Part shown: positions 1 to 51,884 of the stretch, piece after piece
Position numbering within the stretch: the stretch's first letter is position 1
How the letters are laid out: the number at the start of each line of letters is the position of its first letter
NCBI GenBank assembly: GCA_905182285.1
Contig: CAJJAY010000004.1
Coordinates: 1-51,884 of the forward strand
DNA: 51,884 nucleotides
From: an uncultured Amylibacter sp.
GTDB taxonomy: Bacteria; Pseudomonadota; Alphaproteobacteria; Rhodobacterales; Rhodobacteraceae
Direction: 5' to 3'
Notes under the pieces: generated by a model
The model's input: only the letters and a program-made list of their open reading frames with translations
Database searches by the model: none
Told to the model about the DNA's origin: nothing
Position numbers and translations under genes: made by a program

Positions 1-1326
1 GTCTCTATCATGGAAATTGATGATGGATTATTCGAAGTTAAATCAACAAATGGTGACACTGCTCTTGGCGGTGAAGATTTCGATATGCGTATTGTTGAGT
101 ATTTGGCTGACGAGTTTAAAAAAGAAAATGGTGTTGATCTCACAAAAGACAAGATGGCACTACAGCGTTTAAAAGAAGCTGCAGAAAAAGCCAAAATAGA
201 ATTATCTTCTTCTGCACAAACTGAAATAAACCAACCATTTATTTCAATGGATCCAAATGGTGGTCAACCGTTGCACCTAGTATTAAAATTAACACGTGCT
301 AAATTAGAAAGCCTTGTTATTGACTTAATCAAACGCTCATTAAAACCTTGTGCATCTGCCTTAAAAGATGCCGGCCTATCAAAATCAGACATTGATGAAA
401 TTGTCTTAGTTGGTGGCATGACAAGGATGCCAAAGGTTATTGAAGCTGTTACAGAGTTTTTTGGAAAAGAACCTCATAAAGGCGTTAATCCAGATGAAGT
501 TGTGGCCCTTGGAGCTGCTATTCAAGCAGGTGTTCTACAGGGGGATGTAAAAGACGTTGTTCTTTTAGATGTTACGCCTCTGTCGTTAGGAATTGAAACA
601 CTTGGTGGTGTCTTTACAAGATTAATAGATCGCAACACCACGATCCCAACAAAAAAATCACAGGTTTTCTCAACTGCAGAAGATAATCAAAATGCTGTAA
701 CCATACGTGTCTTCCAAGGTGAGCGTGAAATGGCTGCAGATAATAAAGTACTTGGTCAGTTTAACTTAGAAGACATTCCACCAGCTCCTCGTGGCTTACC
801 ACAAATTGAAGTTGCTTTTGATATTGATGCTAACGGCATCGTATCTGTATCAGCTAAAGATAAAGGTACAAATAAAGAGCAAAAGATTACTATCCAGGCG
901 TCTGGCGGTCTAAGTGATGATGATATTGAGCAGATGGTTAAAGATGCAGAAGAAAACGCTGAATCAGATAAAGAACGTAAAGAGCTTGTTGAAGCAAAAA
1001 ATAGTGCTGAGAGCTTACTTCATAGTACTGAAAAATCTGTAGAAGAGCATGGTGATAAAGTAGACCCAACAACAGTTGAAGTAATTGAAATGGCCATGGC
1101 TAACTTAACAGAAAGCTTAGAAACTGACGATGCATCAAAAATTAATTCACGTGCTCAGGATCTAACAGAAGCATCTATGAAGCTAGGTGAGGCTATATAC
1201 AAAGCTCAAGCTGAAGCACCAGAAGCACCAGAAGGAATGGGTGATGATGATGCCGGTGAACCTCGTGGTGTTGATGAAGATATTGTTGATGCTGACTTCG
1301 AAGACTTAGGTAAAGACGACCATTAG
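1..1326 (+). CDS. dnaK: Chaperone DnaK (Hsp70), 3' part only
   Basis: ATP-driven Hsp70 chaperone that works with DnaJ and GrpE in the cytoplasm. The reading frame is open from base 1, so the real start lies upstream and about the first third of the protein (most of the ATPase domain) is missing. What remains aligns by eye with E. coli DnaK: the TNGDT-LGGEDFD region, the LVGGMTRMP motif of the ATPase domain, the [11 protein letters not shown] linker and start of the substrate-binding domain, and the acidic C-terminal tail ending EDLGKDDH. dnaJ follows 77 bp downstream on the same strand, the usual dnaKJ order. The ATG at base 10 is an internal methionine, not a start. The promoter is outside the window, so heat-shock control cannot be judged. 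Confidence 0.97.
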
Positions 1327-1354
1327 TAATTAATACTTTTAGTTCATCTAACTT

Positions 1355-1378
1355 TAGCCCCACTTCCATGTGGGGCTA
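1355..1378 (+). promoter_or_regulatory. Intercistronic hairpin between dnaK and dnaJ
   Basis: A perfect 9-bp stem (arms 1355-1363 and 1370-1378, TAGCCCCAC and its complement) with a 6-nt loop lies midway between dnaK and dnaJ. No run of T follows, so it is a poor intrinsic terminator. A stem here more likely stabilises the 3' end of dnaK mRNA or lowers dnaJ output relative to dnaK. The function is inference. Confidence 0.55.
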
Positions 1379-1403
1379 ATCCGCTTTTGCGTAGGAGATA
1401 CCA

Positions 1404-2537
1404 ATGTCAAAACGTGATTATTATGAAACTCTAGGGTTATCAAAGGGTGCCTCTGAGTCTGAGATTAAAAAAGGTTTTCGCAAGAAAGCTATGGAGCTGC
1501 ATCCGGATCGAAATCAAGATGATCCAACTGCAGAGGGTAAATTTAAAGAAGCAAACGAAGCCTATGATGTTTTAAAGGATGCTGATAAAAAAGCTGCATA
1601 TGATCAGTATGGCCATGCAGCATTTGAAGGTGGAATGGGAGGTGGCGGAGGTCGTAGCCCATTTGGAGGTGGTGGAGATTTTAATTCTGCTTTTTCTGAT
1701 GTATTTGATGATTTGTTTGGTAATTTTGGTGGAGGTCAACGTGGTGGCCCTCCCGGTGCAACACGTGGCTCAGATTTACGATATAATTTAAAGGTCTCTT
1801 TAAGTGATGCATATAATGGTAAACAAGAAACAGTATCAGTAAATTCATCAGTGTCGTGTGATGGGTGCTCAGGCTCAGGTGCTGCGGCAGGCTCAGAGCC
1901 TTCAAGATGCCCTACCTGTTCAGGTATGGGAAAAGTTAGGGCACAACAAGGATTTTTTACTGTTGAGCGCACTTGCCCAACTTGCTCAGGTCGGGGAGAA
2001 ACAATTACTAACCCATGTAATATTTGTAATGGATCTGGTGCAACACAGCGTGAAAGATCCCTATCAGTTAATATACCTGCAGGGGTTGAACGTGGCACAA
2101 GAATAAGACTTTCTGGCGAAGGTGAGGCAGGTCAACGTGGTGGTCCAACAGGTGACTTATACATATTTATTGATATTGAAGATCATGAATTATTCGAGCG
2201 AGAAGGAAATAATTTATTTTTACGAGTCCCTGTATCAATGGCAACTGCAGCACTAGGTGGTGAAATTGATGTTCCTAATATTGATGGAAACACATCTCGA
2301 GTAAAAGTACCAATGGGCGCTCAAGCTGGTAAACAAATGAGATTAAAGGGAAAGGGAATGCCCGCACTACGAGGTAGTGGAAAGGGTGATTTATACCTAG
2401 AGATAGCAGTCGAAACTCCTGTTAATTTATCAACTAAACAAAAAGAATTACTAAAAGAATTTGAAGAGTTATCTGCTGATAGCAATCCAGAATCAGAGAA
2501 TTTCTTCAGTAAAGTTAAATCATTTTGGAAAGTTTAA
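1404..2537 (+). CDS. dnaJ: Chaperone DnaJ (Hsp40)
   Basis: Co-chaperone that delivers unfolded clients to DnaK and stimulates its ATPase. All classic parts are present in 377 residues: the J domain with HPD at residues 33-35, a Gly/Phe-rich linker at about 73-115, four zinc-binding repeats ([32 protein letters not shown]) between about 150 and 215, and the C-terminal substrate-binding domains. The start is the ATG preceded by AGGAG at 1393-1397. It sits downstream of dnaK and ends at a strong bidirectional terminator. Type I DnaJ of normal length; nothing odd. Confidence 0.98.
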
Positions 2538-2570
2538 ATATTAATCCCAGATTATACTGGGATTAATATT
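2537..2570. terminator. Bidirectional terminator between dnaJ and the TRIC gene
   Basis: A perfect 14-bp stem (arms 2537-2550 and 2557-2570, core AATCCCAG) with a 6-nt loop and CTTTT following on the plus strand. It lies between two converging genes. The last base of the dnaJ stop codon and the whole TRIC-gene stop codon (2563-2565) lie inside the stem. Confidence 0.8.
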
Positions 2571-3183
2571 CTTTTGATCTTTGTTTATAAACGATTATTG
2601 ATCTAAAAATTAACATACATAAAAAAGATACTAAGAGGCTTAAAGCCTCGTTGGTAAATGCGAGTAATACAACATATATAAGTCCACCTACTAAAGATAT
2701 TGTAGCATATAAATCTTGCTTAAGTATTGCAGGCTGTAGGCCACATAGCATATCTCTAAACATACCTCCTGCAACACCAGTCACACAACCTAACACAATT
2801 ACACTCAATGTTGGTAAATTTACTAACATTGCACTTTGCACACCAACGAGAGTAAATAAGGCAAGCCCAATTGCATCAAAATATTGTAAAAAACCTAATC
2901 TTTTACCATCTCTATGACCATAAGTTTTTACAAAAAAATATGTAATCAGAGCAGTAGGAACTGCTGTTGAAATATATGTCATGTCTACAATCCAAAACAC
3001 AGGTGTAGATCCAATTAACAAATCACGTAAACTTCCACCACCTACTGACGTCACTATTGCTAATACTACAACCCCAAAAGGATCAAAGTTTTGGCGAACG
3101 CCCTGAATAGCAGCAGTAATAGCCATAATCATAGTCGCTAAAATTGTTAACCATGACGTTAAGTAGGGTAGCGAAATTTCCAA
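2563..3183 (-). CDS. Trimeric intracellular cation channel (TRIC/UPF0126) family membrane protein
   Basis: Small hydrophobic inner-membrane protein of 206 residues with about seven membrane segments. It shows the two pseudo-repeats of the UPF0126 family, each with a glycine-rich Arg-Asp motif: GGGSLRDLLIG near residue 50 and GGMFRDMLCG near residue 140. Bacterial members (YadS/YicG type) are homologues of animal TRIC potassium channels; a cation-conducting role is known for some, but the physiological role is unclear. The chosen start is TTG at 3183 with a GAGA box about 7 nt upstream. The next ATG would remove most of the first membrane segment. It converges with dnaJ and diverges from mutS. 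Confidence 0.85.
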   Translation of the reverse strand: MEISLPYLTSWLTILATMIMAITAAIQGVRQNFDPFGVVVLAIVTSVGGGSLRDLLIGSTPVFWIVDMTYISTAVPTALITYFFVKTYGHRDGKRLGFLQYFDAIGLALFTLVGVQSAMLVNLPTLSVIVLGCVTGVAGGMFRDMLCGLQPAILKQDLYATISLVGGLIYVVLLAFTNEALSLLVSFLCMLIFRSIIVYKQRSKEY

Positions 3184-3327
3184 TTAATTCTCTATTTGTA
3201 ATTATTATTTTGAGTAAATTTAAGATTTATACCTAAAAATATATATAGCAATATATTTGTCGTTTTTTCTTTTCCTACGTAGCTGAGATGGTTATCTTTC
3301 TTTTAATTGAAAAGGAATAATTTAATC

Positions 3328-5967
3328 GTGTCAAAATCATCAGTAACACCAATGATCGCACAGTTCTTAAAAATAAAATCTGAATATCCAGATGCTTTAC
3401 TTTTTTATCGTATGGGCGATTTTTATGAATTGTTTTTTGATGATGCTATTGCTGCAGCTACGGCATTAGATATTTCACTCACAAAAAGAGGAAAACATTT
3501 AGGTGAAGATATTCCAATGTGTGGTGTTCCACACCATGCTTCTGAAAACTATTTGCTTACATTAATTCGTAAGGGATTTCGAGTTGCTGTTTGTGAACAG
3601 TTGGAAAGCCCTGCAGAAGCAAAAGCGCGTGGCTCAAAATCAGTGGTCAATCGTGGTGTAGTGAGATTAGTCACATCTGGTACGCTTACGGAAGAAAGCC
3701 TTTTATCAGCAAGGGAAAATAATTATTTAAGTGCCTTTGCTATTTTAAGAGATGAATCTGCATTTGCATGGGTTGATGTTTCTACTGGAGATTTCCATGT
3801 ACAAAACTGCCCACGTATTTCATTTGGACCAATGCTCGCGCAACTAAACCCAGCTGAAATATTAATATCAGAATCTAATTATGAAAACTTTTTAGAGCAA
3901 ACTAAAGAGTTTGGGTCAACGCTTACATCTCTTTCACCTGCAAGCTTTGATAGTACCTCTGGTATCAAAAGGTTGTGTGATTTGTTCAAAGTAAATTCTA
4001 TTGATGGCTTTGGAAGCTTCTCTCGGTCAGAAATTTCTGCACTGGGAGCCATTATTGATTATTTAGAAATAACACAAAAAGGCAAATTGCCTGCTTTAAA
4101 AATACCAATAAAAGAAAACCTAGAAAACTTTGTTCAAATAGATTCATCGACAAGACGTAATCTTGAACTGACACAAACTTTATCTGGATCAAAAAATGGG
4201 TCTTTATTACGTGTAATAGATCGCACAGTTACGGGGCCTGGCGCAAGATTATTAGAAAAAAGACTGAGTAGCCCTTCAACTTGTATAAAAACCATTACTC
4301 CAAGATTAGATTCAATTGATGTGTTTAAATCAAATAATATGTTAAGAATGGAAATACAAAACACTTTAAAACAAACAGCTGATATGGAGAGGGCATTTTT
4401 ACGTATTTCTTTAGATCGGGGTGGTCCTAGAGATTTTTTAGCAATTCGAGATAGTTTAGAAAAAGGTCAAGATTTATCAAAGAGTTTAATAAATCTTAAT
4501 TCTAATTTGATAGAGGAAGCAGAAAAAAATCTTAACGGAAATGAGAAAATTATTGCTTTATTAAAAGATGTTTTTTCAGATAGTGCACCATTACTCGCGC
4601 GTGATGGTGGTTTTATTCGTTCAGGGTTTAACGTTCAATTAGATGATATTAAAAAATTACGCGATGATGGGCGTCAGATAATTTCATCTATGCAAGCTCA
4701 ATTTTCTTCTATGACTGGAATTGGTTCTTTAAAAATAAAATATAATAACGTTTTGGGATATTTCATTGAAACGCCAGCTACTCATGCAAAAAAAATGCTG
4801 GGTGAAGAATTTTCGAATACTTTTATACACCGCCAAACAACTGCTAACGCTGTTAGATTTACAACTTTAGAACTATCAGAAATAGAAACAAAAATTTTAA
4901 ACGCTGGTGGAAGAGCATTATCACTTGAATTAGAAATATTTGAACAAACAAAAATAAAAATCCTAGAGTTTTCTGAAAACATTTTACTTGCAGCAAAAGC
5001 TCTTGCAGAAATAGACCTTGCTGTTGCACTAGCCGACATAGCAGTGTCAGAAAATTGGTGCCGCCCAAAATTAGATACTTCTAGAAAATTTAAGATAATT
5101 GAAGGAAGGCACCCAGTTGTAGAAGCTGCATTGCAAAAAGAACCGTCTGGTGTGTTTATTGCTAATAATTGTGACTTATCTGCAGGGTCAGATGGGGATA
5201 AGCCGATTTGGTTACTTACAGGCCCCAATATGGCCGGAAAGTCTACATTTCTGCGTCAAAATGCGATTATTGCATTAATGGCACAAATAGGTAGTTTTGT
5301 TCCAGCTGAGAGTGCAGAAATTGGCATAATAGATCAACTATTCTCAAGAGTTGGCGCTTCTGATGACCTTGCAAGGGGTCGTTCTACATTTATGGTTGAA
5401 ATGGTTGAAACAGCAGCGATCTTAAACCAGGCAGGTGAAAATGCATTAGTAATATTAGATGAAATTGGTCGTGGAACAGCTACTTATGATGGACTATCAA
5501 TAGCATGGGCAACTTTAGAAAATTTACATAATATTAATAAATGTAGAGCATTATTTGCAACTCATTACCATGAATTAACAGGATTAACCGTAAGTTTACC
5601 TGGCTTGATGAATGCAACGGTCAGTGTTCGTGAGTGGGAAGGTGATATTATTTTTCTACATGAAGTTAGAAAAGGTGCTGCAGATCGTAGTTACGGTGTA
5701 CAGGTAGCAAAATTAGCCGGTATTCCTCAAACAGTTATAAACAGAGCAACTGAGGTTTTAGAAAAATTGGAAAATAATGATCAAGGTGGAAAAACACAAA
5801 CTTTGATTGATGAACTCCCTCTATTTAATATTTCGCCATCAAATTTAGTTAAACCTGATACAACGTCATCAGTTGAGATAGAGTTAAAAAGTATTCATCC
5901 AGATGAATTAACACCTAAAGATGCTTTATCTTTAATTTATAAGTTAAAGGCTTTTCTAAAAGATTAA
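3328..5967 (+). CDS. mutS: DNA mismatch repair ATPase MutS
   Basis: Recognises base mismatches and starts methyl- or nick-directed repair with MutL. The mismatch-wedge F-x-E is in GDFYELF (Phe32, Glu34). The core clamp and lever domains follow, then the C-terminal ABC ATPase with Walker [10 protein letters not shown] at about 632-640, the signature around RGRSTF, Walker [12 protein letters not shown] and the ATHYHEL switch. I start at GTG 3328 (879 aa), which has AAGGAA about 10 nt upstream and begins close to other MutS proteins. A TTG seven codons earlier (3307) has no ribosome site. MutL is not in the window. Confidence 0.97.
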
Positions 5968-6000
5968 TTATACGGTGGTGTTTAATTTACCACCGTATAA
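5968..6000. terminator. Bidirectional terminator between mutS and grpE
   Basis: A perfect 12-bp stem (arms 5968-5979 and 5989-6000, core TACGGTGGT) with a 9-nt loop, followed on the plus strand by a T-rich stretch. It lies between the converging mutS and grpE genes and can serve both. Confidence 0.75.
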
Positions 6001-6009
6001 ATTTAATTT

Positions 6010-6606
6010 TTATCCACCTGAAGAAACACCAACATTTGCTGGCCTTAAAAGACGGTCTGATATCATAAAACCTTCATCTAGAACCTGTAATATATGACCA
6101 GCCTTTACTGTCGGCATTGGTGCTTCAAACATTGCTTGATGTAATTCAGGATCAAATTTATCACCAACTTCTGGTGCTATAGGTATAATATTATGTTTTG
6201 CAAACGTATTAATTAATTCTCTTTGAGTAAGATCAATTCCCTCAAATAGACTTTTATTGGCTTCTCTCTGTTCTTCTGAAGCCATTTCTGATGCACGCTT
6301 CATGTTATCGTATACTGATAGTAAATCTCTAGCCAATTTTCGACCACCATATACTTCAGCATCCCTACGATCACGTTCTCCACGTTTTCTTTGGTTTTCA
6401 GCTTCAGCCAACGCCCTCATCAAGCGATCATTAAGTTCTGCATTCTCAGCACGCAATTCATCTACTTCACTTAATTCTTCAGATTCATCATTAGCCGAAT
6501 CATCGTTTTCAAGCTCTGTTAAATCTTCAATATTCACCAATTCTTCATCTTCTAACGGAACATCTGGTTCTGATAAGGATACTTTTGGTTTTTCGTCATC
6601 TAACAT
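6010..6606 (-). CDS. grpE: Nucleotide exchange factor GrpE
   Basis: Releases ADP from DnaK so the chaperone can cycle. Length is 198 aa, like E. coli GrpE (197). It has an acidic, low-complexity N-terminus (about residues 1-55), a long coiled-coil stretch rich in Glu, Leu and Arg (about 55-110) and the compact beta domain with the DPELHQAMFEAP segment, and it ends in LRPANVGVSSGG. It follows hrcA by only 4 bp on the same strand, the common hrcA-grpE arrangement, so the two are almost certainly co-transcribed from the promoter ahead of hrcA. dnaKJ lies 3.5 kb away on the opposite strand. Confidence 0.97.
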   Translation of the reverse strand: MLDDEKPKVSLSEPDVPLEDEELVNIEDLTELENDDSANDESEELSEVDELRAENAELNDRLMRALAEAENQRKRGERDRRDAEVYGGRKLARDLLSVYDNMKRASEMASEEQREANKSLFEGIDLTQRELINTFAKHNIIPIAPEVGDKFDPELHQAMFEAPMPTVKAGHILQVLDEGFMISDRLLRPANVGVSSGG

Positions 6607-6610
6607 TCAT

Positions 6611-7669
6611 TTAAGTCCTTAGTAAGCGCCCAATTAATTGAGCTGTATAATCTACAATAGGCACAACACGCCCATAATTTAATCTTTTTGGCCCGATTAC
6701 TCCTACCGCACCAATTACTTTTCGATCAGCATTCATATACGGAGAAACTACTAATGACGACCCCGAAAGTGAAAACAATTTATTTTCTGAACCAATGAAT
6801 ATTTTCACACCGTCACCCTGTTCTGCAAGATCTAAAAATTGACTAATATCTTTTTTTTGCTCCAAATCATCAAATAATGATTTAATGCGTTCCATATCTT
6901 CATCTGATTGCCCATCATCTAATAAATTTGATCGCCCTCGCACAATTAACCTTGCTTCTGATCCCTGATCTTTTGCCCAAACCGCTACACCATCTTTTAT
7001 CATTTGTTGAGACAATATATCTAAATCTTTTTGGTGCTTTTCAACATGCCTATCAACCACGTTGCGCAAGTCACTAATTGTGTGGCCAAAAACAATTGAA
7101 TTCAAGAAATTAGCTGCCTCTCTCATTGATGATGGTGTCTGACCAAGAGGTGGATTAAACATTCGGTTTTCAACATTTCCATCTTCAGTTACTAAAACTA
7201 CCAATGCGCGGTCAGGAGCAAGAGAAACAAATTCAATATGTTTTATTGGAGCTTCAGACTTTGGCGCCATAACGACACTAGCGCCCTGAGTAAGGCCTGA
7301 AAGCATAGTACCAGCTTTATCTAATACAGACGCCATATCATTAGTATGATCAAGCGACGCATCAATTTCCTTACGTTCTTGAGTGTTAATGTCTCCAACT
7401 TCTAACAAACCATCAACAAAAAGCCTTAATCCACTTTCAGTGGGTATTCGCCCTGCCGATACATGTGGTGCATTCAATAAGCCCAAAAACTCTAAATCAT
7501 TCATAACATTTCTAATCGTTGCTGCTGAAATGTTTTCACTTAAGCTGCGCGTTAATGTACGTGATCCAACAGGATCTCCTGTGTCAAGATACGACTCAAC
7601 CAGCAGTCGAAAAACTTCTTTGCTTCGGACATTGAGATCATCAATTGAATGTTGGCTGGATTCTTTCAC
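6611..7669 (-). CDS. hrcA: Heat-inducible transcription repressor HrcA
   Basis: Repressor of class I heat-shock genes (often groESL) that binds the CIRCE inverted repeat. The N-terminal winged helix is clear (RSKEVFRLLVESYLDTGDPVGSRTL, SAATIRNVMNDLE, SAGRIPTESGLRLFVD), followed by the GAF-like dimer domain and the C-terminal VIGPKRLNYGRVVPIVDY block. I choose GTG 7669 (352 aa) over the in-frame ATG 7684. A GGAAGGGG ribosome site sits 5 nt before the GTG, and the predicted promoter would start the mRNA near 7690, too close to the ATG for a ribosome site. No CIRCE copy is visible upstream, so self-repression is not supported here. Confidence 0.95.
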   Translation of the reverse strand: MKESSQHSIDDLNVRSKEVFRLLVESYLDTGDPVGSRTLTRSLSENISAATIRNVMNDLEFLGLLNAPHVSAGRIPTESGLRLFVDGLLEVGDINTQERKEIDASLDHTNDMASVLDKAGTMLSGLTQGASVVMAPKSEAPIKHIEFVSLAPDRALVVLVTEDGNVENRMFNPPLGQTPSSMREAANFLNSIVFGHTISDLRNVVDRHVEKHQKDLDILSQQMIKDGVAVWAKDQGSEARLIVRGRSNLLDDGQSDEDMERIKSLFDDLEQKKDISQFLDLAEQGDGVKIFIGSENKLFSLSGSSLVVSPYMNADRKVIGAVGVIGPKRLNYGRVVPIVDYTAQLIGRLLRT

Positions 7670-7696
7670 GTGCGCCCCTTCCATGGGTCAGCTTTT

Positions 7697-7725
7697 ATAT
7701 TAAAAACCTTTCTCTACTAGGTCAA
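7697..7725 (-). promoter_or_regulatory. Probable sigma-70 promoter for hrcA-grpE
   Basis: On the minus strand there is TTGACC (7720-7725, 5 of 6 consensus bases), a 17-bp spacer and TAATAT (7697-7702, 4 of 6). Predicted transcription start is near 7690. The spacing is ideal and the position supports the GTG start of hrcA. It is a housekeeping-type promoter; no sigma-32-like boxes were recognised. Confidence 0.55.
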
Positions 7726-7786
7726 TCTAGGTTTGCGCCTATTGCTCATTACTTGTATCAACATAAAATATTATAGGAGAATTCTA

Positions 7787-8500
7787 ATGCGCCCATCTGG
7801 CAGAGCTATTGACGTAATGCGTCCAATTGAAGTTGAAGTAGGTTTTACTAAACATGCTGAAGGTTCATGTTTAATAAAATGCGGAGATACACATGTACTT
7901 TGCACAGCAAGTGTTGAAGACAGAACACCTCCTTGGCTGAGAAATACTGGAATGGGGTGGGTCACAGCTGAATATGGTATGTTGCCAAGATCAACTGGCT
8001 CACGAAACAGGCGTGAAGCTGCTTCAGGTAAACAATCTGGTAGAACTCAAGAAATTCAGAGATTGATAGGGCGGTCATTACGCGCAGGTGTTGATCGATT
8101 GTCTTTAGGCGAAAGACAGATAACTGTAGATTGTGACGTATTGCAGGCAGATGGTGGAACAAGATGTGCGTCCATTACTGGTGGTTGGATCGCCCTGAGG
8201 TTAGCAATAAATGCTATGATCAAGGCTGGTGATATTAAAGAAGATCCACTAACTGAACACGTTGCAGCGGTATCGTGTGGAATATACGGTGGACAACCTG
8301 TTTTAGATTTAGATTATGCAGAAGATAGTGAAGCTGGAACTGATGCAAATTTTGTAATGACTGAATCAAAAGGACTAATTGAAATTCAAAGTTCTGCTGA
8401 AGGTGCAACATTTGATCGATCAGAATTTGATACCCTTATGGATTTAGCTGAAAAAGGTATATCTGAATTAATAAAAGCACAGAAGACAGCTATATCCTAA
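7787..8500 (+). CDS. rph: Ribonuclease PH
   Basis: Phosphate-dependent 3'-to-5' exoribonuclease that trims tRNA and other RNA 3' ends. It starts MRPSGRA and carries the family landmarks [27 protein letters not shown], the Arg-rich [15 protein letters not shown] and the [12 protein letters not shown] active-site block. Length is 237 aa, as usual. The start is ATG 7787 with AGGAGA at 7775-7780; the frame is open upstream to a TTG at 7733 but that extension is not family-like. The stop TAA overlaps the start of rdgB (TAATG), so rph and rdgB are translationally coupled. Confidence 0.97.
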
Positions 8501-9105
8501 TGCGAAAACTTACAGAAAAACATATTATTCTAGCAAGTCATAATAAAGGTAAGCTTAAAGAAATTGCCGATTTATTAAATCCTTTTGGAATAAAAGTTAC
8601 ATCTGCGGGCGATTTAGGATTAAATGAACCAGACGAAACAGAAAATACATATGTTGGTAATGCACGTATAAAAGCACATTATGCTGCAAAATCATCAAAC
8701 AAACCTGCACTTTCCGATGATAGTGGCTTTTCTGTAGAAATATTGGATGGTGCACCAGGTGTTTATAGTGCTGATTGGGCTGAAACACCAAATGGTCGAG
8801 ATTTTTCTATGGCAATGTCAAAGATATGGAATAAAATTCAACACTCTAAAATGCCATGCAAAGCAAAGTTTTGCTGCACTTTGTGCTTAGCTTGGCCAGA
8901 TGGGCATGATGAAATATTTGAAGGGAGCGTTAAGGGAGAGATTGCATGGCCACCTAGAGGAAGTAATGGGTTTGGTTATGATCCAATGTTTATTGCAAGT
9001 GGAATGAGCCAAACTTTTGGAGAAATTACTCCTCATGATAAACATTTAATAAGCCATAGAGCAGATGCATTTGGAAAATTTATACAAAATTGCTTGAAGG
9101 GATAG
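8500..9105 (+). CDS. rdgB: XTP/dITP diphosphatase (RdgB/HAM1 family)
   Basis: Hydrolyses non-canonical purine triphosphates (XTP, dITP, ITP) to monophosphates, keeping deaminated bases out of DNA and RNA. Motifs seen: the N-terminal SHNKGK phosphate loop (about residues 13-18), SDDSGFSVEILDGAPGVYSA, and GSNGFGYDPMF near residue 150, ending with the SHRADAF segment. Length 201 aa is standard. Its ATG shares the last base of the rph stop; the rph-rdgB-hemW order is common in Alphaproteobacteria, here with a RidA-like gene inserted before hemW. Confidence 0.96.
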   Translation: MRKLTEKHIILASHNKGKLKEIADLLNPFGIKVTSAGDLGLNEPDETENTYVGNARIKAHYAAKSSNKPALSDDSGFSVEILDGAPGVYSADWAETPNGRDFSMAMSKIWNKIQHSKMPCKAKFCCTLCLAWPDGHDEIFEGSVKGEIAWPPRGSNGFGYDPMFIASGMSQTFGEITPHDKHLISHRADAFGKFIQNCLKG

Positions 9106-9108
9106 AGT

Positions 9109-9489
9109 GTGATGAAAAAGTTGATTTCAAGTGGGTCGTCTTTTGAGAAAAAATTAGGTTACAGCCGTGCAGTTATAGTAGGAAATTGGGCTTTTGTTTC
9201 TGGCGTTACAGGCTATAATTATAAAACAATGATTATGCCAAATGATATATTTAGCCAGGCTACCAATTGTTTTGAAACCATCCAAAAATCACTTATAGAG
9301 GGCGGTTTTTCTTTATCAGATACTGTGCGAGTCCAATATACATTAACATCTTCAAAACTGGTAGATGATGCTGCTCCTGTTTTAGAAAAGTATATGGGCA
9401 ATATCCGCCCCGCAGCAACTATGGTTATTGCTAATATGATTAAACCAGAAATGTTAATTGAAATTGAAATTACAGCATTAAAAAATTGA
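9109..9489 (+). CDS. RidA (YjgF/YER057c/UK114) family protein
   Basis: Small trimer-forming family; RidA itself hydrolyses reactive enamine/imine intermediates such as 2-aminoacrylate, while many paralogues have unknown substrates. The 126-residue sequence shows the family fold: WAFVSGVTG near residue 30, then IRPAATMV, whose Arg is in the place of the catalytic Arg of RidA, and IEIEITA at the end. It starts at GTG 9109 or the ATG right after it (9112); GAAGGGA lies at 9096-9102. It sits 3 bp after rdgB, and its stop overlaps the hemW start. The R-P-A-A-T-M-V version suggests a sister subfamily rather than RidA proper, so the substrate is unassigned. Confidence 0.85.
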   Translation: MMKKLISSGSSFEKKLGYSRAVIVGNWAFVSGVTGYNYKTMIMPNDIFSQATNCFETIQKSLIEGGFSLSDTVRVQYTLTSSKLVDDAAPVLEKYMGNIRPAATMVIANMIKPEMLIEIEITALKN

Positions 9490-10643
9490 TACATGATTGG
9501 AAAAATGGTGGCTTTGGCATTTATGTTCACTGGCCGTTTTGTGCAGCAAAATGTCCATATTGTGATTTTAACTCCCATGTACGCAAATCTGTCGATCAAA
9601 AAAGGTGGCTTACAGCTATTTGCCTTGAATTAAAAAATAATGCATCTCGTACATCAGGTAGAATAGTAAACACTATATTTTTTGGTGGAGGAACACCTAG
9701 TCTAATGGAGCCAGAAACTGTATCCGGTATCATTAATGAAATTTCATTATTGTGGGAATTAGCGCCAGATATAGAAATTTCTTTAGAGGCAAACCCCACT
9801 TCTGTAGAAGCTCAAAAGTTTTCAGATTTTAGCAATGCCGGTGTTAATCGCCTCTCTATGGGTATACAATCTTTACGTAATAATGATTTAAAAGCATTGG
9901 GTCGAATGCATACTGTGATTGAAGCGCGTAACGCTTTTGATATTGCTAAAAAATACTTTCATAGGGTTAGTTTTGATCTGATATATGCTAGACAAGGACA
10001 ATTAATAAGTGACTGGAAGGCCGAATTATTAGAAGCAAGTGCAATGGCCGTTGATCACTTATCTTTATACCAACTGACCATAGAGGCAGGCACTCGGTTT
10101 GGTGATTTATACGACCGTGGGAAACTCAAAGGTCTGCCAGATGACGGCTTGGCCGCTGATATGTATGATGCGACCCAAGAACTCACATTTCTAAATAACA
10201 TGCCAGCTTATGAGATATCAAATCATGCACTTAATGGAGCTGAATCACGTCACAATTTAATTTACTGGCGTTATGGTGATTATGTAGGCGTTGGTCCAGG
10301 TGCACACGGCAGAATAACAAGCAAAGGCAATCGAATTGCAACAGTAACAACCCAAAACCCAGAAGATTGGCTTCGGAACGTAGAATTAAAAGGCACCGCA
10401 ACAAGCGATGATGAGATCATTAAACCAAGAGACCAAGCAGCCGAATATTTAATGATGTCATTACGTTTAACTGAGGGGCTAGATATGAATAGGTTTGAGA
10501 ATCTTTGTGGTGCCGCTTTAGACAATCAAGTTATTGATAAGAATATACAAAATGGTTTATTGAAGGTTAATAATAATAACCTTATTGCAACACAACGTGG
10601 CAAAATTATTTTGAATACCGTAATAAAAGATCTTTTAATTTAA
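9486..10643 (+). CDS. hemW: Radical SAM heme chaperone HemW
   Basis: HemN-like radical SAM protein that binds heme and delivers it to target proteins; it is not the coproporphyrinogen dehydrogenase. The radical SAM cluster motif is CAAKCPYCDF (Cys19, Cys23, Cys26), followed by FFGGGTPS, SLEANPTS and a HemN C-terminal domain; 385 aa matches HemW (E. coli 378). The N-terminus is short, with no HemN-type extension. The only suitable start is TTG 9486, inside the last codons of the RidA-like gene (4-bp overlap TTGA), implying translation coupled to that gene. Heme genes hemJ and hemH occur elsewhere in the window. Confidence 0.92.
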   Translation: MIHDWKNGGFGIYVHWPFCAAKCPYCDFNSHVRKSVDQKRWLTAICLELKNNASRTSGRIVNTIFFGGGTPSLMEPETVSGIINEISLLWELAPDIEISLEANPTSVEAQKFSDFSNAGVNRLSMGIQSLRNNDLKALGRMHTVIEARNAFDIAKKYFHRVSFDLIYARQGQLISDWKAELLEASAMAVDHLSLYQLTIEAGTRFGDLYDRGKLKGLPDDGLAADMYDATQELTFLNNMPAYEISNHALNGAESRHNLIYWRYGDYVGVGPGAHGRITSKGNRIATVTTQNPEDWLRNVELKGTATSDDEIIKPRDQAAEYLMMSLRLTEGLDMNRFENLCGAALDNQVIDKNIQNGLLKVNNNNLIATQRGKIILNTVIKDLLI

Positions 10644-10662
10644 AGTAAACAGGTATTAATTT

Positions 10663-11016
10663 ATGAAAATAATATGGTTATTTTTTGGCTTTATTACACT
10701 TCTTTTGGCTCTTATTGGTATTGTATTACCTTTACTACCTACTGTACCTTTTTTGCTCTTAGCAGCATTTTTCTTTGCTCGCTCATCTACAAGGATACAC
10801 GATTGGCTCATTAACCATCCAAAACTTGGCCCTCCAATATATGATTGGCAAAATAATGGCTCCATAAGCTTAAAGTCAAAAAAAACTGCCACCTTTTGTA
10901 TACTTATTGCTTTATTAATACCTATCTATATAGGCTTGGGTTGGAAAATAATTTCATTTCAAATTTTAATATTATGTATAGTTTTAAGCTTTATTTGGAC
11001 ACGTCCGTCAAAATAG
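10663..11016 (+). CDS. DUF454 (YbaN family) inner-membrane protein
   Basis: A 117-residue membrane protein with a hydrophobic hairpin at residues 3-40 (containing IGIVLPLLPTVPFLLLAAFFFARSS in family style) and a second hydrophobic pair at about 75-110. The P-L-L-P-T-V-P-F segment and the HDWLINHPKLGPPIYDW motif are typical of DUF454/YbaN. Function is unknown in the family. It follows hemW by 19 bp on the same strand, and its last 26 bp overlap the 3' end of the convergent parB gene, so the two mRNAs are complementary at their ends. Confidence 0.85.
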   Translation: MKIIWLFFGFITLLLALIGIVLPLLPTVPFLLLAAFFFARSSTRIHDWLINHPKLGPPIYDWQNNGSISLKSKKTATFCILIALLIPIYIGLGWKIISFQILILCIVLSFIWTRPSK

Positions 11017-11881
11017 AACATAACCTATCTAATTCATCTAAATTTTTATATGAAATTATAACTTTTCCATCACCACTCAATTCTTTATGGTCTATTGATA
11101 CTTTCATTTTAATATTAGAAAATAAATCGGCTTCTATTGCCAAAGTATCTGAATCTTTTTTCTGTATGGTTTTATTTATTTTTTTCCTACTAAGCCTTTG
11201 TTTTACATATCTTTCTGCTTCCCTTACAGACATTTTTTCTTCAATCATAATGTTAGCCAATGCAACAGCCTGTTTATTACCAACCAAAGTTCTTGCATGC
11301 CCCACAGAAAGCGCTCCATTGCGTACAAAGTTTTGTACTTTTTCTGGTAAATTTAATAACCTTAATAAGTTTGCAATATAACTTCTACTTTTTCCTAAAC
11401 CAGAAGCTACCTGGTCTTGAGTATAGCTGAAATTATCTATCAAAGATTGATAACCAAGAGCCTCTTCTAATGGGTTTAAATTTGATCTTTGTACATTTTC
11501 AATAATAGCAACTTCTAATAGCTCTTCGTCCGTGAAGTCGCGAACCACAACAGGAACCTCATGTAACTGTGCTTTCTGTGCGGCTCGCCACCTTCTCTCA
11601 CCTGCTACAATTTGGTACAACTCATTGTTTTCAGGAGATAACCTTACTATTATTGGTTGGATTATACCTCTTGAGGCAATGGATCTAGCCAAGTCTTCTA
11701 AATCATCTTTATTAAAGTCTTGGCGCGGTTGATCAGGATTTGCTATGACTTTCTCAATAGGCAAAATATTGGTTGAAGTAATTAAAGTTGCGTCTGGTGT
11801 TTTTTTAGTATCACCATCTATATCTGCCATTAAAGCGGATAATCCACGTCCTAATCCTTTGCGGTCTCTTTTTTTACTCAT
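10991..11881 (-). CDS. parB: Chromosome-partitioning protein ParB
   Basis: CTP-dependent DNA clamp that loads at parS and spreads along origin-proximal DNA, acting with ParA in chromosome segregation. Seen: the ParA-contacting N-terminus KGLGRGLSAL, the CTPase domain with NPDQPRQ, the GERRWRA motif and IIENVQRSNLNPLEEA, the helix-turn-helix around QDQVASGLGKSRSYIANLLRL, and a C-terminal dimerisation tail. I start at ATG 11881 (296 aa); a TTG four codons upstream is possible. It follows parA by about 20 bp. Three perfect parS sites lie 1.1-3.3 kb away. Its 3' end overlaps the DUF454 gene. Confidence 0.97.
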   Translation of the reverse strand: MSKKRDRKGLGRGLSALMADIDGDTKKTPDATLITSTNILPIEKVIANPDQPRQDFNKDDLEDLARSIASRGIIQPIIVRLSPENNELYQIVAGERRWRAAQKAQLHEVPVVVRDFTDEELLEVAIIENVQRSNLNPLEEALGYQSLIDNFSYTQDQVASGLGKSRSYIANLLRLLNLPEKVQNFVRNGALSVGHARTLVGNKQAVALANIMIEEKMSVREAERYVKQRLSRKKINKTIQKKDSDTLAIEADLFSNIKMKVSIDHKELSGDGKVIISYKNLDELDRLCSILTDVSK

Positions 11882-11902
11882 TTTAATATCCAATACCTAA
11901 AT

Positions 11903-12688
11903 TTATCTTTGTTTAACCTTATCTCTAATTAGAAACTCAGCCCCTAGAGAAACATATGCTTCTGCCCCGCGACCTGAAGCGTCATATTCAAGAATTGTTT
12001 CACCATAAGACGGCGCTTCAGAAAGCCGTACAGTTCTAGGTATAATGGTTTTATATACTAAATCCTTTAAGTTATCTCGAACATCGACTTCAACCTGTTG
12101 TGCAAGTTTAACCCTTTTATCAAACATAGTTAAAACCACACCATCAATAAACAATGAGGTTCCTAACGCCTCACGTACTTCTCTAACAGTCAAGATTAAT
12201 TGTGATAAACCCTCCAATGCATAAAACTCTGATTGTAAAGGTACTAAAACAGAGTCACTTGCAGCAAATGCATTTATTGTTAGTAAGTTAAGCGACGGAG
12301 GACAGTCAATGAAAACATAATCGAACTCCTTAACTTTTTCTATAGCGTTACGCAGTTTAATTAGTCGACCCTTGTCGTTCATTAGTTCTGCGTCTGCTGA
12401 GCTGAGATCCGTATTGGATGTTATTAGTGATAAATTTTTAACATGTGTTTTTATAATTGCTTTATTTATATCAATACCATCAACCAAAACATCATATGCT
12501 GTATATTCTCTATTGTCAGGAGAGATACCCAATCCTGTAGAGGCATTTCCTTGAGGATCAAGGTCTATTACAAGAACTTTATGGCCCTTAGTTGCTATCG
12601 CAGCAGCCATATTAATAGCTGTTGTGGTTTTACCAACACCACCTTTTTGATTAGCAATAGAAACTATTCTTTTAAGTTTAACCCGCAT
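11903..12688 (-). CDS. parA: Chromosome-partitioning ATPase ParA
   Basis: Deviant Walker ATPase (MinD/ParA family) that forms nucleoid gradients to move ParB-parS complexes apart. The deviant Walker A KGGVGKTT is at residues 15-22, Walker A' VIDLDPQGNAS near 42-52 and Walker B DYVFIDCPPSLNLLT near 120. The C-terminus has the RTVRLSEAPSYGETILEYD segment typical of chromosomal ParA (Soj). Length 261 aa, with no N-terminal DNA-binding extension of plasmid ParA. It overlaps the end of rsmG by 11 bp and precedes parB, the usual chromosomal order. Confidence 0.97.
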   Translation of the reverse strand: MRVKLKRIVSIANQKGGVGKTTTAINMAAAIATKGHKVLVIDLDPQGNASTGLGISPDNREYTAYDVLVDGIDINKAIIKTHVKNLSLITSNTDLSSADAELMNDKGRLIKLRNAIEKVKEFDYVFIDCPPSLNLLTINAFAASDSVLVPLQSEFYALEGLSQLILTVREVREALGTSLFIDGVVLTMFDKRVKLAQQVEVDVRDNLKDLVYKTIIPRTVRLSEAPSYGETILEYDASGRGAEAYVSLGAEFLIRDKVKQR

Positions 12689-13313
12689 GCTTTATTCCAG
12701 TCAGTTGTAAAATGCGCCCGTTTTGATGCGTTACACTTTGTCTTTCTTTTAACATGAAACCCCAAGATTTTTTTGCTTCATAAACCTCATTAACATAAGT
12801 ATCACCCTTCAAGAACAAACATGTTCCACCATCTTTAAGTATATCTTTACTGTACGTTAGCAGTTGAGAAAGTGTTGCTAATGCTCTTGCAGTAACAATA
12901 TCTGCCTGTAGTCCTTCCACATTTTCTATTCTATTTGTTAATATATTTATATCAATACCTGTTTCACGTGAAACATTTCTCATAAATGCACACTTTCTTG
13001 AATCACTCTCAATAAGTACAAATTTTAATAGTGGTTTTTTCTCTAGGGCTATAATTGCCAGAACTAGGCCAGCAAAACCTGCTCCAGAACCTATATCTAC
13101 AAGGGTTTTAGCATAACTTGGTAAGTGTTGCCACAATTGAGCAGAATCCAAGAAATGTCTGTGCCATTTATTCTTTAATGTAGTTTTTGATACCAGGTTA
13201 ATTGCTGGATTCCATTTTTCAAGTAATTTAGAGTATACCTCTAATCGGTCCATTGTTTCACGTGAAACATCGCAAAGTCTCATTAGCTCAAGCTTTGAAG
13301 TCTCTTCGTTCAT
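12678..13313 (-). CDS. rsmG: 16S rRNA (guanine-N7) methyltransferase RsmG (GidB)
   Basis: Methylates a G in the 530 loop of 16S rRNA (G527 in E. coli) using SAM. The SAM-binding motif DIGSGAGF is at residues 73-80, with the ESDSRKCAF motif at about 102-110. Length 211 aa is usual. It overlaps mnmG by 4 bp (ATGA) and parA by 11 bp, so the three are one operon. An unusual feature is that two perfect parS palindromes lie inside the gene; both are read in the same phase and encode Val-Ser-Arg-Glu-Thr, at residues 16-20 and 114-118. Confidence 0.97.
12960..12975. other. parS site 1 (ParB-binding), inside rsmG
   Basis: Perfect 16-bp palindrome TGTTTCACGTGAAACA, the widespread bacterial parS consensus recognised by chromosomal ParB. 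It is inside rsmG, where it encodes Val-Ser-Arg-Glu-Thr (residues 114-118), and lies about 5.7 kb from the candidate origin. Confidence 0.95.
13254..13269. other. parS site 2 (ParB-binding), inside rsmG
   Basis: A second perfect copy of TGTTTCACGTGAAACA, 294 bp from the first. It is near the 5' end of rsmG and again encodes Val-Ser-Arg-Glu-Thr (residues 16-20). Same palindrome and same codon phase as site 1. Confidence 0.95.
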
Positions 13314-15184
13314 GCACTTTTCTTCACATCTGATCTTCTAATTGATGTAAGTATTAACGCCAATGCTGCTGGTGTCATTCCTTCAATTCTTCCTGCTTGA
13401 GCTAATGTTGATGGACGTGATTGTGCTAGCTTTTGCTTTATTTCATTAGATAAGCCTGAAATATCTTTAAAGTTAAAATTTTCTGGTATAGATAACTGCT
13501 CATCTTTTCTCATAGCTTCAACCGCTGATGACTGACGATCTATATAATTTACGTAAACTGCATCTTTTTCTAACTGGTCTCTTACACCTTTATCCAAACT
13601 CGATAAATCTGGCCAAATATTAGTTAGCTTTTGCAAATCAACACCTTTAAAAGATAATAAATCCATAGCGGACCTATGAATACCATCTTGCTTAATGGAA
13701 ATACCAGCTTTTTTTGCCTGTGTGGGTGTGATTGAATAAGAGTTAAGTAAGGATTTGGCGTTGTTCAAAATTTCAAGCCTAGCGTTAAATAAGTTACGCC
13801 TTTTTTCATGGACCAATCCACACTTAATACCTAATGGTGTTAATCTTTGATCAGCATTGTCCGCCCGTAATGATAATCTATATTCTGCACGACTGGTAAA
13901 CATACGGTATGGTTCAGTAACGCCACGGGTAACCAAATCATCAATCATAACACCTATATAAGCTTGTGCTCTATCAAAAATAATTGGGGTTTTAGATAGT
14001 GCCGCTCTTGCTGCATTTAAACCAGCAACCAACCCCTGTGCGGCAGCCTCCTCATATCCAGTGGTACCATTTATTTGTCCAGCAAGGTAAAAACCATTAA
14101 TGTCTTTTAGCTCTAACGTATGCTTTAACGCTCTTGGGTCTACGTAATCATATTCAATTGCATATCCTGGCTGTAAAATTTTCGCTTTTTCTAACCCAAG
14201 CATAGAATGAACATATTCATTTTGAATATCTTCTGGCAGACTGGTAGAAATGCCATTTGGATATATCGTATAATCATTTAAACCTTCAGGTTCTAAGAAT
14301 ACTTGGTGGCTATCTTTTTCAGCAAACCTTACAATCTTATCCTCAATTGACGGGCAGTATCGTGGCCCAACACCATCAATTTTACCACCATACATTGCTG
14401 ATTTTTCTAAGTTTTCTTGTATTATTGTATGTGTTGTTAGATTTGTGTGTGTAATACCACACTTAATCTGGCGTGGTATATCTGACTTCTTAGAAAGAAA
14501 AGAAAATAGGCTAGGGTCCTCATCAGCGGCCTGCGTTTCTAATAAACTCCAGTTGATTGTTCTGGCATCAAGGCGCGGCGGCGTTCCAGTTTTTAGACGG
14601 CCCATTGGCAATCTAAAACTATCCAACCGCTCAGCTAATGGAATTGCAGGCTTATCGCCCATTCGCCCACCAGGACGACTAACATTTCCAATATGAATAA
14701 TTCCTCTAAGAAAAGTTCCTGTTGTTAAAACAACAGTCTTTGAGTGTACCTCACTTCTATCGGCTAGTATGACCCCCCCTATAGAATCATCTTTCATTAT
14801 TAAATCAGATACTTCAGCCTCAATTACATCCAAACCATCTATATTTTTGAATTCATTCTGCATAGCATTTCTATAAAGTGCTCGATCTGCTTGAGTTCTT
14901 GGACCCTGAACTGCTGGGCCTTTTTTTCTGTTTAAAAGTCTAAACTGAATACCTGATTTATCCGCTACACGACCCATTAATCCATCTAATGCATCAATTT
15001 CACGAACTAGGTGACCTTTTCCAAGCCCACCAATAGCTGGGTTGCAAGACATTTCACCTATAGATTTAAATTTGTGAGTAATTAATGCTGTCTTTGCACC
15101 CACCCTCCATGCTGCATGAGCGGCATCTGCCCCGGCATGACCACCACCAATTATAATTACATCATATTGTTTCACGTGAAACAC
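13310..15184 (-). CDS. mnmG: tRNA uridine-5-carboxymethylaminomethyl modification enzyme MnmG (GidA)
   Basis: FAD- and NADH-dependent partner of MnmE in modifying U34 of tRNAs. The FAD-binding [10 protein letters not shown] is at residues 13-22. Other landmarks are [22 protein letters not shown], the RGPAVQ-like [15 protein letters not shown] block, [17 protein letters not shown] and the C-terminal MnmE/tRNA-contact domain. Length 624 aa is standard. The start is GTG 15184; its second and third bases already belong to parS site 3, so the protein begins MFHVKQ. mnmE is 84 bp upstream on the same strand and rsmG overlaps the 3' end by 4 bp. Confidence 0.97.
15168..15183. other. parS site 3 (ParB-binding), over the mnmG start
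   Basis: Third perfect TGTTTCACGTGAAACA. It overlaps the GTG start codon of mnmG and is read in another codon phase, giving Phe-His-Val-Lys. It lies about 3.3 kb from the candidate origin. Bound ParB could in principle affect mnmG expression; that is inference. Confidence 0.95.
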
Positions 15185-15268
15185 CCGTTAATATTTAATT
15201 TACATCTATACTGCATATCAAACACAAAGGGGAAGAGCTGAATTATTACAGTTAATATTATTCATTTA

Positions 15269-16567
15269 CTATTTACCCAAGCAAAAGCTTGAGAATATTT
15301 CATCTAATAGGTCCTCAACACCAACTGATCCTATTAATGAACTTAAACACTGAATTCCTTGGTGGAATTCAGATGAAGCAAGTTCTGATAGTTCTAATTC
15401 ATCACTTACAAGTAACTTACCTGCATCAAGATATTTCTGTGCACTTATCATTGCAACCCTATGTCTTTCTCTCGTCGCTGTTTGCGCACCTATAGATAAG
15501 TTTGTGAGTTTTAGTGATATTTCTTTCAACAGCGCATCTAATCCATCACCTGTTTTGCCTGATATTGCTAGAGTCTTTGTATTGTTAATTAAATCACATT
15601 TTCCAATGGTTAAAATATCATTTTTATCTGGCGTCAGCATTGAACCAGTGACAGATCCATCCTGCGTAATGAAGACACGTAGATCCGCTTTTTCTGCTCG
15701 ACTTATTGCTAAATCAACACCAATTTTTTCAATTTTATCAGATGTGTCTCGTAATCCCGCTGTGTCTAACAGTGTAACTGCGTAACCATCTATATCCATT
15801 TTTACCTCTATAACATCTCTTGTAGTTCCTGCTATATCTGAAGTAATTGCTGCATCTCGGCCAGCTAATGCATTTAATAAAGTAGATTTTCCTATGTTGG
15901 GTGCACCGACGATTGCTACCTCAAAACCTTCTCTAATTCGCTCGGCTGCAAAAGATCCCTGTATTTCTGTTTTTAAATCTGTTTGTGTTTTATTTATAAG
16001 TTCCAAAACTTCTGGAGTTACATCCACCGGTATGTCTTCATCAGCAAAGTCAATTGTTGCCTCAATGAGGCTTACAGCTCGAATTAAATCAATACGCCAT
16101 CTTTGAACCTTTTTTGATAATGCACCACCCATAGACCTCATAGCTAAACGTCTTTGTGCTTCTGTTTCTGACTCTATTAAATCAGCTAATCCTTCTACTT
16201 GTGTTAAGTCTAATTTACCGTTTTCAAGAGCTCTTCTTGTAAATTCACCTGGCTCTGCAATACGTAAACCACGTAAATCACTTAATGTTCTTAATATGTA
16301 TGAAACGACCGCTGTACTACCATGACAATGTATTTCAACAACTTCATCTCCAGTAAAACTAGCTTTTTCTTTAAATGTAAGTATTAATGTTTCATCAATA
16401 ATATTATTTTCTAGATCATAAATTTTTCTGAGACACCTACCATCAACTGGAAGTTTCTTTTTAACAAGTTTTTCTAAAGAACAAATACTGTTTGCTCCCG
16501 ATATTCTTATTATGGAAACACCCGCTCTTCCTTTAGCACTAGCTAGTGCAAAAATGATATCAGACAT
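15269..16567 (-). CDS. mnmE: tRNA modification GTPase MnmE (TrmE)
   Basis: Potassium-activated GTPase that works with MnmG on tRNA U34. Domains in order: N-terminal folate-binding domain (about 1-115, with FTGDEVVEIHCHGS), a helical domain, and an inserted G domain with G1 GAPNIGKST at about 221-229, the TSDIAGTTRD switch and the DTAGLRD G3 motif. The protein ends in FCLGK, the C-x-G-K motif whose Cys is needed for modification. I start at ATG 16567 (432 aa), with AAGG 8 nt upstream; a TTG two codons earlier is too close to that site. Confidence 0.96.
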   Translation of the reverse strand: MSDIIFALASAKGRAGVSIIRISGANSICSLEKLVKKKLPVDGRCLRKIYDLENNIIDETLILTFKEKASFTGDEVVEIHCHGSTAVVSYILRTLSDLRGLRIAEPGEFTRRALENGKLDLTQVEGLADLIESETEAQRRLAMRSMGGALSKKVQRWRIDLIRAVSLIEATIDFADEDIPVDVTPEVLELINKTQTDLKTEIQGSFAAERIREGFEVAIVGAPNIGKSTLLNALAGRDAAITSDIAGTTRDVIEVKMDIDGYAVTLLDTAGLRDTSDKIEKIGVDLAISRAEKADLRVFITQDGSVTGSMLTPDKNDILTIGKCDLINNTKTLAISGKTGDGLDALLKEISLKLTNLSIGAQTATRERHRVAMISAQKYLDAGKLLVSDELELSELASSEFHQGIQCLSSLIGSVGVEDLLDEIFSSFCLGK

Positions 16568-16595
16568 GCACAACCTTTTGATTTTATTTATTTTT

Positions 16596-17867
16596 TTATG
16601 TATTCATAGAATCAAAGAATTCAGAATTTGATTTTGTTGCCTTTAGTTTACCGAGTAAGAACTCAACAGCGTCTGTTGTTCCCATCGGATTTAAAATCCT
16701 TCGTAATACAAATGTCTTTGCTAGATCAGTTGGGTCTACTAAAAGCTCTTCTTTTCTTGTTCCAGACTTCAAGATATCTATTGCAGGGAAAACGCGTTTA
16801 TCCGCAACTTTGCGATCTAGCACAACTTCAGAGTTACCAGTGCCTTTAAACTCTTCAAAAATAACTTCGTCCATACGAGAACCTGTTTCTATTAGAGCAG
16901 TTGCGATAATAGTTAAAGATCCACCCTCTTCGATGTTTCGTGCTGCTCCAAAGAACCGTTTAGGGCGCTGTAGAGCATTCGCATCAACCCCACCGGTAAG
17001 AACTTTACCTGAGGACGGTACAACAGTGTTAAATGCGCGTCCTAGGCGGGTTATTGAATCTAATAAAATCACAACATCTCGACCATGCTCAACTAATCTT
17101 TTTGCTTTTTCAATCGCCATTTCGGATACAGCAACGTGTCGTGTTGCCGGTTCATCAAATGTTGAAGAGATCACCTCTCCCTTTACAGAACGCTGCATAT
17201 CTGTAACTTCTTCTGGTCTCTCATCAATCAATAAAACTATCAAAAAGCATTCTGGATGATTTACTTCAAGAGATTTGGCAATATTTTGAAGGATAACAGT
17301 TTTACCTGTCCTAGGTGGCGCAACTATTAAAGACCTTTGACCCTTGCCTATAGGTGAAACTAAATCAATTAACCTAGCCGTTTTATCTTTTATTGTAGGA
17401 TCTTCTATTTCCATTTTTAGACGTTCGTCTGGATATAATGGTGTTAAATTATCAAAATGTACTTTATGTTTTATCGCTTCTGGATCAGAAAAATTAATTT
17501 GTGTGACTTTTGTCATAGCAAAATAACGTTCACCCTCTTCAGGCTGTGAAATCCAACCCTCTACAGTGTCTCCTGTTCTTAATGAATGTTTTCGTATCAT
17601 TTGAGGTGAAACATAAATATCTTCAGGACCTGGTAAATAATTTGCTTGAGGTGATCTTAAAAAACCAAAACCATCCGACATTACTTCCATAACACCGTCC
17701 CCTGAGACTTCTGCTCCGTCCTCAGATTTCTCTTTTAAAATAGCAAACATCATCTCACCTTTTCTCATAGTGGATGCATTTTCTATCTCTAGGGTTTCGG
17801 CCATCTTTAATAAATCGGCAGCCGATTTAGCTTTAAGCTCTGAAAGGTTTACTTTTTCTGTTTCCAT
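16596..17867 (-). CDS. rho: Transcription termination factor Rho
   Basis: Hexameric RNA helicase that ends transcription at Rho-dependent sites. Seen in order: N-terminal helix bundle; the cold-shock-like RNA-binding domain with DGFGFLRSP and the [20 protein letters not shown] block; Walker A APPRTGKT at residues 183-190; [12 protein letters not shown]; the [16 protein letters not shown] Walker B region; the Q-loop/R-loop [27 protein letters not shown]; and the C-terminal [14 protein letters not shown]. Length 423 aa, with no large insertion. It lies between mnmE and hemJ, as in many Alphaproteobacteria. The 134-bp gap upstream probably holds its promoter, but I could not fix the boxes with confidence. 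Confidence 0.98.
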
Positions 17868-18001
17868 GATTCGACCACAAATTTTTACCTAAGATAAATA
17901 GGCGTTAATGTTTAAAGTTGTATATAATTTCAATCTATAATGGTGTGGGTCACCAGACTGTTTTTTTAAGTGTTATTTTATAAGGTATAATATGTCAATT
18001 T

Positions 18002-18451
18002 TTAAAAAGGTCTTACAACGACCATTATTATAATTAACACCATCAAAAATGTAGGAACCTCATTTAATAGACGATATTGTTTTCCACTATACTGAATAAC
18101 ATTATTTTTTAATAATTTTTGTTGCTTTAATAGAAAACCGTGAAAACCTGTCATTAATATAACAGAAGCGATTTTGATCCATATCCAGAAAACTGCCCAA
18201 TCAACGATACCTGGAGTTAAGAGCAATAGAATACCAAAAGTCCAAGATGTAATCATTGCAGGATTCATAATACGTTTAATTAATAAATGTTCCCACAATA
18301 CTATAGTTTTCCCTTTATCTAAATGTTTTGAATCTGTCTCAACATGATAAACATATAATCTAGGTAGATATAGTAAACCTGCCATCCATGATATCACAGC
18401 CAATAGATGTATTACTTTCGTCCAAGGATAAATTGTATTTAAAATTTCCAT
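18002..18451 (-). CDS. hemJ: Protoporphyrinogen IX oxidase HemJ (UPF0093)
   Basis: Membrane enzyme that oxidises protoporphyrinogen IX to protoporphyrin IX, the step before ferrochelatase, in bacteria without HemG or HemY. The 149-residue protein has about four membrane helices. It begins with TKVIHLLAVISWMAGLLYLPRLYVYH, the family signature with conserved His15, Trp and Arg, and has VLWEHLLIKRIMNPAM and KQYRLLNEVPT later. It is the last gene before the candidate origin. In related genomes hemE often lies between rho/hemJ and the origin; it is not here. Confidence 0.93.
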   Translation of the reverse strand: MEILNTIYPWTKVIHLLAVISWMAGLLYLPRLYVYHVETDSKHLDKGKTIVLWEHLLIKRIMNPAMITSWTFGILLLLTPGIVDWAVFWIWIKIASVILMTGFHGFLLKQQKLLKNNVIQYSGKQYRLLNEVPTFLMVLIIIMVVVRPF

Positions 18452-18616
18452 CTTAGCTTTCTAATGTTATTCTAACATCACTAATACTATAATATATATA
18501 TTAAGAAAGAATAGTTGTTTGTAGTGTATACTGTGAAAAGCGGGGATTAAATTTAATTAACAAATATATTAACAAAAAAAGTAAGAAATTATTTAAAATT
18601 CATGTTATACACTAGA

Positions 18617-18625
18617 TGTGAATAA
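18617..18625 (-). other. DnaA box, exact match
   Basis: TTATTCACA on the minus strand matches the 9-base DnaA consensus TTWTNCACA at every position. It lies near the middle of the candidate origin. Confidence 0.7.
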
Positions 18626-18669
18626 GTTTGGAACGTGTTGTATTTAAACAAATAAATATTGTATATATA

Positions 18670-18678
18670 TGTGGATAG
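18670..18678 (-). other. DnaA box-like site
   Basis: CTATCCACA on the minus strand, one mismatch (first base) from TTATCCACA. It is embedded in an alternating A/T tract. Confidence 0.55.
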
Positions 18679-18703
18679 ATATGTATATAAATACATCAAA
18701 AAA

Positions 18704-18712
18704 GTATCCACA
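18704..18712 (+). other. DnaA box-like site
   Basis: GTATCCACA on the plus strand, one mismatch (first base) from TTATCCACA. It is inverted relative to the site 25 bp to its left. Confidence 0.55.
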
Positions 18713-18832
18713 GGAATTAAATAAAAACAAAAAATATATTAACAGCTAATAAAATGTTAATTATAAAAAATAAGTGTTAGTTATTTTTGAAAATTAATGA
18801 AAAACTGTTAATAAATATAAACAAGACACATT

Positions 18833-18841
18833 GTATCCACA
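18833..18841 (+). other. DnaA box-like site
   Basis: GTATCCACA on the plus strand, the same nonamer as the site at 18704. It is 34 bp before the maf start codon, so DnaA bound here could also affect maf transcription. Confidence 0.5.
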
Positions 18842-18875
18842 ACTAATCAACATACAAATATAATAAAGGTAGACA

Positions 18876-19475
18876 GTGAAACCAAATATTATTCTAGCAT
18901 CTGAATCTATAACAAGACAAAACTTATTAACGCAGGCTGGAGTAATATTTAATTCTGTTTCTGCGAAAATAGACGAAATAACAATAAAAAAATCTCTTAC
19001 AAGCGAGGGTGCAAATCCAAATGATATAGTTGATGCGTTGGCTGAATTTAAAGCAGCAAGAGTAGCAAATAATTATCCAACAGATATAGTAATTGGAAGT
19101 GATCAAATTTTAGTGTTTGAAGGTGAAATAATTTCTAAAGCTAAAAATATGATAGATGCTAAAAAAACACTGAAACGATTAAAAGGCAAAACACACCAAT
19201 TATTATCTTCAGCAGTAATATATGAGGATAATAAACCAGTATGGAGAACAATTTCAAGAGCACAGCTTTTCATGCGAGAGTTTTCAGATGAATTTCTTGA
19301 GGAGTATATAGAAAACTCAGGGAATATAATCTTATCATCAGTAGGGTGCTATCTTTTAGAAGAAAAAGGCGTAAATTTATTTAACAGAATTCAAGGGGAT
19401 TACTTTACTGTATTGGGATTTCCTTTACTAGAAGTTCTAGATTTTTTACGTAAGCGAGGTTTGATTATAACATGA
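18876..19475 (+). CDS. maf: Maf-family nucleoside triphosphate pyrophosphatase
   Basis: Hydrolyses non-standard or pyrimidine nucleoside triphosphates; a house-cleaning enzyme. The N-terminus NIILASESITRQNLL is a variant of the family SxSPRR motif, with Thr-Arg in place of Pro-Arg. GSDQILVFEGEIISKA holds the catalytic Asp, and the KLKG-like RLKGKTHQLLS block follows. The C-terminus IQGDYFTVLGFPLLEVLDFL is typical. 199 aa. Start is GTG 18876 with AAGG 7-8 nt upstream. First gene right of the candidate origin; its 3' end overlaps aroE by 4 bp (ATGA). Confidence 0.92.
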   Translation: MKPNIILASESITRQNLLTQAGVIFNSVSAKIDEITIKKSLTSEGANPNDIVDALAEFKAARVANNYPTDIVIGSDQILVFEGEIISKAKNMIDAKKTLKRLKGKTHQLLSSAVIYEDNKPVWRTISRAQLFMREFSDEFLEEYIENSGNIILSSVGCYLLEEKGVNLFNRIQGDYFTVLGFPLLEVLDFLRKRGLIIT

Positions 19476-20293
19476 TAAAAGCAGGTGTTGTTGGCTGGCC
19501 AATTGAACAAAGTAAATCACCAATTATTCACAACCATTGGTTGAAAAAATATTCAATTAATGGATCGTATGAAAGAATAAGCTGTGAGCCTAAAGACTTT
19601 TCTAACTGCATTAATAAGTTGATAGAATTGGGTTATGCTGGTGTAAATATTACAGTTCCATTTAAAGAAAAAGCTCTTGAAATATCAAATACGGTAACAG
19701 ATTGTGCTCACAAAATTGGTGCAGCAAATACTCTAACCTTTAAGGATGGAAAAATACTTGCTGACAATACTGATGCAATAGGTTTTATAAGTAATCTGAG
19801 AACACAAGCACCAGAATGGAATGCAGATAAGGGTACTGCTTTAATATTAGGTGCAGGTGGGGCATCAAGGTCTGTTATATTTTCTCTATTAAATGAAGAT
19901 ACACCAAAAATAATACTTACTAACCGAACAAGGGAAAGAGCAGAAAATTTAGCGGTAAAATTCGGTAAAAAAATTACTGTAATTGATTGGAGTGATATAA
20001 GTTTATATTTATCGGATGTAAAAACTATTGTTAACACCACTTCTCTTGGTATGCTTGGTCATAGTGAACTAAAATTAGATACAATTAATTTAAATTCAGA
20101 AACACTTGTTACAGACATTGTCTACAATCCACTTAGAACAGTTCTGTTAGAGGACGCATATAAAAAAGGTTGTACAACTGTAGATGGTTTAGGAATGTTG
20201 TTATATCAAGCTGTTCCTGGATTTAAAAAGTGGTTTGGTATTGAGCCTAAAGTTACCAAAGCTTTGCGTACTGAAGTATTATTAGCATTATGA
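19472..20293 (+). CDS. aroE: Shikimate dehydrogenase (NADP+)
   Basis: Reduces 3-dehydroshikimate to shikimate with NADPH in aromatic amino acid synthesis. Seen: shikimate-binding SKSPIIHNHW near residues 14-23, NITVPFKEKA with the catalytic Lys, NTDAIGF, the NADP-binding LILGAGGASRSVIF, and the NRTRERAENLA loop whose Asn-Arg-Thr favours NADP. The C-terminus has DGLGMLLYQAVPGF with the conserved Gln. 273 aa. ATGA overlaps at both ends couple it to maf and coaE. Confidence 0.97.
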   Translation: MIKAGVVGWPIEQSKSPIIHNHWLKKYSINGSYERISCEPKDFSNCINKLIELGYAGVNITVPFKEKALEISNTVTDCAHKIGAANTLTFKDGKILADNTDAIGFISNLRTQAPEWNADKGTALILGAGGASRSVIFSLLNEDTPKIILTNRTRERAENLAVKFGKKITVIDWSDISLYLSDVKTIVNTTSLGMLGHSELKLDTINLNSETLVTDIVYNPLRTVLLEDAYKKGCTTVDGLGMLLYQAVPGFKKWFGIEPKVTKALRTEVLLAL

Positions 20294-20889
20294 AAAATAC
20301 GTTTGTTTTAGGATTAACAGGCTCAATTGGAATGGGTAAATCTACGACAGCAAATATTTTTCGTGAAGCTCAAATAGCTGTTTGGGATGCTGACGCTGCT
20401 GTTCACGAATTATATACAAGTGATACTGATACTATTGAAAAGATATTTGAAATTGCTCCCACATCTGTATCTGTATCTGGTGTCGATAGAAAAATATTAA
20501 GCGGTATAATACAGTCAGACAAAAGTCTGTTACATAAGATAGAGGATATTGTTCACCCAGCAATAAGAGAGCATAGATCAGCTTTCGTTGAAGTATGTAA
20601 CAATACTGATCAGAAATTAGCTATTGTTGATATTCCACTTTTATATGAAACAGAAGCAGATAAGTGGTTAAATGCTGTTTTGGTGGTAACTATAGACGCG
20701 GAAACACAAATGAAGAGAGTTATGTCACGTGAAGGAATGAATGAAAAAATCTTTAGTATGATGTTATCTAGGCAAATACCAGATGCAGAAAAGCGTAAAA
20801 AAGCGGATTATATAATTGAAACAAAATCCATAGAATATGTTACTAATCAAGTTCACAATTTAATCAAATTACTAGTAGGTAGTAGATAA
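20290..20889 (+). CDS. coaE: Dephospho-CoA kinase
   Basis: Final step of coenzyme A synthesis, phosphorylating the ribose 3'-hydroxyl of dephospho-CoA. P-loop GSIGMGKST at residues 11-19, then WDADAAVHELY (substrate-binding Asp), VHPAIREHR, VDIPLLYE and the lid with SRQ. 199 aa, standard. It overlaps aroE by 4 bp and ends directly against the dnaQ start, part of the maf-aroE-coaE-dnaQ run transcribed away from the candidate origin. Confidence 0.97.
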   Translation: MKNTFVLGLTGSIGMGKSTTANIFREAQIAVWDADAAVHELYTSDTDTIEKIFEIAPTSVSVSGVDRKILSGIIQSDKSLLHKIEDIVHPAIREHRSAFVEVCNNTDQKLAIVDIPLLYETEADKWLNAVLVVTIDAETQMKRVMSREGMNEKIFSMMLSRQIPDAEKRKKADYIIETKSIEYVTNQVHNLIKLLVGSR

Positions 20890-21582
20890 ATGCGCGAAAT
20901 TGTTTGGGATACTGAGACGACTGGATTTGATCCCATAGCAGGCGATCGAATTGTAGAAATTGGAGCGGTTGAATTAAATCAGCACCTACCAACTGGTAAG
21001 GTTTTCCATCAATATATAAATCCTGAAAGAGATATGCCACCAGGCGCATATGAAGTCCATGGATTATCAATAGATTTTCTAAAAGATTTTCCAGTATTTA
21101 GTGAGATTGCAAACGAGTTTATTGATTTTATTGGAGATGCAACACTGATTGCACATAATGCAAAATTCGATATGAAATTTATAAACTCTGAATTAAAAAA
21201 TGCTAATTTACCAGAAGTGCCACTAAATCAATCATTAGATACACTTGAAATAGCACGAAAGAAATTTCCCGGAGCACAAAATTCATTAGATGCACTATGC
21301 CGGCGTTTTAACATAGATAATTCTGGGCGACAAAAACATGGTGCATTATTGGATAGTGAAATTTTAGCGGAAGTTTATTTAGAATTAGTTGGTGGTAGGC
21401 AACCAGATTTTTCCTTAAGTCTTGTTGGAAATTCTAGTTCTGAAAATTCTTTGGATACATCGAGTACAGTCATATCCCGTCCAAAAAAATTGGATAGCTT
21501 GATCACAAATGAAGAAAAGATAGCACATGAGGAATTTATACTATCTTTAGGTGTTTCTGCAGCGTGGAATAAAAAATCATAA
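20890..21582 (+). CDS. dnaQ: DNA polymerase III epsilon subunit (3'-5' proofreading exonuclease)
   Basis: DEDDh exonuclease that proofreads for the replicative polymerase. Exo I is VWDTETTGFDP (Asp7, Glu9), Exo II AHNAKFDMKF near residue 85, Exo III HGALLDSEILAEVYLEL near 155-170 with the catalytic His and Asp. The last 50 residues, rich in Ser, Thr and Lys, would be the flexible tail that holds the polymerase alpha subunit. ATG follows the coaE stop with no gap. Ends at a strong terminator shared with secB. Confidence 0.96.
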   Translation: MREIVWDTETTGFDPIAGDRIVEIGAVELNQHLPTGKVFHQYINPERDMPPGAYEVHGLSIDFLKDFPVFSEIANEFIDFIGDATLIAHNAKFDMKFINSELKNANLPEVPLNQSLDTLEIARKKFPGAQNSLDALCRRFNIDNSGRQKHGALLDSEILAEVYLELVGGRQPDFSLSLVGNSSSENSLDTSSTVISRPKKLDSLITNEEKIAHEEFILSLGVSAAWNKKS

Positions 21583-21586
21583 AAAG

Positions 21587-21606
21587 AAAAAAGCAGTGCT
21601 TTTTTT
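21587..21606. terminator. Bidirectional terminator between dnaQ and secB
   Basis: AAAAAAGC, a 3-nt loop and GCTTTTTTT (21587-21606). The T7 run on the plus strand and A-run (T-run on the minus strand) on the other side let it serve both converging genes. It overlaps the secB stop codon. Confidence 0.75.
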
Positions 21607-22078
21607 AATTTACAGTAGCTTTTTCAGCTGCTTGCCTTTGTAGTTCACTACGATAGAGCGCCATGAAATCTATTGGGTCAACGTTTAATGGTGGATATCC
21701 TCCATCTGCAGTTGTGTTTCTAATAATTTGTCTGACAAAAGGGAAAAGCATTCTAGGGCATTCAATCATTAAAAATGGGTGCAGTTGTTCTTCAGGTACA
21801 TTTTCAACATGAAATACACCTGCATAATCTATTTCTAATAAAAATACCTTTTTGTCTTTTGAGTCTGCATTAACTGTAAGTTTTAATATTACTTCGTAGT
21901 TATCACTATCACCTTTCCGAGCATCAAGATTTACTTGTACATTTATCTCAGGTGAAGAAGAGTCTCCAAGATTTTTTTGAGCAGCAATATTTTCAAAAGA
22001 AAGATCACGAATGTATTGATGTAAACATTTCATTGTTGGTGCTTTTGGCGGTGTTGGTTTTTCTTCTTTATCAGCCAT
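21605..22078 (-). CDS. secB: Protein-export chaperone SecB
   Basis: Tetrameric cytoplasmic chaperone that keeps pre-proteins unfolded and hands them to SecA, which is also in the window. Family blocks: YIRDLSFENI, the beta-sheet core with VFLLEIDYAGVF, ECPRMLFPFVRQIIRNTTADGGYPPLNVDPIDF and the Arg/Gln-rich end. I start at ATG 22078 (157 aa), 8 nt after GGAG; the frame is open for 19 more codons, but those residues do not look like SecB. Lies next to dnaQ and fxsA, a common alphaproteobacterial order. Confidence 0.96.
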   Translation of the reverse strand: MADKEEKPTPPKAPTMKCLHQYIRDLSFENIAAQKNLGDSSSPEINVQVNLDARKGDSDNYEVILKLTVNADSKDKKVFLLEIDYAGVFHVENVPEEQLHPFLMIECPRMLFPFVRQIIRNTTADGGYPPLNVDPIDFMALYRSELQRQAAEKATVN

Positions 22079-22159
22079 TGTTCTACTCCAGTTACTGTCG
22101 GAAATTCGTCTAGCAATTATTACATTAAGTAACAATCACTCTTTAAGGTTTTTATTTAT

Positions 22160-22618
22160 TTATTTAGAATCTTTTTTTGGATCATTTACTACAGTATAAT
22201 CTGCATCATAAATACCTGCGTCATTTGGATGCTCACTTTTTGGGGTATTAAAAGTATTTGTTTTTGCCATGTTTGCAAATTTTGCTATACCTAATCCTAT
22301 TAAGAAAGATCTAAATCGTGGTACTAATAACAAAATTCCAAAAGTATCTGTAAAAAAGCCAGGTGTAAGTAGCAACACACCAGAAACTAAAATCATTGCA
22401 CCATGAACAATTTGCTTCATTGGGTTTTGGCCTGATTTAATTGAATTTTGCAAAGTACCTAAAGCGGTTAAACCTTGAGATTTAAGTAGTGTAGAGCCTA
22501 TTATAGCAGTTAGTATGACTATACCTAGTGTTGGGTATAATCCAATTGTGCCCCCAACTTGAATAAATAACGTAATTTCTATAATCGGAATTGCAATAAA
22601 TATTAATAGTATTAACAT
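22160..22618 (-). CDS. fxsA: FxsA-family cytoplasmic-membrane protein
   Basis: Small membrane protein of 152 residues; E. coli FxsA was found through its effect on F-plasmid exclusion of phage T7, but its normal role is unknown. Membrane segments at about 2-20, 25-45 and 70-95. The family features IPIIEITLFIQVGGTIGL, STLLKSQG and LLLTPGFFTDTFGILLLVPRFR are clear. Divergent from the Tim44-domain gene, with a small dyad in the 115-bp space between them. Confidence 0.92.
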   Translation of the reverse strand: MLILLIFIAIPIIEITLFIQVGGTIGLYPTLGIVILTAIIGSTLLKSQGLTALGTLQNSIKSGQNPMKQIVHGAMILVSGVLLLTPGFFTDTFGILLLVPRFRSFLIGLGIAKFANMAKTNTFNTPKSEHPNDAGIYDADYTVVNDPKKDSK

Positions 22619-22656
22619 TTTAAAACCTCGTAATTCGTGTGTCTTTCAGTGGACTA

Positions 22657-22670
22657 TCACCCTTGGGTGA
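22657..22670. promoter_or_regulatory. Dyad between fxsA and the Tim44-domain gene
   Basis: TCACCC, two bases, GGGTGA: a perfect 6+6 dyad, G/C-richer than its surroundings, between two divergent genes. It could be an operator or a small hairpin. No repressor is indicated by the sequence. Confidence 0.25.
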
Positions 22671-22733
22671 ACTAGATATGTGATAAATGTAAATATTACT
22701 AGTGTTGTATATATAAAAATTTAAAGGTTTAAT

Positions 22734-23390
22734 ATGAGTGATCCAATGATTCAGCTTGTTATTCTTGGCGTTATAGCGCTTTTTGTTATTTTACGGTTAC
22801 GCAGTGTTCTTGGGACACGTACAGGGTTTGAACCCACTAATGCTCCTCAGCAAACTTTTAAAAAAGAAAAACCTAAAGATGAAGAAGTCAAAGAGGTAAT
22901 AGATCGAGATATTGCTGATTATATTTTGATTGATAGTCCAGGTGGCAAAGCCTTGTCCCAAATGAAAAAAGCTGAAAATACATTTTCAGTTACAGAATTT
23001 ATTGAGGGTGCGCGCCAAGCTTATGAAATGATCTTGATAGCATTTGAAGAAGGTGACCGTGACGGTTTGCGACCATTTTTAGCTGATGATATTTATGAAA
23101 GTTTTGAAGCTGTTATAATTGAAAGAGAAAATGCTAAGCTAAATGTAGACGCAACATTTATTGGATTAAGAGAAATAAAACTTTCGAATGCTGAATATGA
23201 TTGGCGTTCAAAAGAGGGCGAAATTACATTAACTCTAATTGCTGAACTTACTACCGTTGTTAAAAATAATAAGGGTAAAGTTATTGAGGGTGACAAAAAT
23301 ACCATTAAACGGCAAAAAGATATTTGGACATTTTCACGCGTAATGGGCAGTGATAATCCTAATTGGATTTTAGTTGCAACAAGTGAATAG
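22734..23390 (+). CDS. Tim44-like domain membrane-anchored protein
   Basis: 218 residues with one N-terminal membrane anchor (about 5-25, followed by Arg-rich RLRSVLGTR) and a charged linker. A Tim44-like domain follows at about 85-215 (SVTEFIEGARQAYEMILIAFEEGDRDGLRPFLADDIYESFE is the family opening, ending DIWTFSRVMGSDNPNWILVATSE). Mitochondrial Tim44 tethers Hsp70 to the import channel; the bacterial homologue sits at the inner membrane and its role is not settled. In many Alphaproteobacteria an mltA lytic transglycosylase gene separates it from the Smr gene; here it does not. Confidence 0.92.
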   Translation: MSDPMIQLVILGVIALFVILRLRSVLGTRTGFEPTNAPQQTFKKEKPKDEEVKEVIDRDIADYILIDSPGGKALSQMKKAENTFSVTEFIEGARQAYEMILIAFEEGDRDGLRPFLADDIYESFEAVIIERENAKLNVDATFIGLREIKLSNAEYDWRSKEGEITLTLIAELTTVVKNNKGKVIEGDKNTIKRQKDIWTFSRVMGSDNPNWILVATSE

Positions 23391-23472
23391 TTCAGCTTAA
23401 TTTTGATTAATTTATAATTATTCTTTAAATTAAATTTATAAGAGCAAATTTAAAGTTTGAGGAAATTAATAA

Positions 23473-24069
23473 GTGGGAAAAAAAACACCAAAAATTATTA
23501 GTACAGAAGATTTAGAAATTTGGGAAAAAATTACGTCGCAGTTAAAACGTAATAAACCAGATATATTAATCAACAAACAAATTAGAACTGTAAAAATAAA
23601 AAAATCAGTTAGTACACTACCAACTGTACCAAAACTAAAGCCATTTGTTATTGGTGAAAAATCAGAACATAAAGCAAAGTATAGTTTTCCAAATTTTCAA
23701 ACAGAAAAGAAGAAAATTTCACCAAATATGGATAAGAAAAACTTCCAAAAACTGGTTAAAGGTAAAATGGAAATTGAAGGCACATTAGATCTTCATGGTT
23801 TAACTGCCGACCAAGCAAAAATAAAGTTGATTACTTTTATCTCACAATCCCATCTCTTAGGTAAAAGGTTAATAATTGTTATTACAGGAAAAGGAAAACA
23901 TAAAGGATTTGATGAATTTCAAAGGCCTATAAATGGAGTTCTTAGAAAAAGCATGCCTGATTGGGTTAACAACACAGCAATATCACAAAAGGTACTACAA
24001 GTTACACCAGCTCAACCTAAACACGGTGGAGATGGTGCATTCTATGTATACTTAAGGCGGCAAAGATAA
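23473..24069 (+). CDS. Smr/MutS2-domain protein
   Basis: 198 residues. The N-terminal 90 are charged and low in conserved features; the Smr domain covers about 95-197 with LDLHGLTADQAK at 105-116, IIVITGKGKHKG at about 139-150 and HGGDGAFYVYLRR at the end. Stand-alone Smr proteins act as nucleases on nicked or branched nucleic acid, and in E. coli SmrA/SmrB are linked to DNA or mRNA cleavage; which applies here is unknown. Start GTG 23473 with GGAAA upstream. Confidence 0.9.
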   Translation: MGKKTPKIISTEDLEIWEKITSQLKRNKPDILINKQIRTVKIKKSVSTLPTVPKLKPFVIGEKSEHKAKYSFPNFQTEKKKISPNMDKKNFQKLVKGKMEIEGTLDLHGLTADQAKIKLITFISQSHLLGKRLIIVITGKGKHKGFDEFQRPINGVLRKSMPDWVNNTAISQKVLQVTPAQPKHGGDGAFYVYLRRQR

Positions 24070-24136
24070 ATTATTAATTAAAATTAAATCCAATAATTAT
24101 AAATTATTTTTGGTAAAGTATAATTATGTAAAAATT

Positions 24137-25441
24137 TTAAAGCACATACCTAGATAAATCATTACTACGCGATAATTCACCTAAATGTTTTTCGACAAAA
24201 GCAGAATTTACCTCAATAGATTCTCCTGATCGATCTGGTGCAGTAAAGCTAAGTTCTTCAAACACACGTTCTATAATTGTATGTAATCGCCGCGCACCAA
24301 TATTTTCTATACTTTCGTTAACTTCAGCTGCTATTTTAGCTAAAGCGGCAATCCCATCTTTAGTAAATGTTACATCAACATTTTCAGTAGCCATCAAAGC
24401 AGAATATTGTCTGGTTAATGCATTTTCTGTCTCAGTTAATATTCTTATAAAATCTTTTTCTGTAAGTGCTCTTAGTTCTACACGAATTGGTAGTCTGCCC
24501 TGTAGTTCAGGTAGTAGGTCTGAAGGTTTCGCAATATGAAAGGCACCAGATGCAATAAATAAAATATGATCAGTTTTTACTGGACCATGTTTTGTTGATA
24601 CGGTTGTACCTTCAATTAATGGAAGAAGATCACGTTGAACACCTTCTCGAGATACGTCCCCTCCACGAGCGTCTGCTTTTGCGCAAACTTTGTCGATTTC
24701 ATCAAGAAAAACAATACCACTTGTTTCAACTGCAATCACTGCTTCTTTGGTAACAGCTTCTTGATCAACAAGTTTATCAGCTTCCTCATCAATTAATACT
24801 TTATAACTATCTGAGATTTTGATTTTCCGTTTAACGGTTCTACCACCCATAGCTTTCCCGAATATTTCCCCAATATTCATCATACCCATTCCTGGTTGAC
24901 CTGGAATATCTACCATTCCGCCCATAGGATTAGTGGTATCAGCTAACTCTAGTTCAATTTCTTTATCATCAAGTAATCCGTCGCGTAGCTTTTTTCTAAA
25001 TACTTCTCGAGTTTGTTCTCTAGCATCTGACCCACACAACGCATCTAAAACGCGATTTTCAGCATTGCTATATGCCCCTGCATTCACTTTTTCACGCTTG
25101 TTTTCTTTAACCATAACAATTGCACTATCAACCAGGTCACGGATAATTTGCTCTACGTCACGGCCAACATAACCAACTTCTGTAAATTTAGTTGCTTCAA
25201 CCTTTAAAAATGGTGCCTTGGCTAATTTTGCCAGACGGCGACTGATCTCGGTCTTTCCAACACCAGTAGGTCCAATCATCAATATATTTTTAGGATAAAC
25301 CTCATCCCTTATATCATCATTTAGCTGATTTCTTCTCCATCTGTTGCGCAAAGCAACCGCAACTGATCGTTTTGCATCATTTTGACCAATGATGAATCTA
25401 TCTAATTCTGAAACAATTTCGCGTGGTGTTAAATCTGTCAT
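24137..25441 (-). CDS. hslU: ATP-dependent protease ATPase subunit HslU (ClpY)
   Basis: AAA+ unfoldase of the HslVU protease. Walker [10 protein letters not shown] at residues 57-65, the GYVGRDVE pore loop near 91, the inserted I domain at about 110-230, Walker [12 protein letters not shown], the sensor region and SRYVL at the C-terminus, the tail that docks on HslV. 434 aa. It overlaps hslV by 4 bp (ATGA), with hslV upstream as in the usual hslVU order. Confidence 0.97.
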
Positions 25442-25995
25442 TTAGATATTTTTTCTACTGTCATATTTCCGTTTGTAAATACGCAGATTTCTGCTGCTAT
25501 CGTTAAAGATTTTCGAGCGATTGTTTCTGCATCTTGATCACTATCGATTAATGCACGAGCGGCTGCTAATGCAAAATTCCCCCCTGACCCTATCGCAGCA
25601 ATGCCATGCTCTGGCTCGAGCACATCGCCAGCACCAGTGATGACAAAAATATCAGAACCATCAGTCACAATTAACATTGCTTCTAAATTTTTAAGATATT
25701 TATCCATCCGCCAGTCTTTTGCTAATGAAATAGAAGCTTTCGCTAATTGACCAGGAGAAGCTTCTAATTTTGCCTCTAGGCGTTCAAGGAGTGTAAATGC
25801 ATCTGCTGTAGATCCAGCAAAACCACATATAACATCATGACCCCCAGGAGATATTCGACGAACTTTCTTTGCAGAACCTTTAATCACCGTGTTTCCAAGG
25901 CTTACTTGTCCATCACCCGCAATCACAACATCATTACCTTTTCGAACACCTATTATTGTTGTTCCGTGCCAGCCAGGAAATTTTGTTTTTTCCAT
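25438..25995 (-). CDS. hslV: ATP-dependent protease peptidase subunit HslV (ClpQ)
   Basis: Threonine protease, proteasome-beta-like, capped by HslU. An 11-residue propeptide ends in Gly11; processing exposes Thr12 (GTTIIGVRK), the catalytic N-terminus. [51 protein letters not shown] and [16 protein letters not shown] are all typical. 185 aa. E. coli HslV has only Met before the Thr; the longer propeptide is common in Alphaproteobacteria. Confidence 0.97.
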
Positions 25996-26090
25996 TATAA
26001 ACTTCCTTTTATGATAATTAGATAAGCTAAAGATAATATTTCTAATAAATGTACTAGGATCAAGAATAAAAATATTAAATCTTATTTATA

Positions 26091-26124
26091 TTTAAGTGCC
26101 ATATTTAATAATATGGCACTTAAA
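26091..26124. terminator. Terminator at the end of the rimP-nusA-ylxR-infB operon
   Basis: A perfect 15-bp stem (arms 26091-26105 and 26110-26124, core AAGTGCCATATT) with a 4-nt loop, 13 bp past the infB stop. The tail on the minus strand is A/T-mixed rather than a clean T run, so stability comes from the long stem. Confidence 0.7.
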
Positions 26125-26136
26125 ATAATATAAAAA

Positions 26137-28602
26137 TTAGTCTAGTTTACGTTCAATTTCTTCTGTTTCAAAAATTTCTATTACATCACCGACACGTATG
26201 TCTTCATAGTTTTCAAAAGCCATACCACATTCTTGACCCATATGGACGTCTTTAACCTCATCTTTAAATCGTTTGAGTGTTTTTAATTTACCTTCATGAA
26301 TTACGACATCATCTCGCAATAACCTAACACCAGCCGCACGGCGAGCAAGGCCCTCAGTAACCTCACAACCACCAATTTTTCCAACACCGGTAATTTTGAA
26401 AACTTCTTTTATTTTAGCATACCCAATAAAGGTTTCTCTTACTTCTGCAGATAACAATCCAGACGCTGCTGCTTTAATATCATCAACTAAATCATAGATT
26501 ATTGAATAATAACGAAGTTCAACACCCTTTTGGTTTGCAGAAGCTCTAGCGGGTGCATTCGCTCGGACATTAAAGCCAATAATTGGAGCACCTGAAGCTT
26601 CTGCTAAAGTTACGTCTGATTCAGTTATCGCACCAACACCTGAATGAAGTACACTAACCCTAACTTCTTCATTTCCAATTTTCTCCATAGCTTGAACAAT
26701 AGCTTCTGTTGATCCTTGAACATCAGCTTTTACAACGATTGGAAGGACTGATACACTTTGATCTGCTTTGACCTTAGCCATTAATTGATCGAGAGTAGTA
26801 GCAGATCCAGCAGTGGCTTTTTTATCTTTTGCGGCTTGTAAGCGATAATCAGCAATTTCTCTTGCTTCAGCTTCAGATGTTACAACATTTAATACATCTC
26901 CAGCAGCAGGTGTACCATTTAAGCCTAACACTTCAACAGGTACAGATGGTTTAGCTTCAGTTACTGTTTTGCCTTGATCGTTTATTAAAGCTCTTACTTT
27001 CCCCCACTGTTCTCCAACAACAAATATATCACCTTTACGCAATGTTCCATTTTTAACCAAAACAGTAGCAACAGGCCCACGACCTGTATCTAATTTTGCT
27101 TCAATAACTGCCCCATGAGCAGCTCTATCTGGGTTTGCCTTTAATTCAAGTAGTTCTGATTGTAATGAGATTGCTTCTAATAATTCATCTAATCCAGTAC
27201 GCTTCAATGCAGAAATTTCAACATCTTGCACTTCACCTGACATTGCTTCAACAACTACTGAGTGCTGTAAAAGGTCTGTTCTTACACGCATTGGATCAGC
27301 AGCCTCATGGTCCATTTTATTAATTGCTATTATTAATGGTACATTGGCAGCTTTAGCATGTGCAATTGCTTCAATAGTTTGAGGCATTACACCATCGTTC
27401 GCAGCAACAACTAAAACTACTATATCAGTAACTTGAGCACCGCGGGCCCTCATTGATGTAAATGCTGCGTGCCCAGGTGTGTCTAGGAATGACAGTAACG
27501 TACCGTTTTCTGTGGTTATTTGATAGGCGCCGATATGTTGTGTGATACCGCCTGCTTCACCTGAAGCTACGTTTGTTTTTCGAAGTGCATCCAGCACTGA
27601 TGTTTTACCATGATCAACATGACCCATTATTGTCACTACTGGAGCGCGCGGTTTTAGGTCTTCAACGTTATCTTCAGCTAATTTTATAGCGTCTTCAACA
27701 TCTGCATCAGAAACACGCACAATTTTATGGCCAAATTCTTCAATAATTAATTCAGCTGTATCAGCATCTATCGTCTGATTTTGCGTTGCCATAATTCCAT
27801 TTGTCATAAGTGCTTTTACAACAGCAGCTGTTTTTTCTGCCATACGATTTGCTAATTCTTGAACTGTGATTGCTTCTGGGACCTGTACGTCACGTACAAC
27901 CTTTTCTCGTTCACCCATATTTTCGGCAGCCATCTTGCGGCGTTCACGATCTTGTTTTCGTTTTATTGAAGCTAGGGAACGTTGTCTATTTCCACCCCCA
28001 CCAAGTGCTTGGTTTATAGTAAGCTTACCTGATCGACGACGATCATCACCACCTTTTTGATTACGAGGTTGTGGTTTATTTTCTTTACGGGGAGCATCGT
28101 CCCTTTTGGGGGCAATACGATCTCCAGCTTCTGCCTTTAAGGCTGCTGCTTGTGATGCTGCAGGATCATCCTCAGGAATTGGCTTTTCAGCTTTTACCTT
28201 TTTAGGTGATAGTGTTTCAGCGGGTTTCTTTTTATCTTCCAAAATTTGGCGGGCTTTTTCAACACGTTCTTCCTCAACGCGTTCTTTTTCATCTCTAACT
28301 TTACGTCTTTCAGCTCTTTCAGCTTCACGAGATTTTGTTTCAGCTTCTTCTCGTGCTTTTCGGTCATTTTCTTGAGCTGCTGCTGCCATTAAAGCTTTCT
28401 TACGTCTATCAAGCTCTATATCAGACACGCCAGCTGGACGCGGCCCACCAGAAGCATCTGCACCACCTTTTCCTGGCACTATTACACGCTTTCTTTTTTT
28501 CTCAACAACAACAGATTTACTGCGTCCATGAGAAAAGCTTTGCTTTACGTGGCCTGGCCCAGAACTATTGCGCAGTCCTAATGGTTTTTTATCGTCACTC
28601 AT
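26137..28602 (-). CDS. infB: Translation initiation factor IF-2
   Basis: GTPase that brings fMet-tRNA to the 30S subunit. 821 aa. The N-terminal ~240 residues are low-complexity, rich in Lys, Arg and Glu with coiled-coil character (roughly 65-140). The G domain starts near 322: G1 GHVDHGKT at 327-334, switch I with [12 protein letters not shown]3 DTPGHAAF, and G4 NKMD. Domains II-IV follow with the IKADVQGS block and C-terminal [18 protein letters not shown]. The N-terminus opens with the small IF2-associated motif ([11 protein letters not shown]), typical of Alphaproteobacteria. Ends the rimP-nusA-ylxR operon. Confidence 0.98.
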
Positions 28603-28630
28603 TCGTAATCACCTTTCTGTGCTGATTGTA

Positions 28631-29233
28631 TCAGCTTTTGTCCAATTTGCGAATACCTGCAAGCCTGGAAGCTTCACAGCGAACTTTTTTAGTAAGCCCA
28701 CCACCTGTCAGCGCCGCGTGTATCGCATAGTCTCGTCCAAATGCCAAACCCAATTCTTTTTGATTCAAGCATTTAAAATATACATTTTTTCCTTCTGGAG
28801 ATCTAAGTTTTCCTAATTGTCTCTCTGAGCCATCACTTGCTTGAATTAAGATTTGAGCTTTCCCAGATATTAAAGCACCTTTAACAACCTCAAAGCCACT
28901 AACGACTTGACCGCCACGACGAGCTAAAGAAATTGTATCAATTACTTTTTTAACCAATAAATTTTCTATAAGCTCTAAAAGGTTGTCTGGAATTGTTGCT
29001 TGTACTTTTGCCGCTCGTGAAAATAAATTTTTATTTATAGCTTCTAGCAAACATTCTGATTTTGCGCTTATCCAAATTCCACGGCCTGGTAGTTTTTCTG
29101 ACAAATCAGGCGTAACCACGCCTTTAGGGCAAAGAACAAAGCGTATGAGCTCTTCTTTTGGGTGTGAACTGCCAAGCACAATACATTTGCGCTCAGGTTC
29201 AGTGTTGCGTTTGGTTCGAATGCCTCTTGTCAC
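28631..29233 (-). CDS. ylxR: YlxR (DUF448) protein with L7Ae-like C-terminal domain
   Basis: RNA-binding protein of 200 residues between nusA and infB. The N-terminal YlxR domain (about 10-90) has ERKCIVLGSSHPKEELIRFV and PGRGIWISA. The C-terminal half (about 95-190: ISLARRGGQVVSGFEVVKGALISGKAQILIQASDGSE) looks like the L7Ae/L30e RNA-binding fold. This two-domain form is common in Alphaproteobacteria; many Firmicutes have the domains on two genes (ylxR and ylxQ). YlxR has been linked to RNase P or to expression control in some bacteria; not known here. Start is GTG 29233, with no good ribosome site. Confidence 0.9.
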   Translation of the reverse strand: MTRGIRTKRNTEPERKCIVLGSSHPKEELIRFVLCPKGVVTPDLSEKLPGRGIWISAKSECLLEAINKNLFSRAAKVQATIPDNLLELIENLLVKKVIDTISLARRGGQVVSGFEVVKGALISGKAQILIQASDGSERQLGKLRSPEGKNVYFKCLNQKELGLAFGRDYAIHAALTGGGLTKKVRCEASRLAGIRKLDKS

Positions 29234-29257
29234 AAGAAATATCTAAGACCTGAAACA

Positions 29258-30886
29258 TCAGGCCTCAGCCCCCTCTTTACCAGGTTCAGCATTTGCGGCT
29301 TCAGCGGCCGCTGCATCCTCTGCTAGTTGCTCTTCTGTAACCCAGCCAATCTGCAATCTAGCTCGCATAATCATGTCTTGAGCTTCTTGAATATTAACTT
29401 CAAAACTTTCCAGTACTCCATCATCTTTATGTCGCTCTCCATTAACAGTTGTATAACCACCTGCTAATTCCCAGTCTGCACAGGTAGCGAAATCTTCTAA
29501 AGATTTAACATCATCTTTGCCTAAAGCGACTAACATTTGTGGAGATAGACCTTCAAAATCAATTAAATCCTGAGCAACACCTAATTCGCGCGCTTCCGCA
29601 ATAGATTTTGCATTGATTTCTTCTAGGCTTTCTCTTGCACGAGCTTGCAGTTCACTTACTGTGTCTTGATCAAAACCTTCAATCATAAGCAATTCGTCAG
29701 TTTCCACATATGCAACTTCTTCTAAACTTGAAAAACCCTCTGATACTAACAATTGGGCTACAACTTCATCAACATTCATTGTATCCATAAATAATTGAGA
29801 TCGTTCTTCAAATTCTTTTTGACGTCTTTCTGACTCATCAGTTTCTGTCATAATATCTATGTCTAGCCCAGTTAATTGAGAAGCTAACCTTACGTTTTGA
29901 CCACGACGGCCAATTGCAAGGGATAATTGTTCATCTGGAACAACAACCTCAATACGCTCAGCATCTTCATCAAGTACAACTTTACTTACTTCAGCTGGTT
30001 GTAGAGCATTAACTAAAAAAGTTGGTGCATCTTCGTTCCATGGAATGATATCAATTTTCTCTCCTCCCAATTCATTTACTACAGCTTGTACACGCGATCC
30101 CCTCATGCCCACACATGCTCCAACAGGATCAATAGAATTATCAAAAGAAATGACACCAATTTTCGCTCTAGATCCTGGATCACGCGCGACAGCTTTAATT
30201 TCAATTATACCATCATAAATCTCAGGTACTTCCATTTTAAATAACTCAGCCATAAACTCTGGTGCTGTTCTTGAAAGAAAAACCTGAGGACCGCGCATTT
30301 CGGAGCGAACTTCCTTAATGTAAGCACGGATTCTGTCACCATTTCGAAACATCTCACGATTGACGAGTTGGTCGCGACGACATACAGCTTCGCCACGTCC
30401 CACATCAACTATTACATTTCCATATTCTACACGCTTAACGAGTCCGTTTATTATTTCCCCTTGGCGATCTTTAAATTCTTCGTATTGTCGATCTCGCTCA
30501 GCTTCTCTTACTTTTTGTAATATTACCTGTTTTGCTGATTGAGCACCAATTCGCCCAAAGTCCATAGGTGGTAATTTATCAATAATCAAATCCCCTACAG
30601 ATGGATCTTCTTTGTGTGCCTTTGCCTCTTCTACAGTCATCTCTGTATACATATTTTCAGCTTCAGTACCCTCAACGACCACACGCACACGTGTCATCTC
30701 TAGTTCACCAGATTTACGATCAATAAATGCGCGGATATCTAGTTCTGCACCATATTTTGATTTGGCTGCCTTTGCATAAGACTCTTCCATAGCTTGTAAA
30801 ACTAAATCTGGATCGATCATTTTTTCACGAGCAACTGAATCTGCGATTTGCAAAAGCTCTAGACGGTTAGCACTAGTAATGGCCAT
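29258..30886 (-). CDS. nusA: Transcription elongation/termination factor NusA
   Basis: Binds RNA polymerase and nascent RNA; acts in pausing, termination and antitermination. N-terminal polymerase-binding domain (1-125), S1 domain (about 135-200: GLVKRVEYGNVIVDVGRGEAV), KH1 and KH2 (PVGACVGMRGSRVQAVVNELGGEKIDI; AIGRRGQNVRLASQLTG), then two helix-hairpin-helix acidic repeats at about 370-430 and 440-515. 542 aa. rimP ends 3 bp upstream. Also a plausible regulator of its own operon through the leader hairpins ahead of rimP. Confidence 0.97.
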   Translation of the reverse strand: MAITSANRLELLQIADSVAREKMIDPDLVLQAMEESYAKAAKSKYGAELDIRAFIDRKSGELEMTRVRVVVEGTEAENMYTEMTVEEAKAHKEDPSVGDLIIDKLPPMDFGRIGAQSAKQVILQKVREAERDRQYEEFKDRQGEIINGLVKRVEYGNVIVDVGRGEAVCRRDQLVNREMFRNGDRIRAYIKEVRSEMRGPQVFLSRTAPEFMAELFKMEVPEIYDGIIEIKAVARDPGSRAKIGVISFDNSIDPVGACVGMRGSRVQAVVNELGGEKIDIIPWNEDAPTFLVNALQPAEVSKVVLDEDAERIEVVVPDEQLSLAIGRRGQNVRLASQLTGLDIDIMTETDESERRQKEFEERSQLFMDTMNVDEVVAQLLVSEGFSSLEEVAYVETDELLMIEGFDQDTVSELQARARESLEEINAKSIAEARELGVAQDLIDFEGLSPQMLVALGKDDVKSLEDFATCADWELAGGYTTVNGERHKDDGVLESFEVNIQEAQDMIMRARLQIGWVTEEQLAEDAAAAEAANAEPGKEGAEA

Positions 30887-30889
30887 GGT

Positions 30890-31441
30890 TTATTCCTCTT
30901 CTGTTTCTATGTCGTCGAAATCACTTTCAACTATATTCGCGCGGCCTTTTTGAGATGCGGCCACTAATTCATCACTTAAAATTAACTTTGCATCAGATAG
31001 CCATTCAAAATCTAAGCCTATTGTTCCCTGAGGAATTTCAATCAGCACATCATTACCATCAATGCCGCGAGATATGCCCTTAAAGCGACGCTGGCCATCT
31101 ATTAACTCTGATGTTTCTACTTTAATTTCAAAACCATCCCAAACTTGAAAATCTTTTAATCTTGTAAGAGGTCTGTCCATTCCTGGACTAGATACTTCTA
31201 ATGCATATTCTGCTTCGATAGGATCTTCTACATCTAATACTGCACTTACCTCTGTTGATATTTTTGAACAATCATTAACATCAATACCACCATTTGGTTT
31301 ATCTGCCATTATCTGTAATGTTGTTGCTTTTCCTGACATTAAGCGGATTCGTACAAGTTCATAGCCTAAATCTTCAATTATAGGCTGAACAATACTTGCC
31401 ATTCGTTTATCTATAGCTGATTTTGCAATTAGATCTGACAT
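30890..31441 (-). CDS. rimP: Ribosome maturation factor RimP
   Basis: Needed for 30S subunit assembly. N-terminal domain with [19 protein letters not shown], then [37 protein letters not shown], the family hallmark, and an Sm-like C-terminal domain. I start at ATG 31441 (183 aa, MSDLIAKS). The frame continues upstream through the terminator hairpin to another possible start at 31468, but that extension is simply the hairpin and its T-run translated. First gene of the rimP-nusA-ylxR-infB operon. Confidence 0.95.
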
Positions 31442-31452
31442 TTTTCTCACAT

Positions 31453-31475
31453 AAAAAAACGGGCTCACGGCCCGT
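31453..31475 (-). terminator. Intrinsic terminator (attenuator) ahead of rimP
   Basis: On the minus strand: ACGGGC, a 5-nt loop, GCCCGT, then T7 (the T run includes the last stem base). It ends 11 bp before the rimP ATG. No gene on this strand ends upstream, so the terminator sits in the leader of the rimP operon and should act as an attenuator. Confidence 0.75.
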
Positions 31476-31488
31476 CGTAAATTTCGAT

Positions 31489-31517
31489 GGAAGGTTAGGG
31501 TGGAAGCTAACCTTTCC
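31489..31517 (-). promoter_or_regulatory. Upstream stem-loop in the rimP leader
   Basis: GGAAGGTTAG pairs with CTAACCTTTCC (one bulged base) around an 8-nt loop, 13 bp upstream of the terminator stem. Together they make a two-hairpin leader. It could be a protein- or ribosome-sensing element or an antiterminator partner; no known riboswitch was recognised. Confidence 0.5.
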
Positions 31518-31628
31518 GGTATAAAAAATTACCTACAGATATAATTTGCAAAGTGCAAGTAGATTCGATTTAAGTATTTTACTTATATTTTTAAAACCCT
31601 AGAATATAACTCAAACTGTAATCATCTA

Positions 31629-31692
31629 AATTGAAAGTCCTGTTATGGAAAATCAAATTTCTAAATTTTTTTATCTAACAGGACTTTCAATT
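31629..31692 (+). repeat. 17-bp perfect inverted repeat over the AI-2E-family gene start
   Basis: Arms 31629-31645 and 31676-31692 are perfect inverse copies (core TTGAAAGTCCTGTTA), separated by 30 bp. The left arm ends on the first base of the ATG at 31645; the right arm encodes residues 11-16. In RNA it would fold into a strong hairpin holding the ribosome site and start. See findings. Confidence 0.85.
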
Positions 31693-32682
31693 ATGATCGT
31701 TTGGTTACTGTTTATTGGACAGTCAATATTATTACCAATCATTTTAGGTATTCTAACAGTATATATTTTAATAACGGCGTCTGATGCTATTTCACGTTGG
31801 CCTATGATGGATATTTTCCCCTCAATAGTGCATCGGTTAATAGTTTTATTAATTTTTATCGCAATTGTAGCCCTCATTTCATTAATGGTTTCAAACAATA
31901 TAGAATACATTTTGTCTCAACTACCAATTTATCAAACTAATTTACAAATTGTGGTAAATAACCTCGCTACAAGTTTTGGTTTAGATAATGTCCCAAGTAT
32001 TGATAAATTAATAGCTAATTGGTGGAGTAATATAGACATTCAAACATATGCTTTTCGAGCATTTGGTTCTATTTCCTCGATAGGGTCTGTATTATTCATG
32101 ACTGCGCTTTATACAGGGTTTTTACTTTCTGAAGCTAGTAATTTCAGAGAAAAAATATCTAAAGCCCTAAAGAGTGATGCATCACAAGCTTTAGAAATAA
32201 TTTCAAAAGTGAATAATAGAATTGGTATTTATTTAACCATTAAAACTATTATTAATATAATTTTAGCATCTGTTTCATTTTTAATAATGTGGTTAATGGG
32301 CATTGATAGTGCTGTTTTTTGGGCAGTTATGATTGGGTTTCTAAATTACATACCATATGTTGGTTCTGCCATAGGTGTTGGATTTCCTGTTGGGTTAACA
32401 CTGGCACAATTTGGATCGCTGCATTGGGCGATTTTAGCTTTAGTTTTGCTGATGGCAGTGCAAACGTTTGTTGGTAATATACTAGAACCTAAAATGATTG
32501 GAAAATCTGTAAACTTATCAAGTTTTGTCGTCTTAGTTGCTTTAGTATTTTGGACAGCTATTTGGGGGCTACCTGGAGCAATTTTATCAATTCCATTAAC
32601 GTCTGTTTTGGTAATTTTATTAGCTGAAAACCAAGCAACTAGACCTTTAGCAGTTATGTTCACTGCAGATGGAGATCTCTGA
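31645..32682 (+). CDS. AI-2E family transporter (PerM/YdiK type)
   Basis: Multi-pass inner-membrane protein of the AI-2E/UPF0118 family; members include autoinducer-2 exporters but also Na+/H+ antiporters and many of unknown substrate. 345 aa, about 7-8 membrane segments. The family core is present: PIILGILTVYIL near the start, the central soluble loop, GFLNYIPYVGSAIG, GNILEPKMIGKSVNLS and FWTAIWGLPGAILSIPLT. Start ATG 31645 keeps the first helix whole; an in-frame ATG at 31693 has a better-spaced AGGA but would cut that helix. The LysR gene starts on the next base after the stop. Confidence 0.88.
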   Translation: MENQISKFFYLTGLSIMIVWLLFIGQSILLPIILGILTVYILITASDAISRWPMMDIFPSIVHRLIVLLIFIAIVALISLMVSNNIEYILSQLPIYQTNLQIVVNNLATSFGLDNVPSIDKLIANWWSNIDIQTYAFRAFGSISSIGSVLFMTALYTGFLLSEASNFREKISKALKSDASQALEIISKVNNRIGIYLTIKTIINIILASVSFLIMWLMGIDSAVFWAVMIGFLNYIPYVGSAIGVGFPVGLTLAQFGSLHWAILALVLLMAVQTFVGNILEPKMIGKSVNLSSFVVLVALVFWTAIWGLPGAILSIPLTSVLVILLAENQATRPLAVMFTADGDL

Positions 32683-33588
32683 TTGGATCGAATGGCTGAA
32701 ATGGAAGTATTTGTTGCTGTTATTGATAATGGTGGATTCACTGGTGCGGCAAATAAATTAAGACTTTCTAAGTCATCAGTATCAAAGCATGTAACAAATC
32801 TAGAATCTAGACTTGGGGTAACACTGTTAAATCGCACTACAAGAAATGTAAGCGCTACAGAAATTGGTATTAGCTATTATAAAAAATGTGTTAAATTTAT
32901 TGAACAAATCCGAGATGCTGATTTGTCTGTTTCTGCAATGCAATCTGAAGCACAAGGAACTTTACGTGTGTCTGCTTCTTCTGACTTTGGATCAAGCCAC
33001 TTGATGAATTGTATAACACCTTTTCTAAAACAGCACTCAAAAATAAAAATACATTTAACCTTAGACAACCGATTTGTTGATCTAGTCTCTGAAGGTTTTG
33101 ACGTTGCTATTCGAATTGGTAATTTATCTGATAGCTCTTTGCGGGCAAGAAAAATCTCAACAACAAAATTAGCAATTATTGGATCAAAAGATTATTTGAA
33201 AATGAAAGGCACCCCTTCTATAGCCGATGACCTTTCTGATCACCAACTGCTTAATTATTCTCTTGATAAAAATAATGGCTTTTGGCGTATTCCACTTTTT
33301 GACGGAGAAGAGCGTCAATTTCGTGGAAGAAATAATTTAACTGTTAATGATGGTAAGTCATTAATGCTTGCTGCTGAAGCAGGTTTAGGTTTGGCTTATT
33401 TGCCATGTTTTATATATGGTGAAAAAGTAAAAGATGGTACACTACAAAAAATATTAACAGAATTAGTTCTACCAGAATTAGGTGTCTATATAGTTTATCC
33501 ACCTTCTGAATATATATCACCAAAATTAAGAGTTTTTATAGACTACCTAATTCAGCACTTTAAAGGTTTAGGAAATGAAACTTGGTAA
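32683..33588 (+). CDS. LysR-family transcriptional regulator
   Basis: 301 aa. The winged helix-turn-helix is at residues 5-62 (MEVFVAVIDNGGFTGAANKLRLSKSSVSKHVTNLESRLG) and the effector-binding periplasmic-type domain follows at about 90-295. It belongs to the group that starts MDRMAEMEVFV, often local regulators of neighbouring genes. The TTG start follows the permease stop without a gap and has GGAGA 7 nt upstream, within the permease gene. The effector and target are not shown by the sequence; the permease is a guess only. Its stop TAA abuts the stop of the convergent GNAT gene. Confidence 0.88.
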   Translation: MDRMAEMEVFVAVIDNGGFTGAANKLRLSKSSVSKHVTNLESRLGVTLLNRTTRNVSATEIGISYYKKCVKFIEQIRDADLSVSAMQSEAQGTLRVSASSDFGSSHLMNCITPFLKQHSKIKIHLTLDNRFVDLVSEGFDVAIRIGNLSDSSLRARKISTTKLAIIGSKDYLKMKGTPSIADDLSDHQLLNYSLDKNNGFWRIPLFDGEERQFRGRNNLTVNDGKSLMLAAEAGLGLAYLPCFIYGEKVKDGTLQKILTELVLPELGVYIVYPPSEYISPKLRVFIDYLIQHFKGLGNETW

Positions 33589-34278
33589 TTAAGGTTTAAG
33601 CCTATAGTGATAATATCCAACTTCTGACATTCCTATACTGAGATAAAGATTTCTAGCTGGAATGTTGTCTTTAACAGAAACAGCAGAAATGAATTTAGCT
33701 CCGTTTGTTGATGCCCAAACATTTATTTGCTGCATAATTTTTTTAGCAAGACCTTCCCGGCGATATTCTTTTAAAACCTCAAGGGCGTGAAACATTGCTA
33801 TATCATTATGAATAGCCACAAAAGCAACAGCTTTATTATCAATCAATATAAAAGTCTTTGATACTTTTGTGCGTTTCATTATATTTAAGCGAGCGCTGCT
33901 AACGCCACCATTGAGCCAAATGCGCTTCATGATTGTATTTGGCTTTGAATGAAAAACTCCTTTAATTGATTTATCTATTAAACTGATTGGTGAACAAAAA
34001 ATTACCACTGGATCAATTAAATCATAGCCTAATTTATCTAATTTATGATCTAAAACACTATCATTTTCTCTGATCATAAATAGATAGTTTTGGCTAAGAG
34101 CTTCCATCATTTTTTCTGCATTTTTTATATTGGCTTGAGGATCAAGCTGTAAAGTTGCTGAAACTCTCTTTCCTCCACCTAACCCATTCTTAACTAGCCA
34201 ACCTTGGTTTACTTGAATAGATGCAGATGGCCATGTGTAATCTATTGTTTCATATAATGTTTTGATACTAGGCGTCAT
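33589..34278 (-). CDS. GNAT family N-acetyltransferase
   Basis: 229 aa. The C-terminal half carries the GNAT fold: AVAFVAIHNDIAMFHALEVLKEYRREGLAKKIMQQI, with R-R-E-G-L-A as the acetyl-CoA pyrophosphate loop, then VKDNIPARNLYLSIGMSEVGYYHYR, the usual closing strand. The N-terminal 120 residues are less conserved. Substrate unknown. Its ATG overlaps the CinA-like gene by 4 bp (ATGA), so the two are translated together. Confidence 0.85.
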   Translation of the reverse strand: MTPSIKTLYETIDYTWPSASIQVNQGWLVKNGLGGGKRVSATLQLDPQANIKNAEKMMEALSQNYLFMIRENDSVLDHKLDKLGYDLIDPVVIFCSPISLIDKSIKGVFHSKPNTIMKRIWLNGGVSSARLNIMKRTKVSKTFILIDNKAVAFVAIHNDIAMFHALEVLKEYRREGLAKKIMQQINVWASTNGAKFISAVSVKDNIPARNLYLSIGMSEVGYYHYRLKP

Positions 34279-35000
34279 GATAAATTAAATTTAGAACGAA
34301 CTTCTTTTTCAACAACTAAAACTAAATCTTTCTCAGTCGATCTAATAACAATATTAGCACCATATTTTTTTTCTTCATAAAAAGGGTATGACCCAATTGA
34401 TACATCAGGAAAATTATTTGCTATTATTCCTAATGGTTCAGCAATTCGGCTCTCTGGTAGGTCAACTCTAACAGTTGAACTAATCATTTCTGCACCTCTT
34501 TTTAATTTTGGTAATAACCACTCAATCATACAGTTAAACACACTTGGAACCCCTGCCATTACATGTACGTTTTCCATAGAAAAGCCTGGTGCTTTTGAGA
34601 TTATGTTATCGATTAAAATAGCACCATTTGGTATTCTAGCCATCCGTAATCGTGCGGGAGTAAGGTCATCAATCCCATTTTCATAATTTGTAGCTAAGAT
34701 AAGTTTAGCATCTTCACGAACATCTATTTCAACACCAAAAGCGTTAGCAATACAATCTGCCGTAATATCATCATGAGTTGGTCCTATGCCACCACTTGTG
34801 AAAACATAATCATACTTTTTTCTAGTTTCGTTAACAGCAACTATGATCTCTGTAGGATTATCAGAAATAACCCTAACCTCTGATAAATTTATGCCATGAT
34901 TTGTTAGCTTTCCAGCCAGATTGAACATATTTGCGTCTCTTGTACGCCCCGATAAAATTTCATCACCTATTACTATCATTGCAGCGGTTGGATTGGTCAT
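34275..35000 (-). CDS. CinA N-terminal/MoaB-like domain protein (COG1058)
   Basis: Single-domain protein of 241 aa with the molybdopterin-binding-like fold: VIGDEILSGRTRDAN at residues 11-25, DYVFTSGGIGPTHDDITADCIA near 65-86, and KAPGFSMENVHVMAGVPSVF. CinA family members act in pyridine-nucleotide salvage (NMN deamidase is the missing C-terminal part) or as ADP-ribose pyrophosphatases; the stand-alone N-terminal form common in Alphaproteobacteria has no firm role. Divergent from sfsA with only 13 bp between the two starts. Confidence 0.87.
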   Translation of the reverse strand: MTNPTAAMIVIGDEILSGRTRDANMFNLAGKLTNHGINLSEVRVISDNPTEIIVAVNETRKKYDYVFTSGGIGPTHDDITADCIANAFGVEIDVREDAKLILATNYENGIDDLTPARLRMARIPNGAILIDNIISKAPGFSMENVHVMAGVPSVFNCMIEWLLPKLKRGAEMISSTVRVDLPESRIAEPLGIIANNFPDVSIGSYPFYEEKKYGANIVIRSTEKDLVLVVEKEVRSKFNLS

Positions 35001-35013
35001 TTATATATTCCTT

Positions 35014-35724
35014 ATGAAATTTGAAAGCTCCCTAATCAAGGGTACACTTATAAAGAGATATAAGCGTTTTTTAGCAGACGTCACGCTAGAAAATGGTTCG
35101 GTTGTCACTGTACACGTAGCTAATCCAGGTTCAATGCTTGAATTGGCAAAGCCTGGTACAAAAATATGGCTGGAACCAAATAATAATCCAAAAAGAAAAT
35201 TAAAATATTCATGGAAGCTTATTGAAATAGATAACACATTTATTGGAGTTGATACGAATTATGCTAATAAAGTAGTTAAAGAAGCTTTAGATAATAAGAC
35301 AATTGATATTAATTTTGATAAATATAAATCTGAAGTAAAATATGGAGAAAATTCTCGTATAGATTTTCTTCTTTATTTCAAAAAAGATCCTGAAATGTAT
35401 TTAGAAGTAAAAAGTGTTACGTTGTCTCGAAAAGAAGGCCTTGCAGAATTTCCTGATAGTATAACTCTTCGTGGTACCAAACATATGAATGAACTAGCTC
35501 AGAAAGTAAAAGAAGGTTATCAATCTACCATATTATTTCTAATACAGCGTTCAGATATTACTAAACTAAGTATAGCAAGTGATATTGATCCAAATTATCA
35601 AAAATCATATGATAATGCCATTGCAAATGGAGTAAAAGTTTTATGTTATGATTGTATTATCTCTAAAGACGGTATTGCCCTTGGCAAAAGACTAGACTTG
35701 GCAAATGTAATTAATTCTGTTTAA
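35014..35724 (+). CDS. sfsA: SfsA family DNA-binding/nuclease-like protein
   Basis: Family named for sugar-fermentation stimulation in E. coli; it has an OB-like N-terminus and a nuclease-like fold, with a DNA role suspected. Seen: LIKRYKRFLADVTLENG, HVANPGSMLELAKPGTKIWLE, NSRIDFLLY, YLEVKSVTL, AEFPDSITLRGTKHMNEL and the ILFLIQRSD block. I start at ATG 35014 (236 aa); the frame extends 31 codons upstream across the start of the divergent CinA-like gene, and that part is not SfsA-like. map lies 30 bp downstream. Confidence 0.93.
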   Translation: MKFESSLIKGTLIKRYKRFLADVTLENGSVVTVHVANPGSMLELAKPGTKIWLEPNNNPKRKLKYSWKLIEIDNTFIGVDTNYANKVVKEALDNKTIDINFDKYKSEVKYGENSRIDFLLYFKKDPEMYLEVKSVTLSRKEGLAEFPDSITLRGTKHMNELAQKVKEGYQSTILFLIQRSDITKLSIASDIDPNYQKSYDNAIANGVKVLCYDCIISKDGIALGKRLDLANVINSV

Positions 35725-35754
35725 CCAAAAAGAAATAAAAACAAGGTAAATATT

Positions 35755-36561
35755 GTGAATATCAAACCCAGATTAAATGCAGATGGTATTACTATTCATA
35801 CACCAGATGAATTTGAGGGTATGAGAAAATCTGGAGCACTGGCTGCTAAAATATTAGATATGATAACTGAATATGTTGTTCCTGGCGTAACAACTGAAGC
35901 ATTAGACAAGCTAATTCATGATTATATGATAAATGCAGGTGCTATACCAGCCACACTGGGATATCGTGGGTATACAAAATCATGCTGTATTTCGTTAAAC
36001 CATGTCGTTTGCCATGGAATACCTTCGGATAAAAAACTAAAAGACGGTGATATTCTTAATATTGATGTTACTTGCATACTTGATGGCTGGTTTGGAGACA
36101 CATCTCGTATGTACGTATGTGGGAAACTTTCAAGAAAAGCTGAGCGCTTAATAGATATAACTCATACCGCTTTAATGATTGGTATTGATCAAGTTAAGCC
36201 AGGAAATACATTTGGAGATATTGGAGCGGCAATACAGTCATACGTGGAAGCACAGCGGTGTTCTGTCGTTCGTGATTTCTGTGGCCATGGTTTAGGTAGA
36301 GTGTTTCACTCAGCACCTAATGTTGTACATTTTGGGCGGTGGGGTACAGGAGCAGTTTTAGAAGAAGGAATGTTTTTTACAATAGAGCCAATGGTAAACC
36401 TTGGTAAGCCACATACAAAAATATTGGCAGATGATTGGACTGCAGTAACTAAAGATAAGTCTTTGTCAGCGCAATTTGAGCACTCTATTGGTGTTACTTC
36501 AACTGGATATGAGATTTTTACTAGCTCACCATTAAATAAGTTTTATCCTACTTGGGATTAA
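35755..36561 (+). CDS. map: Methionine aminopeptidase, type I
   Basis: Removes the initiator methionine from new proteins. Metal ligands of the pita-bread fold are in place: Asp in NIDVTCILDGWFGDTSRMY (two Asp), His in FCGHGLGRVFHSAP, Glu in FFTIEPMVN and Glu in QFEHSIGVT. 268 aa, with no N-terminal zinc finger. Start is GTG 35755 with AAGG 8 nt upstream. sfsA-map adjacency is common in Alphaproteobacteria. The convergent secA ends 2 bp away, so the two mRNAs probably overlap. Confidence 0.97.
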   Translation: MNIKPRLNADGITIHTPDEFEGMRKSGALAAKILDMITEYVVPGVTTEALDKLIHDYMINAGAIPATLGYRGYTKSCCISLNHVVCHGIPSDKKLKDGDILNIDVTCILDGWFGDTSRMYVCGKLSRKAERLIDITHTALMIGIDQVKPGNTFGDIGAAIQSYVEAQRCSVVRDFCGHGLGRVFHSAPNVVHFGRWGTGAVLEEGMFFTIEPMVNLGKPHTKILADDWTAVTKDKSLSAQFEHSIGVTSTGYEIFTSSPLNKFYPTWD

Positions 36562-36563
36562 AT

Positions 36564-39407
36564 TTATTTTAATGCGCCATGACAGTGTTTAAACTTCTTG
36601 CCTGATTCACATAAACATTTATCGTTTCGACTTAAGGGTGGCCAAGTTTTTGGATTATTTTTATCAATTTCAGGTGGCTTTGGTGCCTCTAACTCAATAT
36701 CAATTCCGTAAGCTTCTTTTACACGAGCTTTAATTGCATTGATTTCCATTCCTTGACTTAATGCTGTTTGGATTTGCTGTTGCAAAGCAGCCATTTGCTG
36801 TTCTTGAGTTTGTGGCTGTAAGCGAGCCATCTGTTTTGTAATATCAGACCTTAAACCTTCAAGCATTGATTCAAAAAGTTCAAAAGATTCGTTCTTATAT
36901 TCGTTTAATGGATCACGATTTGCGTATCCACGCATTCCAACAACTGATCTTAGGTGCTCTAAAGTAATTAAATGTTCACGCCATTTTTGGTCTATTGTGC
37001 CTAATAGCAATTGTTTTTCTACAGAGCGTATATTATCTGAACCAATTCCTTTAATTTTATTTGCCATTTCTTCATCACCCGCTTTGCGAAGGCGATTAAT
37101 AATGTCTTCGTCATCAATACCTTCTTCAGCGGCCCAATCAGATATAGGTAAACTTAAACCTAGTGTTTCTTTAATTGATTGCTCAAGCCCTTCAATGTTC
37201 CATTGATCAGCATAAGACTTTGAAGGAATCGCTTCATCTACTAAATCTTCAATCACTTCATCTCGCATATCTTTGACAGTAATTGATAAGTCATCTGATT
37301 TCATAATTTCCAAACGTTGCTCAAATATTGCTTTTCGTTGATCGTTCATTACGTCATCAAATTTTAGTAATTGTTTTCTAACATCAAAATTCTGACCTTC
37401 CACTTTTGCTTGTGCGCGTTCTAGAGACTTATTAACCCAAGGATGGATAATAGCCTCACCTTCGTCCATTCCTAGTTTGCCAAGAACAGAATCTAATTTT
37501 TCTGAGCCAAAGATACGCATTAAATCATCTTCTAAAGATAAGAAAAACGCTGAGCGACCTGGGTCTCCTTGACGTCCCGAACGCCCACGTAATTGATTAT
37601 CTATGCGCCGGCTTTCATGTCGTTCTGTTGCAAGAACAAATAAACCACCAGAATCCAAGGCCACTTTTTTTGCTTTTTCTATTTCCTCAGTAACATCTTT
37701 ACGGATTTTTAATGGGTCAGATTTTTTTCCTGCTTTTTCTAACGCTGAAGTAATCCGAATCTCAAGATTTCCACCCAGCTGGATATCTGTTCCTCTACCT
37801 GCCATATTTGTTGCGATGGTGACTGCGCGGGGTACACCAGCATCTGCTATTATTGAAGCTTCTTGTTCATGAAAACGAGCATTAAGTATTTTATGAGATA
37901 TACCTGTTTTTGAAAATTCAGAAAAAGCATCTGAATAAGTCTTTAAGCTATTAATATCATTTTGCTTTTTTGCTTTTTTAGATTGCAACAGCAAATTATC
38001 AGAAATATCTTTTAATAATTTTTTATCATTTAAAAGGTTTGATAAGTATTCTGACTTTTCAATAGATGTTGTTCCAACTAAAATTGGCTGTTTATTTGAA
38101 TGGGCTTTACCAATTTCTTCTACGACTGCTGTAAATTTTTCATTTGCTGTACGATAAATTGCATCATGTTCGTCAAGTCGAGCTATTGGTCTGTTTGTAG
38201 GAACTTCAACTACGCCCAAGCCATATATTTCAGAAAATTCTTCAGCTTCAGTTAAAGCTGTACCTGTCATTCCAGCTAATTTATCATAGAGTCTAAAGTA
38301 ATTTTGGAAGGTAACAGATGCTAAAGTTACATTTTCAGCCTTTATATTTACACGTTCCTTTGCTTCAATTGCTTGGTGCAATCCATCAGACATTCTACGC
38401 CCAGACATCATCCTACCTGTAAATTCGTCAATAAGTACTACCTCATTGTCTTTTACAATATAATCTTTATCGCGTTTAAATAGCGTATGTGCACGTAAAC
38501 CTTGATTTATGTGATGTACTAAAGACGTACTTTCAGGATCATACAATGATTGTTCAGCAGGTAATAATTTTAACTCAAGCAAACGTTTTTCAACAAATTC
38601 ATTTCCATCATCTGTAAGAGATGATGAGCGTGACTTTTCATCTAGATCGTAATGTTCAGGTTGTAACTCAGGAATTAAGGCATCGATTGATTTATATAAC
38701 TCAGTTCTGTCTTCTGCTGGTCCTGAAATTATTAATGGAGTTCTAGCTTCATCAATAAGAATACTATCCACTTCATCAACAATAGCAAAATAATGATCCC
38801 TTTGGGCCATTTGTGCTAAATCAGACTTCATATTGTCACGTAAATAATCAAACCCTAATTCATTATTAGTAGCGTATGTAATATCACTTGCATATGCAGC
38901 TAATTTCGCTTCTTCTTCCATGTCAGGAACAACAATACCAGTAGTCATACCTAGAAAGCTGTATACCTTACCCATCCAATCTGCATCACGAGAAGCAAGA
39001 TAGTCGTTTACTGTAACAACGTGAACTCCTCTTCCTGTTAACGCATTTAAATATACAGGAAAAACGCCAACTAAAGTTTTACCTTCACCAGTTTTCATTT
39101 CTGAAATATTTCCTTGATGTAAAAATATTCCACCAATTAATTGTGTGTCATACGCGCGCAATCCTAGGGCCCTGAAAGCGGCCTCTCTTGCGTTAGCAAA
39201 AGCTTCTGGTAACAATTGATCTAGTGTTTCACCACCTGAAAGGCGCTCTTTAAATTCACTGGTTTTTTCCATAATTTGCTGATCAGATAATGCTTGATAA
39301 TCAGCCTCAAGTAAGTTGATTGCAGACACTAATGGCAAAGTGGCTTTAATTTTTCGATCATTTTTCGATCCAAATATTTTTTGAGCTACTTTTGTTAATC
39401 CGAGCAT
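36564..39407 (-). CDS. secA: Preprotein translocase ATPase SecA
   Basis: Motor of Sec-dependent export, partner of SecYEG and of SecB (also in this window). Nucleotide-binding domain 1 with KTGEGKT at 105-111 and [20 protein letters not shown] near 210. It is followed by the preprotein cross-linking domain, NBD2 ([39 protein letters not shown]), the helical scaffold and wing domains, and a C-terminal zinc-binding tail [14 protein letters not shown] that contacts SecB. 947 aa. Faces argJ across a 419-bp gap. Confidence 0.98.
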
Positions 39408-39826
39408 TACTTACATTCCTTACTGGTGCCAAAATTTAATGACAAACTGATGTGATATTAAAACCATTTTCTCTTCATTGCTCTTGTAGGGCTATATAAA
39501 GCCACTTAATAAGATCATAAAGAAATAGATTCCTTACAAAAACGTCAGAAAAAACATGTAAGCAGGTGTTTCAGTACTGTCAACGTCACCTTAGCAAAAG
39601 GTATAAGATTACACTATAAAAGATTAGTATAAGTGAAGAGACTTTATGATTTTTATCAAGAAAATATTATTTTTGTATAAACGCCATAAAATAATGATTT
39701 GGTAGAAATCAAAATTAAGGAAAAAAATTAATAGATTTCAAAAAATAAATAAAATAGATATCTTTAAACCACCATTTAACTTTAAAGAAATTTTTTATAT
39801 TGAATTTTTGAATTAAGGATTAAATT
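39408..39826. other. 419-bp AT-rich gap between secA and argJ
   Basis: No supportable gene. It must hold the divergent secA and argJ promoters, but I cannot fix boxes in such AT-rich DNA. A short ATG frame of 19 codons (39646-39705) has a fair ribosome site but no recognisable product. In related genomes a peptidyl-prolyl isomerase gene often lies here; no trace of one was seen. Confidence 0.6.
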
Positions 39827-41134
39827 TTGAAAAATAATAAAACAATTGATCAATTAGAAGCAGAGCTTAAGGGCCTAAAAGCTAAGTATCATATAAAAAA
39901 GATTTCCCCATTAGCACCAAAGGATGGGTTTCCAAAACTACCAGTTATTAAAGGTGTTCGCTACGCTTCAACAGCAGCAAATATTAAATACTCAGACCGT
40001 GATGATGTCATGCTAATAGAATGCATACAGGGGAGTTCTATTGGAGGTGTATTTACACGTTCAAGTACAAGATCTGCAAGTGTATTAGATTGCCAAAAAA
40101 AACTAAAAATTAATTCAAGTAACTCTCCAATAGCAATATTAGTTAATTCAGGTAATTCTAATGCATTTACAGGTTCATATGGTGAAAAATCCGTATCAAA
40201 GATTTGTGAAGCCATATCTAATGAATTAAAAATCCCAACTAATTCTATATTTACATCCTCAACGGGTGTCATTGGTGAAAAACTACTTCATGAAAAGATT
40301 ATAAAAAAAATTCAAGAATTAAAATTTAATTTAAATAAAAATTCTGCCGAATCTGCTGCTCGAGCAATAATGACAACAGATACTTTTCCAAAGGGAGCAG
40401 GTAGTTCGTTTTTAATAAGTGGGTGCCCTGTAAACATTGCTGGCTTTGCAAAAGGTTCAGGAATGATCTCACCAGATATGGCTACTATGTTAGTTTATAT
40501 TTTTACAGACGTATCAATTGAAAAAAATATACTGCAAAATATTTTAACCAAAATTAACGAAAAAACTTTCAATTCTATTACAGTAGATAGTGATACATCA
40601 ACATCTGATAGCTTGATAATTGTAGCAACAGGGCAATCAGATTGTAAAAAAATTACAGATGAGTTTAGCGCTGAAGCGTTGAAATTTACTGATGAGTTAC
40701 ATGCTATAATGTCTAATTTATCAAAACAGGTGGTTCGAGATGGAGAGGGAGCATCAAAATTTTTAGAGATATTAATTAATGGCGCTGTATCTGATTCATC
40801 AGCAAAAACTGTTGGCCTTGCCATTGCAAACTCGCCACTCATTAAAACAGCACTTGCGGGAGAAGACCCTAATTGGGGAAGGGTTGTAATGGGAGTCGGA
40901 AAATCAGGAGAACCCGCAGATCGAGATAAAATTTCTATCTGGTTTGGTAACATTTTAGTTGCAGAAAATGGCTGGGTTGCTCCAAGCTATAATGAGAGTT
41001 TAGGGCAAAATTATATGAAAAATGAAGATTTAAAAATTACAGTAGATTTAGGTGTTGGCAATGGAAGTTCTACAGTTTGGACGTGTGATCTGACTCATCA
41101 ATATGTTGCAATAAACGCAGATTATAGATCATGA
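39827..41134 (+). CDS. argJ: Bifunctional ornithine acetyltransferase/N-acetylglutamate synthase
   Basis: Recycles the acetyl group from N-acetylornithine to glutamate in arginine synthesis. It is made as one chain that cleaves itself before the Thr in MISPDMATML (near residue 215). Also seen: NSGNSNAFTG, TSSTGVIGEKL, TVDSDTSTSD, EDPNWGRVVMGVGKSG and the C-terminal DLTHQYVAINADYRS. 435 aa. Start is TTG 39827 with AAGGA 7 nt upstream; the N-terminal ~30 residues are a longer charged leader than in many ArgJ. Overlaps mutT by 4 bp. Whether it is mono- or bifunctional cannot be told from this alone. Confidence 0.96.
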   Translation: MKNNKTIDQLEAELKGLKAKYHIKKISPLAPKDGFPKLPVIKGVRYASTAANIKYSDRDDVMLIECIQGSSIGGVFTRSSTRSASVLDCQKKLKINSSNSPIAILVNSGNSNAFTGSYGEKSVSKICEAISNELKIPTNSIFTSSTGVIGEKLLHEKIIKKIQELKFNLNKNSAESAARAIMTTDTFPKGAGSSFLISGCPVNIAGFAKGSGMISPDMATMLVYIFTDVSIEKNILQNILTKINEKTFNSITVDSDTSTSDSLIIVATGQSDCKKITDEFSAEALKFTDELHAIMSNLSKQVVRDGEGASKFLEILINGAVSDSSAKTVGLAIANSPLIKTALAGEDPNWGRVVMGVGKSGEPADRDKISIWFGNILVAENGWVAPSYNESLGQNYMKNEDLKITVDLGVGNGSSTVWTCDLTHQYVAINADYRS

Positions 41135-41529
41135 AAATGGTATTAGTATCAGCGGTTGCACTTATTGACCGCGATGGGCGAGTGTTATTAGCAAAAAGAC
41201 CCAAAGGTAAATCTATGGAGGGTTTGTGGGAATTTCCAGGTGGTAAGGTTGAAGCAATGGAAACGCCAGAGATTGCGCTTATACGTGAGTTAAAAGAAGA
41301 AATTGGTATTGATACTTGGTCTAGTTGTTTGGCACCATTAACATTTGCTAGCCATAGCTATGAAGATTTTCATTTATTAATGCCTGTGTTTATATGTAGA
41401 AAATGGAACGGAATTGTATCACCTCAAGAAGGGCAAGAACTAGCTTGGGTTGAGCCAAAAAAACTTCGTGATTATCCTATGCCAGCAGCTGATTTACCTC
41501 TAATCTCAGTTTTGCGTGACTTTTTATAG
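41131..41529 (+). CDS. mutT: (Deoxy)nucleoside triphosphate pyrophosphohydrolase MutT (8-oxo-dGTPase)
   Basis: Removes 8-oxo-dGTP from the nucleotide pool, preventing A:T to C:G transversions. The Nudix box starts at GGKVEAMETPEIALIREL and runs to KEEIGI (about residues 38-60), preceded by LWEFPGG. 132 aa, as in E. coli. ATGA overlap with argJ. argJ-mutT pairing downstream of the secA divergence is a known alphaproteobacterial order. Nudix paralogues exist, but length and the KSMEGLWEFPGGK block fit MutT well. Confidence 0.93.
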   Translation: MKMVLVSAVALIDRDGRVLLAKRPKGKSMEGLWEFPGGKVEAMETPEIALIRELKEEIGIDTWSSCLAPLTFASHSYEDFHLLMPVFICRKWNGIVSPQEGQELAWVEPKKLRDYPMPAADLPLISVLRDFL

Positions 41530-41551
41530 TTAAAAAAATAAATCTAATTAT

Positions 41552-42580
41552 TTAGTCTACCCATCCAGACAATTCATTTTTTAAAATACCCATCATCATT
41601 TTAATATGATCATCGCTATCATTTAAGCATTCAATATATGTAAAAGTTTCTCCTCCAGCTTCTTCAAAGCTTTCAAATATTTCTTCATTTATCTCTTCAA
41701 GGGTTTCTACACAATCAGATGAAAAAGCCGGTGACATAATTGCAATATTTTTCTTTCCACCCTCAGCCAATCGCGCAACCTCTTCAACGGTATATGGTTG
41801 AAGCCATTTCTCAGGCCCAAATTTAGATTGGAACGTGGTTTTAATATCTGTATCTTCCCATCCCAAAGCTTCCTTCAAAAGGCGTGTAGTTTTCTGACAT
41901 TGGCAATGATACGGGTCACCTTCCATCAGATAGCGAACTGGAACGCCGTGATATGAACAAACTAAAATATCAGGTTTTTTTTCTAAAGATTTGTATTTCT
42001 TTTTCACGGAATTTGCTAATGCATTTATGTAAAGTGGATTGTCAAAATAAGCAGGCACAGTTCTTATGGATGGTTGCCAATTCATTTTCATTAAAGTTCT
42101 AAACGCTTCATCATTTGCCGTTGCAGTAGTTGGCCCAGCATATTGTGGGTAAAGAGGAAAAAAAACTAGTTTTTCTACACCCTGATCTTTTAATTTTTTT
42201 ATGACACTTCCTGTAGATGGATTACCATACCGCATTGCAAAATCTACAATAACATTATCACCATAAGTTAATTCTATTTCTTTCTTTACCGCGTTTGCCT
42301 GTAAACGAGTTGTTGTTAGTAAAGGGCTTTCGTTTAATTCGTTATTCCATATTGATCTGTATGCTGCTCCAGAAGAAAACGGGCGTCTAGTTAAAATTAT
42401 CCCTTGGAGAAGTGGTTGCCAAAGCCAAGCAGAGTAATCAACAACACGTTTATCTGATAAAAACTCAGATAGGTATCTTCGCATTGACCAATAATCTGTA
42501 GCGTCAGGAGTTCCTAGGTTAGCTAATACAATACCTATTTTTGCAGGCTTTATTTTTGGATGATCGGTAGGTAAGTTCAT
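41552..42580 (-). CDS. hemH: Ferrochelatase
   Basis: Inserts Fe2+ into protoporphyrin IX, the last step of heme synthesis. Family blocks: VLANLGTPDATDYWSMRRYLSEFLSD, FPLYPQYAGPTTATA, the active-site His in VCSYHGVPVRY, DPYHCQCQKTTRLL, TTFQSKFGPEKWLQPYT and SPAFSSDCVETLEEI with the metal-site Glu. 342 aa. It receives the product of HemJ, also in this window but 23 kb away. Convergent with mutT; the methyltransferase gene is 51 bp upstream on the same strand. Confidence 0.97.
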   Translation of the reverse strand: MNLPTDHPKIKPAKIGIVLANLGTPDATDYWSMRRYLSEFLSDKRVVDYSAWLWQPLLQGIILTRRPFSSGAAYRSIWNNELNESPLLTTTRLQANAVKKEIELTYGDNVIVDFAMRYGNPSTGSVIKKLKDQGVEKLVFFPLYPQYAGPTTATANDEAFRTLMKMNWQPSIRTVPAYFDNPLYINALANSVKKKYKSLEKKPDILVCSYHGVPVRYLMEGDPYHCQCQKTTRLLKEALGWEDTDIKTTFQSKFGPEKWLQPYTVEEVARLAEGGKKNIAIMSPAFSSDCVETLEEINEEIFESFEEAGGETFTYIECLNDSDDHIKMMMGILKNELSGWVD

Positions 42581-42631
42581 TTTTTTTCCTGCTACTTATT
42601 TATGTTACACATAGACTTGATTTTTATTATA

Positions 42632-43456
42632 TCAATCTTTTTCTGGGTTACTTTCTATAGTTCCCAATACATCAGCTAAGCGCACCTTTGCTGATCCGGG
42701 GGCTAATGGTTTCTGTTGGGTGCTAGAAGGTGCCCAACCAGTTAAGAAAATCAATTCAAACGTTGAAATTATTCTTCCATCTTCATCACTAAAATTATTA
42801 ACGTACTGATTTGTAACTTCTTTTAGTAATTTTTTAGACATTATTTTTTTTGTGCGATTTGAAATAATATTAGTTTCAGCCATCCCTCTTAAATCATGCA
42901 TTAAATTTATTGGTGATTTATAACTAACATTTAATTTTATATTGTCTGCCACTGGTAATGCTAATCCAGCACGCTGCAATAGGCTACCTAAATCACGTAT
43001 TTCACCCATTGGCGCAATTCGTGGTGATATTCCATTTAGGATTTTACTTTCAGCATGTGCAAAAGCAATTCTTAATTCTGATAAAGTTTGGCCACCAAAA
43101 AAAACAGATATGACTAGTCCGTCGGGTTTTAACGCTCGGTTAATTTGTATTAATTGCCCAACGGGATCGTTTGCCCAATGCATAGACATAGCATGAATAA
43201 TTAAGTCATAGTTTTTATCACTAAAGTCTATCAGATCTCCATCAATTATGCATGTTGCATCGATCTTTAATTCTTTTGCCCAACGCTTCGCTCTGTGGCC
43301 TATTATCGCAATTTTTTTGAAATCTCTTTTAATTTCTAAGAGCCGTTCCTTTACTTCAGCAATAGCTTTTTCATGAATAAACCAGGCACTTTCTTTTGTC
43401 CTATTTCTTCGCAAAGTCAATATTTCATAATCAAATAGTTTTGGCGGTAAAGTCAT
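42632..43456 (-). CDS. NDUFAF5/BioC-like SAM-dependent methyltransferase, degenerate motif I
   Basis: 274 aa; similar in layout to the mitochondrial complex I assembly factor NDUFAF5, an arginine hydroxylase of methyltransferase fold. It opens with LFDYEILTLRRNRT; has the DLIIHAMSMHWANDPVGQL block; then INRALKPDGLVISVFFGGQTLSELR; and ends with FLTGWAPSSTQQKPLAPGSAKVRLADVL, which is specific to this group. The usual glycine-rich SAM motif I (D-x-G-x-G) is replaced by IAIIGHRAKRWAKEL, lacking the glycines. Divergent from grxC, as in many Alphaproteobacteria. Catalytic status uncertain. Confidence 0.8.
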   Translation of the reverse strand: MTLPPKLFDYEILTLRRNRTKESAWFIHEKAIAEVKERLLEIKRDFKKIAIIGHRAKRWAKELKIDATCIIDGDLIDFSDKNYDLIIHAMSMHWANDPVGQLIQINRALKPDGLVISVFFGGQTLSELRIAFAHAESKILNGISPRIAPMGEIRDLGSLLQRAGLALPVADNIKLNVSYKSPINLMHDLRGMAETNIISNRTKKIMSKKLLKEVTNQYVNNFSDEDGRIISTFELIFLTGWAPSSTQQKPLAPGSAKVRLADVLGTIESNPEKD

Positions 43457-43659
43457 AAATATTTATTTTCCATCGATAATCTAAATTAGAATTTAAATTT
43501 TCACATTATTATTAATCTCTGATATACAAAATAAATAAGAAGAAAAATATATAATTTTTATTTAATTAGTTTGATTTGAATGATTTAAAAAGAAGTGTTA
43601 CCTCGTGTATATTAAGTATTCAAGTAAATACAGATAAACAGTTCCTTGGAGTAATTTTT

Positions 43660-43917
43660 ATGAATAAAGTTGAAATTTATACTGGTAATTTATGTGGCTT
43701 CTGTACTGCAGCAAAACGCTTATTAGATAAAAAAGGTGCAAATTTTTCTGAAATTAATATTCATAATGATAAAGAAAAACGTGCTGAAATGATGCAAAGA
43801 TCAAATGGTGGAAGAACCGTTCCACAAGTATTTATTAACAACATTCATGTAGGTGGTTGTGATGAATTATATGATCTTGAAAATATGGGTCATTTAGATA
43901 AATTGTTGCTAGCGTAA
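43660..43917 (+). CDS. grxC: Glutaredoxin 3 (CGFC active site)
   Basis: Small glutathione-dependent oxidoreductase, 85 aa. The active site is Cys12-Gly-Phe-Cys15, with the cis-Pro motif RTVPQVFINN and the glutathione-site GGCDELYDLE. Most GrxC proteins have CPYC, so the active-site middle residues are unusual. I start at ATG 43660 with GGAG 7 nt upstream; the frame is open 28 codons further up, but those residues are not glutaredoxin-like. The last base of its stop codon is the first of the MarR gene's start (TAATG). Confidence 0.93.
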   Translation: MNKVEIYTGNLCGFCTAAKRLLDKKGANFSEINIHNDKEKRAEMMQRSNGGRTVPQVFINNIHVGGCDELYDLENMGHLDKLLLA

Positions 43918-44357
43918 TGAATGAAGGATCAAATGAAGATTTAATTACAGTTTCTTTATTTTCAGAAGTTTTAGCATCTGAACAGTTAATGCGAGGACGA
44001 TTATCAAGAGCTCTTCCTAAAGGTATGGAACTTTCACATTTTGTGATGTTAAACTATTTAAGTTGGCAAAATAGAGAGCGTAGTCCGGCTGAACTTGCAC
44101 GTACTTTTAATCTAACAAAAGGTGCATTAACAAATACATTGAGTAAACTAGAAAAATATGGATACATCCACATTCGCCCAGATTGGGATGACGCTAGAAA
44201 AAAGCTGGTTTTAATATCAAATGCCGGTGATCGTGCCAGGGATGAGTCTGTTTTAGCAATTACACCTGTCCTAGAAGATGTCATGTCTAAGTTAGACAAA
44301 AATAAATTACGGGATGGTTTAAGATTCTTACGTGAATTACGTGAAGCGCTTGATTAA
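43917..44357 (+). CDS. MarR family transcriptional regulator
   Basis: 146-residue winged-helix regulator: ELSHFVMLNYLSWQNRERSPAELARTFNLTKGALTNTLSKLEKYGYIHIRPDWDDARKKLVLIS covers the DNA-binding domain, with the D-x-R-x-K wing. Ligand and targets are unknown. It is translationally coupled to grxC, so it might respond to redox or thiol stress; that is inference, and no Cys is seen in the protein to suggest direct thiol sensing. ubiG converges 34 bp downstream. Confidence 0.88.
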   Translation: MNEGSNEDLITVSLFSEVLASEQLMRGRLSRALPKGMELSHFVMLNYLSWQNRERSPAELARTFNLTKGALTNTLSKLEKYGYIHIRPDWDDARKKLVLISNAGDRARDESVLAITPVLEDVMSKLDKNKLRDGLRFLRELREALD

Positions 44358-44391
44358 AATATATTGGCTTTTAAAATATTTTAATTACAGA

Positions 44392-45138
44392 TTATGAATT
44401 TATACTAGCCGTAACATAATTAACTGATAAATCATTATTTGAAATAGACCAATCCCACTTTAAGGGATTAAAAACAAAACCTTTGCGATCAACAGGATTT
44501 AAACCTGAATTTTTTATCAGATCAAATAATTCATCAGGTGTTATGAATTTACTCCAGTCATGTGTTCCTTTTGGAAGCCATCTCATTATATGCTCTGCAC
44601 CAATAATAGCCATTAAATAACTTTTAGGATTTCTATTTATAGTTGAACAAATCATTAGTCCATTTGGTTTAAGTAACTGTCTACAAGCTGTTAAAAAACC
44701 AAGTGGATCTGCTACATGTTCAATAACTTCCATGTTTAAAATAACATCAAAAGTATCACCACTTTCAGTTATTTTTTCTGCACTAGTGTGGCGGTAATCA
44801 ATTTCTAGACCGGATTGTTGTGCATGAATTTGTGCTACAGGAATGTTTCTCTCTGCAGCATCAGCGCCTACGACATCTGCACCCAATCGTGCCATAGGTT
44901 CTGATAACAATCCTCCACCACACCCAATATCAAGAATTTTAAGACCTTTAAATGGTTTATCAGTTGTAATATCGCGAGCAAATTCTGCGGCAATTTGGTC
45001 TACAATATAATCTAATCTGGTAGGGTTAAGCATATGCAAAGGTTTAAATTTACCATCAGTATCCCACCATTCGGCTGCCATAGCTTCAAATTTAGCTACT
45101 TCATGCGGATCAATTGTATTCGTTCTGGACATTGACAT
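44392..45138 (-). CDS. ubiG: Ubiquinone biosynthesis O-methyltransferase UbiG
   Basis: Performs both O-methylations in ubiquinone synthesis. 248 aa. N-terminal [29 protein letters not shown] is the UbiG signature; the SAM motif [25 protein letters not shown] is intact; later [40 protein letters not shown]. Two possible starts two codons apart (45138, 45132). Its promoter would lie in the 46-bp gap to the divergent iminopeptidase gene. Confidence 0.97.
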
Positions 45139-45184
45139 AGGCTTTCAAAAGGACATGCTTAAACTATGAACTATATATAGAGCA

Positions 45185-46153
45185 ATGATGACAAATACCG
45201 AAGGTCAAATTGGCGCAGGACGTACTTTATATTCGCTTATACAGCCATATGATTATCATACCTTGGATGTGGGGGATGGTCATACTATTTATATTGAAGA
45301 ATGTGGAAACCCTAACGGTGTTCCGGTCATAGTTTTACATGGTGGTCCTGGTGCGGGTTGTAGCCCAGGAATGCGACGTTTTTTTAATCCTAAATTATAT
45401 CGTATTATCTTATTTGATCAAAGGGGGTGTGGCCGCTCAAAGCCACACGCAAGCGTTGAATCAAATACTACCTGGCATTTAGTTGGTGATATCGAAAAAA
45501 TCCGTAAGTTACTTAAAGTTGAAAATTGGATAGTTTTTGGAGGATCTTGGGGTGCAACATTAGCTTTAATATATTCACAATCTCATCCAAAAGTAGTACG
45601 GCACCTAGTTTTGAGGGGTGTTTTTCTAATGACTGATCTTGAATTAGATTGGTTTTATAATGGTGGAGCGGGTATGTTTTTCCCAGAAGAATGGAAAAGA
45701 CTAATTGAAATACTAAAGCCAGAAGAGCAGGAAGATGTAATATACTCTTATCATAAAAAACTATTCCATAGTGACGAAGGAGAGCAAACTAAATTTGCGC
45801 GTGCATGGACAGAATGGGAATCTGCACTTGCGACAATGGGCTCAAAAAATACTGGTGGCATAACACCTGCTGCATATGCTCGAGCATTTGCCAGAATTGA
45901 GAACCATTATTTTATAAACAAAGGATTCTTAAATAAAGATGATATAATTTTAAGTAATATGTATAAGATAGACCAAATACCTGGAACAATTATTCATGGA
46001 CGTTATGATATGATTTGTCCGCCTTTATCAGCATTTAAATTACATAATGCATGGGAAGCTTCAAAATTACATATTATAAAAAACGCAGGGCACTCACTTT
46101 CAGAAGAAGGAATAAGCTCAGCTTTAGTTTCTGTAATGGATAACTTAATTTAA
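45185..46153 (+). CDS. pip: Proline iminopeptidase
   Basis: Alpha/beta hydrolase (peptidase family S33) that removes N-terminal proline from peptides. HGGPGAGCSPGMRRFFNP at about 52-69 is the oxyanion-hole block, FDQRGCGRSKPHAS near 78-90, the nucleophile Ser121 in GGSWGATLAL, DYDMICP-like GRYDMICPP with the catalytic Asp, and NAGHS with the His. 322 aa, standard for the proteobacterial type. Cytoplasmic, no signal peptide. Ends 70 bp before the CPBP gene on the same strand. Confidence 0.94.
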   Translation: MMTNTEGQIGAGRTLYSLIQPYDYHTLDVGDGHTIYIEECGNPNGVPVIVLHGGPGAGCSPGMRRFFNPKLYRIILFDQRGCGRSKPHASVESNTTWHLVGDIEKIRKLLKVENWIVFGGSWGATLALIYSQSHPKVVRHLVLRGVFLMTDLELDWFYNGGAGMFFPEEWKRLIEILKPEEQEDVIYSYHKKLFHSDEGEQTKFARAWTEWESALATMGSKNTGGITPAAYARAFARIENHYFINKGFLNKDDIILSNMYKIDQIPGTIIHGRYDMICPPLSAFKLHNAWEASKLHIIKNAGHSLSEEGISSALVSVMDNLI

Positions 46154-46222
46154 TTAATCGAAATAATCAAAAATATTTATTTTTGTACTGAAAAGTATGG
46201 ACGTTAAAACGATTTTTAATAT

Positions 46223-47116
46223 ATGAACCATTACATGAATAAAAATTTTACACAATTTATAGAGCCTGCAAATAGTGAACATAGATGGTGGATAGTTGGT
46301 TTAACATTAATTTTATGGGCCATATTTTATATGGTTTTATCATCATTTTTCATATTAATTATGTCAAACTTACTAAGTTTAGATAATTTAAAATATGGAT
46401 TATTTACTACACCAATTGAGGTATATGTTCTTTTATCAACATTCTTAATTTGGTTGGTTGTTTTTTTAATATTAGTAAAATTATTTCATAAACGTGGATT
46501 AAATAGCCTTATTGGTAAATCTAAGTTGATCTTTTTTAAAAACTTTATTTATGCGATTATTATATCTGGTATATTCATAATCTCTTCTCAAAACCTTATT
46601 CCTAATAATGAAAAGATTATTGAAAACCTTAGATTTTCGAAATGGCTAAGTGTATTACCATTAGGTATGTTCTTGATGTTTATTCAAGTTTCAGCTGAAG
46701 AATTGCTGTTTCGTGGATATTTACAACAGCAATTAGCTACATGGGTAAAAAGCCGATGGTTTTTTATGGTTGTCCCATCTCTCATATTTGGCTTAATGCA
46801 CTACGATGGAACAATGGGTATAAAAATTGGATTAATAGTAGTTGCGGTGACTGGTATACTAGGATTATTTTTAGCAGATTTAACTTATAGAACAGGTAAT
46901 CTAGGCGCAGCAATTGGGGTTCATTTTGCAAATAATTTCTCAGCAATGTTTTGGGTTTCATACCAAGAGCAGATTAGTGGTCTTTCAAGATATATTGCGC
47001 CTGAATTCTTCAATAAGCCAAAAATGTTTCATGAAGCAGCGCTGAGTATGCTTATAACAACAGCTATTCTCTTCCTAATATACTTTTTTATTATGGAATG
47101 GCGAGAACGCAGATGA
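46223..47116 (+). CDS. CPBP family intramembrane glutamic/metallo-endopeptidase
   Basis: 297-residue membrane protein with about eight helices. The CPBP (Abi/CAAX protease) motifs are present: motif 1 AEELLFRGYLQQQL (Glu-Glu and Arg), motif 2 FGLMHYDG and motif 3 GVHFANN. Bacterial members have few known substrates; roles in membrane-protein processing and bacteriocin immunity are reported for some. It lies upstream of accD on the same strand with a 61-bp gap; trp genes often hold this place in Alphaproteobacteria. Starts at ATG 46223 or 46235. Confidence 0.87.
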   Translation: MNHYMNKNFTQFIEPANSEHRWWIVGLTLILWAIFYMVLSSFFILIMSNLLSLDNLKYGLFTTPIEVYVLLSTFLIWLVVFLILVKLFHKRGLNSLIGKSKLIFFKNFIYAIIISGIFIISSQNLIPNNEKIIENLRFSKWLSVLPLGMFLMFIQVSAEELLFRGYLQQQLATWVKSRWFFMVVPSLIFGLMHYDGTMGIKIGLIVVAVTGILGLFLADLTYRTGNLGAAIGVHFANNFSAMFWVSYQEQISGLSRYIAPEFFNKPKMFHEAALSMLITTAILFLIYFFIMEWRERR

Positions 47117-47177
47117 TTGCATTTAAAGTATTTGACCTTTAAAAGTTTATAGACAGATTTAATGAAAGAAGACAGAT

Positions 47178-48083
47178 ATGAACTGGATCTCAAACTATAT
47201 GAAACCTAAGATCAATTCGATCTTTTCTAGGCGCGAAACACCAGACAATTTGTGGACGAAGTGCAAGGAATGCGGGACTATGCTATTTCATCGTGAATTG
47301 GCTGATAATCTCAATGTTTGTATAAATTGTAATCATCATATGAACATAACGCCACGTGATCGTTGCATCTCTATGTTTGATGGGAACGTTTTTGAAGAAT
47401 TTAAAGCTAAAGAAGCTACTCCAGATCCATTAAAATTTAAAGATCAAAAAAAATATACAGATCGAATTAAGGATGCTCGTAAAAAAACTGGTGAGAACGA
47501 AGCTATGTTTTTGGCAAAAGGTAAAATGGGACGAACACAGGTTGTTGTAGCGGTGCAAGATTTTTCTTTTATGGGCGGCTCAATGGGAATGGGAGTTGGA
47601 AACGCAATAATAGCTGCATGTGAACAAGCATTAAAACTCAAATGTCCTTTAATATTATTTTCTGCAGCTGGTGGTGCGAGAATGCAGGAAGGAATTATGT
47701 CGTTAATGCAAATGCCTAGAACTACAGTTGCATTACAATTGCTTAAAGAAGCTAATTTACCATTTATTGTTGTTTTAACACATCCAACAACGGGAGGAGT
47801 AACAGCTTCATATGCTATGTTGGGAGATGTCCATATTGCAGAGCCCAATGCGTTAATTTGTTTTGCAGGTCCTCGTGTAATTGAACAAACAATTCGTGAA
47901 AAACTACCTGAAGGATTTCAGCGAGCTGAATATTTATTAGATCATGGTATGCTTGACCGTGTAACACATAGAAAAAATATGCGTGATGATTTAATAATTA
48001 TTATTCGTATGCTTATGAACTTGAGTCCTGAAATAAAAGGTGATTTAGCTCCACCCGAAAAACCTAAAGTTGAAGCAGTGTAA
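47178..48083 (+). CDS. accD: Acetyl-CoA carboxylase carboxyltransferase subunit beta
   Basis: Transfers carboxyl from carboxybiotin to acetyl-CoA with AccA, giving malonyl-CoA for fatty acid synthesis. N-terminal zinc finger Cys29, Cys32, Cys48, Cys51 (KCKECG-x14-CINCN), then the carboxyltransferase core: VVAVQDFSFMGGSMG, LILFSAAGGARMQEGIMSLMQM, HPTTGGVTASYAMLGD and AGPRVIEQTIREKLPEGFQ. 301 aa. SD is AGAAGA before ATG 47178. folC follows with about 8 bp between; accD-folC is a conserved pair. AccA is not in the window. Confidence 0.97.
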   Translation: MNWISNYMKPKINSIFSRRETPDNLWTKCKECGTMLFHRELADNLNVCINCNHHMNITPRDRCISMFDGNVFEEFKAKEATPDPLKFKDQKKYTDRIKDARKKTGENEAMFLAKGKMGRTQVVVAVQDFSFMGGSMGMGVGNAIIAACEQALKLKCPLILFSAAGGARMQEGIMSLMQMPRTTVALQLLKEANLPFIVVLTHPTTGGVTASYAMLGDVHIAEPNALICFAGPRVIEQTIREKLPEGFQRAEYLLDHGMLDRVTHRKNMRDDLIIIIRMLMNLSPEIKGDLAPPEKPKVEAV

Positions 48084-48091
48084 ATTTGATC

Positions 48092-49357
48092 ATGAATAGT
48101 GATACCATACTTGAAAGGTTGATGACCTTACATCCTAAGATTATTGATTTAACTTTGGATCGAATGACACGATTATTAGATTTACTTGGGAGCCCTGAGA
48201 AAGCATTACCACCAGTTATTCATATAGCTGGAACCAATGGTAAAGGTTCAACACAAGCAATGATACGGGCAGGACTAGAGGCATCTGGCGATATATGTCA
48301 TGCATATACATCTCCTCATTTAGCTAGATTTCATGAACGAATATTTCTTGCAGGAAAAACAATCGCAGAACAAGATTTGGCTAATTATCTAAGTAAGTGT
48401 GAAAAGGTTAATGGTAAAATATCAATTACTTATTTTGAAATTACTACATGTGCTGCTTTATTAGCATTCTCACAAAATAAAGCTGACTATACATTATTGG
48501 AAGTTGGTCTAGGAGGTAGGCTAGACGCAACGAATGTTATTGAAGATCCAAAAATAACCGTAATTACCCCAATTTCAATTGATCACCAACAATATCTTGG
48601 AAATACTTTAAGTGAAATTGCTTTTGAAAAAGCAGGTATTTTAAAACGTAATTGTTTTGCAATTATTGGGCCACAAGAAGATGAAGCTTTAAACGTTATT
48701 GAAGCTCGCGCACTTGAGGTTGGTGCAACCTGTAAAATATATGGTCAACATTGGCATGTTTGGGAAGAAAATGGACGACTAATATTTCAAGACGAAAATG
48801 GATTATTAGATCTGCCTTTACCAAAATTAATTGGTGCACATCAGGTTCAAAATGCAGGTATTGCTTTAGCAACACTAAGATACCTAGGAAAAGATAGTAG
48901 TTCTTATGATGGAGCTATGCTTAATGCAGATTGGCCCGCTAGAATGCAAAAACTTAAAAATGGGCCATTGATAACATTAGCACCAGATGCAGAAATTTGG
49001 CTAGATGGTGGTCACAATAAAGCAGCTGGTCATGCATTATCAGAAGCTATAAGTCGTTTGCAATCTCGAAAACTATTTCTTATTGTTGGTATGCTGAATA
49101 CGAAAGATGTTATGGGATATATGCAGCCTCTACTAAATAAATCCTCAGATTTATACGGTGTATCTATACCTGGAGAAGCTGCAACGATGTCTGCGCAAGA
49201 AACTGTAGATATTGCAAAAGATGTTGGATTTAAAGCTATAGTTTCGGAAAATGTTGAGAGTGCAATAAAAGATATTGTTAAATATGATCATAACGCAAGA
49301 ATTCTTATTTGTGGCTCACTTTATTTGGCTGGCAATATTTTGAAAGAAAATTTTTGA
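48092..49357 (+). CDS. folC: Folylpolyglutamate synthase / dihydrofolate synthase
   Basis: Mur-ligase-family enzyme that adds glutamate to dihydropteroate and folates. ATP loop AGTNGKGST at about 47-55, TSPHLARFHERI near 70, TYFEITTCAALLAFS, LLEVGLGGRLDATNV, the ITPISIDHQQYLG metal/ATP site, and GGHNKAAGHAL in the C-terminal domain. I start at ATG 48092 (421 aa); a TTG two codons earlier is also possible. Its stop TGA abuts the stop of the convergent dehydrogenase gene with no gap. Confidence 0.96.
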   Translation: MNSDTILERLMTLHPKIIDLTLDRMTRLLDLLGSPEKALPPVIHIAGTNGKGSTQAMIRAGLEASGDICHAYTSPHLARFHERIFLAGKTIAEQDLANYLSKCEKVNGKISITYFEITTCAALLAFSQNKADYTLLEVGLGGRLDATNVIEDPKITVITPISIDHQQYLGNTLSEIAFEKAGILKRNCFAIIGPQEDEALNVIEARALEVGATCKIYGQHWHVWEENGRLIFQDENGLLDLPLPKLIGAHQVQNAGIALATLRYLGKDSSSYDGAMLNADWPARMQKLKNGPLITLAPDAEIWLDGGHNKAAGHALSEAISRLQSRKLFLIVGMLNTKDVMGYMQPLLNKSSDLYGVSIPGEAATMSAQETVDIAKDVGFKAIVSENVESAIKDIVKYDHNARILICGSLYLAGNILKENF

Positions 49358-51884
49358 TTATGACTTCATTCTCTGTCCTAGGGGATCAAAAGGAGCATTA
49401 ATTTTTATTTGACAAGGGAACCTCTTCCCTAATATTTCAATTTCAAAAACCCCTTTTTGAGTAATTTTTGATAAAGCTTCTGGTATATAACCTTGTGCCA
49501 TTGAGGCTTTTATTGAATGTGCATATCCTCCTGATGTAACCCAGCCAACAACTTGCCATTCACCGTCTTTTTGGGAACTTTTTTTCCCAATTTCTGTTCC
49601 TTTAGCATCAAACCTTGATGCACCATAATCATGTGGTGCATCAATAAGATTAAAGACTTCATTAGTTTTAGCCCATATAGGCTCATCACCCAATACATCT
49701 GATGTATCTGAGTTTATGATAAAGGATATACGGCTAATTTTTGGGCCATTTAAAAGTTCTTTTTTTGCTGCAGCTTGTCCAATAAATTTACCTTTATTAA
49801 TATTGATAAAACGCGCAAGGCCACTTTCATAAGGCCCATAGATTGGCCGTAATTCAGCAAACCATGTTGGAAAATTCTTTTCTAGTCGCATAGATAATAA
49901 TGCACGCATTCCAAAGTCCTTGATATTAAACTTTGCTCCTATGTTCTTAATTCCATAATAAACAGTTCTTTGATATTCAGGAGCCATCCAAATTTCATAA
50001 CCAAGGTCTCCTGTATAGCTTAAACGATTAATCATACATGGTACCCCATTAACGTTCATTTCACGAAAACTCATAAATGGAAACTCTGAATTCGAAATGT
50101 CTTCATCAACAAGCTCTTTCAATAGATTTCTTGCATTTGGACCTGCGATCGATAAACCTTGTAACGTCATATCAAGGCGCTTTATATTTACAGTCCCATC
50201 ACTCGGTAGCTGTTTCTCAAACCAGCGCATATGATATTTTGTAGCTCCAAGTGATCCAAATACTAAAAACCTATTTTCATTTGCTTTTACTATAGTAAAG
50301 TCACCTATTAATTTTCCATTTTCATTTAGCATTGGCGTTAATATTATTCGACCTAATTTAGGCATATTATTGGTCATCAGATGATCTAAAAAGACTTCAG
50401 CACTGTCTCCAGTAATCTCGTATTTAGCAAAATTTGAAATTTCTGTAACACCAATACTTTCCCTTACTGCTTTGACTTCTGCAGCGATATATTCAAAGTC
50501 ATTAGATCTGTGAAATGACAAAACATCATTTGCTTGCTCTTTTGATGGAGCAAACCAAAGGGGAGTTTCTAATCCCCAAGAGTCACCCATAACAGCAAAG
50601 TTTTCATTTAACATTATATCATATAAAGGTGTTGTTTGTTGAGGTCTTCCAGCTGGCAATTCTTCATTTGGATAGCTGATCGAAAAGCGCCTAGAATAAT
50701 TTTCTCTTACTTTTGCGTTTGTATATCGCAGCGAAGCCCATTCTCCAAAACGTGCAATATCCATAGCAAAAATATCAAAACCTGGATCGCCATCGACCAT
50801 CCAATTTGCTAATGTTAAACCAACGCCTCCACCTTGGCTAAAGCCAGCCATTACCGCACATGCAGACCAAAAGTTTGTTAATCCAGGAACAGGTCCAACT
50901 AAAGGATTACCATCTGGTGCAAATGTAAATGGACCATTAATTACTTGTTTAATGCCTGCTTTTTCAAATGCTGGAAAATGTTTAAATCCAATTTCTAATG
51001 ATGGAGCAATACGATCTAAATCAGGTTGTAGTAATTCATGTCCAAAATCCCAAGGAGTATTAATCGGTGACCACGGCTTACAGGCTTTTTCATAAGTACC
51101 CAACAAAAGACCATTTCTTTCTTGCCGAGTGTAAATTTCTCCTTTGAAATCAATAACCCCAACTAATTCGCGCCCAGTGTCAGAATTAAAATCTATAACT
51201 TCAGGTATTTCATCTGTTAAAAGGTACATATGTTCCATTGCTAGTAACGGTAATTCTAAACCTACCATTCTACCAATTTCACGTGCCCATAAGCCTCCTG
51301 CATTAACAATATGCTCTGCTTTTATAGTGCCGTTTTTGGTTACTACATTCCACATTCCATCACTGTCTTGAGTGATTTCTAAGACTGGATTTCTAAGTTC
51401 TATTTTTGCACCTAAAATTTGAGCAGCTTTTGCATAAGCATGCGTGGTGCCTGATGGGTCGAGGTGTCCCTCTACTGGATCCCATAATGCGCCCACAAAA
51501 TGCTTTTCGTCCATTAATGGAAACATCGCTTTAGCTTCTAATGGAGTGATTAATTCAGTGTCCATTCCTAGGCATCTTCCACGTGCATGTGTCATGCGCA
51601 AGAAGTCCATTCTTTCAGGACTATCTGCCATCATTACACCACCAGTCAAATGAAGTGAACAAGATTGACCTGATAGTTCTTCTAGTTCTTTATATAAGCC
51701 AACTGTATACGCTTGCAATTTTGCTACATTGGGGTCACTATTTAATGTATGAAACCCCCCTGCTGCATGCCAAGATGAACCACTTGTTAATTCAGATCTT
51801 TCAATAAGGACAATGTCTTTCCAACCAGCTTTAGCTAAGTGAAACAATACAGAGCAGCCAACTACTCCTCCTCCAATAACTACA
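49358..51884 (-). CDS. Dimethylglycine/sarcosine dehydrogenase-like FAD enzyme with GcvT domains (5' end cut)
   Basis: At least 841 residues are visible and the frame runs off the window; the first visible codons read VVIGGGVVGCS, the FAD-binding Rossmann motif, so only a few N-terminal residues are missing. The DAO domain spans roughly the first 390 residues. SSWHAAGG has the His that in dimethylglycine and sarcosine dehydrogenases holds FAD covalently. An FAO_M linker and the GcvT-type folate-binding domain follow (about 440-840, with GLSIAGPNARNLL, YTGDLGYEIWM and GWVTSGGYAHSIK). It probably demethylates an N-methylated amine, passing C1 to tetrahydrofolate; exact substrate not fixed. folC next door also serves folate. 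Confidence 0.85.
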   Translation of the reverse strand, partial: VVIGGGVVGCSVLFHLAKAGWKDIVLIERSELTSGSSWHAAGGFHTLNSDPNVAKLQAYTVGLYKELEELSGQSCSLHLTGGVMMADSPERMDFLRMTHARGRCLGMDTELITPLEAKAMFPLMDEKHFVGALWDPVEGHLDPSGTTHAYAKAAQILGAKIELRNPVLEITQDSDGMWNVVTKNGTIKAEHIVNAGGLWAREIGRMVGLELPLLAMEHMYLLTDEIPEVIDFNSDTGRELVGVIDFKGEIYTRQERNGLLLGTYEKACKPWSPINTPWDFGHELLQPDLDRIAPSLEIGFKHFPAFEKAGIKQVINGPFTFAPDGNPLVGPVPGLTNFWSACAVMAGFSQGGGVGLTLANWMVDGDPGFDIFAMDIARFGEWASLRYTNAKVRENYSRRFSISYPNEELPAGRPQQTTPLYDIMLNENFAVMGDSWGLETPLWFAPSKEQANDVLSFHRSNDFEYIAAEVKAVRESIGVTEISNFAKYEITGDSAEVFLDHLMTNNMPKLGRIILTPMLNENGKLIGDFTIVKANENRFLVFGSLGATKYHMRWFEKQLPSDGTVNIKRLDMTLQGLSIAGPNARNLLKELVDEDISNSEFPFMSFREMNVNGVPCMINRLSYTGDLGYEIWMAPEYQRTVYYGIKNIGAKFNIKDFGMRALLSMRLEKNFPTWFAELRPIYGPYESGLARFININKGKFIGQAAAKKELLNGPKISRISFIINSDTSDVLGDEPIWAKTNEVFNLIDAPHDYGASRFDAKGTEIGKKSSQKDGEWQVVGWVTSGGYAHSIKASMAQGYIPEALSKITQKGVFEIEILGKRFPCQIKINAPFDPLGQRMKS

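Follow-up and report, generated by a model that had tools for sequence, protein, structure and literature searches.

The gene-free, A/T-rich gap between hemJ and maf (positions 18452-18875) is most likely the chromosomal replication origin (oriC) of this Rhodobacteraceae bacterium. This had been proposed in a preliminary description of the DNA and is borne out by a strand-corrected skew switch at the gap, parS sites nearby, conserved synteny and a conserved core at the edge next to hemJ (18487-18563, + strand), the probable unwinding module; the skew of one complete relative (G003) dissents. The explanation as a whole, in which the gap is oriC, DnaA would act on 18532-18549, the duplex would open at 18487-18511 and ParB and parS would serve segregation, is in our view highly probable.

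Gene neighborhood and composition of the gap

The window analyzed here (51,884 nucleotides) is one entire contig (C4) of a MAG of 1.90 Mb in 56 contigs (84% complete), and its host is a member of the Rhodobacteraceae near Amylibacter. As previously described, a 424-bp gap without genes is flanked by genes pointing outward: hemJ (18002-18451, - strand; TIGR00701, 132.7 bits, just below the cut-off of 138.05) bounds it on the left, and maf (18876-19475, + strand; TIGR00172, above the cut-off) bounds it on the right and is followed by aroE, coaE, and dnaQ. The A/T-richness of the gap was confirmed as well (G+C of 20.5% vs 35.6% in the window); among 424-bp segments taken from the window in steps of 50 bases, 0.2% were equally or more A/T-rich. 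Family profile matches in the window placed rho (16596-17867, - strand; TIGR00767), mnmE, mnmG, rsmG, parA, and parB to the left of the gap.

The order of hemJ, gap and maf is kept in 71 of the 80 named relatives, with gap lengths of 370-524 bp, and the boundary genes are those conserved at origins of the hemE/hemJ-maf type in Alphaproteobacteria. The location of oriC is in itself ordinary and expected, as synteny would predict. In two Paracoccus loci (L049 and L060) the core is still found beside hemJ, and no maf was found within the stretch examined.

parS sites and strand composition

The parAB genes and three parS sites that had been reported to the left of the gap are indeed present. parA (11903-12688, - strand), encoding a ParA/MinD-type ATPase with NF041546 as its best profile (111.6 bits, under the cut-off), adjoins parB (10991-11893, - strand; TIGR00180, 190.4 bits, above the cut-off), and exact matches to parS (TGTTTCACGTGAAACA) are located at 12960-12975, 13254-13269, and 15168-15183, 3.3-5.5 kb from the gap. 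A scan of the 1.90-Mb assembly that allowed one mismatch gave no further site. The sequence TGTTTCACG, one of three 'DnaA box' motifs given for Ori-Finder in the accessible text of PMC6699656, is the left part of the parS palindrome TGTTTCACGTGAAACA.

Since the raw GC skew within the window tracks gene direction, the third codon positions of the 51 window genes were used with a correction for gene strand, and the breakpoint that best separates leading from lagging genes was determined. The best GC3-skew breakpoint is exactly this gap (0.241 for the 28 leading genes vs 0.080 for the 23 lagging genes; Mann-Whitney p 7e-5). The switch at the gap was equalled by one of 5000 within-strand permutations, and on resampling the gap was the commonest best breakpoint (1308 of 2000).

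A different reading of these data is that the gap merely separates divergent operons, that the skew flip is an artefact of gene direction and that the true origin lies elsewhere. The behavior of the raw skew agrees with it, and the whole-genome skew cannot be drawn for a MAG in 56 contigs. However, the switch survives the gene-strand correction, and the only parS sites of the MAG are located here. The same skew measure was applied to stretches of 400-600 kb from five genus relatives (G003, G022, G030, G031, and G032). In G032 the gap itself comes out best (rank 1 of 720), and in G030 it ranks second to a breakpoint 10 kb off that is nearly equal in score; it ranks 14th in G031 (best breakpoint 24 kb off, 0.126 vs 0.124 at the gap) and 74th in G022 (best breakpoint 9 kb off). 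The switch was thus found within 24 kb of the gap in four of the five relatives. The complete genome G003 is the exception and speaks for the other reading: its best breakpoint lies 238 kb from the hemJ-maf gap (0.390 vs 0.143, with the gap at rank 758 of 1120), the switch falling at about 3.418-3.422 Mb and the gap at 206.8 kb of G003:C1. The minima of the raw cumulative skew are 15 kb (G022), 21 kb (G030), 75 kb (G032), 95 kb (G031), and 242 kb (G003) from the gap.

Each of the five stretches, that of G003 among them, contains three parS sites, all of them 3.4-5.7 kb from the gap. The densest cluster of boxes is that of the gap in G022 and G030, and in G003, G031, and G032 the gap shares first place. 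The sole match in 600 kb of G003 to R2, a model of the core described below, falls at the gap (15.6 bits, E 0.0066). In G003, parS and the core are therefore parted from the skew switch, as would be expected if either the locus or the active origin had moved recently, and this genome is a test case for what marks an origin. The position of its skew switch lowered our confidence in the oriC reading slightly, from a level that was high and still is. With parS beside the gap in all five relatives and the core at the same locus across the class, an origin elsewhere appears very unlikely, and we retain the gap as oriC.

Against the background of GGGNAGGG-type polarity, GGGCAGGG words were also scanned. 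In G030 and G022 they change strand close to the gap and a second time about half a chromosome off, where the polarity turns from + to - at G030:C1 229-239 kb and G022:C1 124-136 kb, roughly opposite the hemJ-maf gap; these are probable terminus/dif regions. Words on the wrong strand occur in G030 at 1320, 1496, and 2143 kb (one 52 kb before the gap, two beyond it) and in G022, which was scanned with GGGCAGGGM, at 842, 1518, 1538, and 1720 kb (two of them 7-27 kb past the gap). No flip was found at the gap of G003, where the four listed words to its left are all on the + strand. Given these deviations and a resolution of tens of kb, GGGCAGGG polarity was rejected as an origin locator.

DnaA boxes of the gap

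According to the preliminary description, the gap holds one exact and four one-mismatch DnaA boxes. This count stands for the looser motif TTATNCACA, which is matched exactly at 18617 (-) and with one mismatch at 18605 (+), 18670 (-), 18704 (+), and 18833 (+), but not for TTATCCACA, to which a motif scan of 18452-18875 found no exact match and four sites with one mismatch. Motif scan and the alignment of relatives gave the weak box TTATACACT (18605-18613, + strand) and the boxes TTATTCACA (18617-18625, - strand), CTATCCACA (18670-18678, - strand), and GTATCCACA (18704-18712, + strand); a further GTATCCACA (18833-18841, + strand) is the box best kept in relatives, with exact TTATCCACA in six of eight. 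The four sites with at most one mismatch to TTATCCACA compare with 0.19 expected from the dinucleotide content of the gap itself (none of 3000 simulations reached four), and the nine other listed intergenic gaps of the window (82-419 bp) contain no such site. The A/T-rich gap thus harbors a cluster of DnaA boxes. Since the whole MAG has 612 sites with at most one mismatch to the DnaA box (places listed for 100 of the 612), the box count by itself would not settle oriC.

The boxes at 18670, 18704, and 18833 (CTATCCACA, GTATCCACA, and GTATCCACA) deviate from TTATCCACA at the first base only, and several sister species carry the exact sequence. The weak G-boxes of Caulobacter are likewise one base off the consensus (PMC4285127, PMC4468827). 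The changed first base may reflect lowered affinity or an altered preference of DnaA. Full-length dnaA (TIGR00362 above the cut-off) was not found in the MAG, nor in the relatives G026 and G007, said to be 100% and 92% complete; it is present in 11 of the 14 genus members searched and lies 134 kb from the gap in G030. Its absence from the three assemblies is probably due to assembly loss, though three cases at once are odd.

A conserved core beside hemJ

The boxes at 18670-18678 (-) and 18704-18712 (+) form an inverted pair 25 bp apart, as had been noted. Their proposed role as the core DnaA assembly site was not supported: identity there is 0.43-0.56, compared with a mean pairwise identity of up to 0.80 in 20-base windows at 18480-18570, the best conserved part across nine genus members. 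With at most one mismatch, the box at 18670 is kept in three of eight relatives, that at 18704 in five and that at 18833 in six. The stretch beside hemJ also stands out in the alignment of 71 named relatives.

Read from hemJ on the top strand, the core consists of an A/T tract, WWG triplets, a spacer and two tandem DnaA-like boxes. The A/T tract (18487-18511, + strand), delimited in alignments of relatives, is the probable DNA unwinding element. It is followed by the triplet segment TAG TTG T TTG TAG (18512-18524, + strand), which is trio-like and made of WWG units with one slip, as seen in the sequence and in the periodicity of relatives; the run in the window copy comprises only two exact WWG units with the one-base slip. 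After the spacer TGTATAC come the proximal box CTTTTCACA (18532-18540, - strand) and the second, tandem box TAATCCCCG (18541-18549, - strand), both located by scan and the alignment of relatives and each with three mismatches to TTATCCACA. The second box resembles the Caulobacter W-box, for which the consensus TCCCCA is given (PMC4285127).

The occurrence of the core was assessed with three search models. A family HMM (nhmmer), built from 69 named family rows with the window left out, placed its match correctly in 72 of 81 sequences, a count that includes training rows, and gave five weak matches elsewhere. It gave no match in the window at E 10 and also missed 8 of the 80 named loci, among them L036, a training row. 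R1, a sequence-only model of 44 rows including the window, gave a single match in the MAG at E 0.001 or better. It matched 26 of 33 genus genomes, in all 26 just upstream of hemJ (eight being training rows), and six of the seven genus genomes without a match gave no hemJ match either. When R1 was run on 289 class genomes, 62 were matched and 227 gave no match in the fast search. Fifty of the 59 matches outside the Rhodobacteraceae are at the oriC locus, with hemE, rho, or maf adjacent. Of these, 43 precede hemE by 16-180 bp with an orientation that never varies, six are placed between rho and one of maf, ppsR, coaE, and dnaQ in genomes that gave no hemE, and one adjoins maf (G038). The other nine were not traced to this locus: the match is within a long open frame in G074 and G210, beside fabI in G168, at a contig end in G081, and next to unrecognised or unrelated neighbors in G165, G067, G094, and C12 of G049; the match on C19 of G049 was outside the neighbor scan.

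Since the window is part of the R1 training alignment, its own R1 match is partly circular, and R2 was therefore trained without any Rhodobacteraceae, on 28 rows from other families that R1 had matched at the oriC locus. R2 detects the core in the window with 42.4 bits (E 2.3e-12), the next match having 10.3 bits, and matches 51 of the 80 named loci at E 0.05 or better, 50 of them within about 100 bp upstream of hemJ. Because the R2 rows had been picked by R1, eight more hemJ-maf stretches were tested, drawn from 18 genomes outside the genus that R1 had missed and having hemJ and maf on one contig at a convenient length. R2 found six of the eight with E values of 3e-5 or better; L215 gave a weak match on the other strand (E 0.01) and L212 none. 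With filters off, R2 gave a weak match in L053 (E 0.006) and none in Mesorhizobium L105 and L106, Roseococcus L103, or L108. In L057, the remaining one of the 51 matched loci, the core (6447-6510) is closer to maf (about 240 bp) than to hemJ (1.1 kb), a layout resembling the hemE type.

These results bear on a second reading, in which the gap is oriC with the inverted pair at 18670/18704 as its working core, and 18487-18563 serves the leftward gene as a promoter or regulatory site. The core does lie just upstream of that gene with its orientation to the gene kept, hemE and hemJ are both heme genes, and the pair is truly inverted. However, the gene to the left varies between hemJ, hemE and, where no hemE was found, rho, and the core keeps its place at the locus throughout, so that a heme-gene promoter was rejected as its main explanation. 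Moreover, in three Rhodobacteraceae (G061, G190, and G288) hemE occupies another place in the genome, away from the single core match. Relatives preserve the pair poorly, the sequence around it is weakly conserved, and it is 18487-18563 that holds tandem DnaA-like boxes. We regard a promoter or regulatory role of this kind as very unlikely and treat 18487-18563 as the conserved core of oriC.

Triplet periodicity and the published BUS rule

The 28 class rows showed a mean WWG run of 3.43 vs 1.35 after shuffling (p 2e-6), with at least three units in 20 of the 28, while runs of middle-A triplets were not in excess (2.21 vs 2.12, p 0.45). The 44 family rows, among them the window, had an excess of both WWG and middle-A runs, the latter with 3.36 vs 2.40. 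Part of the WWG excess could come from selection, as the class rows were picked by R1, whose pattern is triplet-phased. The R2 alignments from the stretches that R1 had missed contain the same G-phased triplets, which, judged by eye only, argues against selection as the source.

The published BUS rule (PMC8287927) gave no match in the window core. Its box with at most two mismatches beside trios is absent, the two core boxes having three mismatches each, and no run of at least three NAN trios lies 0-16 bp from a qualifying box. The order of tandem boxes, short spacer, triplets and A/T tract is present by alignment, with boxes that are degenerate in the window. Of 69 family cores, 32 satisfied the rule, vs 6.5 expected from shuffled sequence; of the 29 class rows, which count the window, 6 did so, vs 1.7 expected. 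Applied to the rest of the gap, the rule gave four matches vs 3.1 expected and was rejected as a whole-gap search, being at chance level.

The core might accordingly be an ordinary BUS with middle-A DnaA-trios, its WWG periodicity being a by-product of base composition or of the search model. The excess of middle-A runs in the family rows, the number of family cores that satisfy the rule and the choice of the class rows by R1 all fit such a reading. In the other families, however, WWG runs and not middle-A runs exceed the shuffled level, few class rows satisfy the rule, and the G-phased triplets recur in stretches that R1 had missed. An ordinary BUS is therefore rather unlikely in our judgment. 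By analogy, the core would function as BUS/DUE modules do, and 'variant' is the most fitting term for it, the window copy lying outside strict BUS membership. We incline, by a narrow measure, to the view that a single origin-unwinding module, fixed at the left edge of oriC, is common to the Alphaproteobacteria, and that its sites for DnaA on single strands would be WWG (TTG/TAG/ATG) and not the middle-adenine trios of Bacillus.

Proposed mechanism and significance

By analogy with the Bacillus and E. coli systems, from which DnaA binding, the direction of growth and the place of opening are taken, ATP-DnaA would bind the two tandem boxes at 18532-18549. The DnaA oligomer would then extend leftward onto the top-strand WWG triplets (18512-18524) and open the A/T tract (18487-18511) next to hemJ. 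The boxes between 18617 and 18841 would form the remainder of the DnaA assembly region. Segregation of bacterial origins is driven by ParB, which here, bound at the three parS 3.3-5.5 kb left of the gap, would segregate the freshly replicated origin. The observations behind this scheme are the place of the gap, the strand switch, parS, the conservation of the core with its position and orientation, and the triplet periodicity of relatives.

Where an assembly is too fragmented for whole-genome skew, the core can serve as a search model for finding origins. It also bears on single-strand recognition: how the DnaA proteins of E. coli and T. maritima recognize differing single-strand motifs is still to be elucidated (PMC10316083), and the core makes this question testable with oligos. 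Deviant trios lacking the middle adenine have been suspected, as stated in the accessible text of PMC8287927; the WWG module, if true, would be such an adenine-less 'deviant trio', there suspected and not demonstrated.

Comparison with known origins

The gap is like Cori of Caulobacter crescentus, around which we take the gene order to comprise a heme gene on one side and maf-aroE-coaE-dnaQ on the other. Both have an A/T-rich stretch, few weak DnaA boxes and a W-box-like TCCCC(A/G) in the core. Cori differs in lying between hemE and COG1806/ppsR, whereas here the heme gene is hemJ and no ppsR is found at the gap; the Cori sequence itself was outside the R1/R2 comparison. The earlier designation of the origin as Caulobacter-type is thus apt for the gene order and fails for regulation, since the gap contains neither TTAA-N7-TTAA nor GANTC. 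CtrA and GANTC control of the gap was rejected on this ground. Across the window there are 3 TTAA-N7-TTAA sites vs 6.7 expected. A scan of the window with the IHF consensus (one mismatch) gave 137 matches vs 150 expected and is thus uninformative. GANTC is markedly scarce in the window, with 67 sites vs 150 expected and at least 67 in all 100 shuffles, as if CcrM-type sites were avoided.

The core and the BUS of Bacillus subtilis share strand and order (PMC8287927, PMC10316083), with tandem boxes, a short spacer, triplets whose 3' end faces the box, and an A/T tract. They differ in that the window has boxes with three mismatches and a slip in the triplets and falls outside the BUS rule. The middle A is conserved in Bacillus, whereas other alphaproteobacterial families have T or A in the middle of the triplet.

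The best R2 match in a 2-kb stretch of E. coli K-12 oriC is at CCTGTGGATAAC..GGAT (7.3 bits, E 0.009), the DnaA box flanking the A/T-rich side, known as the R1 box; this match is suggestive only. The model R1 gave no clear match in E. coli oriC, the place of this box ranking third with 2.5 bits. The core is like the DUE-R1 region of E. coli in the strand of its TTGT units and in the side of the first box on which they lie, and the E. coli single-strand motif is TT[G/A]T(T) (PMC10316083). E. coli oriC differs in its position between mnmG and mioC, and no WWG run is evident by eye beside its box. As TTG repeats also spell the TTGT motif, the WWG module, if true, would be a natural bridge between the two known modes by which DnaA holds single-stranded origin DNA.

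The features by which Ori-Finder recognizes origins of Rhodobacteraceae (PMC6699656), namely a local GC minimum, DnaA boxes, parAB nearby and a skew switch, are all found at this gap; the accessible text of that article describes no conserved core element. A search of the open-licence PMC literature, as far as its text was accessible, found no earlier print of such a core or of alphaproteobacterial trios. The ori sequences of Wolbachia and related bacteria are described as alike only among close relatives (PMC1914354, accessible text). Compared with that description, the core is one 77-bp module with a fixed place and orientation that is recognizable in many alphaproteobacterial families.
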